IMG/VR virus record: IMGVR_UViG_3300031566_000083
Location: 1-45,629 of that record
From: a virus
Reading direction: 5' to 3' (one strand)
Length of the DNA: 45,629 nt
The notes below the pieces were generated by a model. It did not search any database. It had not been told where the DNA came from and saw nothing but the letters and a program-made list of their open reading frames with translations. Below, piece after piece: positions 1 to 45,629 of the stretch; the stretch's first letter is position 1; each line of letters starts with the position of its first letter. The position numbers and the translations under genes were made by a program.

Positions 1-2094
1 GTCACCTTCTACGGCTTGAAGGAAGCCCTCTTGGACGGGGCTTATGGCGATGTATTAGACGGCGTGGACACAACGACTACGCAGATTACGGCGACCTCCT
101 CTACTGAGTACACAATCGTTCACACCTTCAACGCTGCTGCAACCCAGTTCGTGCTCAGGTTTCTAGTTGCCGAGGCGGGGGTAAGTGGCAAGTACGCCCA
201 AGTAGACACCGTAACCTGCACCCGGACGGACACTCCCTACGGGACAACGGGCCACGTTGTCAACTTCGGCACGTCGCTGGCAATCGCTGTCGGCTCGACT
301 CTGTGCAAGGCCACAGGCAGTAGTGAATACGGAGCAGCCGTCTCCGTGGTCTATGACTTCATCGACGAGATTACCGACCTCTGCGTCTACGGAAACTATC
401 TCTATGTCTGCCTCGGGGCCACCAATGCGCAATACTACACGTCCGACTTGACCACGTTCGTAAAGAGTGATCAATACTCGGGCTCTTCCGTTGCGACCAC
501 AACCAAGTCCGACTACTCGGCTGTCGCCACGGCGATTGACGTGGTAGACACATCGCAGTTCACGGCCCTCAATTACGTCAGATGGGGAAACGAGGTCTGC
601 CTTACAGCAGCCGTAGTGGACGGGGACACGCTGACTCTCACAAGGGGGCAGAAGGGCACAGCCAAAGTAGCGCACCTCTCGGGCACGACTATCCGTGAGG
701 TGGGGGCAGGGGCAGCGGCCTTCAAGATGTGCAACTGTGGCGACACCATAGCCGCCATAGCGGACTCCACCACTACCATCAGAACATCGGACAACCCCCT
801 GAACGACGGTACGCCGTGGTCTACTGCCTACGATGTCCCGAACAGCACGTACACGATTACCGACATGGTGGACGACCCGAACGGCAACACCATCGCCATG
901 AAGCAGGACGGGCCTGTGATGTTCGATGAGGACGAGGTGATTCAGGCCATACCCGAATCGTCTGCCGATGTGAACACCTCCATCTCGTATGACGGCCTTG
1001 TCTGGAAGGGCTGGCTCTACGCCCCTGCTGGCAAGAACAAGCTCCGCAGAAAGAACCTCTCGACCGATGCGGTAGAGGACATCTCGATTGTCAACACAGC
1101 ACAGGGCGACGAGGACATGGACGAGGAAGTCACTGTGATGGCGGCGGACGCGGAGTACCTGTACGTCACACTGGACAACGGCACGAAGGTAGAGATTCTA
1201 GCAGCGCGGGACGAATATGTAGGCTCCGATGTCTCATGGGTGTGGCACCCCATCTGGGAGTTCACCTCTAACGACATCATCTCGATGTGTGTCTCCTCGG
1301 TCGGGTCGTACAAGAGACTGTACGCAATGACGGGGACTACAGCAGACGGTGTACTAGTTTTCACTCTCCCCGACGCGTACTCCGACCCGATGAAGGAAAC
1401 GGGCTACGAGTACGAGAGCACGGGGAAGTTCGTTACCGGCTGGTTCGAGACTGACTGGTACGAGAACGACAAGTTCTGGTCTGACATCAAGGTTGCGGCA
1501 CTGAACTTCCGTGGCTATACCAACATCAGGGTGCAATATCAGTTAGAGGGCGATGGGGAATGGGATGACGACGACGCGTGGCGCGACCCCGAAAACAGGA
1601 ACGATTGTCTCGCCTCGGAGTTATTCTCCTATACTGCATCGCCGAGGGCCATTGAGTACCCGCCTCCCATGGTAACGACCTTCGAGATTGGCAAGAGGTC
1701 AAGAGCCATCCGGTTCAGGTTCACGCTGACAACCGCCGAGGATACAAGCTCGACTGACGAGATAAGCCCCGTGATTCTGAGGTACGGAGTCTATGCGAGA
1801 GTCGAGAAGTCACTGGCAGGAGAGTCCACCGACAAGCTCTGGATTTCAGCAGTCCTCAGTCTCCACGGAGACGGGATAGAGAGAGGCGGACAGTGGATAC
1901 GATTCCCTGTCGACCAGCAGATTACGGCCCTTGAGATGTTGAAAAGGGCGGGCGAACCGCTCTTATTCACCGGCCCCGACGAGGTGAAGCGGAAGGTGAA
2001 GTTCGTGCCCGGGGAGTACAGCAACGACTTAGACGAAGACGTGAGTTCCGAGGGGCCTAGCTTCACAGCGCAGATTGTGTTAGAAGAGGTGTAG
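1..2094 (+). CDS. Virion structural (tail/fibre-type) protein, 5' truncated
   Basis: The frame is open from base 1, so the start lies outside the window; at least 697 residues remain. The protein is acidic, rich in Thr, Ser, Asp and aromatic residues, with alternating beta-type patterns and no signal peptide or membrane segment, as in phage tail and receptor-binding proteins. The last 90 residues (LSLHGDGIERGG onward) resemble the C-terminal part of phage tail proteins. It sits at the end of the late rightward block, just before small membrane-protein genes. It may be the rear part of the gene that begins at 45196 if the molecule is circular. I do not recognise a named family. Confidence 0.8.
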   Translation, partial: VTFYGLKEALLDGAYGDVLDGVDTTTTQITATSSTEYTIVHTFNAAATQFVLRFLVAEAGVSGKYAQVDTVTCTRTDTPYGTTGHVVNFGTSLAIAVGSTLCKATGSSEYGAAVSVVYDFIDEITDLCVYGNYLYVCLGATNAQYYTSDLTTFVKSDQYSGSSVATTTKSDYSAVATAIDVVDTSQFTALNYVRWGNEVCLTAAVVDGDTLTLTRGQKGTAKVAHLSGTTIREVGAGAAAFKMCNCGDTIAAIADSTTTIRTSDNPLNDGTPWSTAYDVPNSTYTITDMVDDPNGNTIAMKQDGPVMFDEDEVIQAIPESSADVNTSISYDGLVWKGWLYAPAGKNKLRRKNLSTDAVEDISIVNTAQGDEDMDEEVTVMAADAEYLYVTLDNGTKVEILAARDEYVGSDVSWVWHPIWEFTSNDIISMCVSSVGSYKRLYAMTGTTADGVLVFTLPDAYSDPMKETGYEYESTGKFVTGWFETDWYENDKFWSDIKVAALNFRGYTNIRVQYQLEGDGEWDDDDAWRDPENRNDCLASELFSYTASPRAIEYPPPMVTTFEIGKRSRAIRFRFTLTTAEDTSSTDEISPVILRYGVYARVEKSLAGESTDKLWISAVLSLHGDGIERGGQWIRFPVDQQITALEMLKRAGEPLLFTGPDEVKRKVKFVPGEYSNDLDEDVSSEGPSFTAQIVLEEV

Positions 2095-2096
2095 CT

Positions 2097-2276
2097 ATGA
2101 AAGTAAAGTACGCGAGGCCGTTACTAGCCTGCTTGAGCATCAGCTATTGCTTCGTATTGCTTATGAATCACATCGAGGTTCCCGACCCGATGTGGGCATT
2201 GGCAGGACTGTCCTACGGCTGGTTCGCCCTTGACAGGACACTCTCTCACAGGCTTGGGGACAACGATGTGAAATGA
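2097..2276 (+). CDS. Small membrane protein (holin-like topology)
   Basis: A 59-residue ORF starts 2 bases after the previous stop. It has a basic N-terminus (MKVKYARP), a hydrophobic stretch at residues 9-23, a short polar turn (NHIEVPD) and a second hydrophobic stretch at residues 32-45, ending in a charged tail. Two short membrane segments in a protein this small fit a holin, and the position after a tail gene fits a lysis cassette, but no family signature is visible. It overlaps the next ORF by 4 bases (ATGA). Confidence 0.55.
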   Translation: MKVKYARPLLACLSISYCFVLLMNHIEVPDPMWALAGLSYGWFALDRTLSHRLGDNDVK

Positions 2277-2422
2277 AGGAACAGATAAGACGAGCGCCAC
2301 TGATTGTCCGACTGTTGAAACTGCCCATCTTGTTTTTGCGCTACTGGCGCATAACGAAGAGTGCGAGAGCCGGATGGGGTTATGCACTCTTGTCGGTTAT
2401 CGACATGAAGGACTCGAAATGA
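2273..2422 (+). CDS. Small basic hydrophobic protein, unknown
   Basis: A 49-residue ORF translationally coupled on both sides by ATGA overlaps. It is rich in Leu, Ile and Arg; residues 9-24 could form an amphipathic or membrane helix. Tight packing between two other small membrane-type ORFs supports it as a real gene. No known family is recognised. Confidence 0.5.
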   Translation: MKEQIRRAPLIVRLLKLPILFLRYWRITKSARAGWGYALLSVIDMKDSK

Positions 2423-2643
2423 AAGAGCCGTTCTGCCAGTTCTGCCGCCATGACGACGGGACATTCGATTACGACGAACACCACGCCATCTTGTGCGGCA
2501 TAGGCGACGGACTGAGGCCGTGTAAGACTGACAAGGCGTGGGAGCTACACAAAGACGAGTGGCACTACTACGTCGTCGCTCGGGGCATAACATCTATGTT
2601 ATGGGTTGTCATTCTGATTCTGCTATTGAAGGGGGCTTTCTAG
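2419..2643 (+). CDS. Small zinc-finger-like protein with C-terminal membrane anchor
   Basis: The start at 2419 is chosen because it overlaps the previous stop (ATGA). The 74-residue product has CxxC (CQFC) near the N-terminus, a His-rich middle with two further Cys, and a strongly hydrophobic C-terminal helix (SMLWVVILILLLKG). This suggests a metal-binding cytoplasmic head on a membrane anchor. Function is unknown; its location suggests a lysis or membrane role. Confidence 0.6.
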   Translation: MKEPFCQFCRHDDGTFDYDEHHAILCGIGDGLRPCKTDKAWELHKDEWHYYVVARGITSMLWVVILILLLKGAF

Positions 2644-2644
2644 G

Positions 2645-2938
2645 ATGCCGCAGACCATTGATTACAGTGGCAAGAGCGACCGTGACCTACTGGTAGAGCT
2701 TGTCGTGCAGGGCAACTCGTCTGTGGGGCAGGGCGAGAAGATTATCAAGCGCCTTGACAAACTGAACGGCTCGATAGAGAAGCACGCTGAGCGGATAGTG
2801 AAGCTGGAAGGCAAAGTAGACGAGCGCACCATACCATTGTGGATGCAAAGCAAGTGGAAAGTAGGTGGTGCTGGCACAGGGATAATCGCCCTGATGACCG
2901 TAGCGTGTCGCGTGGCCGAAAGGCTGATAGGAGGATAA
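2645..2938 (+). CDS. Coiled-coil protein with C-terminal membrane segment (XhlA-like topology)
   Basis: 97 residues. Residues 25-60 form a heptad-type coiled coil (KIIKRLDKLNGSIEKHAERIVKLEGKV, written here only as a description of the region 34-60 pattern of I/L at a/d positions), followed by KW and a C-terminal hydrophobic segment (GAGTGIIALMTVACRVA). Coiled coil, then Trp-Lys, then one membrane helix is the layout of phage haemolysin XhlA-type lysis accessory proteins. It lies in a run of small membrane proteins, consistent with a lysis cassette. The family assignment rests on architecture only. Confidence 0.6.
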   Translation: MPQTIDYSGKSDRDLLVELVVQGNSSVGQGEKIIKRLDKLNGSIEKHAERIVKLEGKVDERTIPLWMQSKWKVGGAGTGIIALMTVACRVAERLIGG

Positions 2939-2939
2939 C

Positions 2940-3341
2940 ATGAAATGTGTCTGCCCGAATTGTAATGCAGTGGTTGACGCGGAACCCATCAATCCCAACC
3001 CCGAGTGGATGAATGACACTCACGCAGAAGGCAAGGCGTACAGGGCCGCACGGAATGACGACGATGTAGCCGACTGGAAGTTCTTTCGTGGGAAGATGGA
3101 CGACGTTGACGACCTGTTCCCCGAAGCATCTGTCAGCAAGCGCAAGGGATACAAGAGAGAAATCTACGACCTGTGGCAGGACTTCCACGACGAGAAGTAC
3201 GGCCCAGGCGGACGGAAGTGTTTTGCTGGCTCCTATGCTGATTGTGTGGTAGCGTCCTACGACCCCGAGAACTATCCGTGGCGTCGGGAGATGATTCCCG
3301 ACCAATGGTGGATAGCCAACAAGCCTGACTGGTGGGACTAG
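2940..3341 (+). CDS. Hypothetical protein with N-terminal CxxC
   Basis: 133 residues, preceded by a clear AGGAGG seven bases from the ATG. The N-terminus has CVCPNC, then an acidic, aromatic-rich body with many Asp/Trp (final residues KPDWWD). No catalytic motif is recognised. It follows the possible lysis genes, so an endolysin role was considered, but no amidase, muramidase or peptidase signature is visible. It is probably soluble: no signal or membrane segment. Confidence 0.65.
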   Translation: MKCVCPNCNAVVDAEPINPNPEWMNDTHAEGKAYRAARNDDDVADWKFFRGKMDDVDDLFPEASVSKRKGYKREIYDLWQDFHDEKYGPGGRKCFAGSYADCVVASYDPENYPWRREMIPDQWWIANKPDWWD

Positions 3342-3469
3342 AATCCCCTCAGTGCTCAAAAAGCCCTGTATAACACGAGAGCGACTTGCACTAACTTCCC
3401 CGCCGTGACCAATCCCTCAACTCCGCCTCGAAACGAGTCACCAGCACGATTCTAGAGGGGGTACAGCTT

Positions 3470-3664
3470 ATGCCCGAGAAACTAGAGTGCGCCACATTAC
3501 ATTGTCCCCGCGATGCAGACAACAGCCTCGGTGTCGTAACAAAGCATAACGGCACGGTCTATTTCTGCCGCGAGTGTGTAGCCGAGATGTTCAAGCGAGT
3601 AATGAATTGCAGTCCTAGACGGAGGAGAACGCACGCAGATTCAAAGATACTAAGGGAACGTTAA
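3470..3664 (+). CDS. Small Cys-containing protein, possible zinc ribbon
   Basis: 64 residues, preceded by AGAGGGGG eight bases from ATG. Cys pairs (C-x4-C near residues 7-12 and CREC near 33-36) could bind zinc, and the C-terminus is Arg-rich (SPRRRRTH). A 128-base gap before it holds an inverted CCCCTC/GAGGGG pair but no convincing promoter. Function unknown. Confidence 0.5.
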   Translation: MPEKLECATLHCPRDADNSLGVVTKHNGTVYFCRECVAEMFKRVMNCSPRRRRTHADSKILRER

Positions 3665-3680
3665 ACGAACAGGAGGGATA

Positions 3681-4745
3681 ATGCAAAGGAAGCTGCCGTG
3701 GGCGGACCCCCTGGCCGCACAAAACCTGAAGAGCGATTGGAACGCCACTGATTCTGCTGGCAAGCAAGCTCTTGCCGATAGCTGGGGAGTCCGCAAAGGA
3801 ACTCTAGCAAACTTCGTTATCAATGTCACTACCCTACCACCACCTGAGTCGGAACCTTACCCGCCGTTTAATATCACCCCCCCCCAGCATACCGAGAGGG
3901 CTACCGAGGACATGGGGTTGATTATCTCAGACTGGCATGTGGGGAAAAAGACCTTATCCTACAGTACGACGATTGCGCGACAACGCGCCGAGTATCTGAC
4001 AGAGAGGGTCCTGAATATCATCGACCTGCATCAACCAATTCGTAGGCTCCATGTATTCATGTTGGGAGACATGTCACAGGGCGAGAACGTCTATCAGGGG
4101 TCAAAGCTGGAAGAAGCCGAGATGGGGGCACGGCTGCAAATCAAACAGCACCTCGTCCCTGCCATGTCGCAACTCCTAGTGTCCTGCTCTCAAGTCGTCA
4201 AGAGTGTCGAGTCCTACGGAGTGCGCGGGAATCATGGCAAGTACGACAAGGCCGCTCCCTCTGGCACCAACTGGGACTTGTTCTTCTACGACTCCCTTGA
4301 ATCCAAGCTCGTCAACCAAGAACGCATCCACGTTCACCCATCGGAAACCTTTTATCAGTTGGTCGACATCATGGGTTTCCGATTCTTTATCATCCACGGC
4401 GACCAAGTGAATGCCACCAACGGTATCCCTCTGTTCGCCATGAGGCGGAAGATGCAGGACTGGTACGCTCACGTCGGGGGATTCCATTACGCCTATGCGG
4501 GGCACTTCCATAGCGCCGCCGCAGACCAGGTGAACTCGGTAGCCGATTATACCATTTGCCCGCCACTGGTGACGGGAGATTCGTGGGCGCTTGAGAAAGT
4601 TGGCCGCGCTTCCAAGCCGGTACAACTGTGCTTCGGGATTCACGGCAAGTATGGTAGGACTTGGGAATATAAGCTCTACGCTGACGAGAAGTACCTACCC
4701 GAACCATTCGAGGAACCAGAGGGCGAGATAGTCGTCTCTGCATAG
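3681..4745 (+). CDS. Calcineurin-like metallophosphoesterase with N-terminal HTH-like region
   Basis: 354 residues. All metallophosphoesterase motifs are visible in order: SDWH (D84, H86), LGD (D120), GNH (N174, H175), HGD (H229) and GHFH (H265, H267), the ligands of a two-metal centre that hydrolyses phosphodiesters or monoesters. Residues 20-50 (SAGKQALADSWGVRKG) look like a helix-turn-helix, as in some phage phosphoesterases. AGGAGG lies 7 bases before the ATG. It is the last gene of the rightward late block, before a terminator. The substrate (nucleic acid, cyclic nucleotide or protein) cannot be read from sequence. Confidence 0.9.
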   Translation: MQRKLPWADPLAAQNLKSDWNATDSAGKQALADSWGVRKGTLANFVINVTTLPPPESEPYPPFNITPPQHTERATEDMGLIISDWHVGKKTLSYSTTIARQRAEYLTERVLNIIDLHQPIRRLHVFMLGDMSQGENVYQGSKLEEAEMGARLQIKQHLVPAMSQLLVSCSQVVKSVESYGVRGNHGKYDKAAPSGTNWDLFFYDSLESKLVNQERIHVHPSETFYQLVDIMGFRFFIIHGDQVNATNGIPLFAMRRKMQDWYAHVGGFHYAYAGHFHSAAADQVNSVADYTICPPLVTGDSWALEKVGRASKPVQLCFGIHGKYGRTWEYKLYADEKYLPEPFEEPEGEIVVSA

Positions 4746-4790
4746 GGGTTTACAATCAGGTTGACAAGGTTGGCCTGAAGGGTTTACAAC

Positions 4791-4821
4791 GGGGGTCGCT
4801 TACGCGGCCCCCAATTCTTTT
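4791..4821 (+). terminator. Intrinsic terminator of the late block
   Basis: A nine-pair stem (GGGGGTCGC / GCGGCCCCC, one G-T pair, loop TTAC) is followed by AATTCTTTT. It lies between convergent genes, ending the rightward late block and possibly also the leftward pair. A 10-base direct repeat (GGGTTTACAA at 4746 and 4780) stands just upstream. Confidence 0.85.
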
Positions 4822-4825
4822 GCGT

Positions 4826-5074
4826 TTACTCTGGTAACACTATCAGAATGCTGCCAGACACTTGATGCTCCTCGTAGTTAGTGTTGAGGGGCAACGTCAA
4901 GTCTTCCTCTTGGTAATGCAAGGGGCCGGTCCTTGGCCTTTGCTCGGCATATGGGGCCGCAGCAGAAATACGGATGCGTTGGCTAGTGCCCATTATTTCT
5001 ATAGACGGCCCGCCCTCGACCTCAACGTGTATCAGGTTCGCACTAATAGGACTAACTCTTAGTCTGTCTGGCAT
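4826..5074 (-). CDS. Hypothetical protein, partner of YopX-like gene
   Basis: 82 residues. The start at 5074 is chosen because AAAGGAGG lies 7 bases upstream and the ATG overlaps the stop of the upstream gene (TGATG). The sequence alternates hydrophobic and polar residues (NLIHVEVEGGPSIEI, GSILIVLPE), suggesting a small beta-sheet protein. It is the second gene of a two-gene leftward operon. No family is recognised. Confidence 0.7.
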   Translation of the reverse strand: MPDRLRVSPISANLIHVEVEGGPSIEIMGTSQRIRISAAAPYAEQRPRTGPLHYQEEDLTLPLNTNYEEHQVSGSILIVLPE

Positions 5075-5451
5075 CACACCGCCTCCTTTACCAACTCGGG
5101 GTTCTGATGTATGTTGCCTGCCTCCCCAAACCTCTCTGCCCTCTGAAGTGGGGTACTGTCGTTGTCCGTGCTTGCAATCGACCACCCGGGGAGGTCTTCG
5201 TCCCAACGCACTGCACAATATGCATCCACGCCGAACTCTTGCCAGTCTGGCACTAGCACCACATCCCCCTCATATATCTCCACGCCTTGCCTGTCCTGCA
5301 GGCCGGTGTATTGCTCAAGCTGAAGCCCGACCACATTCGAGTAGATGCCGTATGTGTGGAAGATTTTCCCCTGCGGGGTTATATCGAACCCGTCGTACCA
5401 CATCTTCTTCTGAATCGTGTCCCAAGCCCTGAATCTAATCTCCCTTCGCAT
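5074..5451 (-). CDS. YopX-family protein
   Basis: 125 residues with the hallmarks of the phage YopX family: an N-terminal EIRFRAWD, a central QYTGLQDRQGVEIYEGDVV and a C-terminal WDE...GNIHQNPEL. Family length and motif order match. Function is unknown in the family; it is common in phages and prophages. AAAGGGGG precedes the start, and a strong sigma70-type promoter lies at 5534-5506 on this strand. Confidence 0.92.
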   Translation of the reverse strand: MRREIRFRAWDTIQKKMWYDGFDITPQGKIFHTYGIYSNVVGLQLEQYTGLQDRQGVEIYEGDVVLVPDWQEFGVDAYCAVRWDEDLPGWSIASTDNDSTPLQRAERFGEAGNIHQNPELVKEAV

Positions 5452-5505
5452 CTCATACCCCCTTTAGATTGTCCCTGAGACTTGTCTGCCATGTTGACGC
5501 TAATA

Positions 5506-5534
5506 GTTATAACAGATACCGAATTGTCTGTCAA
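5506..5534 (-). promoter_or_regulatory. Leftward sigma70-type promoter with operator-like repeat
   Basis: On the minus strand TTGACA (5534-5529) and TATAAC (5511-5506) are separated by exactly 17 bases. An inverted repeat TGTCA-N7-TGACA (5529-5545) overlaps the -35 box, a likely operator. It drives the YopX-like pair and faces the rightward promoter at 5553. Confidence 0.8.
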
Positions 5535-5552
5535 GTTTGCTGACAATACCGC

Positions 5553-5581
5553 TTGACAAGCCCTGTTCGGTGTGCTAAGGT
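5553..5581 (+). promoter_or_regulatory. Rightward early promoter, near-leaderless
   Basis: TTGACA (5553-5558), 17-base spacer, TAAGGT (5576-5581). The first gene's ATG is at 5591, so the predicted transcript start is within about three bases of the start codon and there is no Shine-Dalgarno sequence. It is divergent from the promoter at 5534-5506, with the TGTCA-N7-TGACA repeat between them. Confidence 0.7.
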
Positions 5582-5590
5582 ATCCCTACC

Positions 5591-5815
5591 ATGATTGAGC
5601 AATTGATAGAGTTGAGACGACAGCACCCCGAGTGGACAGTCACAAGGATAGCAGGGCGGATCGGTTGCTCGCGGCAGCAACTCAGCCACCACCTGAATCA
5701 CAACCAGGAGTTCACCTACGCGAGGCTGGTAGACGGCCTCGCTCTCTTTTTGTCCACACAGCGCCCCAAGCACAGCAGGATAGGACGTTGGTTCAGGAGG
5801 GAAAGATGGCAATAG
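5591..5815 (+). CDS. Small helix-turn-helix regulator
   Basis: 74 residues. Residues 15-40 (WTVTRIAGRIGCSRQQLSHHL) form a classic HTH with the A-x3-G turn pattern of DNA-binding regulators; the C-terminus is basic (RIGRWFRRERWQ). It is the first gene after the divergent promoter pair and appears to be translated from a leaderless transcript, as phage repressors such as lambda CI can be. It may bind the TGTCA/TGACA sites found here and elsewhere in the window. That link is an inference. Confidence 0.75.
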   Translation: MIEQLIELRRQHPEWTVTRIAGRIGCSRQQLSHHLNHNQEFTYARLVDGLALFLSTQRPKHSRIGRWFRRERWQ

Positions 5816-6030
5816 AGATGGTGCAAGGACGGTATGCAGGACTCATCGGCTGGCGCGTACAGTGGCTAGGCGACGACGGAGAAGTCGAGGTGATGGCCGG
5901 TAAGACGAAGCAGGAAATCCTTGACTTGCCGCCTTGCGTACTGGAAGGGGCCGAGGTAGTCAAGACCGTCATGGCGGACATCGTTGTGGCTCACACAGAG
6001 AAGGACGGCGCGGTGGTGCTGGATGACTGA
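5806..6030 (+). CDS. Hypothetical early protein
   Basis: 74 residues; the start at 5806 has CAGGAGGG at good spacing. It overlaps the HTH gene by 10 bases. The product looks like a small alpha/beta protein (LIGWRVQWLGDDGEVEVM, then a helix). No family is recognised. Confidence 0.7.
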   Translation: MAIEMVQGRYAGLIGWRVQWLGDDGEVEVMAGKTKQEILDLPPCVLEGAEVVKTVMADIVVAHTEKDGAVVLDD

Positions 6031-6343
6031 GCTAAACGAGAAGCTGGCGAAGTGGGTGGGGTTTACTAAGATTACCGCAGAAGGTGGCTGGAACTGGCCT
6101 GATGGAAAACGGATGATTCATCCACCCGACTTCTGCAACAGCCTTGACGCTTGTTTCAAGTGGCTGGTGCCGAAGCTCATTGAGAAGGACTGCGATATCA
6201 CGATTGCCCTTGGTGCAAACGGCGACATAGACATCTACATCTGGACGCCACTAGGCGAGCGATTTGAGGAGAACAACCAATTCCCCGACGACACGCTTAC
6301 AAGCCTTTTGTGCAAGGCCATAGAGAAGGTGCTGGATGCCTAG
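6023..6343 (+). CDS. Phage ABA-sandwich-like protein (BC1872 type)
   Basis: 106 residues; starts at an ATG overlapping the previous stop region. LNEKLAKWVGF, NSLDACFKWLVPKL and a C-terminal SLLCKAIEKVL match the layout of the small phage ABA-sandwich domain (W-V-G start, central F-x-WLVPKL helix, terminal A-I-E-K helix). Function is unknown in the family. Two more distant copies of the same layout lie at 8510 and 13923. Confidence 0.7.
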   Translation: MTELNEKLAKWVGFTKITAEGGWNWPDGKRMIHPPDFCNSLDACFKWLVPKLIEKDCDITIALGANGDIDIYIWTPLGERFEENNQFPDDTLTSLLCKAIEKVLDA

Positions 6344-6497
6344 GCCGCGACTCAGGACATTAGATGAGGTTCGCAGCAAATCAAAGGGAGGGAGTCTGTC
6401 GGGCAAGTTGCTGCGGCGAATAGAGGAGCGGCGCACAGTCGCCCCTCGGGAGGGAAACGAATATGGACACCAGCAAAGAGTACGTAGCGATGTGTAG
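6336..6497 (+). CDS. Small basic protein
   Basis: 53 residues overlapping both neighbours (8 bases upstream, 35 bases with the next gene in another frame). It is rich in Arg/Lys and Ser (LRTLDEVRSKSKGGSLSGKL). It fills an otherwise empty 119-base gap and starts just after AGAAGGT. Support is moderate; it has no recognisable domain. Confidence 0.45.
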   Translation: MPRPRLRTLDEVRSKSKGGSLSGKLLRRIEERRTVAPREGNEYGHQQRVRSDV

Positions 6498-7467
6498 GTG
6501 CCAAGAGTTGGCGGAACGACACCTTGAGGGTGGTGACTTCTACTCCAGAAATGGCAGCATCAATGTCGTGAAGTGGTCGTCACAGTTTGATGTATCTGCT
6601 GGCGAATATCCGAGCACGCGGCAGGTAAACCACAAGAGGGACAAACACATATTGACTCAAGACGACAGGATGGCGGGCAATCGCGCTCGATGGCAAGGCC
6701 ACGATAAGTTGCAACTAGTGTGCGCGGAGTGTGGTAATCCTTTTTCCTGCCCGCCTTCAGTGTTGAAGAAGGGCAAAGGCAAGTTTTGTTCACAGACCTG
6801 CGCTAATAGGGCGAAGGGGCGGGCTATGTCGGTCACTCGCCAGTTCAAACAGAATGGGTACGTCTACGTCAAAACGTGGGACCATCCCTTTCGGAGTAAG
6901 CAGAACCTTGTTGCGGAACATCGGCTTGTTGTTGAGCAGGCTATCGGCAGGTATCTAACACCAAAGGAAGCTATACACCACATTGACACCTGCAAGACAA
7001 ACAACAGCTTGGACAATCTGTTCTTGTGCAAGAACGATGCGGAACACCGCCAACTGCGGACTGTTGACGCTCAATTTCTGCGCATGTTCAACGCTGCGCG
7101 GTATCTCCATTGGGGCGCATTCGAGGGCTTCGACATAACTAAGAACCGGCAAGACCAACTACAAGAGATGGCTAGGGGTTGTAGGTGCCCTAGCTGTCTA
7201 TCCTGCAAGGTTGACCGCTTCTTGAATGGCACACTAGACCATTTTTGCGAGGAACAGATGCAAGAGGCTGCGGGTAATGAGCACTCTTGGACGGGGCCGA
7301 CATCAATGGAACAAGTCTGGCTGTCCGTAGTGATGCACGAGAACTACGACAAGTATTGGACGGGTGAGTCATGGGTCAATGCCAAACAGGAGCAGCAGTT
7401 GGCGGAAGCAATAGCAGAATGGGTGGCAACTATCAACGCCGCAACCATCGACCAGAGGAGTGCGTGA
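6463..7467 (+). CDS. Early phage protein with in-frame HNH homing endonuclease insertion
   Basis: 334 residues with a composite look. Residues 1-50 (DTSKEYVAMC...) and 215-320 (NRQDQLQEM, SMEQVWLSVVMHENYDKYW) match the two ends of a small phage protein of unknown function. The middle holds a zinc-ribbon (C87, C90, C109, C113) and an HNH domain (AEHRLVVEQAIGR near 151, HHIDTCKTNNSLDN at 172-185, H195). The same zinc-ribbon plus HNH order is found in the endonuclease at 16456. The frame stays open throughout, so either a fusion protein is made or the host gene is disrupted. GGGAGGG precedes the start. Confidence 0.8.
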   Translation: MDTSKEYVAMCRCQELAERHLEGGDFYSRNGSINVVKWSSQFDVSAGEYPSTRQVNHKRDKHILTQDDRMAGNRARWQGHDKLQLVCAECGNPFSCPPSVLKKGKGKFCSQTCANRAKGRAMSVTRQFKQNGYVYVKTWDHPFRSKQNLVAEHRLVVEQAIGRYLTPKEAIHHIDTCKTNNSLDNLFLCKNDAEHRQLRTVDAQFLRMFNAARYLHWGAFEGFDITKNRQDQLQEMARGCRCPSCLSCKVDRFLNGTLDHFCEEQMQEAAGNEHSWTGPTSMEQVWLSVVMHENYDKYWTGESWVNAKQEQQLAEAIAEWVATINAATIDQRSA

Positions 7468-7468
7468 C

Positions 7469-7552
7469 ATGACACTTGTATTCAGGGCCGTAGGCCCCGC
7501 GTCTACGCGCAAGGTTGTTCGCCATAAAAAACAGCAACTATGGGCATCCTAG
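7469..7552 (+). pseudogene. Truncated duplicate of the 7823 gene start
   Basis: A 27-residue ORF begins MTLVFRAVGPA, nearly identical to the MKLVFRAVGPA start of the gene at 7823, then diverges and stops. A 23-base identical stretch (7478-7500 and 7832-7854) underlies the match. It looks like a duplicated and cut-down gene start rather than a working gene, though a short peptide could be made. Confidence 0.5.
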
Positions 7553-7577
7553 CATGAAGGTTGAGGAGGGAAGTGAA

Positions 7578-7823
7578 GTGCCAACGATTGAAACAGTCAA
7601 GTGTCAAAGAGGGTGGGCAGGTTCCTGCTACGACTTGGACACCGGTTATTGGGTGGACAGTCCTTGGTATCGGGTACGGCTCCGGATAGGCACAAAGCGA
7701 GTCGGCTACATCGAGTTCCCAGACCTCGAAACCATGATGGACTTCCGGAGGATTGTCGGAGACAAGGTGGGTATTCTGCCCCCTAATCCCACGTCAAGCA
7801 AGTGGAGAGTCGGGAGGCTGTGA
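7578..7823 (+). CDS. Hypothetical early protein
   Basis: 81 residues from GTG at 7578, chosen because GAGGAGGG lies just upstream; an ATG at 7554 in the same frame lacks a clear ribosome site. Beta-rich sequence with SPWYRVRLRIGTKRVGYIEFPDLETMMDF. The stop overlaps the next ATG by one base. No family is recognised. Confidence 0.65.
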   Translation: MPTIETVKCQRGWAGSCYDLDTGYWVDSPWYRVRLRIGTKRVGYIEFPDLETMMDFRRIVGDKVGILPPNPTSSKWRVGRL

Positions 7824-7942
7824 TGAAACTGGTATTCAGGGCCGTAGGCCCCGCAGAGGAAGTCATTGAGACTATCAGGCTCCGCATCTTGGAGCAGGGC
7901 AATCTCACAATCAGGGAAATGATGGAGCTGGAGGGGGAATGA
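7823..7942 (+). CDS. Small hypothetical protein
   Basis: 39 residues (MKLVFRAVGP...ELEGE) overlapping the stop of the upstream gene (TGATG) and ending across the next ATG (ATGA). The second half is a single predicted helix (EEVIETIRLRILEQGN). Its first eleven codons are duplicated at 7469. Confidence 0.55.
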   Translation: MKLVFRAVGPAEEVIETIRLRILEQGNLTIREMMELEGE

Positions 7943-8148
7943 GAGACACAGTGGTTGAGATTCTGGGAATCATCGGGGCGACTGTACTTTTGTTATTCCT
8001 TGGGGCGCTCGCAGTCATGCTTCTATGGAATTGGCTTATGCCGATGCTCTTTGGGATACAAACACTGTCGTATTGGCAGGCGGTTGGGCTATCACTTCTA
8101 TGCGGCTGCCTATTCAATGGCGGCACATCGCTCTCAGGGAGACGGTAG
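7939..8148 (+). CDS. Two-span membrane protein with LWNWLMPxLFG motif
   Basis: 69 residues with a hydrophobic N-terminal helix (VEILGIIGATVLLLFLGALA) and a second one (YWQAVGLSLLCGCLF). The motif LLWNWLMPMLFGIQTLSYWQA is a signature of a widespread small phage/bacterial membrane protein of unknown role (given here as positions 28-48). It overlaps its neighbour by ATGA and has GGAGGGGG upstream. A host-membrane interaction role is possible. Confidence 0.75.
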   Translation: MRDTVVEILGIIGATVLLLFLGALAVMLLWNWLMPMLFGIQTLSYWQAVGLSLLCGCLFNGGTSLSGRR

Positions 8149-8313
8149 ATGGACATGAATAACCCTGACATCGTACACGCCTATGCAGAGGGATACCGCG
8201 ACGGACACAAGGTTGGCTGGGCGCAGGCCAAGCAAGAGGACGTGGACATATTACCGGCCGCGTGTGACCCGAAGGAACCTGAGAGGGCCGATCCTGGGCT
8301 CGGAGACGACTGA
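8149..8313 (+). CDS. Small hypothetical protein
   Basis: 54 residues starting directly after the previous stop and overlapping the next ATG (TGATG). AYAEGYRDGHKVGWAQAKQE is typical of short phage proteins with a G-Y-x-D-G-x3-G-x4-A repeat. Acidic tail. Function unknown. Confidence 0.6.
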   Translation: MDMNNPDIVHAYAEGYRDGHKVGWAQAKQEDVDILPAACDPKEPERADPGLGDD

Positions 8314-8513
8314 TGCACCGGATGAAGCATGAGTACACCTGTAACCAATGTGGTACCATAGAGGAATCCAACTACAGGCTAGGGAATTGGCATAGCTGGG
8401 TGGTCGGCCCCGAGGTAACGAGAGACGATAATAAGCAATGGCACTTTGACTTCTGCTCCGAGGGCTGCTTGAACGAATGGTTGAAGGAACACAACTTCGA
8501 GGTGAAGGAATGA
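8313..8513 (+). CDS. Small zinc-binding protein
   Basis: 66 residues with two Cys pairs, CNQC (residues 10-13) and FCSEGC (near 47-52), with His residues near the second: a treble-clef or zinc-ribbon-like fold is likely. It overlaps both neighbours. Function unknown; it could bind nucleic acid. Confidence 0.65.
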   Translation: MHRMKHEYTCNQCGTIEESNYRLGNWHSWVVGPEVTRDDNKQWHFDFCSEGCLNEWLKEHNFEVKE

Positions 8514-8845
8514 AAGACGCAAAGTTTGACGAACGAACAGCAAGGTGGATTTACAAGTGGCTAGGCCAAGAAGTGCCGCTTGATATGAACGCCTTTTGGG
8601 GCCTCTGTGTGCCAAAGCTAAAAGACGACGAGGACGTAGAGATGGCTGTTGCCTTCCGCAATGGCAACAAATATAGCGCGTTGATAGTCGTCTCTACGCC
8701 ACTGGACTTAGGCAGGTGGGACGAGCCACCAGAAGACTTCGTACACGAAGGTGACGCAGACACCCCAGAGGCGGCAGTTTTCGGCGCACTGGCAAGCTAC
8801 TTGTCCTACACGACGATGTTGCCGTTTGAGGACGATGAGGAATGA
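8510..8845 (+). CDS. Phage ABA-sandwich-like protein, second copy
   Basis: 111 residues; ATG overlaps the previous stop (ATGA). RTARWIYKWLG at the start, NAFWGLCVPKL in the middle and AAVFGALASYL near the end follow the same order as the protein at 6023 (KWVGF, CFKWLVPKL, LLCKAIEKV). It is therefore likely a diverged member of that small phage family. The tail is very acidic (EDDEE). Confidence 0.6.
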   Translation: MKDAKFDERTARWIYKWLGQEVPLDMNAFWGLCVPKLKDDEDVEMAVAFRNGNKYSALIVVSTPLDLGRWDEPPEDFVHEGDADTPEAAVFGALASYLSYTTMLPFEDDEE

Positions 8846-9147
8846 GGGGCACAGGACCATACCCCGAGGAGACGTTCGAGCAGAGAGAGGAGAGGCTTCG
8901 TCTTGAGGACGAACGAGACTCCTACAGAGTCAAGCAAGTGATAGAGGACAGAGACGCAGAGGGAGGAAGGATGGACAAATATACCTACGAAATCACGTTG
9001 ACGTTGCACGAGCTTGACATGGCAAGTGCCGAGGACTTGGACATGATGAGCAACGCGCTTGTGACCATTCAGAAGCTCGGCATTGGCGACGTGGAGGCGA
9101 TCCTGTGGAAAGGGTCTGACATGGAATTAAGGATAGTGGAGCCATAA
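8842..9147 (+). CDS. Hypothetical acidic protein
   Basis: 101 residues from an ATG overlapping the previous stop. The first 43 residues are a highly charged helix (EQREERLRLEDERDSYRVKQ); from residue 44 an internal ATG at 8971, with GGAGGAAGG before it, begins a compact alpha/beta domain (KYTYEITLTLHELD...VEAILWKG). Two products from one frame are possible. Confidence 0.6.
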   Translation: MRGTGPYPEETFEQREERLRLEDERDSYRVKQVIEDRDAEGGRMDKYTYEITLTLHELDMASAEDLDMMSNALVTIQKLGIGDVEAILWKGSDMELRIVEP

Positions 9148-9279
9148 ATGGCTGACATAGAGAAGTACGAGGCGGCGGACTTAGAAGAAATCAAGCGCCA
9201 GAATGAAGAGGCTGACGCCGAGTATTGGAAGCAGGTGATTGAGGAGAGAAGATATGAAAGCGACGTTCACAAAGACTAA
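9148..9279 (+). CDS. Small acidic coiled-coil protein
   Basis: 43 residues starting after the previous stop (TAAATG) and overlapping the next gene by 26 bases. It is almost entirely helical and charged (DLEEIKRQNEEADAEYW). Its 3' end carries the ribosome site of the next gene. Function unknown. Confidence 0.5.
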   Translation: MADIEKYEAADLEEIKRQNEEADAEYWKQVIEERRYESDVHKD

Positions 9280-9877
9280 GGACATCGGATTCGACAAGTC
9301 AGACGGCAGCGGGCGTATGCCTGCAAGGGCACTGACGACGCCGGAGGGGACGACTTACAAGCTCTACGGCAACAAGTCAAAGGACGTAGACGTTGGCACG
9401 GAGTACGAGTTCGAGGCCGAGGACGGGAAGATTGACGGCAAGACATTCCGGCCAGCGGGGGAGCCAAAGTCCTCTTATCAGAAACAGGACGATGGCAACT
9501 TCCACGAGAAGCAGACATCCATCGAAACACAGAACGCGGTTACCAACGTCTGCAACCTGATTGCAGCGGGGGTGCTACCTCTGGACAGCCTGCTCGGAAG
9601 GAATGTCATCCCGTACTTGGAATCAAAGCTCATCATCGGTTCTCACAAGGCGCAGGTGGCGGCATCTCCAGTCGTGCAAGCAGCGATAGAAATGGGTGGG
9701 GTGGTGAAGCCCCAGTTCCCCAACATCGGCGCGTTCCTGAATAAGTGTTGGAGTGAACACGGACTACAGCGCCCTGACGTGGAAGCAATCACTGGCCCCA
9801 TAACACCAGAGACGGACTTTGAGGGAGCCTATGTGTGCCTGGTGACGGAACTCGAACACAAGGGAAAACATGCTTAG
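9254..9877 (+). CDS. OB-fold-like putative single-strand DNA-binding protein
   Basis: 207 residues; ATG at 9254 chosen with GAGGAG upstream. Residues 1-70 (TKTKDIGF, MPARALTTPEGTTYKLYGNKS, GTEYEFEAEDGKIDGKTF) show a beta-barrel-like pattern with aromatic residues, as in small phage OB-fold proteins; residues 85-207 are helical. It directly precedes the primase-like gene, overlapping by 8 bases, which fits an SSB or replication accessory role. The call is tentative. Confidence 0.5.
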   Translation: MKATFTKTKDIGFDKSDGSGRMPARALTTPEGTTYKLYGNKSKDVDVGTEYEFEAEDGKIDGKTFRPAGEPKSSYQKQDDGNFHEKQTSIETQNAVTNVCNLIAAGVLPLDSLLGRNVIPYLESKLIIGSHKAQVAASPVVQAAIEMGGVVKPQFPNIGAFLNKCWSEHGLQRPDVEAITGPITPETDFEGAYVCLVTELEHKGKHA

Positions 9878-10427
9878 CGTTACACGCGAACTCATGGAGC
9901 CGCTGCGCGTCAAGAACCTCCGGGGGCTTGCGACGTGGGAGCTTGTCGCCGAGGCCCAGTTCCTTCTGCAACAGGCCGAGGACTGGAGCCTCATTCAAGC
10001 CGCTGGTGGCGATTGTGAGGCAGAGCTTGAACAGGCCAACTATTGCAGCAACCTGATAGGCGCGGAGTTGAAGCGGCGCTCGCAGTTTCTCATATCCGAG
10101 AAGGCCCAAGCTGCCAATATCGAACTTCGCGCACTGAAAGACCTGTCAAAAGACGAGTCCCTTATTGACCTTATGAGCCACTACGTTGAGGTAATCAGGT
10201 TTGGGGGCGCGGTGAAGTTCCGCTGTCCGCTCCACGGTAGCGGCCATGACACAGACCCATCAGGAGTAATCCATGCCAATGAGGGGAAGTGGCACTGTTT
10301 TGGGTGTAACAGGCATGGTGATGTATTCGATGCTTTGATGATATACGGGAGACTGACCTTTGGAGAGGCAGTCTCCCTCCTAGGAAGGTATTTCGGAATC
10401 GAGGTGGGGAGGGGTAATGGGGAATAA
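9870..10427 (+). CDS. CHC2 zinc-finger primase-type protein without TOPRIM domain
   Basis: 185 residues. The C-terminal half has the DnaG-type CHC2 zinc finger: FRCPLH (C119, H122), DPSGVIH, WHCFGC (C143, C146), followed by the typical DVFDALMIYGRLTFGEAV helix and YFGIEV. The N-terminal 90 residues are helical and of unknown role. No TOPRIM catalytic domain follows, so this may recruit or guide a primase on single-stranded DNA rather than synthesise primers itself. The next gene block is a repeat-rich region and a helicase. Confidence 0.85.
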   Translation: MLSVTRELMEPLRVKNLRGLATWELVAEAQFLLQQAEDWSLIQAAGGDCEAELEQANYCSNLIGAELKRRSQFLISEKAQAANIELRALKDLSKDESLIDLMSHYVEVIRFGGAVKFRCPLHGSGHDTDPSGVIHANEGKWHCFGCNRHGDVFDALMIYGRLTFGEAVSLLGRYFGIEVGRGNGE

Positions 10428-10496
10428 CTATCTTATTCTCTCTCTTAGGGGAGGGGAGGGGAAATATTGCACAGGCGTTCCAAAACTTTACGAACG

Positions 10497-10650
10497 GAGC
10501 GTCATTTCTTCACGTGTGAGAGCGTCATTTCAGCGTCAGCAAAACGACAGCGGGTGTCAATTGCTGTCACCAAACGCCAGTGGTGTCAGTATCCGTCAGA
10601 GAGAATGGTAGAAATTGACAGAAACTATCAATTCTGTTACAGTTCTGTCA
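10497..10650 (+). repeat. Clustered GTCA repeats: putative origin/operator region
   Basis: Direct repeats of GAGCGTCATTTC (10497 and 10520, 23 bases apart) are followed by GCGTCA, TGTCA (10555, 10565, 10584), CGTCA (10594), TTGACA (10615) and TGTCA (10646). Several copies are 10-11 bases apart, about one helical turn. The cluster lies between the primase-type and helicase genes, a common place for a phage origin with iterons, and overlaps the promoter of the winged-helix gene, so an operator array is equally possible. Confidence 0.6.
10615..10643 (+). promoter_or_regulatory. Promoter of winged-helix/helicase genes, leaderless
   Basis: TTGACA (10615-10620), 17-base spacer, TACAGT (10638-10643). 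The predicted transcript start, seven bases on, is the A of the ATG at 10650. No Shine-Dalgarno precedes that ATG, so leaderless translation is likely. TGTCA half-sites flank and overlap the promoter. Confidence 0.7.
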
Positions 10651-10982
10651 TGGAGAACAAGATGTCGCAAGGGAAAATTCTAGAATGTCGGAAGTTGTTA
10701 GGCGATGCACTGGGGGTGCTTGGTGAAATTGAGGTTGCGCTATCTCCGTCTCGCTATGACGAGGATAGATTCTCTGCAAAGAGAAACATCGCTGCCGAGG
10801 TGTACGACTTTGCTGAAGGGAGAGAAGGATATTTCACGTCACGCAACGTAGATACGGCGTTACGATTGAGGGGAAATGAAAGGAACTCTCGCAGAGTGGC
10901 GCTGTCCCGCATGGTAAAGGGAGGGTTATTGGAACGACACACTACTCGGCCAGCATGTTTTCGTTGGCTTGGGGTGAAGTAG
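10650..10982 (+). CDS. Stand-alone winged-helix protein, paralogue of helicase N-terminus
   Basis: 110 residues. Residues 46-106 (AEVYDFAEGREGYFTSRNVD..., RRVALSRMVKGGLLERH) align with residues 55-115 of the next protein (GEVADYVRTTSGYFSALELD..., RRTALYKLAKENILERH). Shared positions include EV-x-D, GYF, D, ER, RR-x-AL, K and LERH, the pattern of a winged helix. It may bind the repeats directly upstream, acting as initiator or repressor. The ATG at 10650 is chosen because it coincides with the predicted transcript start. Confidence 0.75.
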   Translation: MENKMSQGKILECRKLLGDALGVLGEIEVALSPSRYDEDRFSAKRNIAAEVYDFAEGREGYFTSRNVDTALRLRGNERNSRRVALSRMVKGGLLERHTTRPACFRWLGVK

Positions 10983-12031
10983 TGGAGATTATCGAAGTTA
11001 TCAGGGCGCAGGCTTTAGGGGGCGCTCCGATAGAGCAAACCGAGGCATTGGTTCGGACATTAGCCAATGCCAACGGTTGTATCCCTGACGTGGAGTGGGC
11101 GCTCAAGGAAATGGAGGCCATCTATTCGTCGAAGGGGAGGCGGAATGTCTCGGGGGAGGTAGCGGACTACGTGAGGACAACTTCGGGTTACTTCTCTGCG
11201 CTGGAGCTAGATAGGGATTTACAACTAGTAACAGCCAGCGAGAGGCACGCTCGCAGAACAGCCCTCTACAAGCTGGCAAAGGAGAACATCCTTGAGCGAC
11301 ACAGACGCAAGGACGGGGTATTCAGACGCAAGGAAAGCAACATCGAGGTTCTTGACTGGAAGAACGCGGACATGAGGGAGATTGACCTGAAGTGGCCGTT
11401 TGGTTTTGAGCAATGGGAGATTACCTATCCGGGGACGTTGGATGTGATTGCGGGGGCGGGTGGTGCGGGAAAGTCCGCGTACATGCTGAATTTCCTGTAC
11501 TTGAATCAGGGCAATCACATGATTCGCTATATGACCTCGGAGATGTCAAAGCAGCAGATGAGGCACAGGTTGGGCAAGTTCCACATCGGTACAGATGATT
11601 GGACGTTTGAGCCGGTCAAGTGTTCCAGTGGGTTCGCGGACAAGATTCTACCGGATTCCGTGAACGTCATCGACTACTTAGAGGTGGACGGCGACAACCC
11701 TAGTGGGGTGGTAAATGAGATTCGAGACATCTTCGATGCCCTGAAATCCGGGTTTGTGTTGCTCGGCTTGCAGAAGAAGGGGAACACGGTTGCCTATGCA
11801 AAGGACGGGCGGAAGTACAACGTGAGGAACGAACTTGGGCGCGGCGGCGCTTTTTCAATGGAGAAGGCTCGGCTGTACCTATCAATGGACTACGACGAGC
11901 TAACAGTCGTGAAGGCGTCCAACAGGCGTGATGACGACGAGCCTTCTTTGAAAGGACGGAGTTGGAACTTCACCCTCTACCGGGGCTGTATCTTCGAGGA
12001 CATACGGGAGGTCTTTCCAAAGAATGAGTAA
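10982..12031 (+). CDS. RecA-fold replicative helicase/RepA-like ATPase with winged-helix N-terminus
   Basis: 349 residues from GTG (TAGTG overlap, GGGGTGA upstream). Residues 55-115 are a winged-helix domain. Then comes a RecA-type core: Walker A GAGGAGKS (158-165), a Walker B-like NVIDYLEVD (D231) and a following LLGLQKKGN (sensor Gln-like), as in DnaB/RepA-type hexameric helicases, though the core is short. It likely unwinds or remodels DNA at the origin. It follows the primase-type gene and the repeat cluster. Confidence 0.8.
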   Translation: MEIIEVIRAQALGGAPIEQTEALVRTLANANGCIPDVEWALKEMEAIYSSKGRRNVSGEVADYVRTTSGYFSALELDRDLQLVTASERHARRTALYKLAKENILERHRRKDGVFRRKESNIEVLDWKNADMREIDLKWPFGFEQWEITYPGTLDVIAGAGGAGKSAYMLNFLYLNQGNHMIRYMTSEMSKQQMRHRLGKFHIGTDDWTFEPVKCSSGFADKILPDSVNVIDYLEVDGDNPSGVVNEIRDIFDALKSGFVLLGLQKKGNTVAYAKDGRKYNVRNELGRGGAFSMEKARLYLSMDYDELTVVKASNRRDDDEPSLKGRSWNFTLYRGCIFEDIREVFPKNE

Positions 12032-12422
12032 CGTAATGGTGAAGGAATACTACGGAACGAGCACACCCGAGGCCATGGACGTTGATAGAGGGGTACAACG
12101 GCTCGCCATGCTGGTGTTGTTCGCGGCGTTGAAGGACAAGTACGGCAAAGCTCACAAGTTCCAGTTCAGTGAAGGGGAGAGTCCTCATGCGGGCAACAGG
12201 GAGTGGAGGGCACTTCGCAACACGGATGATGAGCGATGGCGGGATTTCGTTGTGTCGCCAGAGGAAGTTGAGGACTTCGAGGGAGATGCCGCATTTGATT
12301 ATTGGGTTGCTTTGATGGGAGGTGACATCAGGCTGTGGCACAGGATATTCAAGGATTTCAACGTGGACGGCGACGCGAGGAGGATGTTAGAGACTGCATC
12401 CCAGAGGTTGCGGGAGGAATAA
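12024..12422 (+). CDS. Hypothetical replication-module protein
   Basis: 132 residues, overlapping the helicase gene by 8 bases. Mixed alpha protein with QRLAMLVLFAALKDKYGKAHKF and WHRIFKDFNVDGDA. No known domain is visible. After its stop, an eight-codon mini-ORF (12422-12448) bridges to the GTG of the next gene. Confidence 0.7.
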   Translation: MSNVMVKEYYGTSTPEAMDVDRGVQRLAMLVLFAALKDKYGKAHKFQFSEGESPHAGNREWRALRNTDDERWRDFVVSPEEVEDFEGDAAFDYWVALMGGDIRLWHRIFKDFNVDGDARRMLETASQRLREE

Positions 12423-12444
12423 TGGACAAGCGGGAGGCCACCAA

Positions 12445-12732
12445 GTGAGCGAATACCGCCGAGGGGCAGACTTCGAGCGCAAGGTAGTCAATGACTACAA
12501 GGCTCGCAACTGGTACGCATCGCGGACCCCAGGAAGCAAAAGCCCCATCGACATCATCGCCTTTAGACTAGGTGAGGTCCACATCATTCAATGCAAGCTC
12601 ACGGGATTGATGACAAAGGCGGCGAAGGAACAGCTAAGACTCATGGCGCAGGAGAACGGGTTCCGAGCGTTCCTGTGCTGGAACAACAACGGCAAGATTG
12701 AGACAGAGGAGCTTGTGGAGGTAGAGGCATGA
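12445..12732 (+). CDS. Hjc-type Holliday junction resolvase / PD-(D/E)XK nuclease
   Basis: 95 residues. GADFERKVV near the start (catalytic Glu), then SRTPGSKSPIDIIAF (catalytic Asp) and HIIQCKLT (the E/Q-x-K element) match the archaeal Hjc-like branch of the restriction-nuclease fold; Gln replaces the usual Glu in E-x-K. It would cut four-way DNA junctions. The GTG start has GGGAGG at 11 bases and is reached by a mini-ORF from the previous gene. A RusA-like resolvase at 14476 makes a second candidate for the same job. Confidence 0.85.
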   Translation: MSEYRRGADFERKVVNDYKARNWYASRTPGSKSPIDIIAFRLGEVHIIQCKLTGLMTKAAKEQLRLMAQENGFRAFLCWNNNGKIETEELVEVEA

Positions 12733-12908
12733 TACTGAATCCGTGGAGTTACGATGAAGGGTGTTTGTGGTTCACTGTGCCGTGGCGCGGCTGGCTGTTG
12801 ACGCTGTTGTTCTCATGGCGTCCTGAAAACTGGGTATTCGGGAAGTATGTGGGAAGCTTCGCCCTTGGCCCTATCGAATTCATCTGGTATCGCGAAGATT
12901 GGAGGTAG
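12729..12908 (+). CDS. Small Trp-rich protein
   Basis: 59 residues starting at an ATGA overlap with the resolvase gene. Eight Trp residues occur with aromatic-hydrophobic stretches (CLWFTVPWRGWLLTLLFSW, FALGPIEFIWY). It may associate with a membrane or be an interaction peptide. No family recognised. Confidence 0.6.
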   Translation: MILNPWSYDEGCLWFTVPWRGWLLTLLFSWRPENWVFGKYVGSFALGPIEFIWYREDWR

Positions 12909-12912
12909 AGGC

Positions 12913-13245
12913 ATGAACGAACTAGCGTACTACACCGAGCAGTTGGACAAGAGGGAGGGAGCGATGGACTGGATGCTGACGGATGAAGAGATACGGACTG
13001 CGATTGACAAGGTGCTGTCAACGATACCGGCATCAGCGAAAGCCGACGAGTATTTCAAGCTGCGAGACCGCGCCATCGCCCGTGCTGCAGCGAGGAAGGT
13101 GATGGAGTGGGTATTGGAGCACGACATCGCCAAGGAGCATGTAGCCGACCCGCGCACATTGGACAAGGAAGTGCGGCTTGACCTTGGCGACATCTGGCTC
13201 GACGGCAGGGACGTGCAGGCTTTCAAGCAGGAGGTGGGATATTGA
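12913..13245 (+). CDS. Hypothetical helical protein
   Basis: 110 residues; ATG at 12913 with GGAGG seven bases before it. Mostly helical with charged residues (LRDRAIARAAARKVMEWVLEHD). It overlaps the HNH gene by four bases. Function unknown. Confidence 0.65.
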   Translation: MNELAYYTEQLDKREGAMDWMLTDEEIRTAIDKVLSTIPASAKADEYFKLRDRAIARAAARKVMEWVLEHDIAKEHVADPRTLDKEVRLDLGDIWLDGRDVQAFKQEVGY

Positions 13246-13736
13246 GCAGGGGAGGGGTTCCCGTCTGTCGTTGCTGCCATTGCGAACTAACTGTCAAGAA
13301 TTGGTATCCGTCTCGTAGACGCCACAAGGACAGGATTTGCAAACAGTGTGAAGGTATAGCTCGCAAGGCTCACCGTGCTAGAAATCAAGAGAAGAAGAGG
13401 GCAGTGGACAAGGAGTGGAGGAATGCCAATCCTGACAAAATGCGGGCGCAACGGTATCGTTGTAATGCCATGCGGAGACAGTGGAGGGCGACAGCCATTC
13501 GAGATGCAATTGACCCACAAGCGATATTTGAACGCGACAAGTGGAGGTGTAAAGGTTGTGGGTGCAAGACCCCACGCGATTTATTGGGAACGAATGGCCC
13601 AAATGCGCCGAGCATTGACCATATTATCCCGCTGTCACTAGGCGGCCCGCACGTCGAGCGAAATTTGCAGTGCTTGTGCCGAAGGTGCAACCAGAGCAAG
13701 TCGGCAAAATATGAGGGCCAACTGGCCTTTGTGTGA
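13242..13736 (+). CDS. HNH endonuclease
   Basis: 164 residues from TTG at 13242 (AGGAGG upstream, TTGA overlap). An N-terminal zinc-binding part (CRCCHCELTVKNWYPSRR, CKQC), a basic linker, then CKGCGC and an HNH core: SIDHIIPLSLGGPHVERNLQCLCRRCNQSK (given as residues 124-153) with His-His, Asn and the closing C-x2-C. The N-terminal part resembles phage HNH proteins that read a short DNA target. A free-standing homing endonuclease is likely. Confidence 0.88.
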   Translation: MSRGGVPVCRCCHCELTVKNWYPSRRRHKDRICKQCEGIARKAHRARNQEKKRAVDKEWRNANPDKMRAQRYRCNAMRRQWRATAIRDAIDPQAIFERDKWRCKGCGCKTPRDLLGTNGPNAPSIDHIIPLSLGGPHVERNLQCLCRRCNQSKSAKYEGQLAFV

Positions 13737-13748
13737 GGGGGCCAACCA

Positions 13749-13775
13749 ATGACTGAGCTACTGGAGGGGGAGTGA
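13749..13775 (+). pseudogene. Eight-codon relic of the 13923 gene (MTE...LLEGE)
   Basis: The mini-ORF MTELLEGE joins the first codons of the 13923 gene (MTE) to its last (LLEGE), and the flanking bases match too: GGCCAACCAATGACTGAGC before and CTACTGGAGGGGGAGTGATG after. It looks like what remains after an internal deletion of a duplicated copy. Its end provides the ribosome site for the next gene. Confidence 0.6.
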
Positions 13776-13930
13776 TGAGTGAGTCAAATGAAATCAAGAG
13801 GCTCCGCGGTCGTCTTGCTACTGTCAAACGTCAGATAGAAAGACTCGAAGACACAGAGCAGGACTTGCTCGACGCTATCGACGAACAACGGGCTAGTGAC
13901 GCCGAGGACAGGAGGCCAACCAATGACTGA
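13775..13930 (+). CDS. Small coiled-coil protein
   Basis: 51 residues; ATG overlaps the mini-ORF stop with GGAGGGGGAG just upstream. One long helix with heptads (IKRLRGRLATVKRQIERLED). Its last codons cover the ribosome site and start of the next gene. Function unknown. Confidence 0.55.
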   Translation: MSESNEIKRLRGRLATVKRQIERLEDTEQDLLDAIDEQRASDAEDRRPTND

Positions 13931-14279
13931 GCAACTGTCGGAAGAGAAGCAACGCAAGGTCTATGAGTGGTTCTATCCAAGTCTGAAGGGGGAAAAGTGG
14001 TGGATTGCACTTCGTCAGGGCGATCCCGTGGCCGTGTGGGACTATAACCCAGACAGAGACGCCTATGCTGGCAAGGTGCCATTGCAAGACCTCTACATGC
14101 CAGACGGCAAGCCCAACTACAACTTCTGGATGGAGTGCGTGGGGAGGCTGGAGGCAGAAGGGACTCACATTATCTATGCCTTCACGTACCCCGATGGCTA
14201 TATGTGGCAGGTAGCTATGGCCGGTATCGGCAATAAAGACCCTTGGTTCGCCCTGAGTGAACTACTGGAGGGGGAGTGA
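13923..14279 (+). CDS. Phage ABA-sandwich-like protein, third copy
   Basis: 118 residues; ATG at 13923 with AGGAGG eight bases before. VYEWFYPSLKGEKWWIALRQG leads, PNYNFWMECVGRLEAEG is central and a helix FALSELLEGE closes, the same order as the proteins at 6023 and 8510. Assignment to that family is tentative. Both ends of this gene are duplicated in the relic at 13749. Confidence 0.5.
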   Translation: MTEQLSEEKQRKVYEWFYPSLKGEKWWIALRQGDPVAVWDYNPDRDAYAGKVPLQDLYMPDGKPNYNFWMECVGRLEAEGTHIIYAFTYPDGYMWQVAMAGIGNKDPWFALSELLEGE

Positions 14280-14476
14280 TGTTTGGCCCCGATAGCCTAG
14301 TGGTGGCGTATGGCGACGAGGGCGCTACGTTCTGGCGCAAGTGCCCGAAATGCGGCCGCATAGTCAAGGCAGACGAGACCTTGGCGTTCAACGGATTGGG
14401 TGAATACATGAAGGGACCAAACGCCACGTGTGCCAAATGCGGGAGAGTTGAAATGCCATTCGAGGGATACTACTAG
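14279..14476 (+). CDS. Zinc-ribbon protein
   Basis: 65 residues with CPKC (near 23-26) and CAKC (near 52-55), a classic two-knuckle zinc ribbon. TGATG overlap upstream, TAGTG overlap downstream with the RusA-like gene. Possibly a nucleic-acid or protein adaptor. Confidence 0.7.
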   Translation: MFGPDSLVVAYGDEGATFWRKCPKCGRIVKADETLAFNGLGEYMKGPNATCAKCGRVEMPFEGYY

Positions 14477-14904
14477 TGAGCGTCCTACGCATCACCATCC
14501 CCGGCCTGCCGCCTCGGGAGTGTAGTCCTAATGCGAGGGTGCATTGGAAGGTTCGGTCGCTCACGGCTCAGGAATACAAGGAAGTCGTGACGATGCTGGG
14601 GAATGTCGAGAGGCATAAGGCGAAGTGGACGGCTCCTGACAAGGCGAAGGTTCATGTCGTGTTTGTGTTGCCCGATCGGCGGAGACGCGATCGTGACAAC
14701 CTGATAGCGAGGGCAAAGCCTTTGATAGATGCTCTTGGGCCATTCAGGCAAACCTACAGCCGAAAGGGCAAGTGGCTCTCGGACTACGGGGCGGACATCA
14801 TCATCGACGACAGCCCCGAGTACGCGGACATCACATACGAACTGCGCTACGAGAAGGGAGTTTCCAAGACCATTGCGGAGGTAGAGGAGGCCCCCGATGC
14901 GTAG
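14476..14904 (+). CDS. rusA: RusA-like Holliday junction resolvase
   Basis: 142 residues from GTG (TAGTG). Features of the RusA fold: an N-terminal ITIPGLPP, SPNARVHW, then VVFVLPDRRRRDRDNLIARAKPLIDAL with the D-x-DN aspartates, and IIIDDSPEY with the last acidic pair. RusA proteins resolve junctions as dimers with Mg2+ and are common in phage replication modules. The symbol is given for the family. A second resolvase of another fold lies at 12445. Confidence 0.88.
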   Translation: MSVLRITIPGLPPRECSPNARVHWKVRSLTAQEYKEVVTMLGNVERHKAKWTAPDKAKVHVVFVLPDRRRRDRDNLIARAKPLIDALGPFRQTYSRKGKWLSDYGADIIIDDSPEYADITYELRYEKGVSKTIAEVEEAPDA

Positions 14905-15430
14905 CCAATACCTGAGAGACGCCGAGTCCCGCACACTAGCGGAGACCGGCGAGTGCGTGATTGAGAGGCCCATCAAGCCACAGCCATGGTATGTGGAGTT
15001 TCCGCCAGAACCCGTGCATGAGTTTGAACTAGACAAGCGTGGTGGCTTTTGGCGCTATGGTGCAGGCTACTGGCCCAAGAATGACTGCATGAGTGGCAAT
15101 CTCTTGGTATTCACGTCACGCATAGTCAAGCACTCACCCCTCGGTGAGCCTGGGGAGCAGAAATGGGTCAGGGAGGCGTGGAGAGTCAAACATATTGGGC
15201 CAGTTGGCAGTTCTTGTATCATCATTGAGTACAGGGACGAGAAGACGCTTGTTGTCGAGAAAGATGCCTTTGGCGGCATCAGAACACAATGGATTCCTGA
15301 CCACTGGCGCTCTCCCGCCGCCATGCCCCGCTGGGCCTCACGGTTCATAGTGGAGATTCTGAGTACAGAGGCGATTCAGCGTGACGGTGTGTGGTACTGG
15401 CGAGCACGAGTGAGGAGGGTTGAAGCATGA
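14897..15430 (+). CDS. ASCH/PUA-like domain protein
   Basis: 177 residues. ERPIKPQPW, a central KHSPLGEPGEQKWVREAWRV, and PAAMPRWASRFIVEI are the signature stretches of a phage ASCH-like (PUA superfamily) protein found in many early regions. Such domains are thought to bind RNA or modified bases, but the phage members are uncharacterised. It overlaps both neighbours by a few bases. Confidence 0.75.
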   Translation: MRSQYLRDAESRTLAETGECVIERPIKPQPWYVEFPPEPVHEFELDKRGGFWRYGAGYWPKNDCMSGNLLVFTSRIVKHSPLGEPGEQKWVREAWRVKHIGPVGSSCIIIEYRDEKTLVVEKDAFGGIRTQWIPDHWRSPAAMPRWASRFIVEILSTEAIQRDGVWYWRARVRRVEA

Positions 15431-15783
15431 AACAGTCTCCCATAAAGCACAGGGGGAAGGTGACAGCCCGCCGAGAAAGGGGTATGAAAAACTCAGCGCC
15501 GGCAGTATGCGTTCGCGCAGGTGGCTCGTGGTGTGGATGGGCAGGAGAGCGATGCGTAGGGGCATACTGTGAACTATGCGGCAGGGCTGGCTGGTGGTAT
15601 CCGCTGGCCCACATCATTGGACGTGGACAGTGCGGGCACGAGGAGCCTTGGAATCTAGCGAACCTGTGCCTTGCGTGCCATGACAGATTCGACCACGGGA
15701 CGGCGGAAGAGCGAGCGGCCACGAGGGAGAAATTACAGGCAATCGCCGCTCACGGGGCAGAGAAGAACGAGGCGATGAAGTGA
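15427..15783 (+). CDS. HNH nuclease-like protein
   Basis: 118 residues; AGGAGGG upstream of ATG. CELCGRAG, PLAHIIGRGQ, NLANLCLACHDRFDHG give the H...N...H metal site with paired Cys, as in HNH nucleases of the recombination-associated kind. Located with resolvase and methyltransferase genes, it could be a DNA-processing nuclease rather than a homing enzyme. Confidence 0.8.
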   Translation: MKQSPIKHRGKVTARRERGMKNSAPAVCVRAGGSWCGWAGERCVGAYCELCGRAGWWYPLAHIIGRGQCGHEEPWNLANLCLACHDRFDHGTAEERAATREKLQAIAAHGAEKNEAMK

Positions 15784-17555
15784 AGCTCTACTATCAAGAT
15801 AGTGCGGTGGAGATATGGCACGGCGATTGTCGTGACTGGGACGGTTCTGCTGATGTGATAGTAACGGACCCGCCGTATGGTTTGGAGTTCATGGGGAAGG
15901 AATGGGACAAGCTGCTTGTGAAGGACAGGCATGTTAACTATCCGAGTTGTCGTCACGCTCACGGGCCGAACGAGTACCGAGGGGGAATGGAGGCACAAGA
16001 ATGGCATCGGCAGTGGTGTGAAGCGATGCTCGGCAAGGCTGGCTGGCTGTTCGCCTTTGGAGGAACGAGGACGTGGCACAGGTTGGCGTGCGCGATTGAG
16101 GACGCAGGCTGGCAGTACAGGGACACAATCATGTGGCTGTACGGGCAGGGATTCCCGAAGGGGAAGAACAGCTTGAAGCCCTCCTATGAACCGATAATCG
16201 TAGCGCGGAAGTATGGGGACTTGGACATAGACGCGGCGAGGATTGGGACAAGTAAGAGTGCTCCTGCGTCACCAAGACAGGGCACCGACAGAATCTATGG
16301 CTCGTATGGGGCACAGGACACGAGCATGAGTGGATTCAACACATCCATAGGCCGCTGGCCTGCGAATCTAATACTGGACGAATATCTTGTGCCAGTAGTA
16401 CGTTTGATGTATAATACTCCTGAAGGTATTAGTACGGCCATAAGGGAGTATTTCAATGGTTACAGTCGAGTGCCGAGTGTGCGGGAAGTCATTTACAGTA
16501 GCACCAAGCAAGGCGCAAAGAGCCAAGTATTGCAGTCGGACGTGTTACGCAAAGTGGCTGAGTCAGAACAAGCGCGGGGAAGCACACCCGATGTATGGCA
16601 AGCACCACAGCCAAGCATCGTTGCAGAAGATGAGCGAGAAACAGACGGCACGAGCGATGCACGGGGCAAATCATCCTCTATTCAAGGGGGATTGGTTCAG
16701 TCGCGGCTATCACTATCTGAATGTCAACGCCCTGCCATCGCAACAAAAAGCCCTAGCGATTCAGATGCTTCCAGAACACCACATGGGGATACCAGAACAT
16801 CGGATAGTCATGGCGATGCACTTGGGCAGACCACTTGCCACGAGCGAGGTAGTACACCACAGGAACGGAATCAAGGACGACAATCGCATCGAGAACTTGG
16901 AAATGAAAGACCACTCGACGCACAAGATGAATCATATCGAGATACTAGAGGAACTTCGTTCTGCGCGAGCGGAGATAGACCGCTTGAAGTCCTTGATTGT
17001 GACGTGCCCGAAATGTGGCACAAGTATTTCGCACCCACTGGCATAGAAGTTCGCCACCCTGATTGTTCTGCGGCGATGCTGGATGAGCAGAGTGGGGAGA
17101 CGAAAGACAATCGCGGTCCGTCCGTGCAGCCTTCGCCAAAGATTGATTACACGGGATTGGGGGCGACCCCATTTCCTTGCGACACTCCATTCCACATAGG
17201 CGACATAGGCGGAGCCTCACGGTTCTTCTACTGCGCCAAGGCGTCGAAGGCCGAGCGCAATGCAGGGTGTGAAGGAATGGAGGCCGCCTATCAGCACAGG
17301 GGTAATGGATTCTCAGCCGCCTTATCGAATAGCAAGCTGCCAAGGGGTAACGACCATCCAACGGTAAAGCCCTTGAAGCTCATGGAATATCTGATAACGC
17401 TCTCTGGTGGACAAACGATACTCGACCCGTTCATGGGAAGTGGGACTACGTTGGTAGCCGCCAAGAGGCTAGGAAGGAAGGCCATAGGAATCGAGATTGA
17501 CGAACACTCGTGCGAGATAGCAGCGAACCGCTGTCGGCAGATGGTCTTACTGTAA
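15780..17555 (+). CDS. DNA (N4/N6) methyltransferase, beta-type, interrupted by a nested HNH gene
   Basis: 591 residues. Residues 1-200 hold motif IV TDPPYG (D30-Y33) and residues 547-591 hold motif I DPFMGSGT followed by GIEID, the DPPY-then-FxGxG order of beta-class amino-methyltransferases. Natural sequence runs to [11 protein letters not shown] (about 16386) and resumes at [11 protein letters not shown] (about 17070). The roughly 680 bases between are foreign: they encode an HNH endonuclease in another frame. The methyltransferase frame is still open across them, giving about 230 low-complexity residues within the target-recognition region. Activity may be lost or the insert tolerated. 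Confidence 0.88.
16388..16415 (+). promoter_or_regulatory. Promoter of the nested HNH gene
   Basis: A perfect -10 box TATAAT lies at about 16410-16415, 17 bases after TTGTGC. It sits inside the inserted segment, about 40 bases before the HNH start with its GGGAG site, so the endonuclease gene carries its own promoter. The -35 match is weak. Confidence 0.55.
16456..17046 (+). CDS. HNH homing endonuclease nested inside the methyltransferase gene
   Basis: 196 residues, in a different frame from the surrounding methyltransferase. Zinc ribbon ([14 protein letters not shown]), a RGYHYLNV strand, then [30 protein letters not shown] and H: an HNH_3-type core; helical tail and a closing CPKC. Same domain order as the insert in the 6463 gene. 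GGGAG stands eight bases before ATG. The non-coding flanks (about 70 and 20 bases) are too short for a typical group I intron, and no intein splice residues are evident, so a direct insertion is most likely. Confidence 0.88.
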
Positions 17556-17587
17556 ATGGCAGAGAAGAACGAACGAATGGGAGGCGC

Positions 17588-17884
17588 ATGGGAACAGAAA
17601 CCGAAATCGCCGCTGGGATGAGAGTCGAGATAGCCAAGGCAGACGGCTCAACCTTGGGAGGCTTGTCTTTGCACGACCCCCATCCAGAACACATAGGCAA
17701 ACAAGGCACCATCGTCGAAGTGGACGAGGACGACGGTATGCCCAAAATCCAACTAGACGACGGCGTAGTTCTCTACGGCTACGAGTGTTGGTGGCGACAC
17801 TTGACGCCGCCCATGGAATCAAGGAGAAGAACGAACGAATGGGAGGGAAGTGATGGACGGATTGACGTTTGCGGCACAGATTAG
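17588..17884 (+). CDS. SH3/KOW-like small protein
   Basis: 98 residues; ATG at 17588 after GGGAGG. MRVEI, HIGKQGTIVEVDEDDGMPKIQLDDG and GYECWW form a beta-barrel pattern with the G-x-x-G-x-I turn seen in KOW/SH3-like domains. The C-terminal 20 residues run out of frame-like into the next gene and are low in structure. Function unknown. Confidence 0.6.
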   Translation: MGTETEIAAGMRVEIAKADGSTLGGLSLHDPHPEHIGKQGTIVEVDEDDGMPKIQLDDGVVLYGYECWWRHLTPPMESRRRTNEWEGSDGRIDVCGTD

Positions 17885-18053
17885 GAATCGGTGCGATGAG
17901 CTGCTGCGATTGTACGGAGAGAATCTTCGGGCAGCAGAATTTCGCGAACAAAGGGCAAGCCCTGATGATTATGGGCCAACAGAGAGTATCGCCCGCGCCG
18001 AGGGTGCCATTGAAGCACTCACAAGTTTGAGGGAGAGCGTGACGGGGTGGTAG
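17853..18053 (+). CDS. Small helical protein
   Basis: 66 residues; ATG at 17853 after GGGAGGGAAGTG. Helical with ARAEGAIEALTSLRESV near the end, typical of short phage early proteins. Overlaps the previous gene by 32 bases. Function unknown. Confidence 0.6.
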   Translation: MDGLTFAAQIRNRCDELLRLYGENLRAAEFREQRASPDDYGPTESIARAEGAIEALTSLRESVTGW

Positions 18054-18086
18054 CACCGCTCACGGAATCAAGGAGGGATAGAGGGA

Positions 18087-18269
18087 ATGGCGAAGCAAGA
18101 GAAGCAGACAGTGGACCGAGAGATATACAACTCTCTTTTCGACAAATACATCATTGTCGTGCAAGAGAACAGGGAACTTAGGGAGAGGCTTGCGAGTCTG
18201 CGGTATCTGGCCAATGCGATGCGGGGTGTATGCGATGTATACGTCGTCAAGGAGGCCCCCAATGAGTGA
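18087..18269 (+). CDS. Small coiled-coil protein
   Basis: 60 residues with AAGGAGGG upstream. Central heptad helix (QENRELRERLASLRYLANAM). Overlaps the next gene by eight bases. Function unknown. Confidence 0.65.
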   Translation: MAKQEKQTVDREIYNSLFDKYIIVVQENRELRERLASLRYLANAMRGVCDVYVVKEAPNE

Positions 18270-18498
18270 GCTGCTGGTGACGACCCCCGAGAAGCTACAA
18301 GGACTCACTGAATACTCCGAGTGGGTGAGAGCGTCCGATGTCCGCGCCGCCATGACTGAGGTGGACGCGGACAGGTTTTTGCACCTTGTCTTAGATTGGC
18401 AATGGCTACAAGTAAGGTATGACCGAGACGAAACGGGGCGATATGAGGAACCTGCCCCGTGGTCTGACTACCTGCTGGCCCACATGGAGGGGAAGTAG
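18262..18498 (+). CDS. Hypothetical early protein
   Basis: 78 residues; ATG at 18262 with AAGGAGG six bases before it. Contains DADRFLHLVLDWQWLQVRYD. No family recognised. Confidence 0.65.
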   Translation: MSELLVTTPEKLQGLTEYSEWVRASDVRAAMTEVDADRFLHLVLDWQWLQVRYDRDETGRYEEPAPWSDYLLAHMEGK

Positions 18499-18499
18499 C

Positions 18500-18721
18500 A
18501 TGGACGGAAGACCGGAGAACTGGGAAGAGCTTCAGCACGAGACAATCCAGCGGCGGAAGCGCGTCAAAGAACTCGTCAAGTTGGCCGACTCCGCACCCAA
18601 CCTCAGGCTGGCGGTGGTGGACTCAAAGGACATGCCGAGTAACGACCCGATGCTCCACGCGGACACACGGGTTTGGTATGCAGAGAAGTACCGCCGCGTC
18701 GTGAAGATGGAGGACAAGTGA
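18500..18721 (+). CDS. Hypothetical early protein
   Basis: 73 residues; starts one base after the previous stop, with GGAGGGG upstream. N-terminal half is a charged helix, C-terminal half contains DTRVWYAEKYRRVVKME. Its last bases hold the ribosome site of the next gene. Function unknown. Confidence 0.6.
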   Translation: MDGRPENWEELQHETIQRRKRVKELVKLADSAPNLRLAVVDSKDMPSNDPMLHADTRVWYAEKYRRVVKMEDK

Positions 18722-19011
18722 TATTCAACAAGGACGGAATCTGTGAACTAGAATCAATCGAGACGGTGGATGAGTGCGAGGCCTACACGATATTCCTACT
18801 GAGCGAGGAACGGCGTCATTGCGAGGCGCTTGATGTTGCTGAGGGGCAAGTCGATAGGGCGGGCGCGATGGATTGCCCCTTCACGAAGGCGTATGCGCAG
18901 TTCTTTGACTCTGCCGCCAAACGCCACCAACAAGACCTCGACGGTATCACCAAGCGCATAGCTGAAATCGAGGCGCACAAGGCCAAGCTGGGGGACAAAT
19001 GCCGTTCATAG
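18718..19011 (+). CDS. Helical hypothetical protein
   Basis: 97 residues from GTG at 18718 (AGTGATA; GGAGG upstream, overlap of four bases). Two long helices (EERRHCEALDVAEGQ and QDLDGITKRIAEIEAHKAKL). Function unknown. Confidence 0.6.
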   Translation: MIFNKDGICELESIETVDECEAYTIFLLSEERRHCEALDVAEGQVDRAGAMDCPFTKAYAQFFDSAAKRHQQDLDGITKRIAEIEAHKAKLGDKCRS

Positions 19012-19181
19012 GATTCAGAGGGCAACATATCGACCAGTGTGTCCAGCAGGCGAACGAGTGGGAGGACAGCTTTGAGGGCCATATCGACGTTATCTGCATG
19101 GCCCCAATCGTATTGCCAGGTGGGGGGATTCAGGTGATGATTGCATACGAGGAGTGCGAATTGCTCAGGAGCGATACGTGA
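18999..19181 (+). CDS. Small hypothetical protein
   Basis: 60 residues, overlapping the previous gene by 13 bases and the next by four. Alternating hydrophobic pattern near the end (VLPGGGIQVMIAYE). No family recognised. Confidence 0.55.
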   Translation: MPFIGFRGQHIDQCVQQANEWEDSFEGHIDVICMAPIVLPGGGIQVMIAYEECELLRSDT

Positions 19182-19717
19182 GGAGTAACGGCGTGCTGCT
19201 CGTACCCCGATTCGACGCTATGCGCGGGGATTATCTTCCAGTACATGATAGGCCAATAACGCCCGCCGACCTACACGAGCGGAACCTAGACCAGTGGCTT
19301 GTAGCCTGGTTCCTCGTGTATTACGAGTCAATCATGCTCGGTGGCGGGGCGTGGCCTGACATCAGGGCCGAGGAGATACCCTCTCATGGCGGGAGCTTTC
19401 ACTATGCGTTCTTCGATACCACGGTTCGATGCGTGGCTGTGGTGACTGGTAGAGTGGACAAGTGCGGCAAGGACGGGAGATTAGCACGGCTGTACTACGG
19501 GGGCGACGCAGATGGCAAGCTGTGGGAGACCGATGAACTAGCTCACAGGTTCAGGCGGCGCGAGTCCGCGATAATCAGGCGTATCAACAACGTGCTGAAC
19601 TACTGCTCCGGCTGGCGGGAAAAGCGGATTAGCTACGAGGAGTTCACGGATCATTCCTTGCCTCGGCATACAAGAACGGATGCAAGAACGGACAAGTTGA
19701 CAGAACCTTCAAGCTAG
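19178..19717 (+). CDS. Hypothetical protein, last gene of early block
   Basis: 179 residues from GTG at 19178 with AGGAG upstream. Mixed alpha/beta with WLVAWFLVYYESIMLGGGAW and an Arg-rich helix (AHRFRRRESAIIRRINN). The last 15 codons contain a direct repeat (CAAGAACGGA twice) and a complete promoter. No family recognised. Confidence 0.7.
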   Translation: MRSNGVLLVPRFDAMRGDYLPVHDRPITPADLHERNLDQWLVAWFLVYYESIMLGGGAWPDIRAEEIPSHGGSFHYAFFDTTVRCVAVVTGRVDKCGKDGRLARLYYGGDADGKLWETDELAHRFRRRESAIIRRINNVLNYCSGWREKRISYEEFTDHSLPRHTRTDARTDKLTEPSS

Positions 19718-19725
19718 TATATACT
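19697..19725 (+). promoter_or_regulatory. Strong promoter at end of early block
   Basis: TTGACA (19697-19702), 17-base spacer, TATACT (19720-19725): nearly consensus. The predicted start (about 19732) is the first base of a hairpin followed by a terminator, so it either makes a tiny RNA or is attenuated before the next gene. Confidence 0.75.
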
Positions 19726-19730
19726 CTGAC

Positions 19731-19784
19731 TGTGGGGCGAAGTACGCCCCACAGTGAGGCTCCCAGCCGGGGGCCTTTTCTTAT
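19731..19784 (+). ncRNA. Putative ~54-nt small RNA: two hairpins, the second a terminator
   Basis: Hairpin one: TGTGGGGCG / CGCCCCACA, loop AAGTA, nine perfect pairs (19731-19753). Hairpin two: GGCTCCC / GGGGGCC, loop AGCC, followed by TTTTCTTAT (19758-19784), an intrinsic terminator. A near-consensus promoter ends six bases upstream. It could be a regulatory RNA or a leader attenuator for the gene at 19812. Confidence 0.65.
19758..19784 (+). terminator. Intrinsic terminator of early block
   Basis: Seven-pair stem (one G-T pair) plus TTTTCTTAT. It also ends the preceding operon. The same tail TTTTCTTAT follows the terminators at 35239 and 43732. Confidence 0.85.
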
Positions 19785-19811
19785 AGGAGAGCCATCGAGT
19801 TCATATTCTCA

Positions 19812-20036
19812 GTGGAGCCTATCAACGAGGATACCGGTGGCGGGTATCGTGAAGTGACAGCAAGGGTAACAATAGATTCCTCTACGCCCAAGCACGTCCA
19901 GCTCCATAGTGCGTTCTACGAAGTTCTCTCGACATACATGGACCCGAACGAAGAGCGAAGAAGTTTTTTTCTTGACGTGGCCGACACATTGCTGGAGGCG
20001 CACCGTTGCATCTGCACAGAAATAGAGCCGGTATGA
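19812..20036 (+). CDS. Small hypothetical protein beyond terminator; start uncertain
   Basis: 74 residues from GTG. The GTG has no ribosome site at the right distance; AGGAG lies at 19785-19789, four bases before an in-frame ATC at 19794 that would give xEFIFSVEPINED, a natural beta-strand start. A rare ATC start is possible. Rest: VTARVTIDSSTPKHV, then helices. Function unknown. Confidence 0.55.
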   Translation: MEPINEDTGGGYREVTARVTIDSSTPKHVQLHSAFYEVLSTYMDPNEERRSFFLDVADTLLEAHRCICTEIEPV

Positions 20037-20144
20037 AGGATTGGTCACGGGGCCATCGAAACGTGCCCGTAGCGTCGATTTTGAGGGCATAGAAGAGGGG
20101 CCACTTCAACAGCAGCCCCTTGGGGCAGGAGTGAACGAGGGTAG
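20037..20144. other. Convergent intergenic region
   Basis: 108 bases between converging transcripts. A 12-base palindrome GCCCCTTGGGGC is present but has no T run on either side. No gene is seen. Confidence 0.5.
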
Positions 20145-20327
20145 TTATTCAGCGGCTATCACGACCTCGGTTCTGTCAGGGCGTAGTGACCACACAGAGG
20201 TTGCTGGCCCATCAACGTTACCTTGTCGTGGCGGGAGCTTGACCAGTAAGGTCACTGGCATGTCTAGGGGGAGTGCTTGCAGCTTCATGATCAAGCGGCC
20301 AACAGTGAGTTGCTTCTTCTTGCTCAT
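20145..20327 (-). CDS. Small phage protein of the L-P-x-D-x-P-V type
   Basis: 60 residues; AAGGAGGAAAGGAA before ATG. QLTVGRLIMKLQALPLDMPV matches a common short phage protein whose start reads as a helix then LPxDxPV strand. Last gene of the leftward operon; ATGA overlap upstream. Function unknown. Confidence 0.7.
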   Translation of the reverse strand: MSKKKQLTVGRLIMKLQALPLDMPVTLLVKLPPRQGNVDGPATSVWSLRPDRTEVVIAAE

Positions 20328-20494
20328 TTCCTTTCCTCCTTCAATCTCTGAATCTCTGACTGCGGTATATCCCAGTAGTACCCGGCCGCGTTAGGGGAAG
20401 AAACTTTTTCCCCCTTGATGGTGCCCCTGTTGCACCGGGCGACGACGTTCGTTTTGGTCATACCGAGGGCTTCAGCTGCCTGTGATGTGGTCAT
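20324..20494 (-). CDS. MerR/excisionase-like HTH protein
   Basis: 56 residues; ATG at 20494 after GGAGG. TTSQAAEALGMTKTNVVARCNRGTIKG is a MerR/Xis-type winged HTH (positions 2-28), followed by GYYWDIPQSEIQRLKEER, the usual closing strand and helix. It would bind DNA; with no integrase in view, a transcription role is more likely than excision. Confidence 0.85.
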   Translation of the reverse strand: MTTSQAAEALGMTKTNVVARCNRGTIKGEKVSSPNAAGYYWDIPQSEIQRLKEERK

Positions 20495-20700
20495 GCGGCC
20501 TCCGAATAGGCTCCTGACTCGGCGTTGTCGAGCATGTCCTCGATACCCTTGGACACCTCCACGAGTTGTTGTATGGCAAAGTCGGCGTCCACGGCCCAAG
20601 GTTCATTGTCCCTTTCCCTGAGTGGCCGCAAATCCTGTATTGCCTGATTCGTAGAGTGGTGCGCCCGGTCTAGTCTCTCTATTACTGTCTTGACTTCCAT
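20491..20700 (-). CDS. Small helical protein
   Basis: 69 residues; GGGAGG upstream, ATGA overlap with the next gene. Helical, with IERLDRAHHSTNQAIQDL and QQLVEVSKGIEDML. Function unknown. Confidence 0.65.
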   Translation of the reverse strand: MEVKTVIERLDRAHHSTNQAIQDLRPLRERDNEPWAVDADFAIQQLVEVSKGIEDMLDNAESGAYSEAA

Positions 20701-20704
20701 CTTC

Positions 20705-21010
20705 TCACCTCCCTTCTGTTGCTTTGAATAGTTCGTGTGCCCTGGCCTTCGCATCCTTGCGCTTGGCGTGATACCGGGGCACAGTGAGCTTGTATGCCTT
20801 CTTGGTCTTGAGGTAGCGATAGATGCCACTGGCATACCGGGGCTTGCCGTTGTGCTGTACTATCTCGGTAGTCCAGAAGCACTGGTCCTTCAGCCCCTTG
20901 CGGTAGTAGTAGCGATAGGCTGGGCTACTGACAAGGAACTCAGGGAACAGATCGCGCACGATGGCATTGAACGCATCTTCTACATCTTTGACCTGTTCTT
21001 CTACTGTCAT
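20705..21010 (-). CDS. Hypothetical basic protein
   Basis: 101 residues; ATG at 21010 rather than the GTG six bases upstream, because TAAGGAGG is seven bases from it. Aromatic- and Lys-rich C-terminal half (YRYYYRKGLKDQC, YLKTKKAYKLTV). Might bind nucleic acid. No family recognised. Confidence 0.65.
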   Translation of the reverse strand: MTVEEQVKDVEDAFNAIVRDLFPEFLVSSPAYRYYYRKGLKDQCFWTTEIVQHNGKPRYASGIYRYLKTKKAYKLTVPRYHAKRKDAKARAHELFKATEGR

Positions 21011-21068
21011 CTTCACACCTCCTTAGTCTAGTTGCCTCACCACGGAGCCGGATGTGCTCCGGCCCCGG

Positions 21069-21083
21069 ACGTGAGCTAACTAA
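21069..21083. repeat. Direct repeat GACGTGAGCTAACTA, copy 1
   Basis: The 15-base sequence GACGTGAGCTAACTA occurs here and at 21621-21635, in each case covering the stop codon and first bases after a leftward gene, and each followed on the minus strand by a small hairpin. A duplicated gene end or a shared processing element is possible. Confidence 0.6.
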
Positions 21084-21549
21084 CTTTCACCTTGGCATTG
21101 TCGTGTTGCGGTGTCCAGCTCCACGGTGCGTCATCGTAGCCTGGCAGCTGATTGACGGCTAGGTCTCGCAATGAGTCGCAGAATTGGTATGACTCACTTT
21201 GCGGCCACTCGGGGTGCTCGCATGACTGGTAGTCGTAGCATGCAATCAGCTTCAATGCTTCGACGGGCGACGGGACATTGTAGATTGGATACGCTTGGAA
21301 TGGCAGCAGGTATTCTGCATCTGTCCGCCCGGGCAAGTCGGTTATGCTGCAATCCTCGTAGTGATAGCAGACGCTGCGGACGCACTCATCTAGCAACATC
21401 TGTCCTACTGCGTCTTCCGTCTCTCGTGTCAGGTAGTGACTCTCGCCGTTGTGGTACCACACCATCGGCCCGTGGTAGTGGTGGATGTGCAGCAGCCCAA
21501 ACTGCACCATGGCGTTGATGTGCGCCTTGTCTACTACGTATGCACTCAT
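21076..21549 (-). CDS. Conserved phage protein (SAYVVDKAHI type)
   Basis: 157 residues. MSAYVVDKAHINAMV at the start, DAVGQMLLDECVRSVCYHYED, LPG and LIACYDYQSCEHPEWPQSES are the hallmarks of a widely distributed phage/plasmid protein of unknown function. Length and motif order match. Start preceded by AAGGGA. Confidence 0.85.
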   Translation of the reverse strand: MSAYVVDKAHINAMVQFGLLHIHHYHGPMVWYHNGESHYLTRETEDAVGQMLLDECVRSVCYHYEDCSITDLPGRTDAEYLLPFQAYPIYNVPSPVEALKLIACYDYQSCEHPEWPQSESYQFCDSLRDLAVNQLPGYDDAPWSWTPQHDNAKVKVS

Positions 21550-21599
21550 TCTCTCATTCCCTTAGCCTGTCTCTTCAGCGATGGGAGGCTGCCCCACCG

Positions 21600-21616
21600 G
21601 ACGCCCTCGAAGGGCG
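21600..21616. terminator. Hairpin after leftward gene
   Basis: ACGCCCT / AGGGCGT with a CGA loop, seven perfect pairs, lies just beyond the stop of the 22007-21633 gene; only a short T/A run follows. It may be a weak terminator or stabilise the mRNA end. Confidence 0.45.
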
Positions 21617-21620
21617 TTTC

Positions 21621-21635
21621 GACGTGAGCTAACTA
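21621..21635. repeat. Direct repeat GACGTGAGCTAACTA, copy 2
   Basis: Identical to 21069-21083 and at the same position relative to a leftward stop codon. Confidence 0.6.
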
Positions 21636-22007
21636 GATGCCATAGAATGCGTGTTCCGCTACTGCGCGGCGCTCATCCTGTCTAAGAGATAGCAATCTCT
21701 CAGCGGCCTCGGCCCATCGCAGAGCATGGCGCAGGCCAGATTTATAACTGCGGCACTTGTAGTCAAACGTCCGCATATAGGCATCCGGCCCAGCCAAGTG
21801 GCAGCAAATAGCGGGTGACTGCCAGCCCCAATGATTCACAACCTCGGCGTAGACTCCAGTGGCGGGTTCTGTTGAGGCGAGGCGGCAGTACACAGCGTAC
21901 TCCTGCCCAGGGCCTACGTTGTCATCTGTGCGCTGGAACATCACGCCCTCGGCGGCAAATGCAGCATATCGCACTGGCCTTGTAGTGGTAACTCTTGTCT
22001 CTATCAT
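21633..22007 (-). CDS. Hypothetical protein
   Basis: 124 residues; ATG at 22007 with AGGAGGG nine bases upstream inside a repeated leader. Contains YAAFAAEGVMFQ, GPGQEYAVYCRL and a helical end (LRHALRWAEAAERLLSLRQ). No family recognised. Confidence 0.65.
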   Translation of the reverse strand: MIETRVTTTRPVRYAAFAAEGVMFQRTDDNVGPGQEYAVYCRLASTEPATGVYAEVVNHWGWQSPAICCHLAGPDAYMRTFDYKCRSYKSGLRHALRWAEAAERLLSLRQDERRAVAEHAFYGI

Positions 22008-22025
22008 TCTCTCATTCCCTCCTAT
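22004..22025. repeat. Repeated ribosome-site leader, copy 2 of 3
   Basis: On the minus strand this 22-base segment carries AGGAGGGAATGAGAGA and the ATG. An identical 22-base copy is at 22317-22338 and a 17-base copy at 21546-21562, each before a leftward start codon. Confidence 0.7.
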
Positions 22026-22291
22026 ACTTTGCACTCTCGATAGTATGGTGCGAATTCCGGGTGATGTGGTCCTGGTCGGCGGTAGCACCGGGTCCGTAGG
22101 CGCTGGGTCAGTTTCAGGTTCGTGTAGAGGTAGTACAATCGCCCATTGTGACCGGCGGGATGCTGGACTAGGGCGAACGTGTAGCCGGATCGTTTCATGG
22201 TATGCCGCACGTGCTCCAGTTCGTGCTCCCACACTGGCCGGACTGCGTGCAGGCCGTCTGTGGTCCTGAGTTCCTTGCCGCGAGTTTTCAT
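22022..22291 (-). CDS. Hypothetical basic protein
   Basis: 89 residues; GGGAGGGAG upstream of ATG, and a ten-codon mini-ORF in the repeated leader ends at this start. His- and Arg-rich, with GYTFALVQHPAGHNGRLYYLYTNL as a likely beta hairpin (positions 36-59). Function unknown. Confidence 0.6.
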   Translation of the reverse strand: MKTRGKELRTTDGLHAVRPVWEHELEHVRHTMKRSGYTFALVQHPAGHNGRLYYLYTNLKLTQRLRTRCYRRPGPHHPEFAPYYRECKV

Positions 22292-22316
22292 GTACTCCCT
22301 CCCTTATCCGTCATGG

Positions 22317-22338
22317 TCATTCTCTCATTCCCTCCTAT
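22317..22338. repeat. Repeated ribosome-site leader, copy 1 of 3
   Basis: Identical to 22004-22025; overlaps the 3' end of the 22550-22335 gene. In this copy its ATG opens only a ten-codon ORF that ends at the next gene's start. Confidence 0.65.
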
Positions 22339-22550
22339 GATTTAATGTACTCTAGGCGGCTGCCTGCAAACGTGTAGAGGCCACCCAGGTGGTCGTTGTC
22401 GATGTTCTTGATTGCGACCAAGACATAAGGGGTATTTCTCTGGAAATCTCCCCGGAAGCCCTTGACCACACCTACCCGATTGTCAAATACGCTTCCGCAA
22501 GGGAGAACCCGGACCCACTTGCCCACATTCCGGCCACTCCGCTTTACCAT
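22335..22550 (-). CDS. SH3/KOW-like small protein
   Basis: 71 residues; ATG at 22550 shortly after AGGGAGGGA. GKWVRVLPCGSVFDNRVGVVKGF and YVLVAIK suggest a small SH3/KOW-like barrel. First gene of the leftward operon. Function unknown. Confidence 0.6.
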   Translation of the reverse strand: MVKRSGRNVGKWVRVLPCGSVFDNRVGVVKGFRGDFQRNTPYVLVAIKNIDNDHLGGLYTFAGSRLEYIKS

Positions 22551-22581
22551 TCCATTCCCTCCCTTCGATCCGTCTACAGTC

Positions 22582-22610
22582 ACATTATCATACGACAATG
22601 GGGTTGTCAA
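22582..22610 (-). promoter_or_regulatory. Leftward operon promoter with TGTCA operator
   Basis: On the minus strand TTGACA (22610-22605), 17-base spacer, TAATGT (22587-22582); GATAAT with a 15-base spacer is an alternative -10. TGTCA-N8-TGACA (22605-22622) covers the -35 box, like the operator-type repeat at 5529. Confidence 0.7.
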
Positions 22611-22636
22611 TACCCTATGACAGGAAGTTCTAAACA

Positions 22637-23161
22637 ATGTCAACAATCACCCCGGAGAAGCTAACGCCAGCAGAGATACTTGAGCGCCATAGGTATAAGG
22701 GCAAGCTAACGCCTATGTTCAGAGAGAAGGCTCTAGACATGGTTCACCAGGGTGCGCCCCCAAGGACTGCGTTACGGGCGCTAGGCTGTGCTGATAGCAC
22801 TATCAGAGCATGGCAAAGCCTAGCTCAAACAGGAGAGAAGGACGGGAAATATGCCCTGTTCTGGCGTGACATGGCGGACGCAGAGCAAGAGACTCTCTCA
22901 CGTGTGGCTGCTAATGCTACTAAAGCTACTGATAGAGACGGCAAGGCAGCTCTTGACTATCTCGGTAGACGTGATCCTGAGAACTGGGGGAAGAAGGACA
23001 CGTTGGACGTGAACGTGAGCATGGACCTCGGCCCTACGTTCAGGGCCGTAGCAGAGGCACAGCAGAAGCTGGTGAGTGGCGAGTACAGACTAGAGGAGGG
23101 AGAGAATGCCATACAAGGATTCATCGAAGAGGAAGGAAGCGAACAGGAAGGCTCAGGCTAG
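22637..23161 (+). CDS. terS: Terminase small subunit
   Basis: 174 residues. Residues 25-65 (MFREKALDMVHQGAPPRTALRALGCADSTIRAWQS) hold an HTH with the ALG-x6-I-x-W pattern of small terminases; then LFWRDMADAEQETLSRVAAN, DYLGRRDPENWGKKD, and an acidic tail. It would recognise the packaging site and regulate the large subunit. The large subunit gene is 3.5 kb downstream, an unusual separation. AGGAAG precedes ATG. Confidence 0.88.
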   Translation: MSTITPEKLTPAEILERHRYKGKLTPMFREKALDMVHQGAPPRTALRALGCADSTIRAWQSLAQTGEKDGKYALFWRDMADAEQETLSRVAANATKATDRDGKAALDYLGRRDPENWGKKDTLDVNVSMDLGPTFRAVAEAQQKLVSGEYRLEEGENAIQGFIEEEGSEQEGSG

Positions 23162-23420
23162 GTGTCGAGGGGGTGACGAGGGGATGACAGTAGTGGAAGG
23201 GGTGACAGAGACGCCCACGAGTGAGGGGGTGACGGCAGGGGTGACGGATGTCATACCCTCGGGGCAGGGGGTGACAGTCTGGGAGCGTGGAGGATACCGG
23301 GGAGAGTACATCGATGGTGTGTTCTGCGTGAACGGGAAGCCGTACTCAATAGGGGACATCCTGGACCTACAGCACGCACCGTACCAGCTGATTCATAACC
23401 TGTATGCCATGAAGGCATAG
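23106..23420 (+). CDS. Small phage protein with GVT repeats
   Basis: 104 residues overlapping the end of the small terminase gene by 56 bases, with GGAGGGAGAGA before ATG. MPYKDSSKRKEANRKAQARCRGG, then GVTE/GVTA/GVTD/GVTV repeats, is typical of a phage protein often next to terminase genes. C-terminal GKPYSIGDILDLQ is a compact segment. Function unknown. Confidence 0.75.
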   Translation: MPYKDSSKRKEANRKAQARCRGGDEGMTVVEGVTETPTSEGVTAGVTDVIPSGQGVTVWERGGYRGEYIDGVFCVNGKPYSIGDILDLQHAPYQLIHNLYAMKA

Positions 23421-23600
23421 TCGTACGGCAACCTCAGCTTTGCCCTGCACGTGTTGACTATCAATCAACGGTTCCAATGGTAGCTGAGTGCGCTGAGGAC
23501 ATAGGTACCCGGGCGCATGGCTGTCATGGTAGGGTGGTAGCCCTGGGAGCTGGACTTGAAGCACCGACCGAAAGGCGGGGGCCGCTGTGTTTGTATTGAG
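23421..23600 (+). ncRNA. Structured intergenic RNA candidate
   Basis: CCTCAGC (23432-23438) can pair with GCTGAGG (23492-23498), or CTCAGCT (23433-23439) with AGCTGAG (23482-23488), enclosing the hairpin GTTGA/TCAAC (23453-23469). Further on, CCGACC-GAAA-GGCGG forms a GNRA-capped hairpin. Two mutually exclusive partners for one strand suggest a switch. No ORF fits here. RNA status is inferred from folding by eye. Confidence 0.45.
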
Positions 23601-23668
23601 TTAGTCCGTCGACAATACGACAGTAGTTTTGGGGTTTGATATTACATAACGAAGGAGGGTTAAAGAAG

Positions 23669-23917
23669 ATGGAAATGTTAAGTGTTCCCGAGGCGACGCT
23701 GGTGTGTGTACTGAGGGAGTTGGAAAATGCTGTCAGTAAAATGGAGACTGTGTTTGAGGAGTGGCGTTACGGGGGTTTGGCGAGAGAGGGACAAGCGCCA
23801 ATGCCTGATGGTGGGCCTGTAGCGAACTCTATTGGCACTATCGTGGAGTTGCGGGACAGGGTGGGGAGATTCTCTAAGCAGCTTGAGCAGGAAGTGTACG
23901 TGCCAGTTGGTAAGTAG
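23669..23917 (+). CDS. Hypothetical helical protein
   Basis: 82 residues; GAAGGAGGG upstream of ATG 23669 (a second ATG is six bases on). Helical with VCVLRELENAVSKMETVFEE and VELRDRVGRFSKQLEQE. Function unknown. Confidence 0.6.
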   Translation: MEMLSVPEATLVCVLRELENAVSKMETVFEEWRYGGLAREGQAPMPDGGPVANSIGTIVELRDRVGRFSKQLEQEVYVPVGK

Positions 23918-23959
23918 TCCGTGTAAATTACGCGGCTCATTTTTGAGACTTGAAGCATT

Positions 23960-24070
23960 ATGCAAACCTATCAAGAAAGGTATGAAGGAGAGGGAGGAGA
24001 CTATGGAGGGAGTTACATCCTGGGGTTGCGATACAGGAAGGTAGAAAACCATCTTGTTATAGTGTCATAA
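23960..24070 (+). CDS. Possible small ORF
   Basis: 36 residues (MQTYQERYEGEGG...) filling an otherwise empty gap between two genes. No strong ribosome site; Gly-, Tyr- and Glu-rich. Weakly supported. Confidence 0.3.
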   Translation: MQTYQERYEGEGGDYGGSYILGLRYRKVENHLVIVS

Positions 24071-24080
24071 GGAGGGATAC

Positions 24081-24380
24081 TTGAGAATAGAGATGCCGGA
24101 AGCGATTGAGATAGGGGGAGTGACCTACCGGATAGAGCATGATGAGAAGGCGGTGGAGTATCTGAAGGTAAAGGGATGGTTTGGGGCGCAGGATGCGAAT
24201 GAGGGATGGATACGGGTAGACGGGTCGCCGCACCGAGTGATGGAGACGTTTCTCCATGAGGTTGTGCACGCAGCGAACTACGAATTAGCTCATGCGGCAT
24301 TGGACGAGAACTCAGTGAGTTCGATTTCCACAGGACTAACGCAGGTATTGAAGCAGTTAGGGGTTGAGATAGTGGTTTGA
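24081..24380 (+). CDS. Minimal HExxH metallopeptidase-like protein
   Basis: 99 residues from TTG at 24081 (AAGGAGGGA seven bases before). ETFLHEVVHAANYEL carries the HEVVH zinc site; the following LDENSVSSISTGLTQVLKQL helix is typical of small phage HExxH proteins related to the ImmA/IrrE-SprT group. N-terminal strands precede it (IEIGGVTYRIEHDE). It might process a phage or host protein. The third zinc ligand is not identified. Confidence 0.75.
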   Translation: MRIEMPEAIEIGGVTYRIEHDEKAVEYLKVKGWFGAQDANEGWIRVDGSPHRVMETFLHEVVHAANYELAHAALDENSVSSISTGLTQVLKQLGVEIVV

Positions 24381-24417
24381 CATAATGGTCATAGAGGATA
24401 GTAAGAGGAGGGAACAG

Positions 24418-24600
24418 ATGGACAAAGTTGAATTCATGGCGGGACTACCACTCGATTCGACAACGCATAGGACGAAGGGCGACGGGTCATCGAAGGTCAC
24501 ACTGGACATCCCGGAGATATATCTTGAGAAGGCACAGTACATCGTGCGGGAGTTCAGGGAGAAGGTGTTGCGGATTACCGTTGAAGTCGTGGAGGACTGA
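24418..24600 (+). CDS. Small hypothetical protein
   Basis: 60 residues; ATG at 24418 with GAGGAGGGAAC upstream, preferred over an in-frame ATG 33 bases earlier. GSSKVTLDIPEIYLEKAQYI, then a charged helix and a final strand LRITVEVVED. Function unknown. Confidence 0.65.
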   Translation: MDKVEFMAGLPLDSTTHRTKGDGSSKVTLDIPEIYLEKAQYIVREFREKVLRITVEVVED

Positions 24601-24755
24601 TGCCGGTACATGTTGAGAAGAGAAGTGGGAAACGTCCCTTCAAGATAGTAGAGCCTTCGGGGAAGGTTGTTGGTTCTTCTACGACGAAGGCGGCGGCTGA
24701 ATCTTCCGCACGGGCGAGGAACGCATCACGTCATGGATGGAAGCCTACTAAATGA
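24600..24755 (+). CDS. Small basic protein
   Basis: 51 residues, TGATG overlap upstream. PFKIVEPSGKVVGSSTTKAAAES matches a common short phage protein layout (strand, turn, Lys/Ala-rich helix). Basic, may bind nucleic acid. Overlaps next gene by four bases. Confidence 0.6.
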   Translation: MPVHVEKRSGKRPFKIVEPSGKVVGSSTTKAAAESSARARNASRHGWKPTK

Positions 24756-24931
24756 GGATACCTGACTTGCCGTGGCTGCTACGAAAGATGGAGCAAGACG
24801 AGGCGCTGGACAAGTTGGAGGATGCGGTAGACGCGAGAAACGAAGCATTGAAGGCGCTGTTGATTGCCGAGAGCGAACTACAGCTTCAGATGCGGCTAAA
24901 GAGCCTCTTATCGACCTTCGGCATGAATTGA
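24752..24931 (+). CDS. Small coiled-coil protein
   Basis: 59 residues, ATGA overlap upstream. Nearly entirely helical with heptads (ALDKLEDAVDARNEALKALL). Function unknown. Confidence 0.6.
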   Translation: MRIPDLPWLLRKMEQDEALDKLEDAVDARNEALKALLIAESELQLQMRLKSLLSTFGMN

Positions 24932-25005
24932 TAAAGCTGGACTTCTGGCGCGAGGACGACGACATGACGGGGTTCACTACCGAGGGGTATTACATCAAGG
25001 AATGA
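24928..25005 (+). CDS. Possible very short ORF
   Basis: 25 residues from TTG overlapping the previous stop (LDFWREDDDMTGFTTEGYYI). It fills the gap before 25009 and its end holds AAGGA for the next gene. Weak support. Confidence 0.3.
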   Translation: MIKLDFWREDDDMTGFTTEGYYIKE

Positions 25006-25008
25006 GTG

Positions 25009-25215
25009 ATGGCAATAGGCACTTGCGGCCACGAGGTTTCATTAGACGAGGACTCTGTTCCTATGCCCGACTCTTGTTGGGATTACGAGGCGGACAGATT
25101 TGTGGATTGTATCTCGTATGGCGTGTACTGCCCTGAGTGCAAGAAGTTCTTTTCGTCAGAGATTCGCAAGGGGCGGAAGATGGAAAGAGAGTGGAAGAAG
25201 AAGGGGTTGCTTTGA
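25009..25215 (+). CDS. Small zinc-binding protein
   Basis: 68 residues; ATG at 25009. CGHEVSLDED at the start and YCPECKKFF later give C-x-H and CPEC ligands; tail is Lys-rich. A zinc-ribbon-like protein, function unknown. Confidence 0.65.
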   Translation: MAIGTCGHEVSLDEDSVPMPDSCWDYEADRFVDCISYGVYCPECKKFFSSEIRKGRKMEREWKKKGLL

Positions 25216-25237
25216 GGCCAGAGATTGAGGAGGTGTT

Positions 25238-25528
25238 ATGACAGAGGGAGTGCTAGCGATAGACATTCTGGACAGGCAGACAGTCACACCACAAAGACCT
25301 TTCTTTCTCACGGCGAACAAGGAACATTACAAGTGGGCCTGCCGGATGAACGCGCTTACAGGCAACTGTGTTGATGTGATTCCGCCAACCGAATACATAG
25401 ACGTGCCGTTCGAAGAAGGCGACGACGTTAGCGATGAAGTGATTTCCGCGATGAAGGCCGACTTTGGACAGATGGCGTGGGAATACTACGGGCTAGTTTT
25501 TCCCGTACCCGAGATTGAGGAGGGGTGA
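25238..25528 (+). CDS. Hypothetical acidic protein
   Basis: 96 residues; GAGGAGG precedes ATG. Contains FFLTANKEHYKWACRMNALTG and an acidic C-terminal half ending PVPEIEEG. Its last codons (GATTGAGGAGG) repeat the leader in front of the gene itself. Function unknown. Confidence 0.6.
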   Translation: MTEGVLAIDILDRQTVTPQRPFFLTANKEHYKWACRMNALTGNCVDVIPPTEYIDVPFEEGDDVSDEVISAMKADFGQMAWEYYGLVFPVPEIEEG

Positions 25529-25529
25529 T

Positions 25530-25990
25530 ATGACCGTCCTGTCCGAGTCGATGACTCGGGGTTCGAGAGCCACCCTGCGCCAAGATAGCGAGACAGGCGC
25601 GAGCGCAGGGCCGGGCCTCTTAGCTCACCTGCCAATGTGTAGGTGGAGTACGACCTTCGGAGACGGAGGTTGCATTATGAAGGGCTGGCTGAGTGCTGGC
25701 CCAGTCACAGCATGACCGGACATGGCTGTGGCGGCTGCGCTGGCCGTACAGCGCGACCTCCCCTGCGTCTTCGGATTCAGGGCGCACACGGGCGGCGGTT
25801 CCATACCGCTACCCGTGTTGCATCTTGACATCACGCGCTGTGATTCCAAGTGTGTTGCTTCCCTGATAGAAACACCGACACTTCGCAACAAGTGGTGGGG
25901 TTAGTTCATGGAGAACAAGACCACAACTGCGTCCTTCGGGACGTGGCCGACGACAGGCTAGGCGTGGGTTCGATTCCCGCACCCCACCTT
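25530..25990 (+). ncRNA. Large structured non-coding RNA candidate with tRNA-like 3' end
   Basis: About 460 bases hold back-to-back strong hairpins: CCGAGTC/GACTCGG (25543-25559); CCCTGCGC/GCGCAGGG (25573-25610); CTCACCT/AGGT-G-GAG (25624-25648); a nine-pair stem capped by GAGA (25651-25672); GCTGT/ACAGC (25725-25752); CACGGG-x-GGCGG / CCGCT-x-CCCGTG with a seven-base loop (25786-25818); ATCAC/GTGAT near 25830; then the tRNA-like fold at 25895-25987. Base pairing is far denser than in neighbouring coding DNA. Size, ornateness and the tRNA-like part recall the large phage RNAs GOLLD and ROOL, but I could not test membership. A 61-codon ORF with a good ribosome site overlaps the first part. Confidence 0.6.
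25895..25987 (+). ncRNA. tRNA-like structure with non-canonical middle
   Basis: Acceptor stem GTGGGGT/ACCCCAC (7 pairs), D-type arm GTTC-ATGGA-GAAC, and T-type arm GTGGG-TTCGATT-CCCGC are all present and correctly ordered; 93 bases. The 46 bases between D and T arms do not make a normal anticodon arm: the candidate hairpins CGTCC-TTCG-GGACG (25930-25943) and TGGCC-GACGACA-GGCTA (25944-25960) lack U33 and a usable anticodon. It is either a degenerate or class-II-like tRNA or a tRNA mimic ending the large RNA. Confidence 0.6.
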
Positions 25991-26163
25991 CAATACATAG
26001 CTTTCCTATGGGTTGAGCGAGATAAGGTCAAGGAATCTAGCACTATCTTGCATTTGGAATGCAAATCTGCACGGAAACCGCCCTACGAAACAAGGCGAAT
26101 CCTTTACTAACGCAACCCTTTGTCCCAGTCTGGTCAAGTCCAGTTTAGATAGGAGGTCAAGTT
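25991..26163 (+). other. Non-coding stretch with small hairpins
   Basis: Between the tRNA-like fold and the next gene. TTGCATT-TGG-AATGCAA (26048-26064) is a seven-pair hairpin and CTGG/CCAG (26130-26143) a short one. No credible ORF. It may be the tail of the large RNA or its processed spacer. Confidence 0.4.
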
Positions 26164-26454
26164 ATGGGAAAGTCAGAAGCGCAGATGATTCTTTGGGTTC
26201 AGTTCGGCAACGCTATCAATTGCCTGAGACAGGAGCTTGTAGGGAAGCTCTGCACGATTGTTGACGGCGCGATTCTTGACGACAGGCAGTGCAAGGCCGT
26301 CAAAGACATGGTGAAGGAGGCTTCCTACGGTGCGATTGGCGACTTTGGGAAGGATTGGGAACGCCTGCTCTATTTCTTTGCCAAGCAAGAGGGGTGCGGC
26401 GACATCTTTGAGGAAGAACACCTCAAGTACCTAGCCCGCAAGTTCGCCACATAG
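26164..26454 (+). CDS. Hypothetical helical protein between two structured RNAs
   Basis: 96 residues; ATAGGAGG with good spacing before ATG. Helical, with QFGNAINCLRQELVGKL, CKAVKDMVKEASYGAIGDF and EEEHLKYLARKF. No family recognised. Its position between two structured elements and just before the large terminase gene makes an RNA-binding or packaging role worth considering, without direct evidence. Confidence 0.65.
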   Translation: MGKSEAQMILWVQFGNAINCLRQELVGKLCTIVDGAILDDRQCKAVKDMVKEASYGAIGDFGKDWERLLYFFAKQEGCGDIFEEEHLKYLARKFAT

Positions 26455-26469
26455 TCACAGACCAGACTG

Positions 26470-26669
26470 GGAAACTTTATTAGCGCAGGCCGTTATTTAA
26501 GGGTGACAACCTAGCGCATGGGGCGCGACGGATAAGTGGCGAAGAAGTCCGGACGTGGCCCTCGCTGCCCAGCGAGGTGTAGCCTGCCCTCCTAGCCCCA
26601 TCCCGCCAACCGAGCGTTAGGGGCCGAGGAATCGGCCCCCGCTCCATTTCAAGGGTTGAAAGCCCTTTG
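26470..26669 (+). ncRNA. Second structured RNA element, upstream of large terminase
   Basis: Nested long-range stems: CCTAGCGC (26510-26517) with GCGTTAGG (26614-26621, one G-T pair), and directly inside it ATGGGGC (26518-26524) with GCCCCAT (26595-26601). Inside lie CGGA/TCCG (26529-26551) and CCTCGCT-GCCC-AGCGAGG (26560-26577). Outside follow GGGGCCGA-GGAA-TCGGCCCC (26620-26639, GNRA loop) and AAGGG/CCCTT (26651-26667) right before the terminase ATG. It could be a leader that controls the terminase, a free RNA, or a packaging element. Confidence 0.6.
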
Positions 26670-26671
26670 TT

Positions 26672-28171
26672 ATGACCAAGCAAGAGAAACCGAATCAAAT
26701 AATACTGTCGTGGCAAGACCCACGAGTGTTTCTGAAGTATGTCTGGGTTGAAGACCCGGAGCATCACAGGGCGACGAAGTTTGAGAAGTGGCCCCACCTA
26801 GTAGACCTTTGGAACACGATACTTGAGAACAAGGACGTTGCGATACTGAAGGCCCGACAGGTAGGCGTGTCGTGGACGTTGGCCTCGTACGCCTGCTGGA
26901 AGCTAGTCACCAAGTCCTATTCAAGGACATTGGTTATCTCAGTTGGCGAGGAGGAAGCCAAGTATTTCCTCTCCCATGTGAAGTTCATCTACAGGAACCT
27001 GCTGAGGGACACAGGGCTTGGCGACATGATTGTGTCCCTGCCCTTAGAGCCTGACTCGGCAGAGGTTATCGGGATTATCTGGGACAAGAACCTCGATACG
27101 AGGTCACAGGTGATAGCCCTGCCTTGTACGGGAACAGCGGGAACGGGATATACGGCGACAGACGTTATCTGCGACGAGTACGACAAATGGAGGTCAACCG
27201 AGAAGGGACTGACGATACAGGAGAAGAACTACTCCGCATTGAAGCCGCCTGTTGACAGGACGGGGGGCCACTTCATCGTCTGCTCGACATCCGAGATTTT
27301 GGAACCTGACTCGTTCTTCAAGAAGCTGTTTCTCGGGGAGGACAACGGGTTTGTCAAGAGGTTCTATGGCGTAGACAAGCACCCGAAGTTTTCCGAGGAG
27401 TGGTTCGAGATTCTTTGCCAGCAATCTAAGGGCAAGGAATGGCAGAGGAAGCAGGACTATCCGAGGACGATTGAGGAGGCGCTTAGCCCTCCAGGTTCGG
27501 AGAGGATATTCACAGGAGCCGGTCAGTTGGCGCAAGAGGCCAAGTACGACACCTGGATTCAGAACAGGTGGACGTACACCTTGCAGCCGTTCGTTCCGGG
27601 CTGGAGATATGTAGCAGGAGCGGATGTTGCGTCAGGGCACGGGGCCGACTACTCGGTACTCAGCATCATAGGGAACAGGGGGCTTGACTCCAAGGTTGTA
27701 GCGGTCGTCAGGTCGAAGGAGTTGACGACCTACCAGTTCGCACAAGAGATATATCAGACCTGCGAGAAGTACAACTTCCCGCTGCTGGCAGTCGAGAGGA
27801 ACGCAATGGGAGTCTCCGTAGTAGACGACCTTGTGAGGATGAAGTATTCGAAGTTGTACTTCAAGGACGACAACGCGAGGAAGAACGGGAAGCCGGGAGT
27901 AGACACAGGCCAGAGCGCGAGGATGCAGGGGCCTAGCGAGGAAGGGGAGAAGTGGATTTGGAAGTTGGCCGAGGCCATTAACGGCGGGACATTGAAAACG
28001 ACGTTTGGGCCGCAGATAGCTGAGCTACAGGACTTCTTCTGGATTGACGGCAAGGCACAGGCGAGGGGGCACGACGACACGGTGATGTCACTCGCCATAG
28101 CGAACCTGTTGCTTGCCAAAGCGAGGACATACGAGGCAATGCCAAAGGTAAGGGTCACATATTCTAAATGA
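26672..28171 (+). CDS. terL: Terminase large subunit
   Basis: 499 residues. ATPase: LKARQVGVSW (Walker A-like, K60-S67), DVICDEYDKW (Walker B, D168-E169), then the VCSTSE coupling motif. Nuclease: VAGADVASGHGADYSV (first Asp), LLAVERNAMG (Glu), and HDDTVMSLAIAN (last Asp), the RNase H-like layout. It pumps DNA into the prohead and cuts it. No Shine-Dalgarno precedes the ATG; instead a hairpin does, so the upstream structured RNA may control its translation. ATGA overlap with the portal gene. Confidence 0.95.
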   Translation: MTKQEKPNQIILSWQDPRVFLKYVWVEDPEHHRATKFEKWPHLVDLWNTILENKDVAILKARQVGVSWTLASYACWKLVTKSYSRTLVISVGEEEAKYFLSHVKFIYRNLLRDTGLGDMIVSLPLEPDSAEVIGIIWDKNLDTRSQVIALPCTGTAGTGYTATDVICDEYDKWRSTEKGLTIQEKNYSALKPPVDRTGGHFIVCSTSEILEPDSFFKKLFLGEDNGFVKRFYGVDKHPKFSEEWFEILCQQSKGKEWQRKQDYPRTIEEALSPPGSERIFTGAGQLAQEAKYDTWIQNRWTYTLQPFVPGWRYVAGADVASGHGADYSVLSIIGNRGLDSKVVAVVRSKELTTYQFAQEIYQTCEKYNFPLLAVERNAMGVSVVDDLVRMKYSKLYFKDDNARKNGKPGVDTGQSARMQGPSEEGEKWIWKLAEAINGGTLKTTFGPQIAELQDFFWIDGKAQARGHDDTVMSLAIANLLLAKARTYEAMPKVRVTYSK

Positions 28172-29976
28172 GCAAGCCGACTGTAGACGAGATAAAGGAG
28201 ATAGCGGAGCAGAGAGGGGCCACGGGAACAGGTGGCTACTGGACAGAACTGCACTCTCTTCAGAAGGAATGGCAGAACTATTATCTTCTGAAGTACAAGA
28301 TTGCCCTTCCGAAAGGTATCAACGCAGAGCAGTTCACTCCGAGGATTGCTTACGACTGGGTATCAGTCGGCAGGAACAACTATCTCTTGGACAATCCGTG
28401 CGTGGAAGTGACGCCGAGAGACGAGAATGAGAAGGCGAAGAACGATGCAGGCGCGATGGAGACGTTCGGCACGTCCTTCCTCAGAAGGAACGTTGCCAAG
28501 ATTCGAGACAACGCGACGCTTCAACTGGCAATCGGGGCCGCTGCGTACAAGCTGTCCCTGAACGAAGCCTACATAGCAGACGATTCGAGAATCAAGGGGC
28601 TACAGAAGGGGTGGAAGGCACTTGAGGATGACGACAGAAAGGCCATTCAAGACCTTGCGCTCTCCGAGTATCCGATAAGAGTTGAGGCCCCACACTTCGT
28701 CAATCTCTATCCGTCTCCCCATTGGGTATCCGACTCTCAGCCCTACGACATGATAGAGGCTTTCGAGATGACCGTCTCAGAGGCCAAAGGTCTTTGTCGC
28801 ATGAACGGCTGGTCGTGGAAGCCCAAGGATGACAAGAGCGAGAAGGACAAAATCAAGTACCTTGTCTATTACTCCCCCGAGTGGAGATGTGTCCTGATAG
28901 ACGACAAGCCTGTGTTCAGGCCCTATGTCTGTCCCAATCCTCTCGGCTTCTGTCCCTATATCGTGTTCGATGCTGGCATGGGCATCCCCTCATACGAGGG
29001 TGACGAGACGGACAGGTTCAGGGGCATCATCGCGCCGAACAAGGGGATGATTGACATGGTGACGAAAACCATGTCTCAGATGACGTACTCCAACGACAGG
29101 TTCGCGTTCCCGAAGCTGATGGCGAAGCTGGAGAACGGCGTGTCGGTGGAAGAGATTATGAAAGAGGTCGGTGAAGAACTCGACCTCAATCCTGAGAAGT
29201 TGGGCTTCGAGCCTTTCGGCATGGAACTCAGGTATCTGGAAACCACAGGACAGGGGCAGGTGCAGTTGATACAGCACCTTGCGACCCTGCTCTCAATGGC
29301 GTCTCCGCCTACGGGGATGTCCGGCGGGCAGATGTCGGGAGTCTACTCTGGACAATACGCTTCGATGAGGGTCGCGCAGGAGAGGACGTGGTACAAAGAC
29401 CCGTTCAAGATTCACGAGGACGCGCTGGCTTCCTTGGCAGGTAGGGCGTTCCAGCTCATCGACCAGGTAATCAAGCATCCCATCTCAGTGAAGGTATCGG
29501 CTGTCAGGAAGGGGGAGCCTTCCTCGGTAACAAAGGTCGGCCCCGACAATATCAGGAAATACTACGACTGCACCGTCAGACTGCTGGCGGACAGTCCCGA
29601 GGCGTCGGACATCAAGAAGCACCTCGGGATGCTGACCTATCAGGCGGGCATCATGGACCACGAATCGACCTTGACTGACTACTACGACAAGTCCAAGGCG
29701 GAGGCGGAGAAGATTGCCGATTCTGTCATGGTGGAGCAGGTGATTCTGAAGAGTCCGACGATACAGATGCTTCTCGCTGAGAAGGCTGCAAGGGCGTCGG
29801 GACAGGATGACCTGGCCGACGCGGTGAAGATGCTTGGCATGACGCAGGAGCACGGCGGTTCGAGGGTTCATCCAGGGGCCAGTTCGGAGCCTGCGAGTAA
29901 ATCGGTCACGCAACAGAAAAGGCCCCAGAACGTCGAACCCGCACCGAGTCCTACGGAGATACAGACAGGGCCATGA
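28168..29976 (+). CDS. Portal protein
   Basis: 602 residues, following the large terminase with ATGA overlap, the standard place. It has a helical N-terminal part (WQNYYLLKYKIALPKGINAEQ), wing-like alpha/beta core, GIIAPNKGMIDMVTKTMSQMTY, and a C-terminal segment with the barrel-type helices and a Pro/Ser-rich tail. A ring of twelve such subunits forms the DNA entry channel. Identification rests on size, position and sequence style. Confidence 0.88.
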   Translation: MSKPTVDEIKEIAEQRGATGTGGYWTELHSLQKEWQNYYLLKYKIALPKGINAEQFTPRIAYDWVSVGRNNYLLDNPCVEVTPRDENEKAKNDAGAMETFGTSFLRRNVAKIRDNATLQLAIGAAAYKLSLNEAYIADDSRIKGLQKGWKALEDDDRKAIQDLALSEYPIRVEAPHFVNLYPSPHWVSDSQPYDMIEAFEMTVSEAKGLCRMNGWSWKPKDDKSEKDKIKYLVYYSPEWRCVLIDDKPVFRPYVCPNPLGFCPYIVFDAGMGIPSYEGDETDRFRGIIAPNKGMIDMVTKTMSQMTYSNDRFAFPKLMAKLENGVSVEEIMKEVGEELDLNPEKLGFEPFGMELRYLETTGQGQVQLIQHLATLLSMASPPTGMSGGQMSGVYSGQYASMRVAQERTWYKDPFKIHEDALASLAGRAFQLIDQVIKHPISVKVSAVRKGEPSSVTKVGPDNIRKYYDCTVRLLADSPEASDIKKHLGMLTYQAGIMDHESTLTDYYDKSKAEAEKIADSVMVEQVILKSPTIQMLLAEKAARASGQDDLADAVKMLGMTQEHGGSRVHPGASSEPASKSVTQQKRPQNVEPAPSPTEIQTGP

Positions 29977-30278
29977 AGGCGCAGAGGAACGCACGAGTCA
30001 TACAGGGCATCCGAGAGAGGGTGGACAGGGCGGCGGCGTCGTATGTAAAGCCCGACGAGATGTACGGGGGGCGTCCTGATTACACAACGAAAGAGTGGAA
30101 GCAGGTTCTCGGAACTATCACGGGGGGCGGATACCTCGACACTGTAGAGCAGTTCGGAGGCAACTACGACGCAATGCAAATGGTAGACAAGACTGTCAGA
30201 AAGATTGCTGGTAACGATGTTGCAAACGAGCTTATGAGGCGTGCTATGGAGGAATACTCGGATGTCCCATTGGTTTGA
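29973..30278 (+). CDS. Small hypothetical protein after portal
   Basis: 101 residues, ATGA overlap with the portal gene. QGIRERVDRAAASYVKPDEM, then GTITGGGYLDTVEQFGGNYDAMQMVDKT. Likely a virion or assembly accessory protein. No family recognised. Confidence 0.65.
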   Translation: MKAQRNARVIQGIRERVDRAAASYVKPDEMYGGRPDYTTKEWKQVLGTITGGGYLDTVEQFGGNYDAMQMVDKTVRKIAGNDVANELMRRAMEEYSDVPLV

Positions 30279-31086
30279 CAAGATAGAGCAGAACGAATAC
30301 ACGCGGCGGAATCAAGAGCTGGCCGAGCAGTTGAGGGCAATGGACTTCAACCCCAACAATGAGGCTAAGGAGGCCGAACTTGACTGGCTGAGAGGGCTAC
30401 TGGAATCAACGCCACAGACCAATCAGATATTCAAGTTCCTAGTGTCAGGGCAGATGAAGCAACTGATGCACGGCATGGCGAAGAGCGATGACGACAGGAC
30501 GAAGCGGGCTGCCAAGGCGGTTGCCGAGTGCGATAAGAATATCGCTGCGAGCTGGCGGGAGACTTCGTTGAAGAACGAGTTTGACTACGCGAAGCCTTCC
30601 AGAAATATGAACCCCGCCGGTGTCGGCATGGCTGGCCCTCTTGGGACATGGGGGGATTGGCCCGGAGCCACCACGAGTGGTGTGGCCACACCTAGCGGTG
30701 GAGGCACCAAGTTCAACATCCCTGGCAGAGTGAACGAGGTTTCGCAGTGGACATTGAAGGATATCTACAAGTACGAACCGTGGGAGGGGGTTGGCGATGC
30801 TCCGGTGCAGGGCGACTACTTCCCTGCTGCGTGGCTAGAGAAGTATGTAGCGGAGAATCAACTGAGGCCCATTGGAGGGCAGGAGACGTTGGGCGGCAGC
30901 CAGATGGCTACCATGCAGGAGCTTCAAGGTTGGTTGAAGGAAGGCGCACCGTCAACTGCAAAGGGCTACATGAACGTCATGGAGATGTTCCCAGGGCATT
31001 GGCAGGACTTGGTACAGCGTTCGACGAAGGTAATGCCGAAGAGAAAGACTCAGACAACTCCGTGGTATGCGGCGGTGCAGGCATAA
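30262..31086 (+). CDS. Hypothetical virion protein
   Basis: 274 residues; ATG at 30262 chosen because GGAGGA lies eight bases before it. Helical first half (QNEYTRRNQELAEQLRAMDF), a Gly/Thr-rich linker (ATTSGVATPSGGGTKF) and a C-terminal domain with GYMNVMEMFPGHWQD. It abuts the 1317-residue gene. Possibly an internal virion protein. No family recognised. Confidence 0.7.
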   Translation: MSHWFDKIEQNEYTRRNQELAEQLRAMDFNPNNEAKEAELDWLRGLLESTPQTNQIFKFLVSGQMKQLMHGMAKSDDDRTKRAAKAVAECDKNIAASWRETSLKNEFDYAKPSRNMNPAGVGMAGPLGTWGDWPGATTSGVATPSGGGTKFNIPGRVNEVSQWTLKDIYKYEPWEGVGDAPVQGDYFPAAWLEKYVAENQLRPIGGQETLGGSQMATMQELQGWLKEGAPSTAKGYMNVMEMFPGHWQDLVQRSTKVMPKRKTQTTPWYAAVQA

Positions 31087-34000
31087 ATGGCTTGGTTTGA
31101 CGATTCGAGAATAAAAGACCCCTCATATCTGAATTACAAGACCTTCGCTCAAGAGGCGAAGCAAGGGTTGGAAACAGCCACGTCTCAGGCCAGACAGAGG
31201 GCGATTCAAGAGCACCAACAGCAAGAGATAGCGCAAGTCTATGAGGCTCGGGCTTTGGGTAGGATGCTAGGGAATCGCAAGATGAAGAAGATGTTGTCTG
31301 ACAGGAACGTCCAGGTGTGGATGCAGCAACAGCAGCAGGCCGAGAGACAGGCTGAGTGGGACGCTCAGGCCAAGCAGGGCGAGATGTGGCGCAAGCTGAG
31401 GGAGTCGGCAATAACGAAACTTGCTGATGACCTTGACTTCTACCAAGACCCAACAGAGAGAGAACGGGCGATTGTTGCCAAGACGTACGAGCTTGCGGCT
31501 CTTGAATACCAGAAGTCAGAACAGTGGGATTTGGCGGCGGAGTTCAAACGCAGGGCAGAGATTGCAGGCGGGTTCCAACAGCCTACTGAGCAGGACTATG
31601 CCTCTGGCCTTATCAAGCAAAACGTGGCAGGCGTTCCGCCAACCGAAGGCGAGATGGGGAAGCCCGAGAAGTTTGTCAGGAAGGCGGGCGAAGTCTTGAA
31701 GACAGCAGGCGAAGGGTTGCTCCGCCACACGTTTGAGGACTGGTCAATCATGGTCAACATCGCCCAGATGTTGGCTAAGAAGGGAGAGCTTGACGAGAAC
31801 GAGCAGGCGTTCCTTGACGCTATCCATAAATCCAGTGCTGAGTTTCAGGCGAAGCAAGGGCCTGAAGATGTGATGATGCACGAGGCTCCCGAGGTTTCCG
31901 ACGAAGTGTACGAGGCATACAACAATCTCGGACTCGGGCGGCAGATAGCAGGAGAGGTTACGTATCCGCTGGCGTGGTTGCCCATTTTGCAGGGCGGCGC
32001 TATGGGTGCGAGAGCGAGCATAGGAGCTAGAACCGCAGTCGGAACGGGCGCGTTGGACAAGGCGTTAGTCGAGTTCTCAAAGGGAACCGCGAGACTTGCG
32101 CTACTCCCATTGGAAGGGATTGAGAGGTTGATTGCCGCTCCGTTCAAGGCAGCAGGCAAGGCTATCAGCAAGTCTCAGGCTTCCAAGCTGGCTGCAAAGG
32201 CGAAAGCCAACCCTGAGAAGATTGAAGGGGTATTGCAGAAGGTCGCCCGACAGGAGCCGCTTGGCGCTGACGACATAGCCAAAGCGCAGCAATTCGACGA
32301 CGACTTGGGCAAGGTCATAGCAGAAGCCGTGCCAGAGCCTAAACCCGTCGCAGCGACGGAATTAGGGGCCACTGGGGGGATTGCAGAGAAACCTATCATC
32401 GGTGGCGGGGAAGCCTACGACCCGATAAGGGACATACTCAACTTCGGGGATGTGGACAAGACAGTTGCAAAGTTGTATCCACAGTCCAATGAGGGCGCGG
32501 TTATGCGGCTCATCGGGAAGATTCCTGGGGTTGGGCCAGATATAGTCAGGCGGATTGACCCGTCAAAGACGCCACGGGCGACCATTGAGGCGCGAGCGGT
32601 ACAGGAATACGCCTCGGTAATGAACCATCGCATCAACAGCATGGCGAACGGCTGGAAGGCGAACATCCAGCGAATTGCTGACGCCAAGTTCCCTGGGGCA
32701 TCTGCCACAAAGCACCTTCAGATTGAAGGTGGCGTAGTCAAGAACCTTGGCGCGGTGAAGCCAAAAGACCCGAAGGCTTCAATGGCGATTGGCGACATTC
32801 TTGAGAAGCCCGACAACTACATCCTTGACGAGCCGACACAGGCGTTAGCCGACTTCTGGAAGCTCCTGAGGTCTAACGCTGTCAGGGAGTATGAGAAGAG
32901 GGGGATGAAGTTCCCTGCTGCGTTCCGCTTCCCTCGAATGGTGAAGGGGGCGCACGGCGAGACTATCGGCTTCCCGACTGTCAGGCTGAAGAAGCCCAGA
33001 AGTTATGAGACCATGATGCAGGGCATTGAGGCGGGGGTTGAGTATGTAGACGACCCTGTTCATGTCATGCAGTCATTCATTGACGAGACTACACGGATTA
33101 TTGCAGCCAACGACTTTCAGGCAGTCGTGAAGGCGATGGGCAAGACGGCTTCCGAGCGTATTCCACCGAGCATCAAGAACTGGCGCACCGCTGCTGCCAA
33201 CGCCTTGAAGGACATCAATTACTCTATTTCTACCGTTCGGAGGATGGCCGTTACGCCCAGAGGCCCAGAGAGCAACGCTCTCCTGCAATCACAGCAGGAA
33301 CGCTCTCTCGCATTACTTGACCAGAGGGCTCCACAACTTGCCGAGAGGATACGGGCGATGGTGGGGATGCCCGCCGAGCAGAGGACTAAAGAAGCCACGC
33401 TGATAGTCAAGGAACTTCAGGCGATGGTGAAGCCTGCTAGGGCCGAGGCTGTGAAGGCAAGGTTCGCGTACTCAAAGGCTTTGAGGTACGCACGAGGGCC
33501 GAAGCTCGGAGCGGGAGAGGCAGGCACCAAGCATCCCGCGTTCACGGGCAGAATCTTCTCTGAAGAGACGGCGCGAACATTGAATGAACTACTCCCGTCC
33601 AGAGCGGGCAAGTTCACCAACACTACCAGACAGGTTGCCGAAGCGCTCCGTACCCTGGTAGCGAACCTTGACTTCTCGGCATGGTTCTATCAAGGTCAAG
33701 CCGTTCTGTCACGCAGACCTGACCTGTGGGCAAAGTCGGTCGGCGTGTCAATAAAGTCATTTCTGAAGCCCGAGACGGCTACTAGATGGTTTGCGCAAGA
33801 GAAGCACGTAGCGTTCCTGTCCCGTCATCCTGACGTTGTGCAGGGCACCCACGAGTTCTTTGCCGGTAGAACAGCACTAGAGAAGATACCGAAGGTCGGC
33901 AAGGCCATCGGGAAGGTTATCGAGCCGTTCGAGCGAGCGTTTGAGACGTTCGGTGACGCGGCGAGACTACTCATGGGGGAAGCTCTTGAGCCTGGGTGGG

Positions 34001-35040
34001 TGAAGGCGGGGGCGATAGACCAACTACCTACGTACATCAACCGCATGACGGCGGTAATGAACACGAAGGCACTAGGAATATCTGGCGCACAGAGGGCTAT
34101 AGAGTCCTCGTGGGTGGCTTTCGCCCCGAGGTTCATGCGAGCGTCACTGGCATATCTTGGAATGGCCTTTGAGAAGGGCGTTGTCGGGAACGAGGCTAGA
34201 CGAACACTGGCACAGATGTTGGCTGGCGGAACGACTGCATATGTCGGGTACTGTGAAGCACTCGGGCAAGAACCTAAACTCGACATCTCAAAGCCGGACC
34301 GCTATACGGTTATGGTTGGGAACAGGCGTATCGGCATTGGCGGATTTATGATGTCCTTCCTCGGATTGGTTGGTGACATCAGCGCCTCGGTTATGAGTGA
34401 AAGAGGCAACGAGCCGATGGACTTGCTCAACTTCCACCCCATAGACGCGAGAAAGACGAATCCCATAATCAAGTACATATCCAGCAGAACGAGCATCCTG
34501 ACATCGCTTGTAACCGAAGGGGCGATACAGCAGGACTTCCTCGGTTATCCACTAGAAGACCCCGAGGACTGGGCGCGGTGGCTGATAGTCGAGCACTCTC
34601 TGCCGATTGCGGTACAGAGCCAGTTTGCCAGCGACTTTGAGGAGCCGCCGACCAACAGGATTGCTGTCTTTGCGTCAGAGCAGTTAGGCTTCCGAGTCTA
34701 TCCTGACGAACCGTTCTATGAACTGGCTGACCAGTACGCGCAGCAGGTCTACGGCAAGGACTGGTCGGATTTGTACAAGGCCAACAAGTCAGGTTCCTAT
34801 TCCAAGTCCGAACAGCAGGAGAAGTTGATTGAGCACTTCCCCGACTTGAATAAGGCGTATGAGGAATACAAGCCGAAGGCCACGAAGCGATGGCAGACGG
34901 CACACAACATGCTTCCAGACGAGGGCGCGGTGAAGGACTACTACGCAAACCAGCTATTCCACAAGAAGTGGGACGACCTGACAAAGGAAGAGAAGCAGAA
35001 GGCGGAAGCCTATCGCGTATACGACGAAGCTACAAAATAG
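31087..35040 (+). CDS. Giant virion-associated protein, possible ejection protein with polyvalent-type C-terminal domain
   Basis: 1317 residues. N-terminal 120 residues are Gln/Arg-rich coiled coil (RQRAIQEHQQQEIAQVYEA); residues 300-440 are Ala-rich amphipathic; residues 800-1230 contain the LNELLPSRAGKF, WVAFAPRFMRASLAYLG, GIGGFMMSFLGL and WLIVEHSLP stretches that resemble large polyvalent-protein-associated domains of phages (LPD38 type). With a portal upstream and capsid downstream, and no tape measure, an internal head/ejection protein is most likely. Exact role is inference. Confidence 0.7.
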   Translation: MAWFDDSRIKDPSYLNYKTFAQEAKQGLETATSQARQRAIQEHQQQEIAQVYEARALGRMLGNRKMKKMLSDRNVQVWMQQQQQAERQAEWDAQAKQGEMWRKLRESAITKLADDLDFYQDPTERERAIVAKTYELAALEYQKSEQWDLAAEFKRRAEIAGGFQQPTEQDYASGLIKQNVAGVPPTEGEMGKPEKFVRKAGEVLKTAGEGLLRHTFEDWSIMVNIAQMLAKKGELDENEQAFLDAIHKSSAEFQAKQGPEDVMMHEAPEVSDEVYEAYNNLGLGRQIAGEVTYPLAWLPILQGGAMGARASIGARTAVGTGALDKALVEFSKGTARLALLPLEGIERLIAAPFKAAGKAISKSQASKLAAKAKANPEKIEGVLQKVARQEPLGADDIAKAQQFDDDLGKVIAEAVPEPKPVAATELGATGGIAEKPIIGGGEAYDPIRDILNFGDVDKTVAKLYPQSNEGAVMRLIGKIPGVGPDIVRRIDPSKTPRATIEARAVQEYASVMNHRINSMANGWKANIQRIADAKFPGASATKHLQIEGGVVKNLGAVKPKDPKASMAIGDILEKPDNYILDEPTQALADFWKLLRSNAVREYEKRGMKFPAAFRFPRMVKGAHGETIGFPTVRLKKPRSYETMMQGIEAGVEYVDDPVHVMQSFIDETTRIIAANDFQAVVKAMGKTASERIPPSIKNWRTAAANALKDINYSISTVRRMAVTPRGPESNALLQSQQERSLALLDQRAPQLAERIRAMVGMPAEQRTKEATLIVKELQAMVKPARAEAVKARFAYSKALRYARGPKLGAGEAGTKHPAFTGRIFSEETARTLNELLPSRAGKFTNTTRQVAEALRTLVANLDFSAWFYQGQAVLSRRPDLWAKSVGVSIKSFLKPETATRWFAQEKHVAFLSRHPDVVQGTHEFFAGRTALEKIPKVGKAIGKVIEPFERAFETFGDAARLLMGEALEPGWVKAGAIDQLPTYINRMTAVMNTKALGISGAQRAIESSWVAFAPRFMRASLAYLGMAFEKGVVGNEARRTLAQMLAGGTTAYVGYCEALGQEPKLDISKPDRYTVMVGNRRIGIGGFMMSFLGLVGDISASVMSERGNEPMDLLNFHPIDARKTNPIIKYISSRTSILTSLVTEGAIQQDFLGYPLEDPEDWARWLIVEHSLPIAVQSQFASDFEEPPTNRIAVFASEQLGFRVYPDEPFYELADQYAQQVYGKDWSDLYKANKSGSYSKSEQQEKLIEHFPDLNKAYEEYKPKATKRWQTAHNMLPDEGAVKDYYANQLFHKKWDDLTKEEKQKAEAYRVYDEATK

Positions 35041-35215
35041 GGCCGAGCACCGCGCAGAACACCACGTAGGCAAGAACCAGTCCGATAACCAGGAGCGTTT
35101 GCCTGCCAGTGGCGGGCGTCACGTCCTCGGCGCTGACCATGTTGCCCAAGGGGTGACCCCAGCTTCTCCATACCCCGAAGGCGACCAACAACCCAACCAA
35201 CCCTAACACTTCCAT
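35030..35215 (-). CDS. Leftward two-span membrane protein within the late block
   Basis: 61 residues from ATG at 35215. Hydrophobic segments at residues 3-16 (VLGLVGLLVAFGVW) and 39-57 (LLVIGLVLAYVVFCAVLG). It is the only leftward gene between 26672 and the window end, overlapping the giant gene's stop by 11 bases. TATAAT lies seven bases before the ATG, within a motif shared with the 43149 gene, so it may be independently expressed: a moron-like gene, possibly superinfection exclusion or holin. Speculative. Confidence 0.5.
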   Translation of the reverse strand: MEVLGLVGLLVAFGVWRSWGHPLGNMVSAEDVTPATGRQTLLVIGLVLAYVVFCAVLGPIL

Positions 35216-35221
35216 ACCCCC

Positions 35222-35240
35222 ATTATACACCCGAAGTCAA
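35222..35240 (-). promoter_or_regulatory. Promoter-like motif for the leftward membrane protein
   Basis: On the minus strand TTGACT TCGGGTG TATAAT. It matches 15 of 19 bases with 43112-43130 (TTGACA GAGGGTG TATAGT). The two boxes are only seven bases apart, so if active it is not a standard sigma70 site; the perfect TATAAT may act as an isolated -10. Confidence 0.45.
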
Positions 35241-35265
35241 GGGCCTTTCGAGGCCCTTTTCTTAT
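35239..35265 (+). terminator. Intrinsic terminator
   Basis: AAGGGCCT-TTCG-AGGCCCTT, eight perfect pairs with a UUCG loop, then TTCTTAT. It separates the portal/giant-protein genes from the scaffold-capsid genes on the rightward strand. Confidence 0.88.
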
Positions 35266-35306
35266 ATCAGGAACCCGCATGACGGCTAACTGAACAGGAG
35301 GAATAG

Positions 35307-35966
35307 ATGCCAGAAGAGCCAACTCTAACAGAGGAAACTCCAGCGCCCGGGGCCGCTGAACAGAAGCCTCAAGAAGAAGTCGTACCGCGAGAGCAGTACG
35401 TCAACCTTCAAAGACAGCTTTCCAGAAGAGACAGGGAACTACAGGAGATTCGTTCCAAGGCGGTGACTCCCGAACACTTGAAGTCGCTGGAAGACAAGTT
35501 CTTCAGCGCCATTGAACTGATAGCACCGGAGGACGAGGAAGCGGCTCCCGTCTCGCGCCGAGAGCGGCTAAGGCAACTGAGGGAGACGAAGCCCGCAGCG
35601 CCAACCCCGCAAGAGTCGCCTGAAGTCCAGTATTTCAATCGCAGGCTGAAGGAAGAGGGATACGAACTCTCCGACCCTATGGTCAGGGAAGTAGTGTCCA
35701 ACCTCTCGGAGGACGACACCCCAGATGTTGCCATCAAGCGCATCAAGTCCGAGAAGGAGAAGGGGGCTAAGTCCGCCGATGACAGGATTCAGCAGGCTAT
35801 AGACGCTGGCGTCATGGCGAAACTCAAGGAACTGGGAGTGCTGAAAGGGGACGGGCAACCGTCCGCAGCAGTCACAGACAGGGCCGAACTGAGGCGGCTT
35901 TACGTGCAGAATCCACATAACCCGAGAGCCGCTGAATGGGAGGCCATACGCAACCAAAGACAATGA
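35307..35966 (+). CDS. Scaffolding protein (putative)
   Basis: 219 residues, AGGAGGAATAG before ATG. Acidic Pro/Glu-rich N-terminus, coiled coil (NLQRQLSRRDRELQEIRSKA), more acidic helices and a charged C-terminus; no Cys. Directly before the capsid gene, this composition is typical of a phage scaffold that templates prohead assembly. Confidence 0.82.
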   Translation: MPEEPTLTEETPAPGAAEQKPQEEVVPREQYVNLQRQLSRRDRELQEIRSKAVTPEHLKSLEDKFFSAIELIAPEDEEAAPVSRRERLRQLRETKPAAPTPQESPEVQYFNRRLKEEGYELSDPMVREVVSNLSEDDTPDVAIKRIKSEKEKGAKSADDRIQQAIDAGVMAKLKELGVLKGDGQPSAAVTDRAELRRLYVQNPHNPRAAEWEAIRNQRQ

Positions 35967-35977
35967 TAGGAGGCTAG

Positions 35978-36835
35978 ATGGCACTAACTACCACTACCAC
36001 CCTTTCCGATACCATCGAAACCGTCCTGGAATCTGCTCGATTCACGGCAAAGCACAAGGCCATCATGGCGAACCTTGTGTGGCACATCGACAGGACAAAG
36101 AGTAAGAGTCCTGTTGCCAACGTGCCGTACTTCGGGACCGTAGCGGCCTATAGCCTGACTGAAGGGGTTGACATGGAGAACCCTCAGTCTATGGCTGATA
36201 CGAATGTTCCGATCACCCCCGCTGAGGTGGGGGCGCAGATTATGCTGACGGACAAGGTGGTTCGGGACGACAGTGAAGACCTGCTTCGCGCTGCTGGTCG
36301 CATCCTCGGTGATGCGATGGAGCTGAAGCGCGACCAAGACCTGCTCGGCCAGTTGGCCGATGGCAACACCGACCTCGGTTCCGCAGGCACGGCAACTCTT
36401 GGATTCCTCGCAGCCGCATACGCGACTCTGGCGGGCGTTCCCGCCCCGAAGCCATACGTGTGCTGCTTGCATCCCTACCAGATTCTTGACATCGTTGACA
36501 TCTTCACCCCCCTCATTCCCGCTGCGACCTATGCTGCGGGTTCAGGCGGCGGACTTGAGGACGACATTCTCCGCAACTACATGGTTGGGAGACTGTTCGG
36601 AGTGGACATCATCGAGGAAGGGAACATCGGTACGACCAACGGGGACGGCGGCATGTTCTCCCGTGGCGAAGGCGGCGGCATCATCCTTGCGACCGGCAAG
36701 GACTGGGCCGTAGAGACGGAGAGGGACGCTTCCCTCCGCGCCACTGAACTGAACATAGTCGGTGAATACGGCGTGGGCGAGTACCTCTCAACGTATATCG
36801 TCGAGTTGAGTATAGACTGCACCGCGCCCGCCTAA
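35978..36835 (+). CDS. Major capsid protein (HK97-like)
   Basis: 285 residues, AGGAGG upstream. N-terminal TLSDTIETVLESARFTAKHK, then SLTEGVDMENPQSM, a long spine-type helix region (DLLRAAGRILGDAMELKRDQDLL), and a C-terminal IILATGKDWAVETERDASLRAT are characteristic of a family of HK97-fold capsid proteins in which a DxxLRATELNIVGEYGV segment closes the fold. It sits after a scaffold-type gene. Small for a capsid protein, consistent with a compact head. Confidence 0.9.
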   Translation: MALTTTTTLSDTIETVLESARFTAKHKAIMANLVWHIDRTKSKSPVANVPYFGTVAAYSLTEGVDMENPQSMADTNVPITPAEVGAQIMLTDKVVRDDSEDLLRAAGRILGDAMELKRDQDLLGQLADGNTDLGSAGTATLGFLAAAYATLAGVPAPKPYVCCLHPYQILDIVDIFTPLIPAATYAAGSGGGLEDDILRNYMVGRLFGVDIIEEGNIGTTNGDGGMFSRGEGGGIILATGKDWAVETERDASLRATELNIVGEYGVGEYLSTYIVELSIDCTAPA

Positions 36836-36893
36836 CACGGCGTGATTGCATTGGTCGATATGCAAGTCCTAATACGCCAAAAGGAGACTAATA

Positions 36894-37304
36894 GTGTTTC
36901 AGAATCCACAGATTGCGACCTACGTCCCTGTTGACCCTGATGCGAACCTTGCCGACGTGCCTGTCTTTCGGGCGAAGGCGGCTGGCGGCGCTGTTGCGGT
37001 TAGAGCGTTCTGCCGACAGGCCATTACGGGAGCAGATGCAGACTACATCACTGTAAACCTGCACAAACTCGGTAACACCACGCACTCGTATGCGGCCATC
37101 AACATCGCCGTCAACACGAACTACGCCGTCAACTCGTGGGCAACGCTCACCAACAGTTCCACGTACACAGCGTGGGCTGCTGACGAAACCCTTGCATTGA
37201 CGGTCGTGTTCAAGACTTCAACACAGAACTTCGGGGCTACGCAGGGGACGGTGTTTTATCAGGTCGATTACCTGGATGCCGGTTACCCGAGGGCGTTCAA
37301 GTAA
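36894..37304 (+). CDS. Virion decoration-type protein, copy 1
   Basis: 136 residues from GTG at 36894 with AAGGAG upstream. IxPDxDPDANLADVPVF, ITVNLHKLGNTTHSYAAIN and FGATQGTVFYQVDYLDAGYPRAFK are shared with the next protein at about 60 percent identity by eye. Beta-rich, no Cys requirement. Location after the capsid gene and beta-sandwich pattern suggest a head decoration or head-fibre base. Function inferred. Confidence 0.75.
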   Translation: MFQNPQIATYVPVDPDANLADVPVFRAKAAGGAVAVRAFCRQAITGADADYITVNLHKLGNTTHSYAAINIAVNTNYAVNSWATLTNSSTYTAWAADETLALTVVFKTSTQNFGATQGTVFYQVDYLDAGYPRAFK

Positions 37305-37313
37305 GGGGGAAGT

Positions 37314-37727
37314 ATGCTGCAAGACCCGCGAAGTTTCACTTACTTCCCTATTGACCCTGACGCCAACCTTGCCGATGTGCCCCTGTTTCGAACCACATCA
37401 GCAGGAGGGCCTGTTGCCGTTGCTGTGTTCCCCAGAATGGGGGAGACAGGAGTTACCGCAGACGGTATCACGGTAAACCTCCACAAACTCGGCAACACGA
37501 CCCATTCCTACGCCGCTATCAACATGATAACCGGCGTAGACACGACTGCGAATACATGGCTCGCCCTGACCCCAAGCGCGACCTATACGACTTGGGGGGC
37601 AGACGAGACACTGGCTTTGACGGTTGTGTTCCTCGACGCTGCCAACGTCAACTTCGGGGCAACTCAGGGCACGGTCTGCTACCAGATTGATTATCTGGAC
37701 GCAGGCTACCCGAGAGTGTTCAAGTAG
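37314..37727 (+). CDS. Virion decoration-type protein, copy 2 (tandem duplicate)
   Basis: 137 residues, paralogue of the preceding protein: DPDANLADVPLF, TVNLHKLGNTTHSYAAIN and NFGATQGTVCYQIDYLDAGYPR are conserved, while residues 30-48 and 70-90 differ. Nine bases separate the two genes, with AGGGGGAA as ribosome site. Tandem copies may form a mixed oligomer or two distinct surface sites. Confidence 0.75.
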   Translation: MLQDPRSFTYFPIDPDANLADVPLFRTTSAGGPVAVAVFPRMGETGVTADGITVNLHKLGNTTHSYAAINMITGVDTTANTWLALTPSATYTTWGADETLALTVVFLDAANVNFGATQGTVCYQIDYLDAGYPRVFK

Positions 37728-37732
37728 ACCCA

Positions 37733-37757
37733 GAGGGGGCGGGACGAACGCCCCCTC
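37733..37757 (+). other. Hairpin after decoration genes
   Basis: GAGGGGGCG/CGCCCCCTC, nine perfect pairs with a seven-base loop, no T run. It may stabilise the 3' end of the abundant capsid/decoration mRNA or dampen downstream expression. Confidence 0.6.
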
Positions 37758-37772
37758 ACTCCAAGGAGGGAT

Positions 37773-38003
37773 ATGTATCAGTTGTCATTGAGTGACGGGA
37801 AGAAAATCAGGACGGTAACACTGGAAGGCGACTTGGCAAACAGCCCAGACCTGCTGCATCAAGTGGTGGACATCCTGCTGCGTGCGATGGATGACAGGAC
37901 TATGCGAGAGCGATTGCTTGCAGAGATACCTGCCAACGCAACAAAAGGAGAGCGCGAGGATATTGAGTGTCTAGTTGATGAAGTATTGAGTTCCTGCAAT
38001 TAG
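37773..38003 (+). CDS. Hypothetical small protein
   Basis: 76 residues, AAGGAGGGA before ATG. Starts with a strand (QLSLSDGKKIRTVTLEGDL) and then helices. Function unknown; it separates the decoration genes from the sugar-transfer genes. Confidence 0.65.
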   Translation: MYQLSLSDGKKIRTVTLEGDLANSPDLLHQVVDILLRAMDDRTMRERLLAEIPANATKGEREDIECLVDEVLSSCN

Positions 38004-38011
38004 GAGGGAAA

Positions 38012-39292
38012 GTGAAGGACTTTGTAATCTACTTCTCCGGCTATGGGGCCACTAAAGACCAGACGGTACTCTCACTGGAAGCTCTCCGACAGGAGAGGCA
38101 TTACAACTACGACATACGGTTCGTAACGGGAGACGCCTTGATAGGGCGGTCTAGGTCGAGGGCGGCGACTGCGTTCCTGAGTGTGGACGACGCGCCGTTC
38201 ATGATTTTCATAGACACCGACATCGTGTTCCGGCCCACTGACATAGATATGCTGGTGACGGCCATGAGGATGAACCTCGACGTGGTGGGTGGAGCATACG
38301 CGGTAGCGAACGGGGAACACCTTGCCATATCAGGCACAACTCCCGTAGCGTTCGACGGCAGAGTCTCGGAGATTGAGTACGTCTCCACGGGATTCATGGC
38401 TATCTCTCGGAAGATTCTTGAGAAGCTGAAGGAGGGGCTGCCTCTCTTACATAGAGGGCAATGGTGCGAGTGCTACCCCTTCTTCGAGTCACGCTCGGAG
38501 GGCGACAAGTATCTCAGTGAGGATTGGGACTTCTGCCAGAAGGTGAGAGAGAAGGGCGGGCACATCTTCGTTCACACGGGTTGTCTCGTGGGGCACATCA
38601 AGGAACACGTCTTGGACCCCCACGAAGCCCTTGACAGGATGTTGAAGAAGGACAACGACGAGTGCGAAGGGGTGCAATCAACCATAGTAAAAGACCTGTC
38701 TGACTTCCTCGGCATGACGGAGGTTGAAACATACACCGCCGTCGCCACGAGCTACGTGGACGCGATTGAGGAAGCGTCAGTAAATGAGGACTACTACCAC
38801 ACGGGGCAGAAGCTCATATTCGACCTCGCATCCTTCAATAAGGACAAGGGGTACTCCAACAGGCTTGCTCCGATTGCAGACGCACACGACCAGAAGGTTC
38901 TTGACTTCGGTTGCGGGATTGGGACGGCGACGTTGTGGCTGGCGGGGAAGCGGAACACGATACTGGCATACGACCTGAATCAGCGATGCCTTGAGTTCGC
39001 ACGGTTCAGGAACGAGAGGTTCGGGTTCTCCAAGGTGACGTTCACTGACACGTTGCCCGACGAATTGGACGTGGACCTCGTTATCGCCATCGACGTGTTC
39101 GAGCATATCAAAGACATCAAGGGAGTGCTTCTCGACCTCGGGAGAAAACTAAAGAAGGACACGAGACTCTACTTCTTCTGCCCGTGGCTGCACAAGCATC
39201 CGTTACACATCACCAACAAGGACCAGTTGAAAGAGGCTTTGGAGGCGGCGGGCTTCCTGATATGGAACGACTGTTGGGCCATAAAGGGATGA
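38012..39292 (+). CDS. Glycosyltransferase-methyltransferase fusion protein
   Basis: 426 residues from GTG with AGGAGGG upstream. Residues 1-235 look like a GT-A glycosyltransferase: ARSRSRAATAFLSVDDAPFMIFIDTDIVF with a DTD metal motif (D68-D70), VVGGAYAV, and SEDWDFCQKVREKGG as the catalytic-end element. Residues 285-426 are a class I SAM methyltransferase: VLDFGCGIGT (motif I, 296-305), YDLN, VIAIDVFEHI and LYFFCPW. One polypeptide could add a sugar and methylate it. In the virion gene block, the likely substrate is a capsid or tail protein. Confidence 0.85.
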   Translation: MKDFVIYFSGYGATKDQTVLSLEALRQERHYNYDIRFVTGDALIGRSRSRAATAFLSVDDAPFMIFIDTDIVFRPTDIDMLVTAMRMNLDVVGGAYAVANGEHLAISGTTPVAFDGRVSEIEYVSTGFMAISRKILEKLKEGLPLLHRGQWCECYPFFESRSEGDKYLSEDWDFCQKVREKGGHIFVHTGCLVGHIKEHVLDPHEALDRMLKKDNDECEGVQSTIVKDLSDFLGMTEVETYTAVATSYVDAIEEASVNEDYYHTGQKLIFDLASFNKDKGYSNRLAPIADAHDQKVLDFGCGIGTATLWLAGKRNTILAYDLNQRCLEFARFRNERFGFSKVTFTDTLPDELDVDLVIAIDVFEHIKDIKGVLLDLGRKLKKDTRLYFFCPWLHKHPLHITNKDQLKEALEAAGFLIWNDCWAIKG

Positions 39293-39918
39293 ACAAGGAT
39301 GCAGCGGCCAAGGTTCTCGCAGCAACCTCGGACTTGCTCGCAGAGTTCAATAAGACCTACTGGATTGATTCAGGAACTCTCCTGTCGGCCTACAGGGACA
39401 GGGACATCAACGAGTACGACCACGACATAGACATCAGGACGATTGGGACTGAGTGGGCAGTTGAGGAAGTGGCGGAGCTTGTAAGAAGGCTCTGGCTCAT
39501 GGGGTACTGCCACCTGAAGGACACAGGGGAGGCACAAGAGCAAATACTGGCCTATCACATCAACGGCATCCTGCTGGACTTCAAGTTCTGTCACTACGAC
39601 GACGAGAGTGTCTGGTACTACTGCTTTGAAAAGGACGTAACCGTGGCCCACCTGTTTGAGAGGAGGTTCTTTGAGACACTTGGGCGCATAGACCTTCTCG
39701 GTAGGGAGTATCCGTGCCCCGCCCCTGTGCAGGAGTACATCGAGGCCCACTACGGGCCGGACTGGAGACTGTTCAAGGTTCGGGCGTCTGAGGCCAACGA
39801 GACCGACCTGACATGGGACTATATGAAGGACCCGCCCGCGATGCTGACAGAGGAAGGCTTTGAGGCATTGAAGGGCTATGAGATGCCGGTGATGGTATAC
39901 AGGAGGGACTATGGGTGA
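39289..39918 (+). CDS. LicD/fukutin-like nucleotidyltransferase-fold protein
   Basis: 209 residues; ATG at 39289 overlaps the previous stop (ATGA). W25-x-DSGTLLSAYRD and YDHDIDI (D44, D46, D48) match the WxxxGTLLGxxR...DxDxD pattern of LicD/fukutin proteins, which move phosphorylcholine or sugar-phosphate groups to glycans. DFKFCHY and the following strands fit the second part of the fold. With the adjacent glycosyltransferase it suggests modification of a virion glycan. Confidence 0.8.
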   Translation: MNKDAAAKVLAATSDLLAEFNKTYWIDSGTLLSAYRDRDINEYDHDIDIRTIGTEWAVEEVAELVRRLWLMGYCHLKDTGEAQEQILAYHINGILLDFKFCHYDDESVWYYCFEKDVTVAHLFERRFFETLGRIDLLGREYPCPAPVQEYIEAHYGPDWRLFKVRASEANETDLTWDYMKDPPAMLTEEGFEALKGYEMPVMVYRRDYG

Positions 39919-40336
39919 AGTCAAGGCTTGGGGAGGGCAGCCCCGCAAGACGTACTACCTGCCTGACGGAAGGATTGAGAAGGCGATACCGGCGTGGAGG
40001 GAGTGGGAGAGGAAGAACCCTGATGGCACAAGGGAGACGGGGACAAGAGACGCTAACTACGACAGGGGTTGGCTGGACGCCCCGCCAGCGGAACCGAAGC
40101 TGACATGCAAGTGGTGCGGCCAGTGGCACGACACGGAAGAAGAGATTGCAGAGTGTGAGAGGAAGCAACAGAAGCTCATCAACTATGGCATGAAGGTTGT
40201 TAGGAAGGAGTTCCCCGAAGAGGCCAAGAGGGCCAAGGAGAACACGGAGCTGGTCGCTACGGTAAAGAAGCAAGGGGAGCAGATAGAGAGGTTGATTGCT
40301 CTCTTGGAGGCGAAGAATGGGCAGAAGGTTCAATAG
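39911..40336 (+). CDS. Hypothetical protein with CxxC and coiled coil
   Basis: 141 residues, overlapping the LicD-like gene by eight bases. CKWCGQWHDTEEEIAECE is a likely zinc knuckle (positions 69-86); the C-terminal 40 residues are coiled coil (ENTELVATVKKQGEQIERLI). Virion or assembly role presumed. Confidence 0.6.
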   Translation: MGEVKAWGGQPRKTYYLPDGRIEKAIPAWREWERKNPDGTRETGTRDANYDRGWLDAPPAEPKLTCKWCGQWHDTEEEIAECERKQQKLINYGMKVVRKEFPEEAKRAKENTELVATVKKQGEQIERLIALLEAKNGQKVQ

Positions 40337-40679
40337 TACATTCAGAGACAACCCTGACTGGAAAGGGGCATCTGGTGTCAAAGGAGCGTTGAAGGAGTAT
40401 GTCGAGCAAAGGAAATCCCTTGTGGGTCGCAAGAAAGAAGCCAGCGGGCCACTTGATTTCGATGACGGAGAAGGGTTCGCTGATAGTTCCAGGAGTGACG
40501 GACCCGCTGGAACTGAGGGACTTGCTTCAAGCGGCGTTGGAGAAGTGGGGCCTGACATGGCAGGACTGGAACAAGTACCTGGAGCAGGAAGCGATAGACC
40601 AGGAGTACCGCGAAAAAAGAGGACTCGTAAGCCTGGAGTGGCGAAGAAGGCGCGAAGGGCAAGTGCCCCGAAAGGTTGA
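40317..40679 (+). CDS. Basic/low-complexity protein overlapping the next gene
   Basis: 120 residues from ATG at 40317. RRFNSTFRDNPDWKGASGVKGALKEYVEQRK at the start, then a Gly/Ser/Asp-rich middle and a Lys/Arg-rich tail (PRKKRTRKPGVAKKARRA). It shares 281 bases with the 40399 ORF in another frame. Either may be real; codon use looks natural in both. Confidence 0.5.
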   Translation: MGRRFNSTFRDNPDWKGASGVKGALKEYVEQRKSLVGRKKEASGPLDFDDGEGFADSSRSDGPAGTEGLASSGVGEVGPDMAGLEQVPGAGSDRPGVPRKKRTRKPGVAKKARRASAPKG

Positions 40680-40707
40680 GAAATACATACCGAGGAGAGT
40701 GATATGA
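40399..40707 (+). CDS. Hypothetical protein, overprinted on 40317 ORF
   Basis: 102 residues; GAAGGAG lies immediately before the ATG (a TTG at 40420 has better spacing). GSLIVPGVTDPLELRDLLQAALEKWG and LTWQDWNKYLEQEAID read as an ordered protein. Its stop overlaps the next ATG (ATGA), which supports translation in this frame. Confidence 0.6.
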   Translation: MSSKGNPLWVARKKPAGHLISMTEKGSLIVPGVTDPLELRDLLQAALEKWGLTWQDWNKYLEQEAIDQEYREKRGLVSLEWRRRREGQVPRKVEKYIPRRVI

Positions 40708-41012
40708 GGCCAACAAACGTAGTGGATTATGCGACCCTGACGGTAGAGGACTCTGCGGTAGGGCTTGCCGATGCGTCTCCTGCATACACAGCAGGACATG
40801 ACGTGACGGGCATCCTTGCCACAGTGGAGACAGCGGACGTAAGGGTGAGAATGGACGGCAGTGCGGCAACGACATCCGAGGGACACATCCTGCATGTCGG
40901 TGACGTGCTTGATATGTCCGACGACAACTGGACGAGTGTGCTGCCTAACCTCAGTTTCATTCGTGATGGGGCTATCTCAGGTGTAGTGAAGCTGACATAC
41001 TTCGGGAGATAG
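40704..41012 (+). CDS. Small beta-rich virion protein
   Basis: 102 residues, ATGA overlap upstream. TLTVEDSAVGLADASPAYTAG, VRVRMDGSAATTSEGHILHVGD and FIRDGAISGVVKLTYFGR give a compact beta-sandwich of a type common in phage tail modules. Function unknown. Confidence 0.7.
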   Translation: MRPTNVVDYATLTVEDSAVGLADASPAYTAGHDVTGILATVETADVRVRMDGSAATTSEGHILHVGDVLDMSDDNWTSVLPNLSFIRDGAISGVVKLTYFGR

Positions 41013-41014
41013 CT

Positions 41015-41167
41015 ATGAGAGAGCAACTATTGGTTGACAAGGACAATCTCATGCGCCAGTTACAGCTTGCAAGGATGGACTGTGTGAGGCTAGAAGGCGC
41101 GTTGGCGTACATCGAAGGCAAACTCAAGGAGACAGAAAATGATGGGAAGCCTGATACAGAGAAGTAG
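41015..41167 (+). CDS. Small coiled-coil protein
   Basis: 50 residues, starting two bases after the previous stop and overlapping the next gene by 29 bases. Heptad helix (DNLMRQLQLARMDCVRLEGAL). Small coiled-coil ORFs of this type are frequent in phage tail modules. Function unknown. Confidence 0.6.
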   Translation: MREQLLVDKDNLMRQLQLARMDCVRLEGALAYIEGKLKETENDGKPDTEK

Positions 41168-42002
41168 GAGCGTACTGCCCGCAGTCACACTGACTGGAGC
41201 GGTTGTAGGCGGAGACGTGTCTTGGACAGACGTGGGAGACATGACCTTTCACGCTGGTTCAATCCTCGCCTCCGGTGCCACCAACGGCAACACGCTACTG
41301 TTGAAGGCCAACGACACGACCTTCATCACGTTCACCACAGGCGCAACAGACGAGTGCGAGTTGGAAGCCGTGACCATGAAGGGCACGTGGCTGGCAGACG
41401 GCACTGTTACCATGCCTGCGCTCACACTAGCTGGCGATGTCACAGTCGGCACTATGGACATAGACGACGACTCGGGAGTAGTAGACCTTGTCGACATGGG
41501 CGTAACGGCTGACCCTGTTGCGGGAACCGAGCAGTCACTTGGGTTGAAGATTGACGGCACGCTGATAGCCAAGGCGTATGCGGAAGCGGACAGTTCTGGT
41601 GGCATACAGAATACAGCTTTTGTGATAGGCACGGGCGTTGCGCTCAAGGGCTACAACACAACTGTTGAGAACCACATAGCAGACGACACACTGACACTCG
41701 CAGAGTCAGGCTCAATCCATACCAACTATGGAGAGGACGGGGCCATGACTTTGACCCTGCCTGCTTCCGCAACTGCTGGCACCAACTTCAAGTTCGTAGT
41801 CGGCTACGCTGGCGGACTGAGAGTGTGCGTCGGCGCTGCGTCAGAGGTATTCATCAACAACGGCACAACGAGTACAGACGACGGCGGTGGCGACATGTAC
41901 CTCGAAGCTGACGACGAGGGCGAGACGGCCAACTTCGTGTGCATCAGCGCAGGTGTTTGGCTGGTGGACGTGATAGGCACTTGGGCCATCACACAGCCGT
42001 AA
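41139..42002 (+). CDS. Tail fibre/spike-type beta protein
   Basis: 287 residues, AAGGAG six bases before ATG. Repetitive Thr/Asp/Gly strands (TLTGAVVGG, TMPALTLAGDVTVGTMDID, GSIHTNYGEDGAMTLTLP) and a C-terminal jelly-roll-like end (VCISAGVWLVDVIGTW). This is typical of phage appendage proteins that bind surfaces. Confidence 0.75.
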   Translation: MMGSLIQRSRSVLPAVTLTGAVVGGDVSWTDVGDMTFHAGSILASGATNGNTLLLKANDTTFITFTTGATDECELEAVTMKGTWLADGTVTMPALTLAGDVTVGTMDIDDDSGVVDLVDMGVTADPVAGTEQSLGLKIDGTLIAKAYAEADSSGGIQNTAFVIGTGVALKGYNTTVENHIADDTLTLAESGSIHTNYGEDGAMTLTLPASATAGTNFKFVVGYAGGLRVCVGAASEVFINNGTTSTDDGGGDMYLEADDEGETANFVCISAGVWLVDVIGTWAITQP

Positions 42003-42011
42003 GGAGGCGTT

Positions 42012-43115
42012 ATGGGAAGACTACTGATAAACCCTGCCTCCGCGAACATGAAGATAGCGCCCGCGAGTGCCAACCAGAAGGTATACCCCTGCTTCACTCC
42101 ACATGATGGCTACTACGTGGACATCACCATCGACAAGACGCAGGTGGGGGCGGAGCAAACGGACTTCCCCATCTGCCTACAGGGCAACGAGATGCCCGCA
42201 GGGTTCTGGTCGCACGTAGGGACTGGTAGTGGACTGTTCGTTACCGACGCTCGTACCAGTAGGCGATACCACAGGGAGATTGAATACCTGAGCGTCGGCG
42301 ACGAGAAAGTGGCCCTGCACACGAGGATTCCTACACTCGGCACGGAACAGGACCACGTGATTCGACTGTACTACGGCGGGTCGCAATCTGGTGTTGACAC
42401 GAGCATGGTATGGGACTCTAGCTTTGAATTTGTGTCTCACATGGCAGACTACAATGCAGGCACACAGATTTGGGACAGCACGAAGAACAGGAACCACGGT
42501 ACGAAGGGCGCGGAGGCACAGGCTCCGACTGAGGTTGCGGGCACAGTGGGAAGGGCGCAGCAGTTTGTGGCGGCGAGTGAGCAGTACATTGCGCTACCTG
42601 ATAACGCTTCGGTAAAACCCGACGCATTTACCTGCTTTGCCGTAGTGTCGGGAATGTCGGACATCGGCGCTATCCAGCATCTGTTGGGATGGGGCAACTA
42701 CCTACCCATCCTTGCCTTTGACTACAGCACCAACAGGGCAATCATTTACATGAGCGCAGGCAATTATCAATACTTCAACTCAACGGAGTGGGCTACGCTG
42801 GCTAATGGCGCGCTTCATTCTGTTGCCTTCTCCTTGCCAGGGGCAGTGCAAGACAGTATCGACAATGCCTCTATGTGGATTGACGGCGCTGCATGGGCAA
42901 AGTCCGGCGGAGCGAACAAGACAACGGCCCAAGGTGCCAAGTCCGCGCCATACATAGGAGCTAAGAAGGTTGTGGAGGCGGACTGCCTGAACGCCATTGT
43001 AAACGAACTCCGCCTCTCCTCCGTCGCCCGCAGCGCGGAGTGGATAGCGCTCACGCATCTAACACTACTCGACCCAACAACGCTGTATGGTATCTCGGCG
43101 GAGCAGTCGGTTTGA
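42012..43115 (+). CDS. DUF2341-LamG (concanavalin A-like) tail protein
   Basis: 367 residues, AAGGAGG upstream. Residues 35-130 (YVDITIDKTQVGAEQTDFPI, IRLYYGG) match the DUF2341 domain; residues 140-360 (WDSTKNRNHGT, RAQQFVAASEQYIALPD, GALHSVAFSL, NAIVNELRLSSVARSAEWI) match a LamG/concanavalin A-like lectin fold. The pair occurs in phage appendage and surface proteins and suggests glycan binding during host recognition. Confidence 0.88.
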   Translation: MGRLLINPASANMKIAPASANQKVYPCFTPHDGYYVDITIDKTQVGAEQTDFPICLQGNEMPAGFWSHVGTGSGLFVTDARTSRRYHREIEYLSVGDEKVALHTRIPTLGTEQDHVIRLYYGGSQSGVDTSMVWDSSFEFVSHMADYNAGTQIWDSTKNRNHGTKGAEAQAPTEVAGTVGRAQQFVAASEQYIALPDNASVKPDAFTCFAVVSGMSDIGAIQHLLGWGNYLPILAFDYSTNRAIIYMSAGNYQYFNSTEWATLANGALHSVAFSLPGAVQDSIDNASMWIDGAAWAKSGGANKTTAQGAKSAPYIGAKKVVEADCLNAIVNELRLSSVARSAEWIALTHLTLLDPTTLYGISAEQSV

Positions 43116-43130
43116 CAGAGGGTGTATAGT
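43112..43130 (+). promoter_or_regulatory. Promoter-like motif before secreted protein gene
   Basis: TTGACA GAGGGTG TATAGT, with only seven bases between boxes; 15 of 19 bases match the motif at 35240-35222 on the other strand. It overlaps the stop of the LamG gene. A shared phage-specific promoter type is possible. Confidence 0.45.
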
Positions 43131-43148
43131 AGTATGAAAGGAGGGACA

Positions 43149-43589
43149 ATGAAGAAGATTATTGGTCTGATAGCACTCGCATTGGTGCTGATTCCTTCAA
43201 CTGTCAGTGCGGACGAACTCTGGATTCACAACGAAGGTGGGCTTGAGGTGGTTATCGAGTGCGACTCGGGGGCCACGGTGTCAGGCAACGGCATCTGCGT
43301 TATCAATCCCGACTATGGCGAGGGCACGGCGAAGGTTGCTGCTGCCGATATTCGTGACGGTTGGGTTGTGATAACTGCCGACAACATCAAGTCCTGGAAC
43401 ATCGAGATTGCCTGCAATCAGAGATTCGAGGACGTGACCCCCGAGGTCCGGTTGGTGAAGGACGCGCCGGAACCGCCTGTGTCCGATGGGGGAGACTCGG
43501 GCAAGTCCATCGCCGACCTGAATCTTGAGAAGTCCATTAAGGAGTACAACTCATGGTTCGCTACTCAAAGCTGGAACGAGCTGGACTAG
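43149..43589 (+). CDS. Secreted protein with Sec signal peptide
   Basis: 146 residues; ATG at 43149 after AAAGGAGGG (an in-frame ATG at 43134 is less likely). MKKIIGLIALALVLIPSTVSA is a textbook signal peptide with cleavage before DE. The mature part is a small beta-domain (GGLEVVIECDSGATVSG, GWVVITADNIKSW) and an acidic tail. An exported phage product in the virion block may alter the host envelope or be a lysis or exclusion factor. Flanked by its own promoter-like motif and a terminator. Confidence 0.75.
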   Translation: MKKIIGLIALALVLIPSTVSADELWIHNEGGLEVVIECDSGATVSGNGICVINPDYGEGTAKVAAADIRDGWVVITADNIKSWNIEIACNQRFEDVTPEVRLVKDAPEPPVSDGGDSGKSIADLNLEKSIKEYNSWFATQSWNELD

Positions 43590-43714
43590 CAGACCAGATA
43601 CGTCTTGACAAGGAAGCTCGAAAGACAGAATGGGAGAAGGCGACCCCGAACGTTTACGTTCTTGAACGCTTGCAGGCGCACATCGAAGAGAACGAGGCGA
43701 AGCTGAGAGAGTAA
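43553..43714 (+). CDS. Small charged helical protein
   Basis: 53 residues overlapping the secreted protein gene by 37 bases; AAGGAG eight bases before ATG. Helical and charged (DQIRLDKEARKTEWEKA, LERLQAHIEENEAKLRE). Function unknown. Confidence 0.55.
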   Translation: MVRYSKLERAGLADQIRLDKEARKTEWEKATPNVYVLERLQAHIEENEAKLRE

Positions 43715-43731
43715 ACACAGATTCAAGAGGG

Positions 43732-43759
43732 AAGGGGGCCTATGGAGGCCCCTTTTCTT
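43732..43759 (+). terminator. Intrinsic terminator
   Basis: GGGGCC/GGCCCC stem extended by G-T and two A-T pairs, followed by TTTTCTTA. It ends the secreted-protein unit; the next ribosome site (GGAG) starts right after it. Confidence 0.82.
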
Positions 43760-43769
43760 ATGGAGCGCA

Positions 43770-44099
43770 ATGAGCAAAGGACGCAGAACGACGGTTACGC
43801 TGGAAGTGGCCCCCTTCTATTATCAGGGAGAGGACGCCTACTTCGGAATCACTCACAAGGTAGCAGGGGCACTCACTGATGCAACGGCTGTGCCGACTGT
43901 CACGGTTGTTGACCATGTAGGAACGGCATTGTTCACAGACCAGGACTCCAGCAAGGACTCCACGGGCACGTACCACTACGAATGTGTAATCCCTGCCGCG
44001 GCTGTCTGCGGAACAATGAAGGTTCAGGTTTCGTCCACCTATGACTCGATTACACAACCAAGCGAGATTGCTGTCTCGGAGATAAGAGAGGCACTGTGA
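43770..44099 (+). CDS. Ig-like beta-sandwich virion protein
   Basis: 109 residues. TVTLEVAPFYYQGEDAYFGITH, VPTVTVVDHVGTALF and STGTYHYECVIPA form an Ig-like pattern found in head-tail connector or tail accessory proteins. ATG follows GGAGCGCA; overlaps the next gene by four bases (GTGAG). Confidence 0.7.
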   Translation: MSKGRRTTVTLEVAPFYYQGEDAYFGITHKVAGALTDATAVPTVTVVDHVGTALFTDQDSSKDSTGTYHYECVIPAAAVCGTMKVQVSSTYDSITQPSEIAVSEIREAL

Positions 44100-45196
44100 G
44101 TACACCGACAATCACGTATGCCAACTTCAGGGCGATATTCAACCGGAAGATTGGAGACAAGCCCGTCGCTGTAACGACTACCACGAGTAGCGAGGTCTAC
44201 GACACGGCTATATCTACGTCTCTGTCTCCGTTTGTGACCCCAGGTGGCGGGGGAAACTACTTCAAGAACTGGTGGCTCTACGTCCCGTCGGCTCTGGAAT
44301 CAAGGCTGGTTGAATCCTTCGACCCCGTGACCGGAACCGTGAAGGTCTACCGCTCGTTCACGGCGAAGATACTCACAACTGTCGCAATCGAGCTTCACAA
44401 GCAAGACCCGATGGACAAGATGGACAGCTGCAACGACGGCCTCAGATGGTGTTCTATCAAGGGCCATTTCTTCAATCCCTCGTATGTCGAAACGATGTGG
44501 GGCCAAGAGGGATACGGAGAGACTACAGCCGAGTTCAATAAGAGGAAGTATGCGGTCCCTACAGCGTTCCAGCAGTTCCCTGAGATTTGGCTGGTAGAGG
44601 GATACATCGGGACTCACACAGGAGACGATGCGGCAGCAGTTCTTACCGATTCCACCAAGAACTGGAAAACAAACGAACTAGTTGCTAACCCATTTCTTCC
44701 CAACAAGACTGATGGCTCTTCTACTACTGTCACATCGAACACCAGTACCACGGCTACAGGGGCTCTATCAGGCGGCACGGGCGACGAGTGGGACGCGGGC
44801 GACGAATACATCATTCAGAAGCCTGACGCCTTCCCGTTCCCACTGTCGGAGCTGCCCAACAATCAGTTCGTACAGACGCAGAGTTCGAAGCAAGGCGGCT
44901 ACGAGTTCTATGCCTACATACCAGAGAAGTACCTGATAAAGCTGGAGGGCAAGGGGCCACTCACCGTGTTCTCTACCGAGGCTGGCACTACCGAGCTTTA
45001 CAACGAAGAGGCGGAGATTGTCGCCCTGAAGTGCGCGGCTCTGTGGTACGACTTCCTCGGAGACAGGGCCACGTCACAGGACGTTGCGCCACTGAGAGAG
45101 AAGGCCAACCGCCATCACATGATGTACGAAGAAGCCATCGGAGAGGCGCGTAAGCCTATCCAGAGGACTTCCGTCTCAATCAAGGGGCCATGGTAA
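44096..45196 (+). CDS. Head-tail/tail structural protein with embedded beta module
   Basis: 366 residues from GTG (overlap with previous stop). N-terminal and C-terminal parts resemble tail-tube or connector proteins (KCAALWYDFLGDRAT, REKANRHHMMYEEAI near the end). Residues 175-245 hold an inserted beta module (ADTG-type: HTGDDAAAVLTDSTKNW, DGSSTTVTSNTS, GDEWDAGDEYII) that recurs in many phage structural proteins. Exact role is not clear. Confidence 0.75.
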   Translation: MSTPTITYANFRAIFNRKIGDKPVAVTTTTSSEVYDTAISTSLSPFVTPGGGGNYFKNWWLYVPSALESRLVESFDPVTGTVKVYRSFTAKILTTVAIELHKQDPMDKMDSCNDGLRWCSIKGHFFNPSYVETMWGQEGYGETTAEFNKRKYAVPTAFQQFPEIWLVEGYIGTHTGDDAAAVLTDSTKNWKTNELVANPFLPNKTDGSSTTVTSNTSTTATGALSGGTGDEWDAGDEYIIQKPDAFPFPLSELPNNQFVQTQSSKQGGYEFYAYIPEKYLIKLEGKGPLTVFSTEAGTTELYNEEAEIVALKCAALWYDFLGDRATSQDVAPLREKANRHHMMYEEAIGEARKPIQRTSVSIKGPW

Positions 45197-45629
45197 TGCC
45201 TAGCATCCTGTTCGAGCATAAGGGAGAATTGTACCCGTTCGAGTTGAAACAAGGCGCAAAGAACGAGGACGGCACCCGCCAGAGATTCTACAGCGTCTCC
45301 GATAGGAAGCTGGTCGGCAATCACATTACCACCGATACTGCCGACTACAGCAAAACAGACCCCGAGGAAATTGGGCTGCGAGTCAGTCAGAGCGATTGGC
45401 GCGAAGGCTTCCAGGACGACTTCTTCGACAATGCGAGGAAGTACGCCCACTCCGTCAACTGCGACGCTCGGTTCAAGGGAAAGGTCATGCTGTCGCCCAA
45501 AAGACAGACGAAGATTTCCTTTCCCGCGTCCACAACGACATCCATTCCCGTAGCGAACGGCACGTTTGACAGCTACAACGCGACTAGTAAGCATCCTGAT
45601 TGCTGGACAGTTACTACCACAGGCGACGG
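45196..45629 (+). CDS. Virion structural protein, 3' truncated at window end
   Basis: 144 codons from ATG (TAATG overlap) to the window edge. SILFEHKGELYPFELKQGAK, then SQSDWREGFQDDFFDNARKYAH and a Ser/Thr-rich end with FDSYNATSKHPDCWTV, as in receptor-binding or appendage proteins with a carbohydrate-binding-like module. It may be the N-terminal part of the protein truncated at position 1; joining the ends directly leaves the frame off by one base. Confidence 0.75.
   Translation, partial: MPSILFEHKGELYPFELKQGAKNEDGTRQRFYSVSDRKLVGNHITTDTADYSKTDPEEIGLRVSQSDWREGFQDDFFDNARKYAHSVNCDARFKGKVMLSPKRQTKISFPASTTTSIPVANGTFDSYNATSKHPDCWTVTTTGD

Follow-up and report, generated by a model that had tools for sequence, protein, structure and literature searches.

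Among the structured noncoding RNAs of phages, GOLLD combines a conserved 3′ region with a variable 5′ region, its members often exceeding 800 nt, and ROOL is a phage and prophage RNA with pseudoknots, loop-loop contacts and a position near tRNAs (PMC12286853). Both often lie near tRNAs and carry kissing loops, and their function is unknown (PMC12286853); tRNAs can lie in the GOLLD linker. Phage tRNAs, for their part, escape anticodon nucleases through mutations of the anticodon loop (PMC10264068), and other phages evade retrons and further defences by producing tRNAs (PMC11555353). Here we compare these systems with a phage region that, judged from its sequence, very probably encodes a new functional RNA.

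The window, by which we mean the whole stretch of DNA analysed, is a single IMG/VR virus record of 45,629 bases from a divergent tailed phage, in which a large terminase, a portal and a major head protein were matched. The RNA region sits in a same-strand cluster of small genes upstream of the packaging genes, and its 5′ end is uncertain, with a possible start near 25490, within the last part of the preceding gene. The features of the window used below are as follows.

25529-26163, + strand: noncoding gap between genes 25238-25528 and 26164-26454, upstream of the large terminase (26672)
25520-25828, + strand: structured RNA (fold z −4.8 for 25520-25830; covariance-model match at 25706-25833)
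25651-25672, + strand: hairpin of 9 bp with a GAGA (GNRA) loop, from the minimum free energy (MFE) fold and the sequence
25682-25702, + strand: hairpin of 8 bp with loop UGAGU, from the MFE fold and alignment
25733-25758, + strand: P3-like hairpin with an 8-layer stem (one C-A mismatch) and the 10-nt loop UGGCCGUACA, from exhaustive covariance-model alignment
25761-25782, + strand: H1, conserved hairpin, CCCUG/CAGGG with a UC-UUCG-GA apex, present in all three phages
25784-25821, + strand: H2, conserved hairpin, GC(A/G)-CACGGG...CCCGUG-bulge-(U/C)GC, pairing kept despite changes
25894-25988, + strand: tRNA-like module, from ARAGORN, Rfam and the unconstrained MFE fold
26672-28171: large terminase
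28168-29976: portal
35978-36835: major head protein

No Rfam family matched the window at the gathering score, and at E ≤ 10 the interval 25000-27000 and the surroundings of both homologous RNAs described below returned nothing but a weak tRNA-Sec match. More specifically, the models for GOLLD, ROOL and tmRNA, which the initial annotation had named as checks, remained unmatched in these scans, and tRNA-Sec stayed below its gathering score. The RNA resembles GOLLD in being a structured phage RNA with a conserved 3′ part, a variable 5′ part and a tRNA-type neighbour, but it has no covariance-model match, is 2-4 times shorter, and carries its tRNA-like module outside the core and in one of three members. 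ROOL, with its loop-loop contacts and its position near tRNAs, is likewise close in kind to this RNA, which differs from it in the missing model match, the shorter length and the lack of evidence for oligomers.

Homologous RNAs were found in two other phages. One of them is a syntenic relative, IMGVR_UViG_3300009168_000031 (G001), found by a portal search (portal 51% identical), whose contig ends overlap by 123 bases and which shares a 33-nt stretch with the window RNA. A search pattern of 28 fixed bases taken from this stretch, run against 2.9 million viral contigs, matches only G001 and IMGVR_UViG_3300031565_006229 (L009), a contig of 4714 bases whose portal belongs to another family (phrog_10963) and is unrelated to that of the window. 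The L009 RNA matches the window RNA at 92% over 50 nt (E 3e-14); with the G001 RNA it aligns in two stretches, at 91% over 33 nt (E 5e-6) and at 85% over 39 nt (E 2e-4). When the phages were compared all against all, L009 showed no convincing similarity to the window or G001 outside the RNA, in either DNA or protein, and its low-E tblastn matches all fall on the interval of the RNA, spread over several frames and both strands, which is the pattern of DNA similarity. Furthermore, a covariance model was built from the RNAs of G001 (L006) and L009, its only match in 277 kb being window 25706-25833 (E 2.7e-11). The RNA measures 200-400 nt in the three phages, the smallest being about 200 nt, and the genes downstream of the three RNAs are unrelated to one another. 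The phage and plasmid collections yielded no convincing DNA similarity to the window RNA, and a 21-nt match in E. coli genomes was set aside as chance. Searches for further relatives by protein (terminase, portal, capsid and a 1317-aa protein, as pair alignments) returned G001 only, and a relaxed 16-base pattern of the 3′ domain matched 12 viral and 103 genome stretches, with no new member once the stem was required.

Several observations concern the genomes as a whole. The genes at window ends 1 and 45629 adjoin each other in G001 (L005 16690-17284), so that the window probably represents a circularly permuted and nearly complete genome, cut open between two genes that are adjacent in the relative. 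Since the terminases of the window (26672-28171) and G001 (L008 3275-4651) look unrelated beside portals that are about 51% identical, the terminase gene has probably been exchanged in the course of the divergence of these two syntenic phages. The 1317-aa protein at window 31087-35040 has a G001 counterpart at 64% identity; neither PHROG nor Pfam gave a match for it, and it has no relative among 50,697 phage records. Matches to an N6/N4 DNA methylase at 15780-17555 fall into two separate stretches, suggesting that the methylase domain contains a large insertion. At window 19718-19790, 35225-35260 and 43725-43765, three strong hairpins run into TTTTCTTAT, as is typical of bacterial intrinsic terminators, and are partly conserved at the DNA level with G001; the window phage thus appears to use hairpin and T-run terminators in other parts of its genome (near 19740, 35240 and 43740). 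The hints as to the host conflict: a match to Pfam Hjc (archaeal Holliday junction resolvase, 12445-12732), an exonuclease (3681-4745) with its nearest relatives in haloarchaeal tailed viruses, and the L009 portal (L009 1903-3303), nearest to Methanoculleus viruses, would point to archaea, whereas the hairpin-T-run terminators would point to bacteria. Just upstream of the RNA homologue in G001, L006 19186-19330 is a second dense noncoding structured stretch, with perfect 8-9 bp hairpins (z −2.7), and begins with CUAGCUUC like the other RNA. In the window, the noncoding stretch 26455-26671 before the terminase gene holds a long fold closed by 7 bp (AUGGGGC...GCCCCAU) and a strong CUCGCU/AGCGAG hairpin, and could be another RNA or a packaging site.

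The core of the RNA family is the 3′ double hairpin H1-H2 (window 25761-25821), common to all three phages. In G001 and L009, the RNA starts with hairpin P1, followed by P2, P3 and the H1-H2 domain, with inserts that differ in length between the two. Here the P1 loop UUCCUAGCA can make nine pairs with the 10-nt P3 loop UGCUAGGG(G/A)U; these pairs hardly vary, and the predicted contact is conserved rather than proven by covariation. In the pair alignment of the two RNAs, from which the long L006 inserts were left out by hand, 95% of the cells are paired and six P2/P3 pairs are changed on both sides, compared with 38-46% paired and 0-1 two-sided changes in a control with partners shifted by 1-3 columns. 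The H2 pair 25786-25819 is A-U in the window and G-C in the other two phages, and further one-sided changes in H2 between the window and its relatives keep the pairing; G001 has about 75 bases inserted inside this hairpin. The covariance alignment from related phage contigs, which the initial annotation had named as a check, has thereby yielded two-sided changes in P2 and P3, both from the two relatives, and the A-U/G-C exchange in the 3′ domain conserved across phages; drawn from three members only, this covariation comprises few events. The 5′ part of the window RNA aligns only weakly with that of the relatives, and the 9-bp loop-loop contact was sought in it but not found. Its P3-like hairpin directly precedes the conserved 3′ domain in a geometry that matches P3 of both relatives, and no clear partner for its loop was found within the window. 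Tentatively, the hairpin at 25651-25672 corresponds to a hairpin of nine layers in the relative, at around L006 19612-19640, and that at 25682-25702 to the relative's 8-bp hairpin with loop UGCGU, which comes after a similar CA(U/C)UAUG(A/G)A stretch.

The dense folding and strong hairpins described in the initial annotation were recovered. The 476 nt from 25520 to 25995 have an MFE of −215.7 kcal/mol (z −3.34, 1 of 100 shuffles as good), the 311-nt core 25520-25830 reaches the z of −4.8 given above, and the reported GNRA and UUCG-type loops are present in the sequence as GAGA at 25660-25663 and UUCG at 25770-25773 and 25935-25938. The extent given there, 25530-25990, needs revision: the RNA consists of a conserved core at about 25705-25828 and the structure upstream of it, and the tRNA-like module is separate, about 65 nt away. 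Folding energy by itself is weak evidence and would not prove a functional RNA, because no other 150-nt tile of the window has a raw energy as low as the one at 25651 in this region, yet the z of that tile, −2.35, is not extreme. As proof it was rejected, given that other window tiles, coding ones included, show stronger z values. The strongest folding excess of the window (z −8.8) lies at 45301-45450, within a coding region conserved with G001.

The last 93 bases were originally described as acceptor, D-like and T arms without a normal anticodon arm, and both the unconstrained MFE fold of the 95 bases at 25894-25988 and ARAGORN agree. The fold comprises an 8-bp acceptor (25894-25901/25981-25988), a D arm of 4 bp with GG in its loop (25904-25916), a UUCG hairpin of 6 bp in place of the anticodon arm (25929-25944), a variable-type arm of 4-5 bp with a 7-nt loop (about 25945-25959) and a T arm of 5 bp with the canonical loop UUCGAUU (25964-25980). 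The module has no encoded CCA and no usable anticodon loop; no anticodon arm with a 7-nt loop and U33 was found in it, the only 7-nt loop outside the T arm being GACGACA. ARAGORN reports 25894-25989 as tRNA-???, and neither ARAGORN nor Rfam gave a tmRNA match with a tag reading frame. With a single ARAGORN call among 200 Markov copies of the window, 9.1 Mb in all, a tRNA resemblance by chance is unlikely (about 0.005 by this control), with no relative to support the module. The best match in the Rfam tRNA clan is tRNA-Sec (RF01852; 28.7 bits, E 0.0046, below the gathering score of 47), with which the module shares the 8+5 bp acceptor/T stack, the D arm and the canonical T loop, but in which a UUCG-capped hairpin does not replace the anticodon arm; a UCA loop is missing from the module. 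Like phage tRNAs with altered anticodon loops (PMC10264068, PMC11555353), it is a phage-borne tRNA-type molecule for which the usual decoding is perhaps not needed; those tRNAs keep a normal anticodon arm with point changes (PMC10264068), whereas here the arm is replaced. That such whole-arm replacement is an extreme form of escape from anticodon nucleases is speculation.

The module is absent from both homologous RNAs, and H2 is immediately followed by the start of a protein gene in G001 and L009. Because the relatives lack it, the module is, by this comparison, a local addition in the window phage and not a family trait, and what defines the family is H1-H2 together with the 5′ part, not the tRNA mimic. 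Of the original proposal that a large RNA ends in a tRNA-like structure, the tRNA-like fold stands, while its being an integral part of the RNA is not supported. The module may be linked to the RNA through a shared transcript and processing. At somewhat short of an even chance, the last 95 bases are instead a plain tRNA gene, decayed or with a small insertion, and unrelated to the adjoining RNA: nothing is abnormal in the acceptor, D and T arms, ARAGORN proposes a tRNA-Arg with a 7-nt intron when introns are allowed, 25944-25960 forms an arm of 5 bp with a loop of 7 nt, and the two relatives have no module. However, the proposed anticodon stems are poor and GACGACA has an A where U33 is needed; on these grounds the module was rejected both as an intron-containing tRNA and as one with an ordinary anticodon arm. 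A plain tRNA would leave the RNA core untouched.

Other explanations of the core itself have to be weighed against a functional RNA. The absence of a convincing protein, noted from the start, is confirmed by a codon model trained on the window genome, in which the open reading frames (ORFs) in 25529-26163 score −0.27 to +0.06 and the flanking genes 0.42 and 0.50; in its calibration, 80-codon stretches of true genes had a 5th percentile of 0.12, and wrong frames a mean of −0.28 and a 95th percentile of −0.06. An ordinary protein-coding stretch, formed by the 61-codon ORF 25643-25828 or its neighbours, has next to no probability. No stop interrupts its frame across H1-H2 in either the window or L009, and in both the frame ends at the same aligned position, but the ORF scores −0.27, as wrong frames do, and in G001 the frame reads into the long insert. 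Over 71 aligned bases, the overlapping ORF frame shows one synonymous and eight non-synonymous codon changes while base pairs are kept, and no synonymous excess was found in any frame of either strand. The initial annotation would have given up the RNA if pairs failed to covary and an ORF were conserved with synonymous changes; the outcome favours the RNA, and the coding reading was rejected on codon scores and substitution pattern. A cis-acting leader, whose fold would cover the ribosome-binding site of the following gene and control translation of that gene, is unlikely, but was kept because this site is predicted to be covered wholly in L006 and partly in L009. In both, the Shine-Dalgarno sequence and start codon lie within about 25 nt after H2, and the Shine-Dalgarno sequence is paired in the predicted ensemble (unpaired probability ~0.01 in L006, 0.16-0.53 in L009). 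The window core, however, has no directly following gene, the next one starting at 26164 with the tRNA-like module in between; the three RNAs precede three unrelated genes rather than one gene or gene family; and such length and ornament would be unusual without a conserved regulated gene.

The initial annotation had left the choice between a GOLLD or ROOL member and a new class. A new class is favoured by the lack of any Rfam match, and a divergent member of these ornate phage RNAs (RNA cages) is very improbable, in spite of the shared setting in a phage with a tRNA-like neighbour, the loop-loop contact, and a 3′ part more conserved than the variable 5′ part, as for GOLLD (PMC12286853). Neither the window nor either homologue matches in Rfam, and the supposed similarity in size does not hold, since the members have 200-400 nt and not 500-800, short of the 700-800 nt or more expected of GOLLD, which often exceeds 800 nt (PMC12286853). 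A role in DNA packaging would recall the phi29 packaging RNA (pRNA), likewise a structured, phage-encoded RNA with loop-loop contacts in a packaging neighbourhood, and the RNA does lie upstream of the terminase in the window and G001 and of the portal gene in L009. Against this, the Rfam scans gave no packaging-RNA match, the packaging protein is a terminase large subunit and not a phi29-type ATPase, G001 has no terminase matching that of the window, and the L009 portal is of another family. The pRNA is known only with phi29-type motors, and we regard a packaging role as extremely doubtful. It is also rather improbable that the RNAs form a horizontally spread class that self-assembles through palindrome-bearing loops, with a tRNA-mimic decoy or tether added in the window phage; palindromes do occur in the loops (CUAG in the two relatives, GGCC and GUAC in the window), and a UUCG-capped mimic, were this true, could tether tRNA-handling enzymes without being cut by anticodon nucleases.

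Comparison of the three sequences demonstrates homology to two phage RNAs, compensatory changes in the predicted stems and no protein. On this basis, we modestly favour a new family of structured phage noncoding RNA that probably acts in trans and is excised from a longer transcript. Partner, excision and action in trans are inferred here. The RNA would be transcribed as part of the small-gene and packaging-region transcript and then cut out, a step suggested by the finding that no terminator-like site follows on the + strand (25491-26707). Action in trans is suggested by the lack of relationship among the downstream genes and by the window, where no gene directly follows the RNA. The near-invariant H1-H2 double hairpin may serve as the contact surface for a partner, with the 5′ stems setting the shape of the RNA, aided by the loop-loop contact in the two relatives. 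The neighbourhood of the RNA yielded no protein that all three phages share, so a conserved phage protein is a less likely partner than a host factor or the RNA itself. In the window phage, the lack of a terminator-like site after the RNA makes the tRNA-like module most plausibly a signal for 3′ processing and stability: cleavage by RNase P at 25893/25894 would free the 3′ side of the RNA, and the module, its normal anticodon loop missing, would be unable to decode.

Few large structured RNAs are known from phages, and what they do is not understood. The family described here is compact, with its smallest member at about 200 nt, and is the sole convincing similarity found between otherwise unrelated phages, which points to strong selection or to a mobile element. 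Its small size allows the RNA to be synthesized in vitro and used as bait for its partner, so that the role of structured phage RNAs becomes directly testable.
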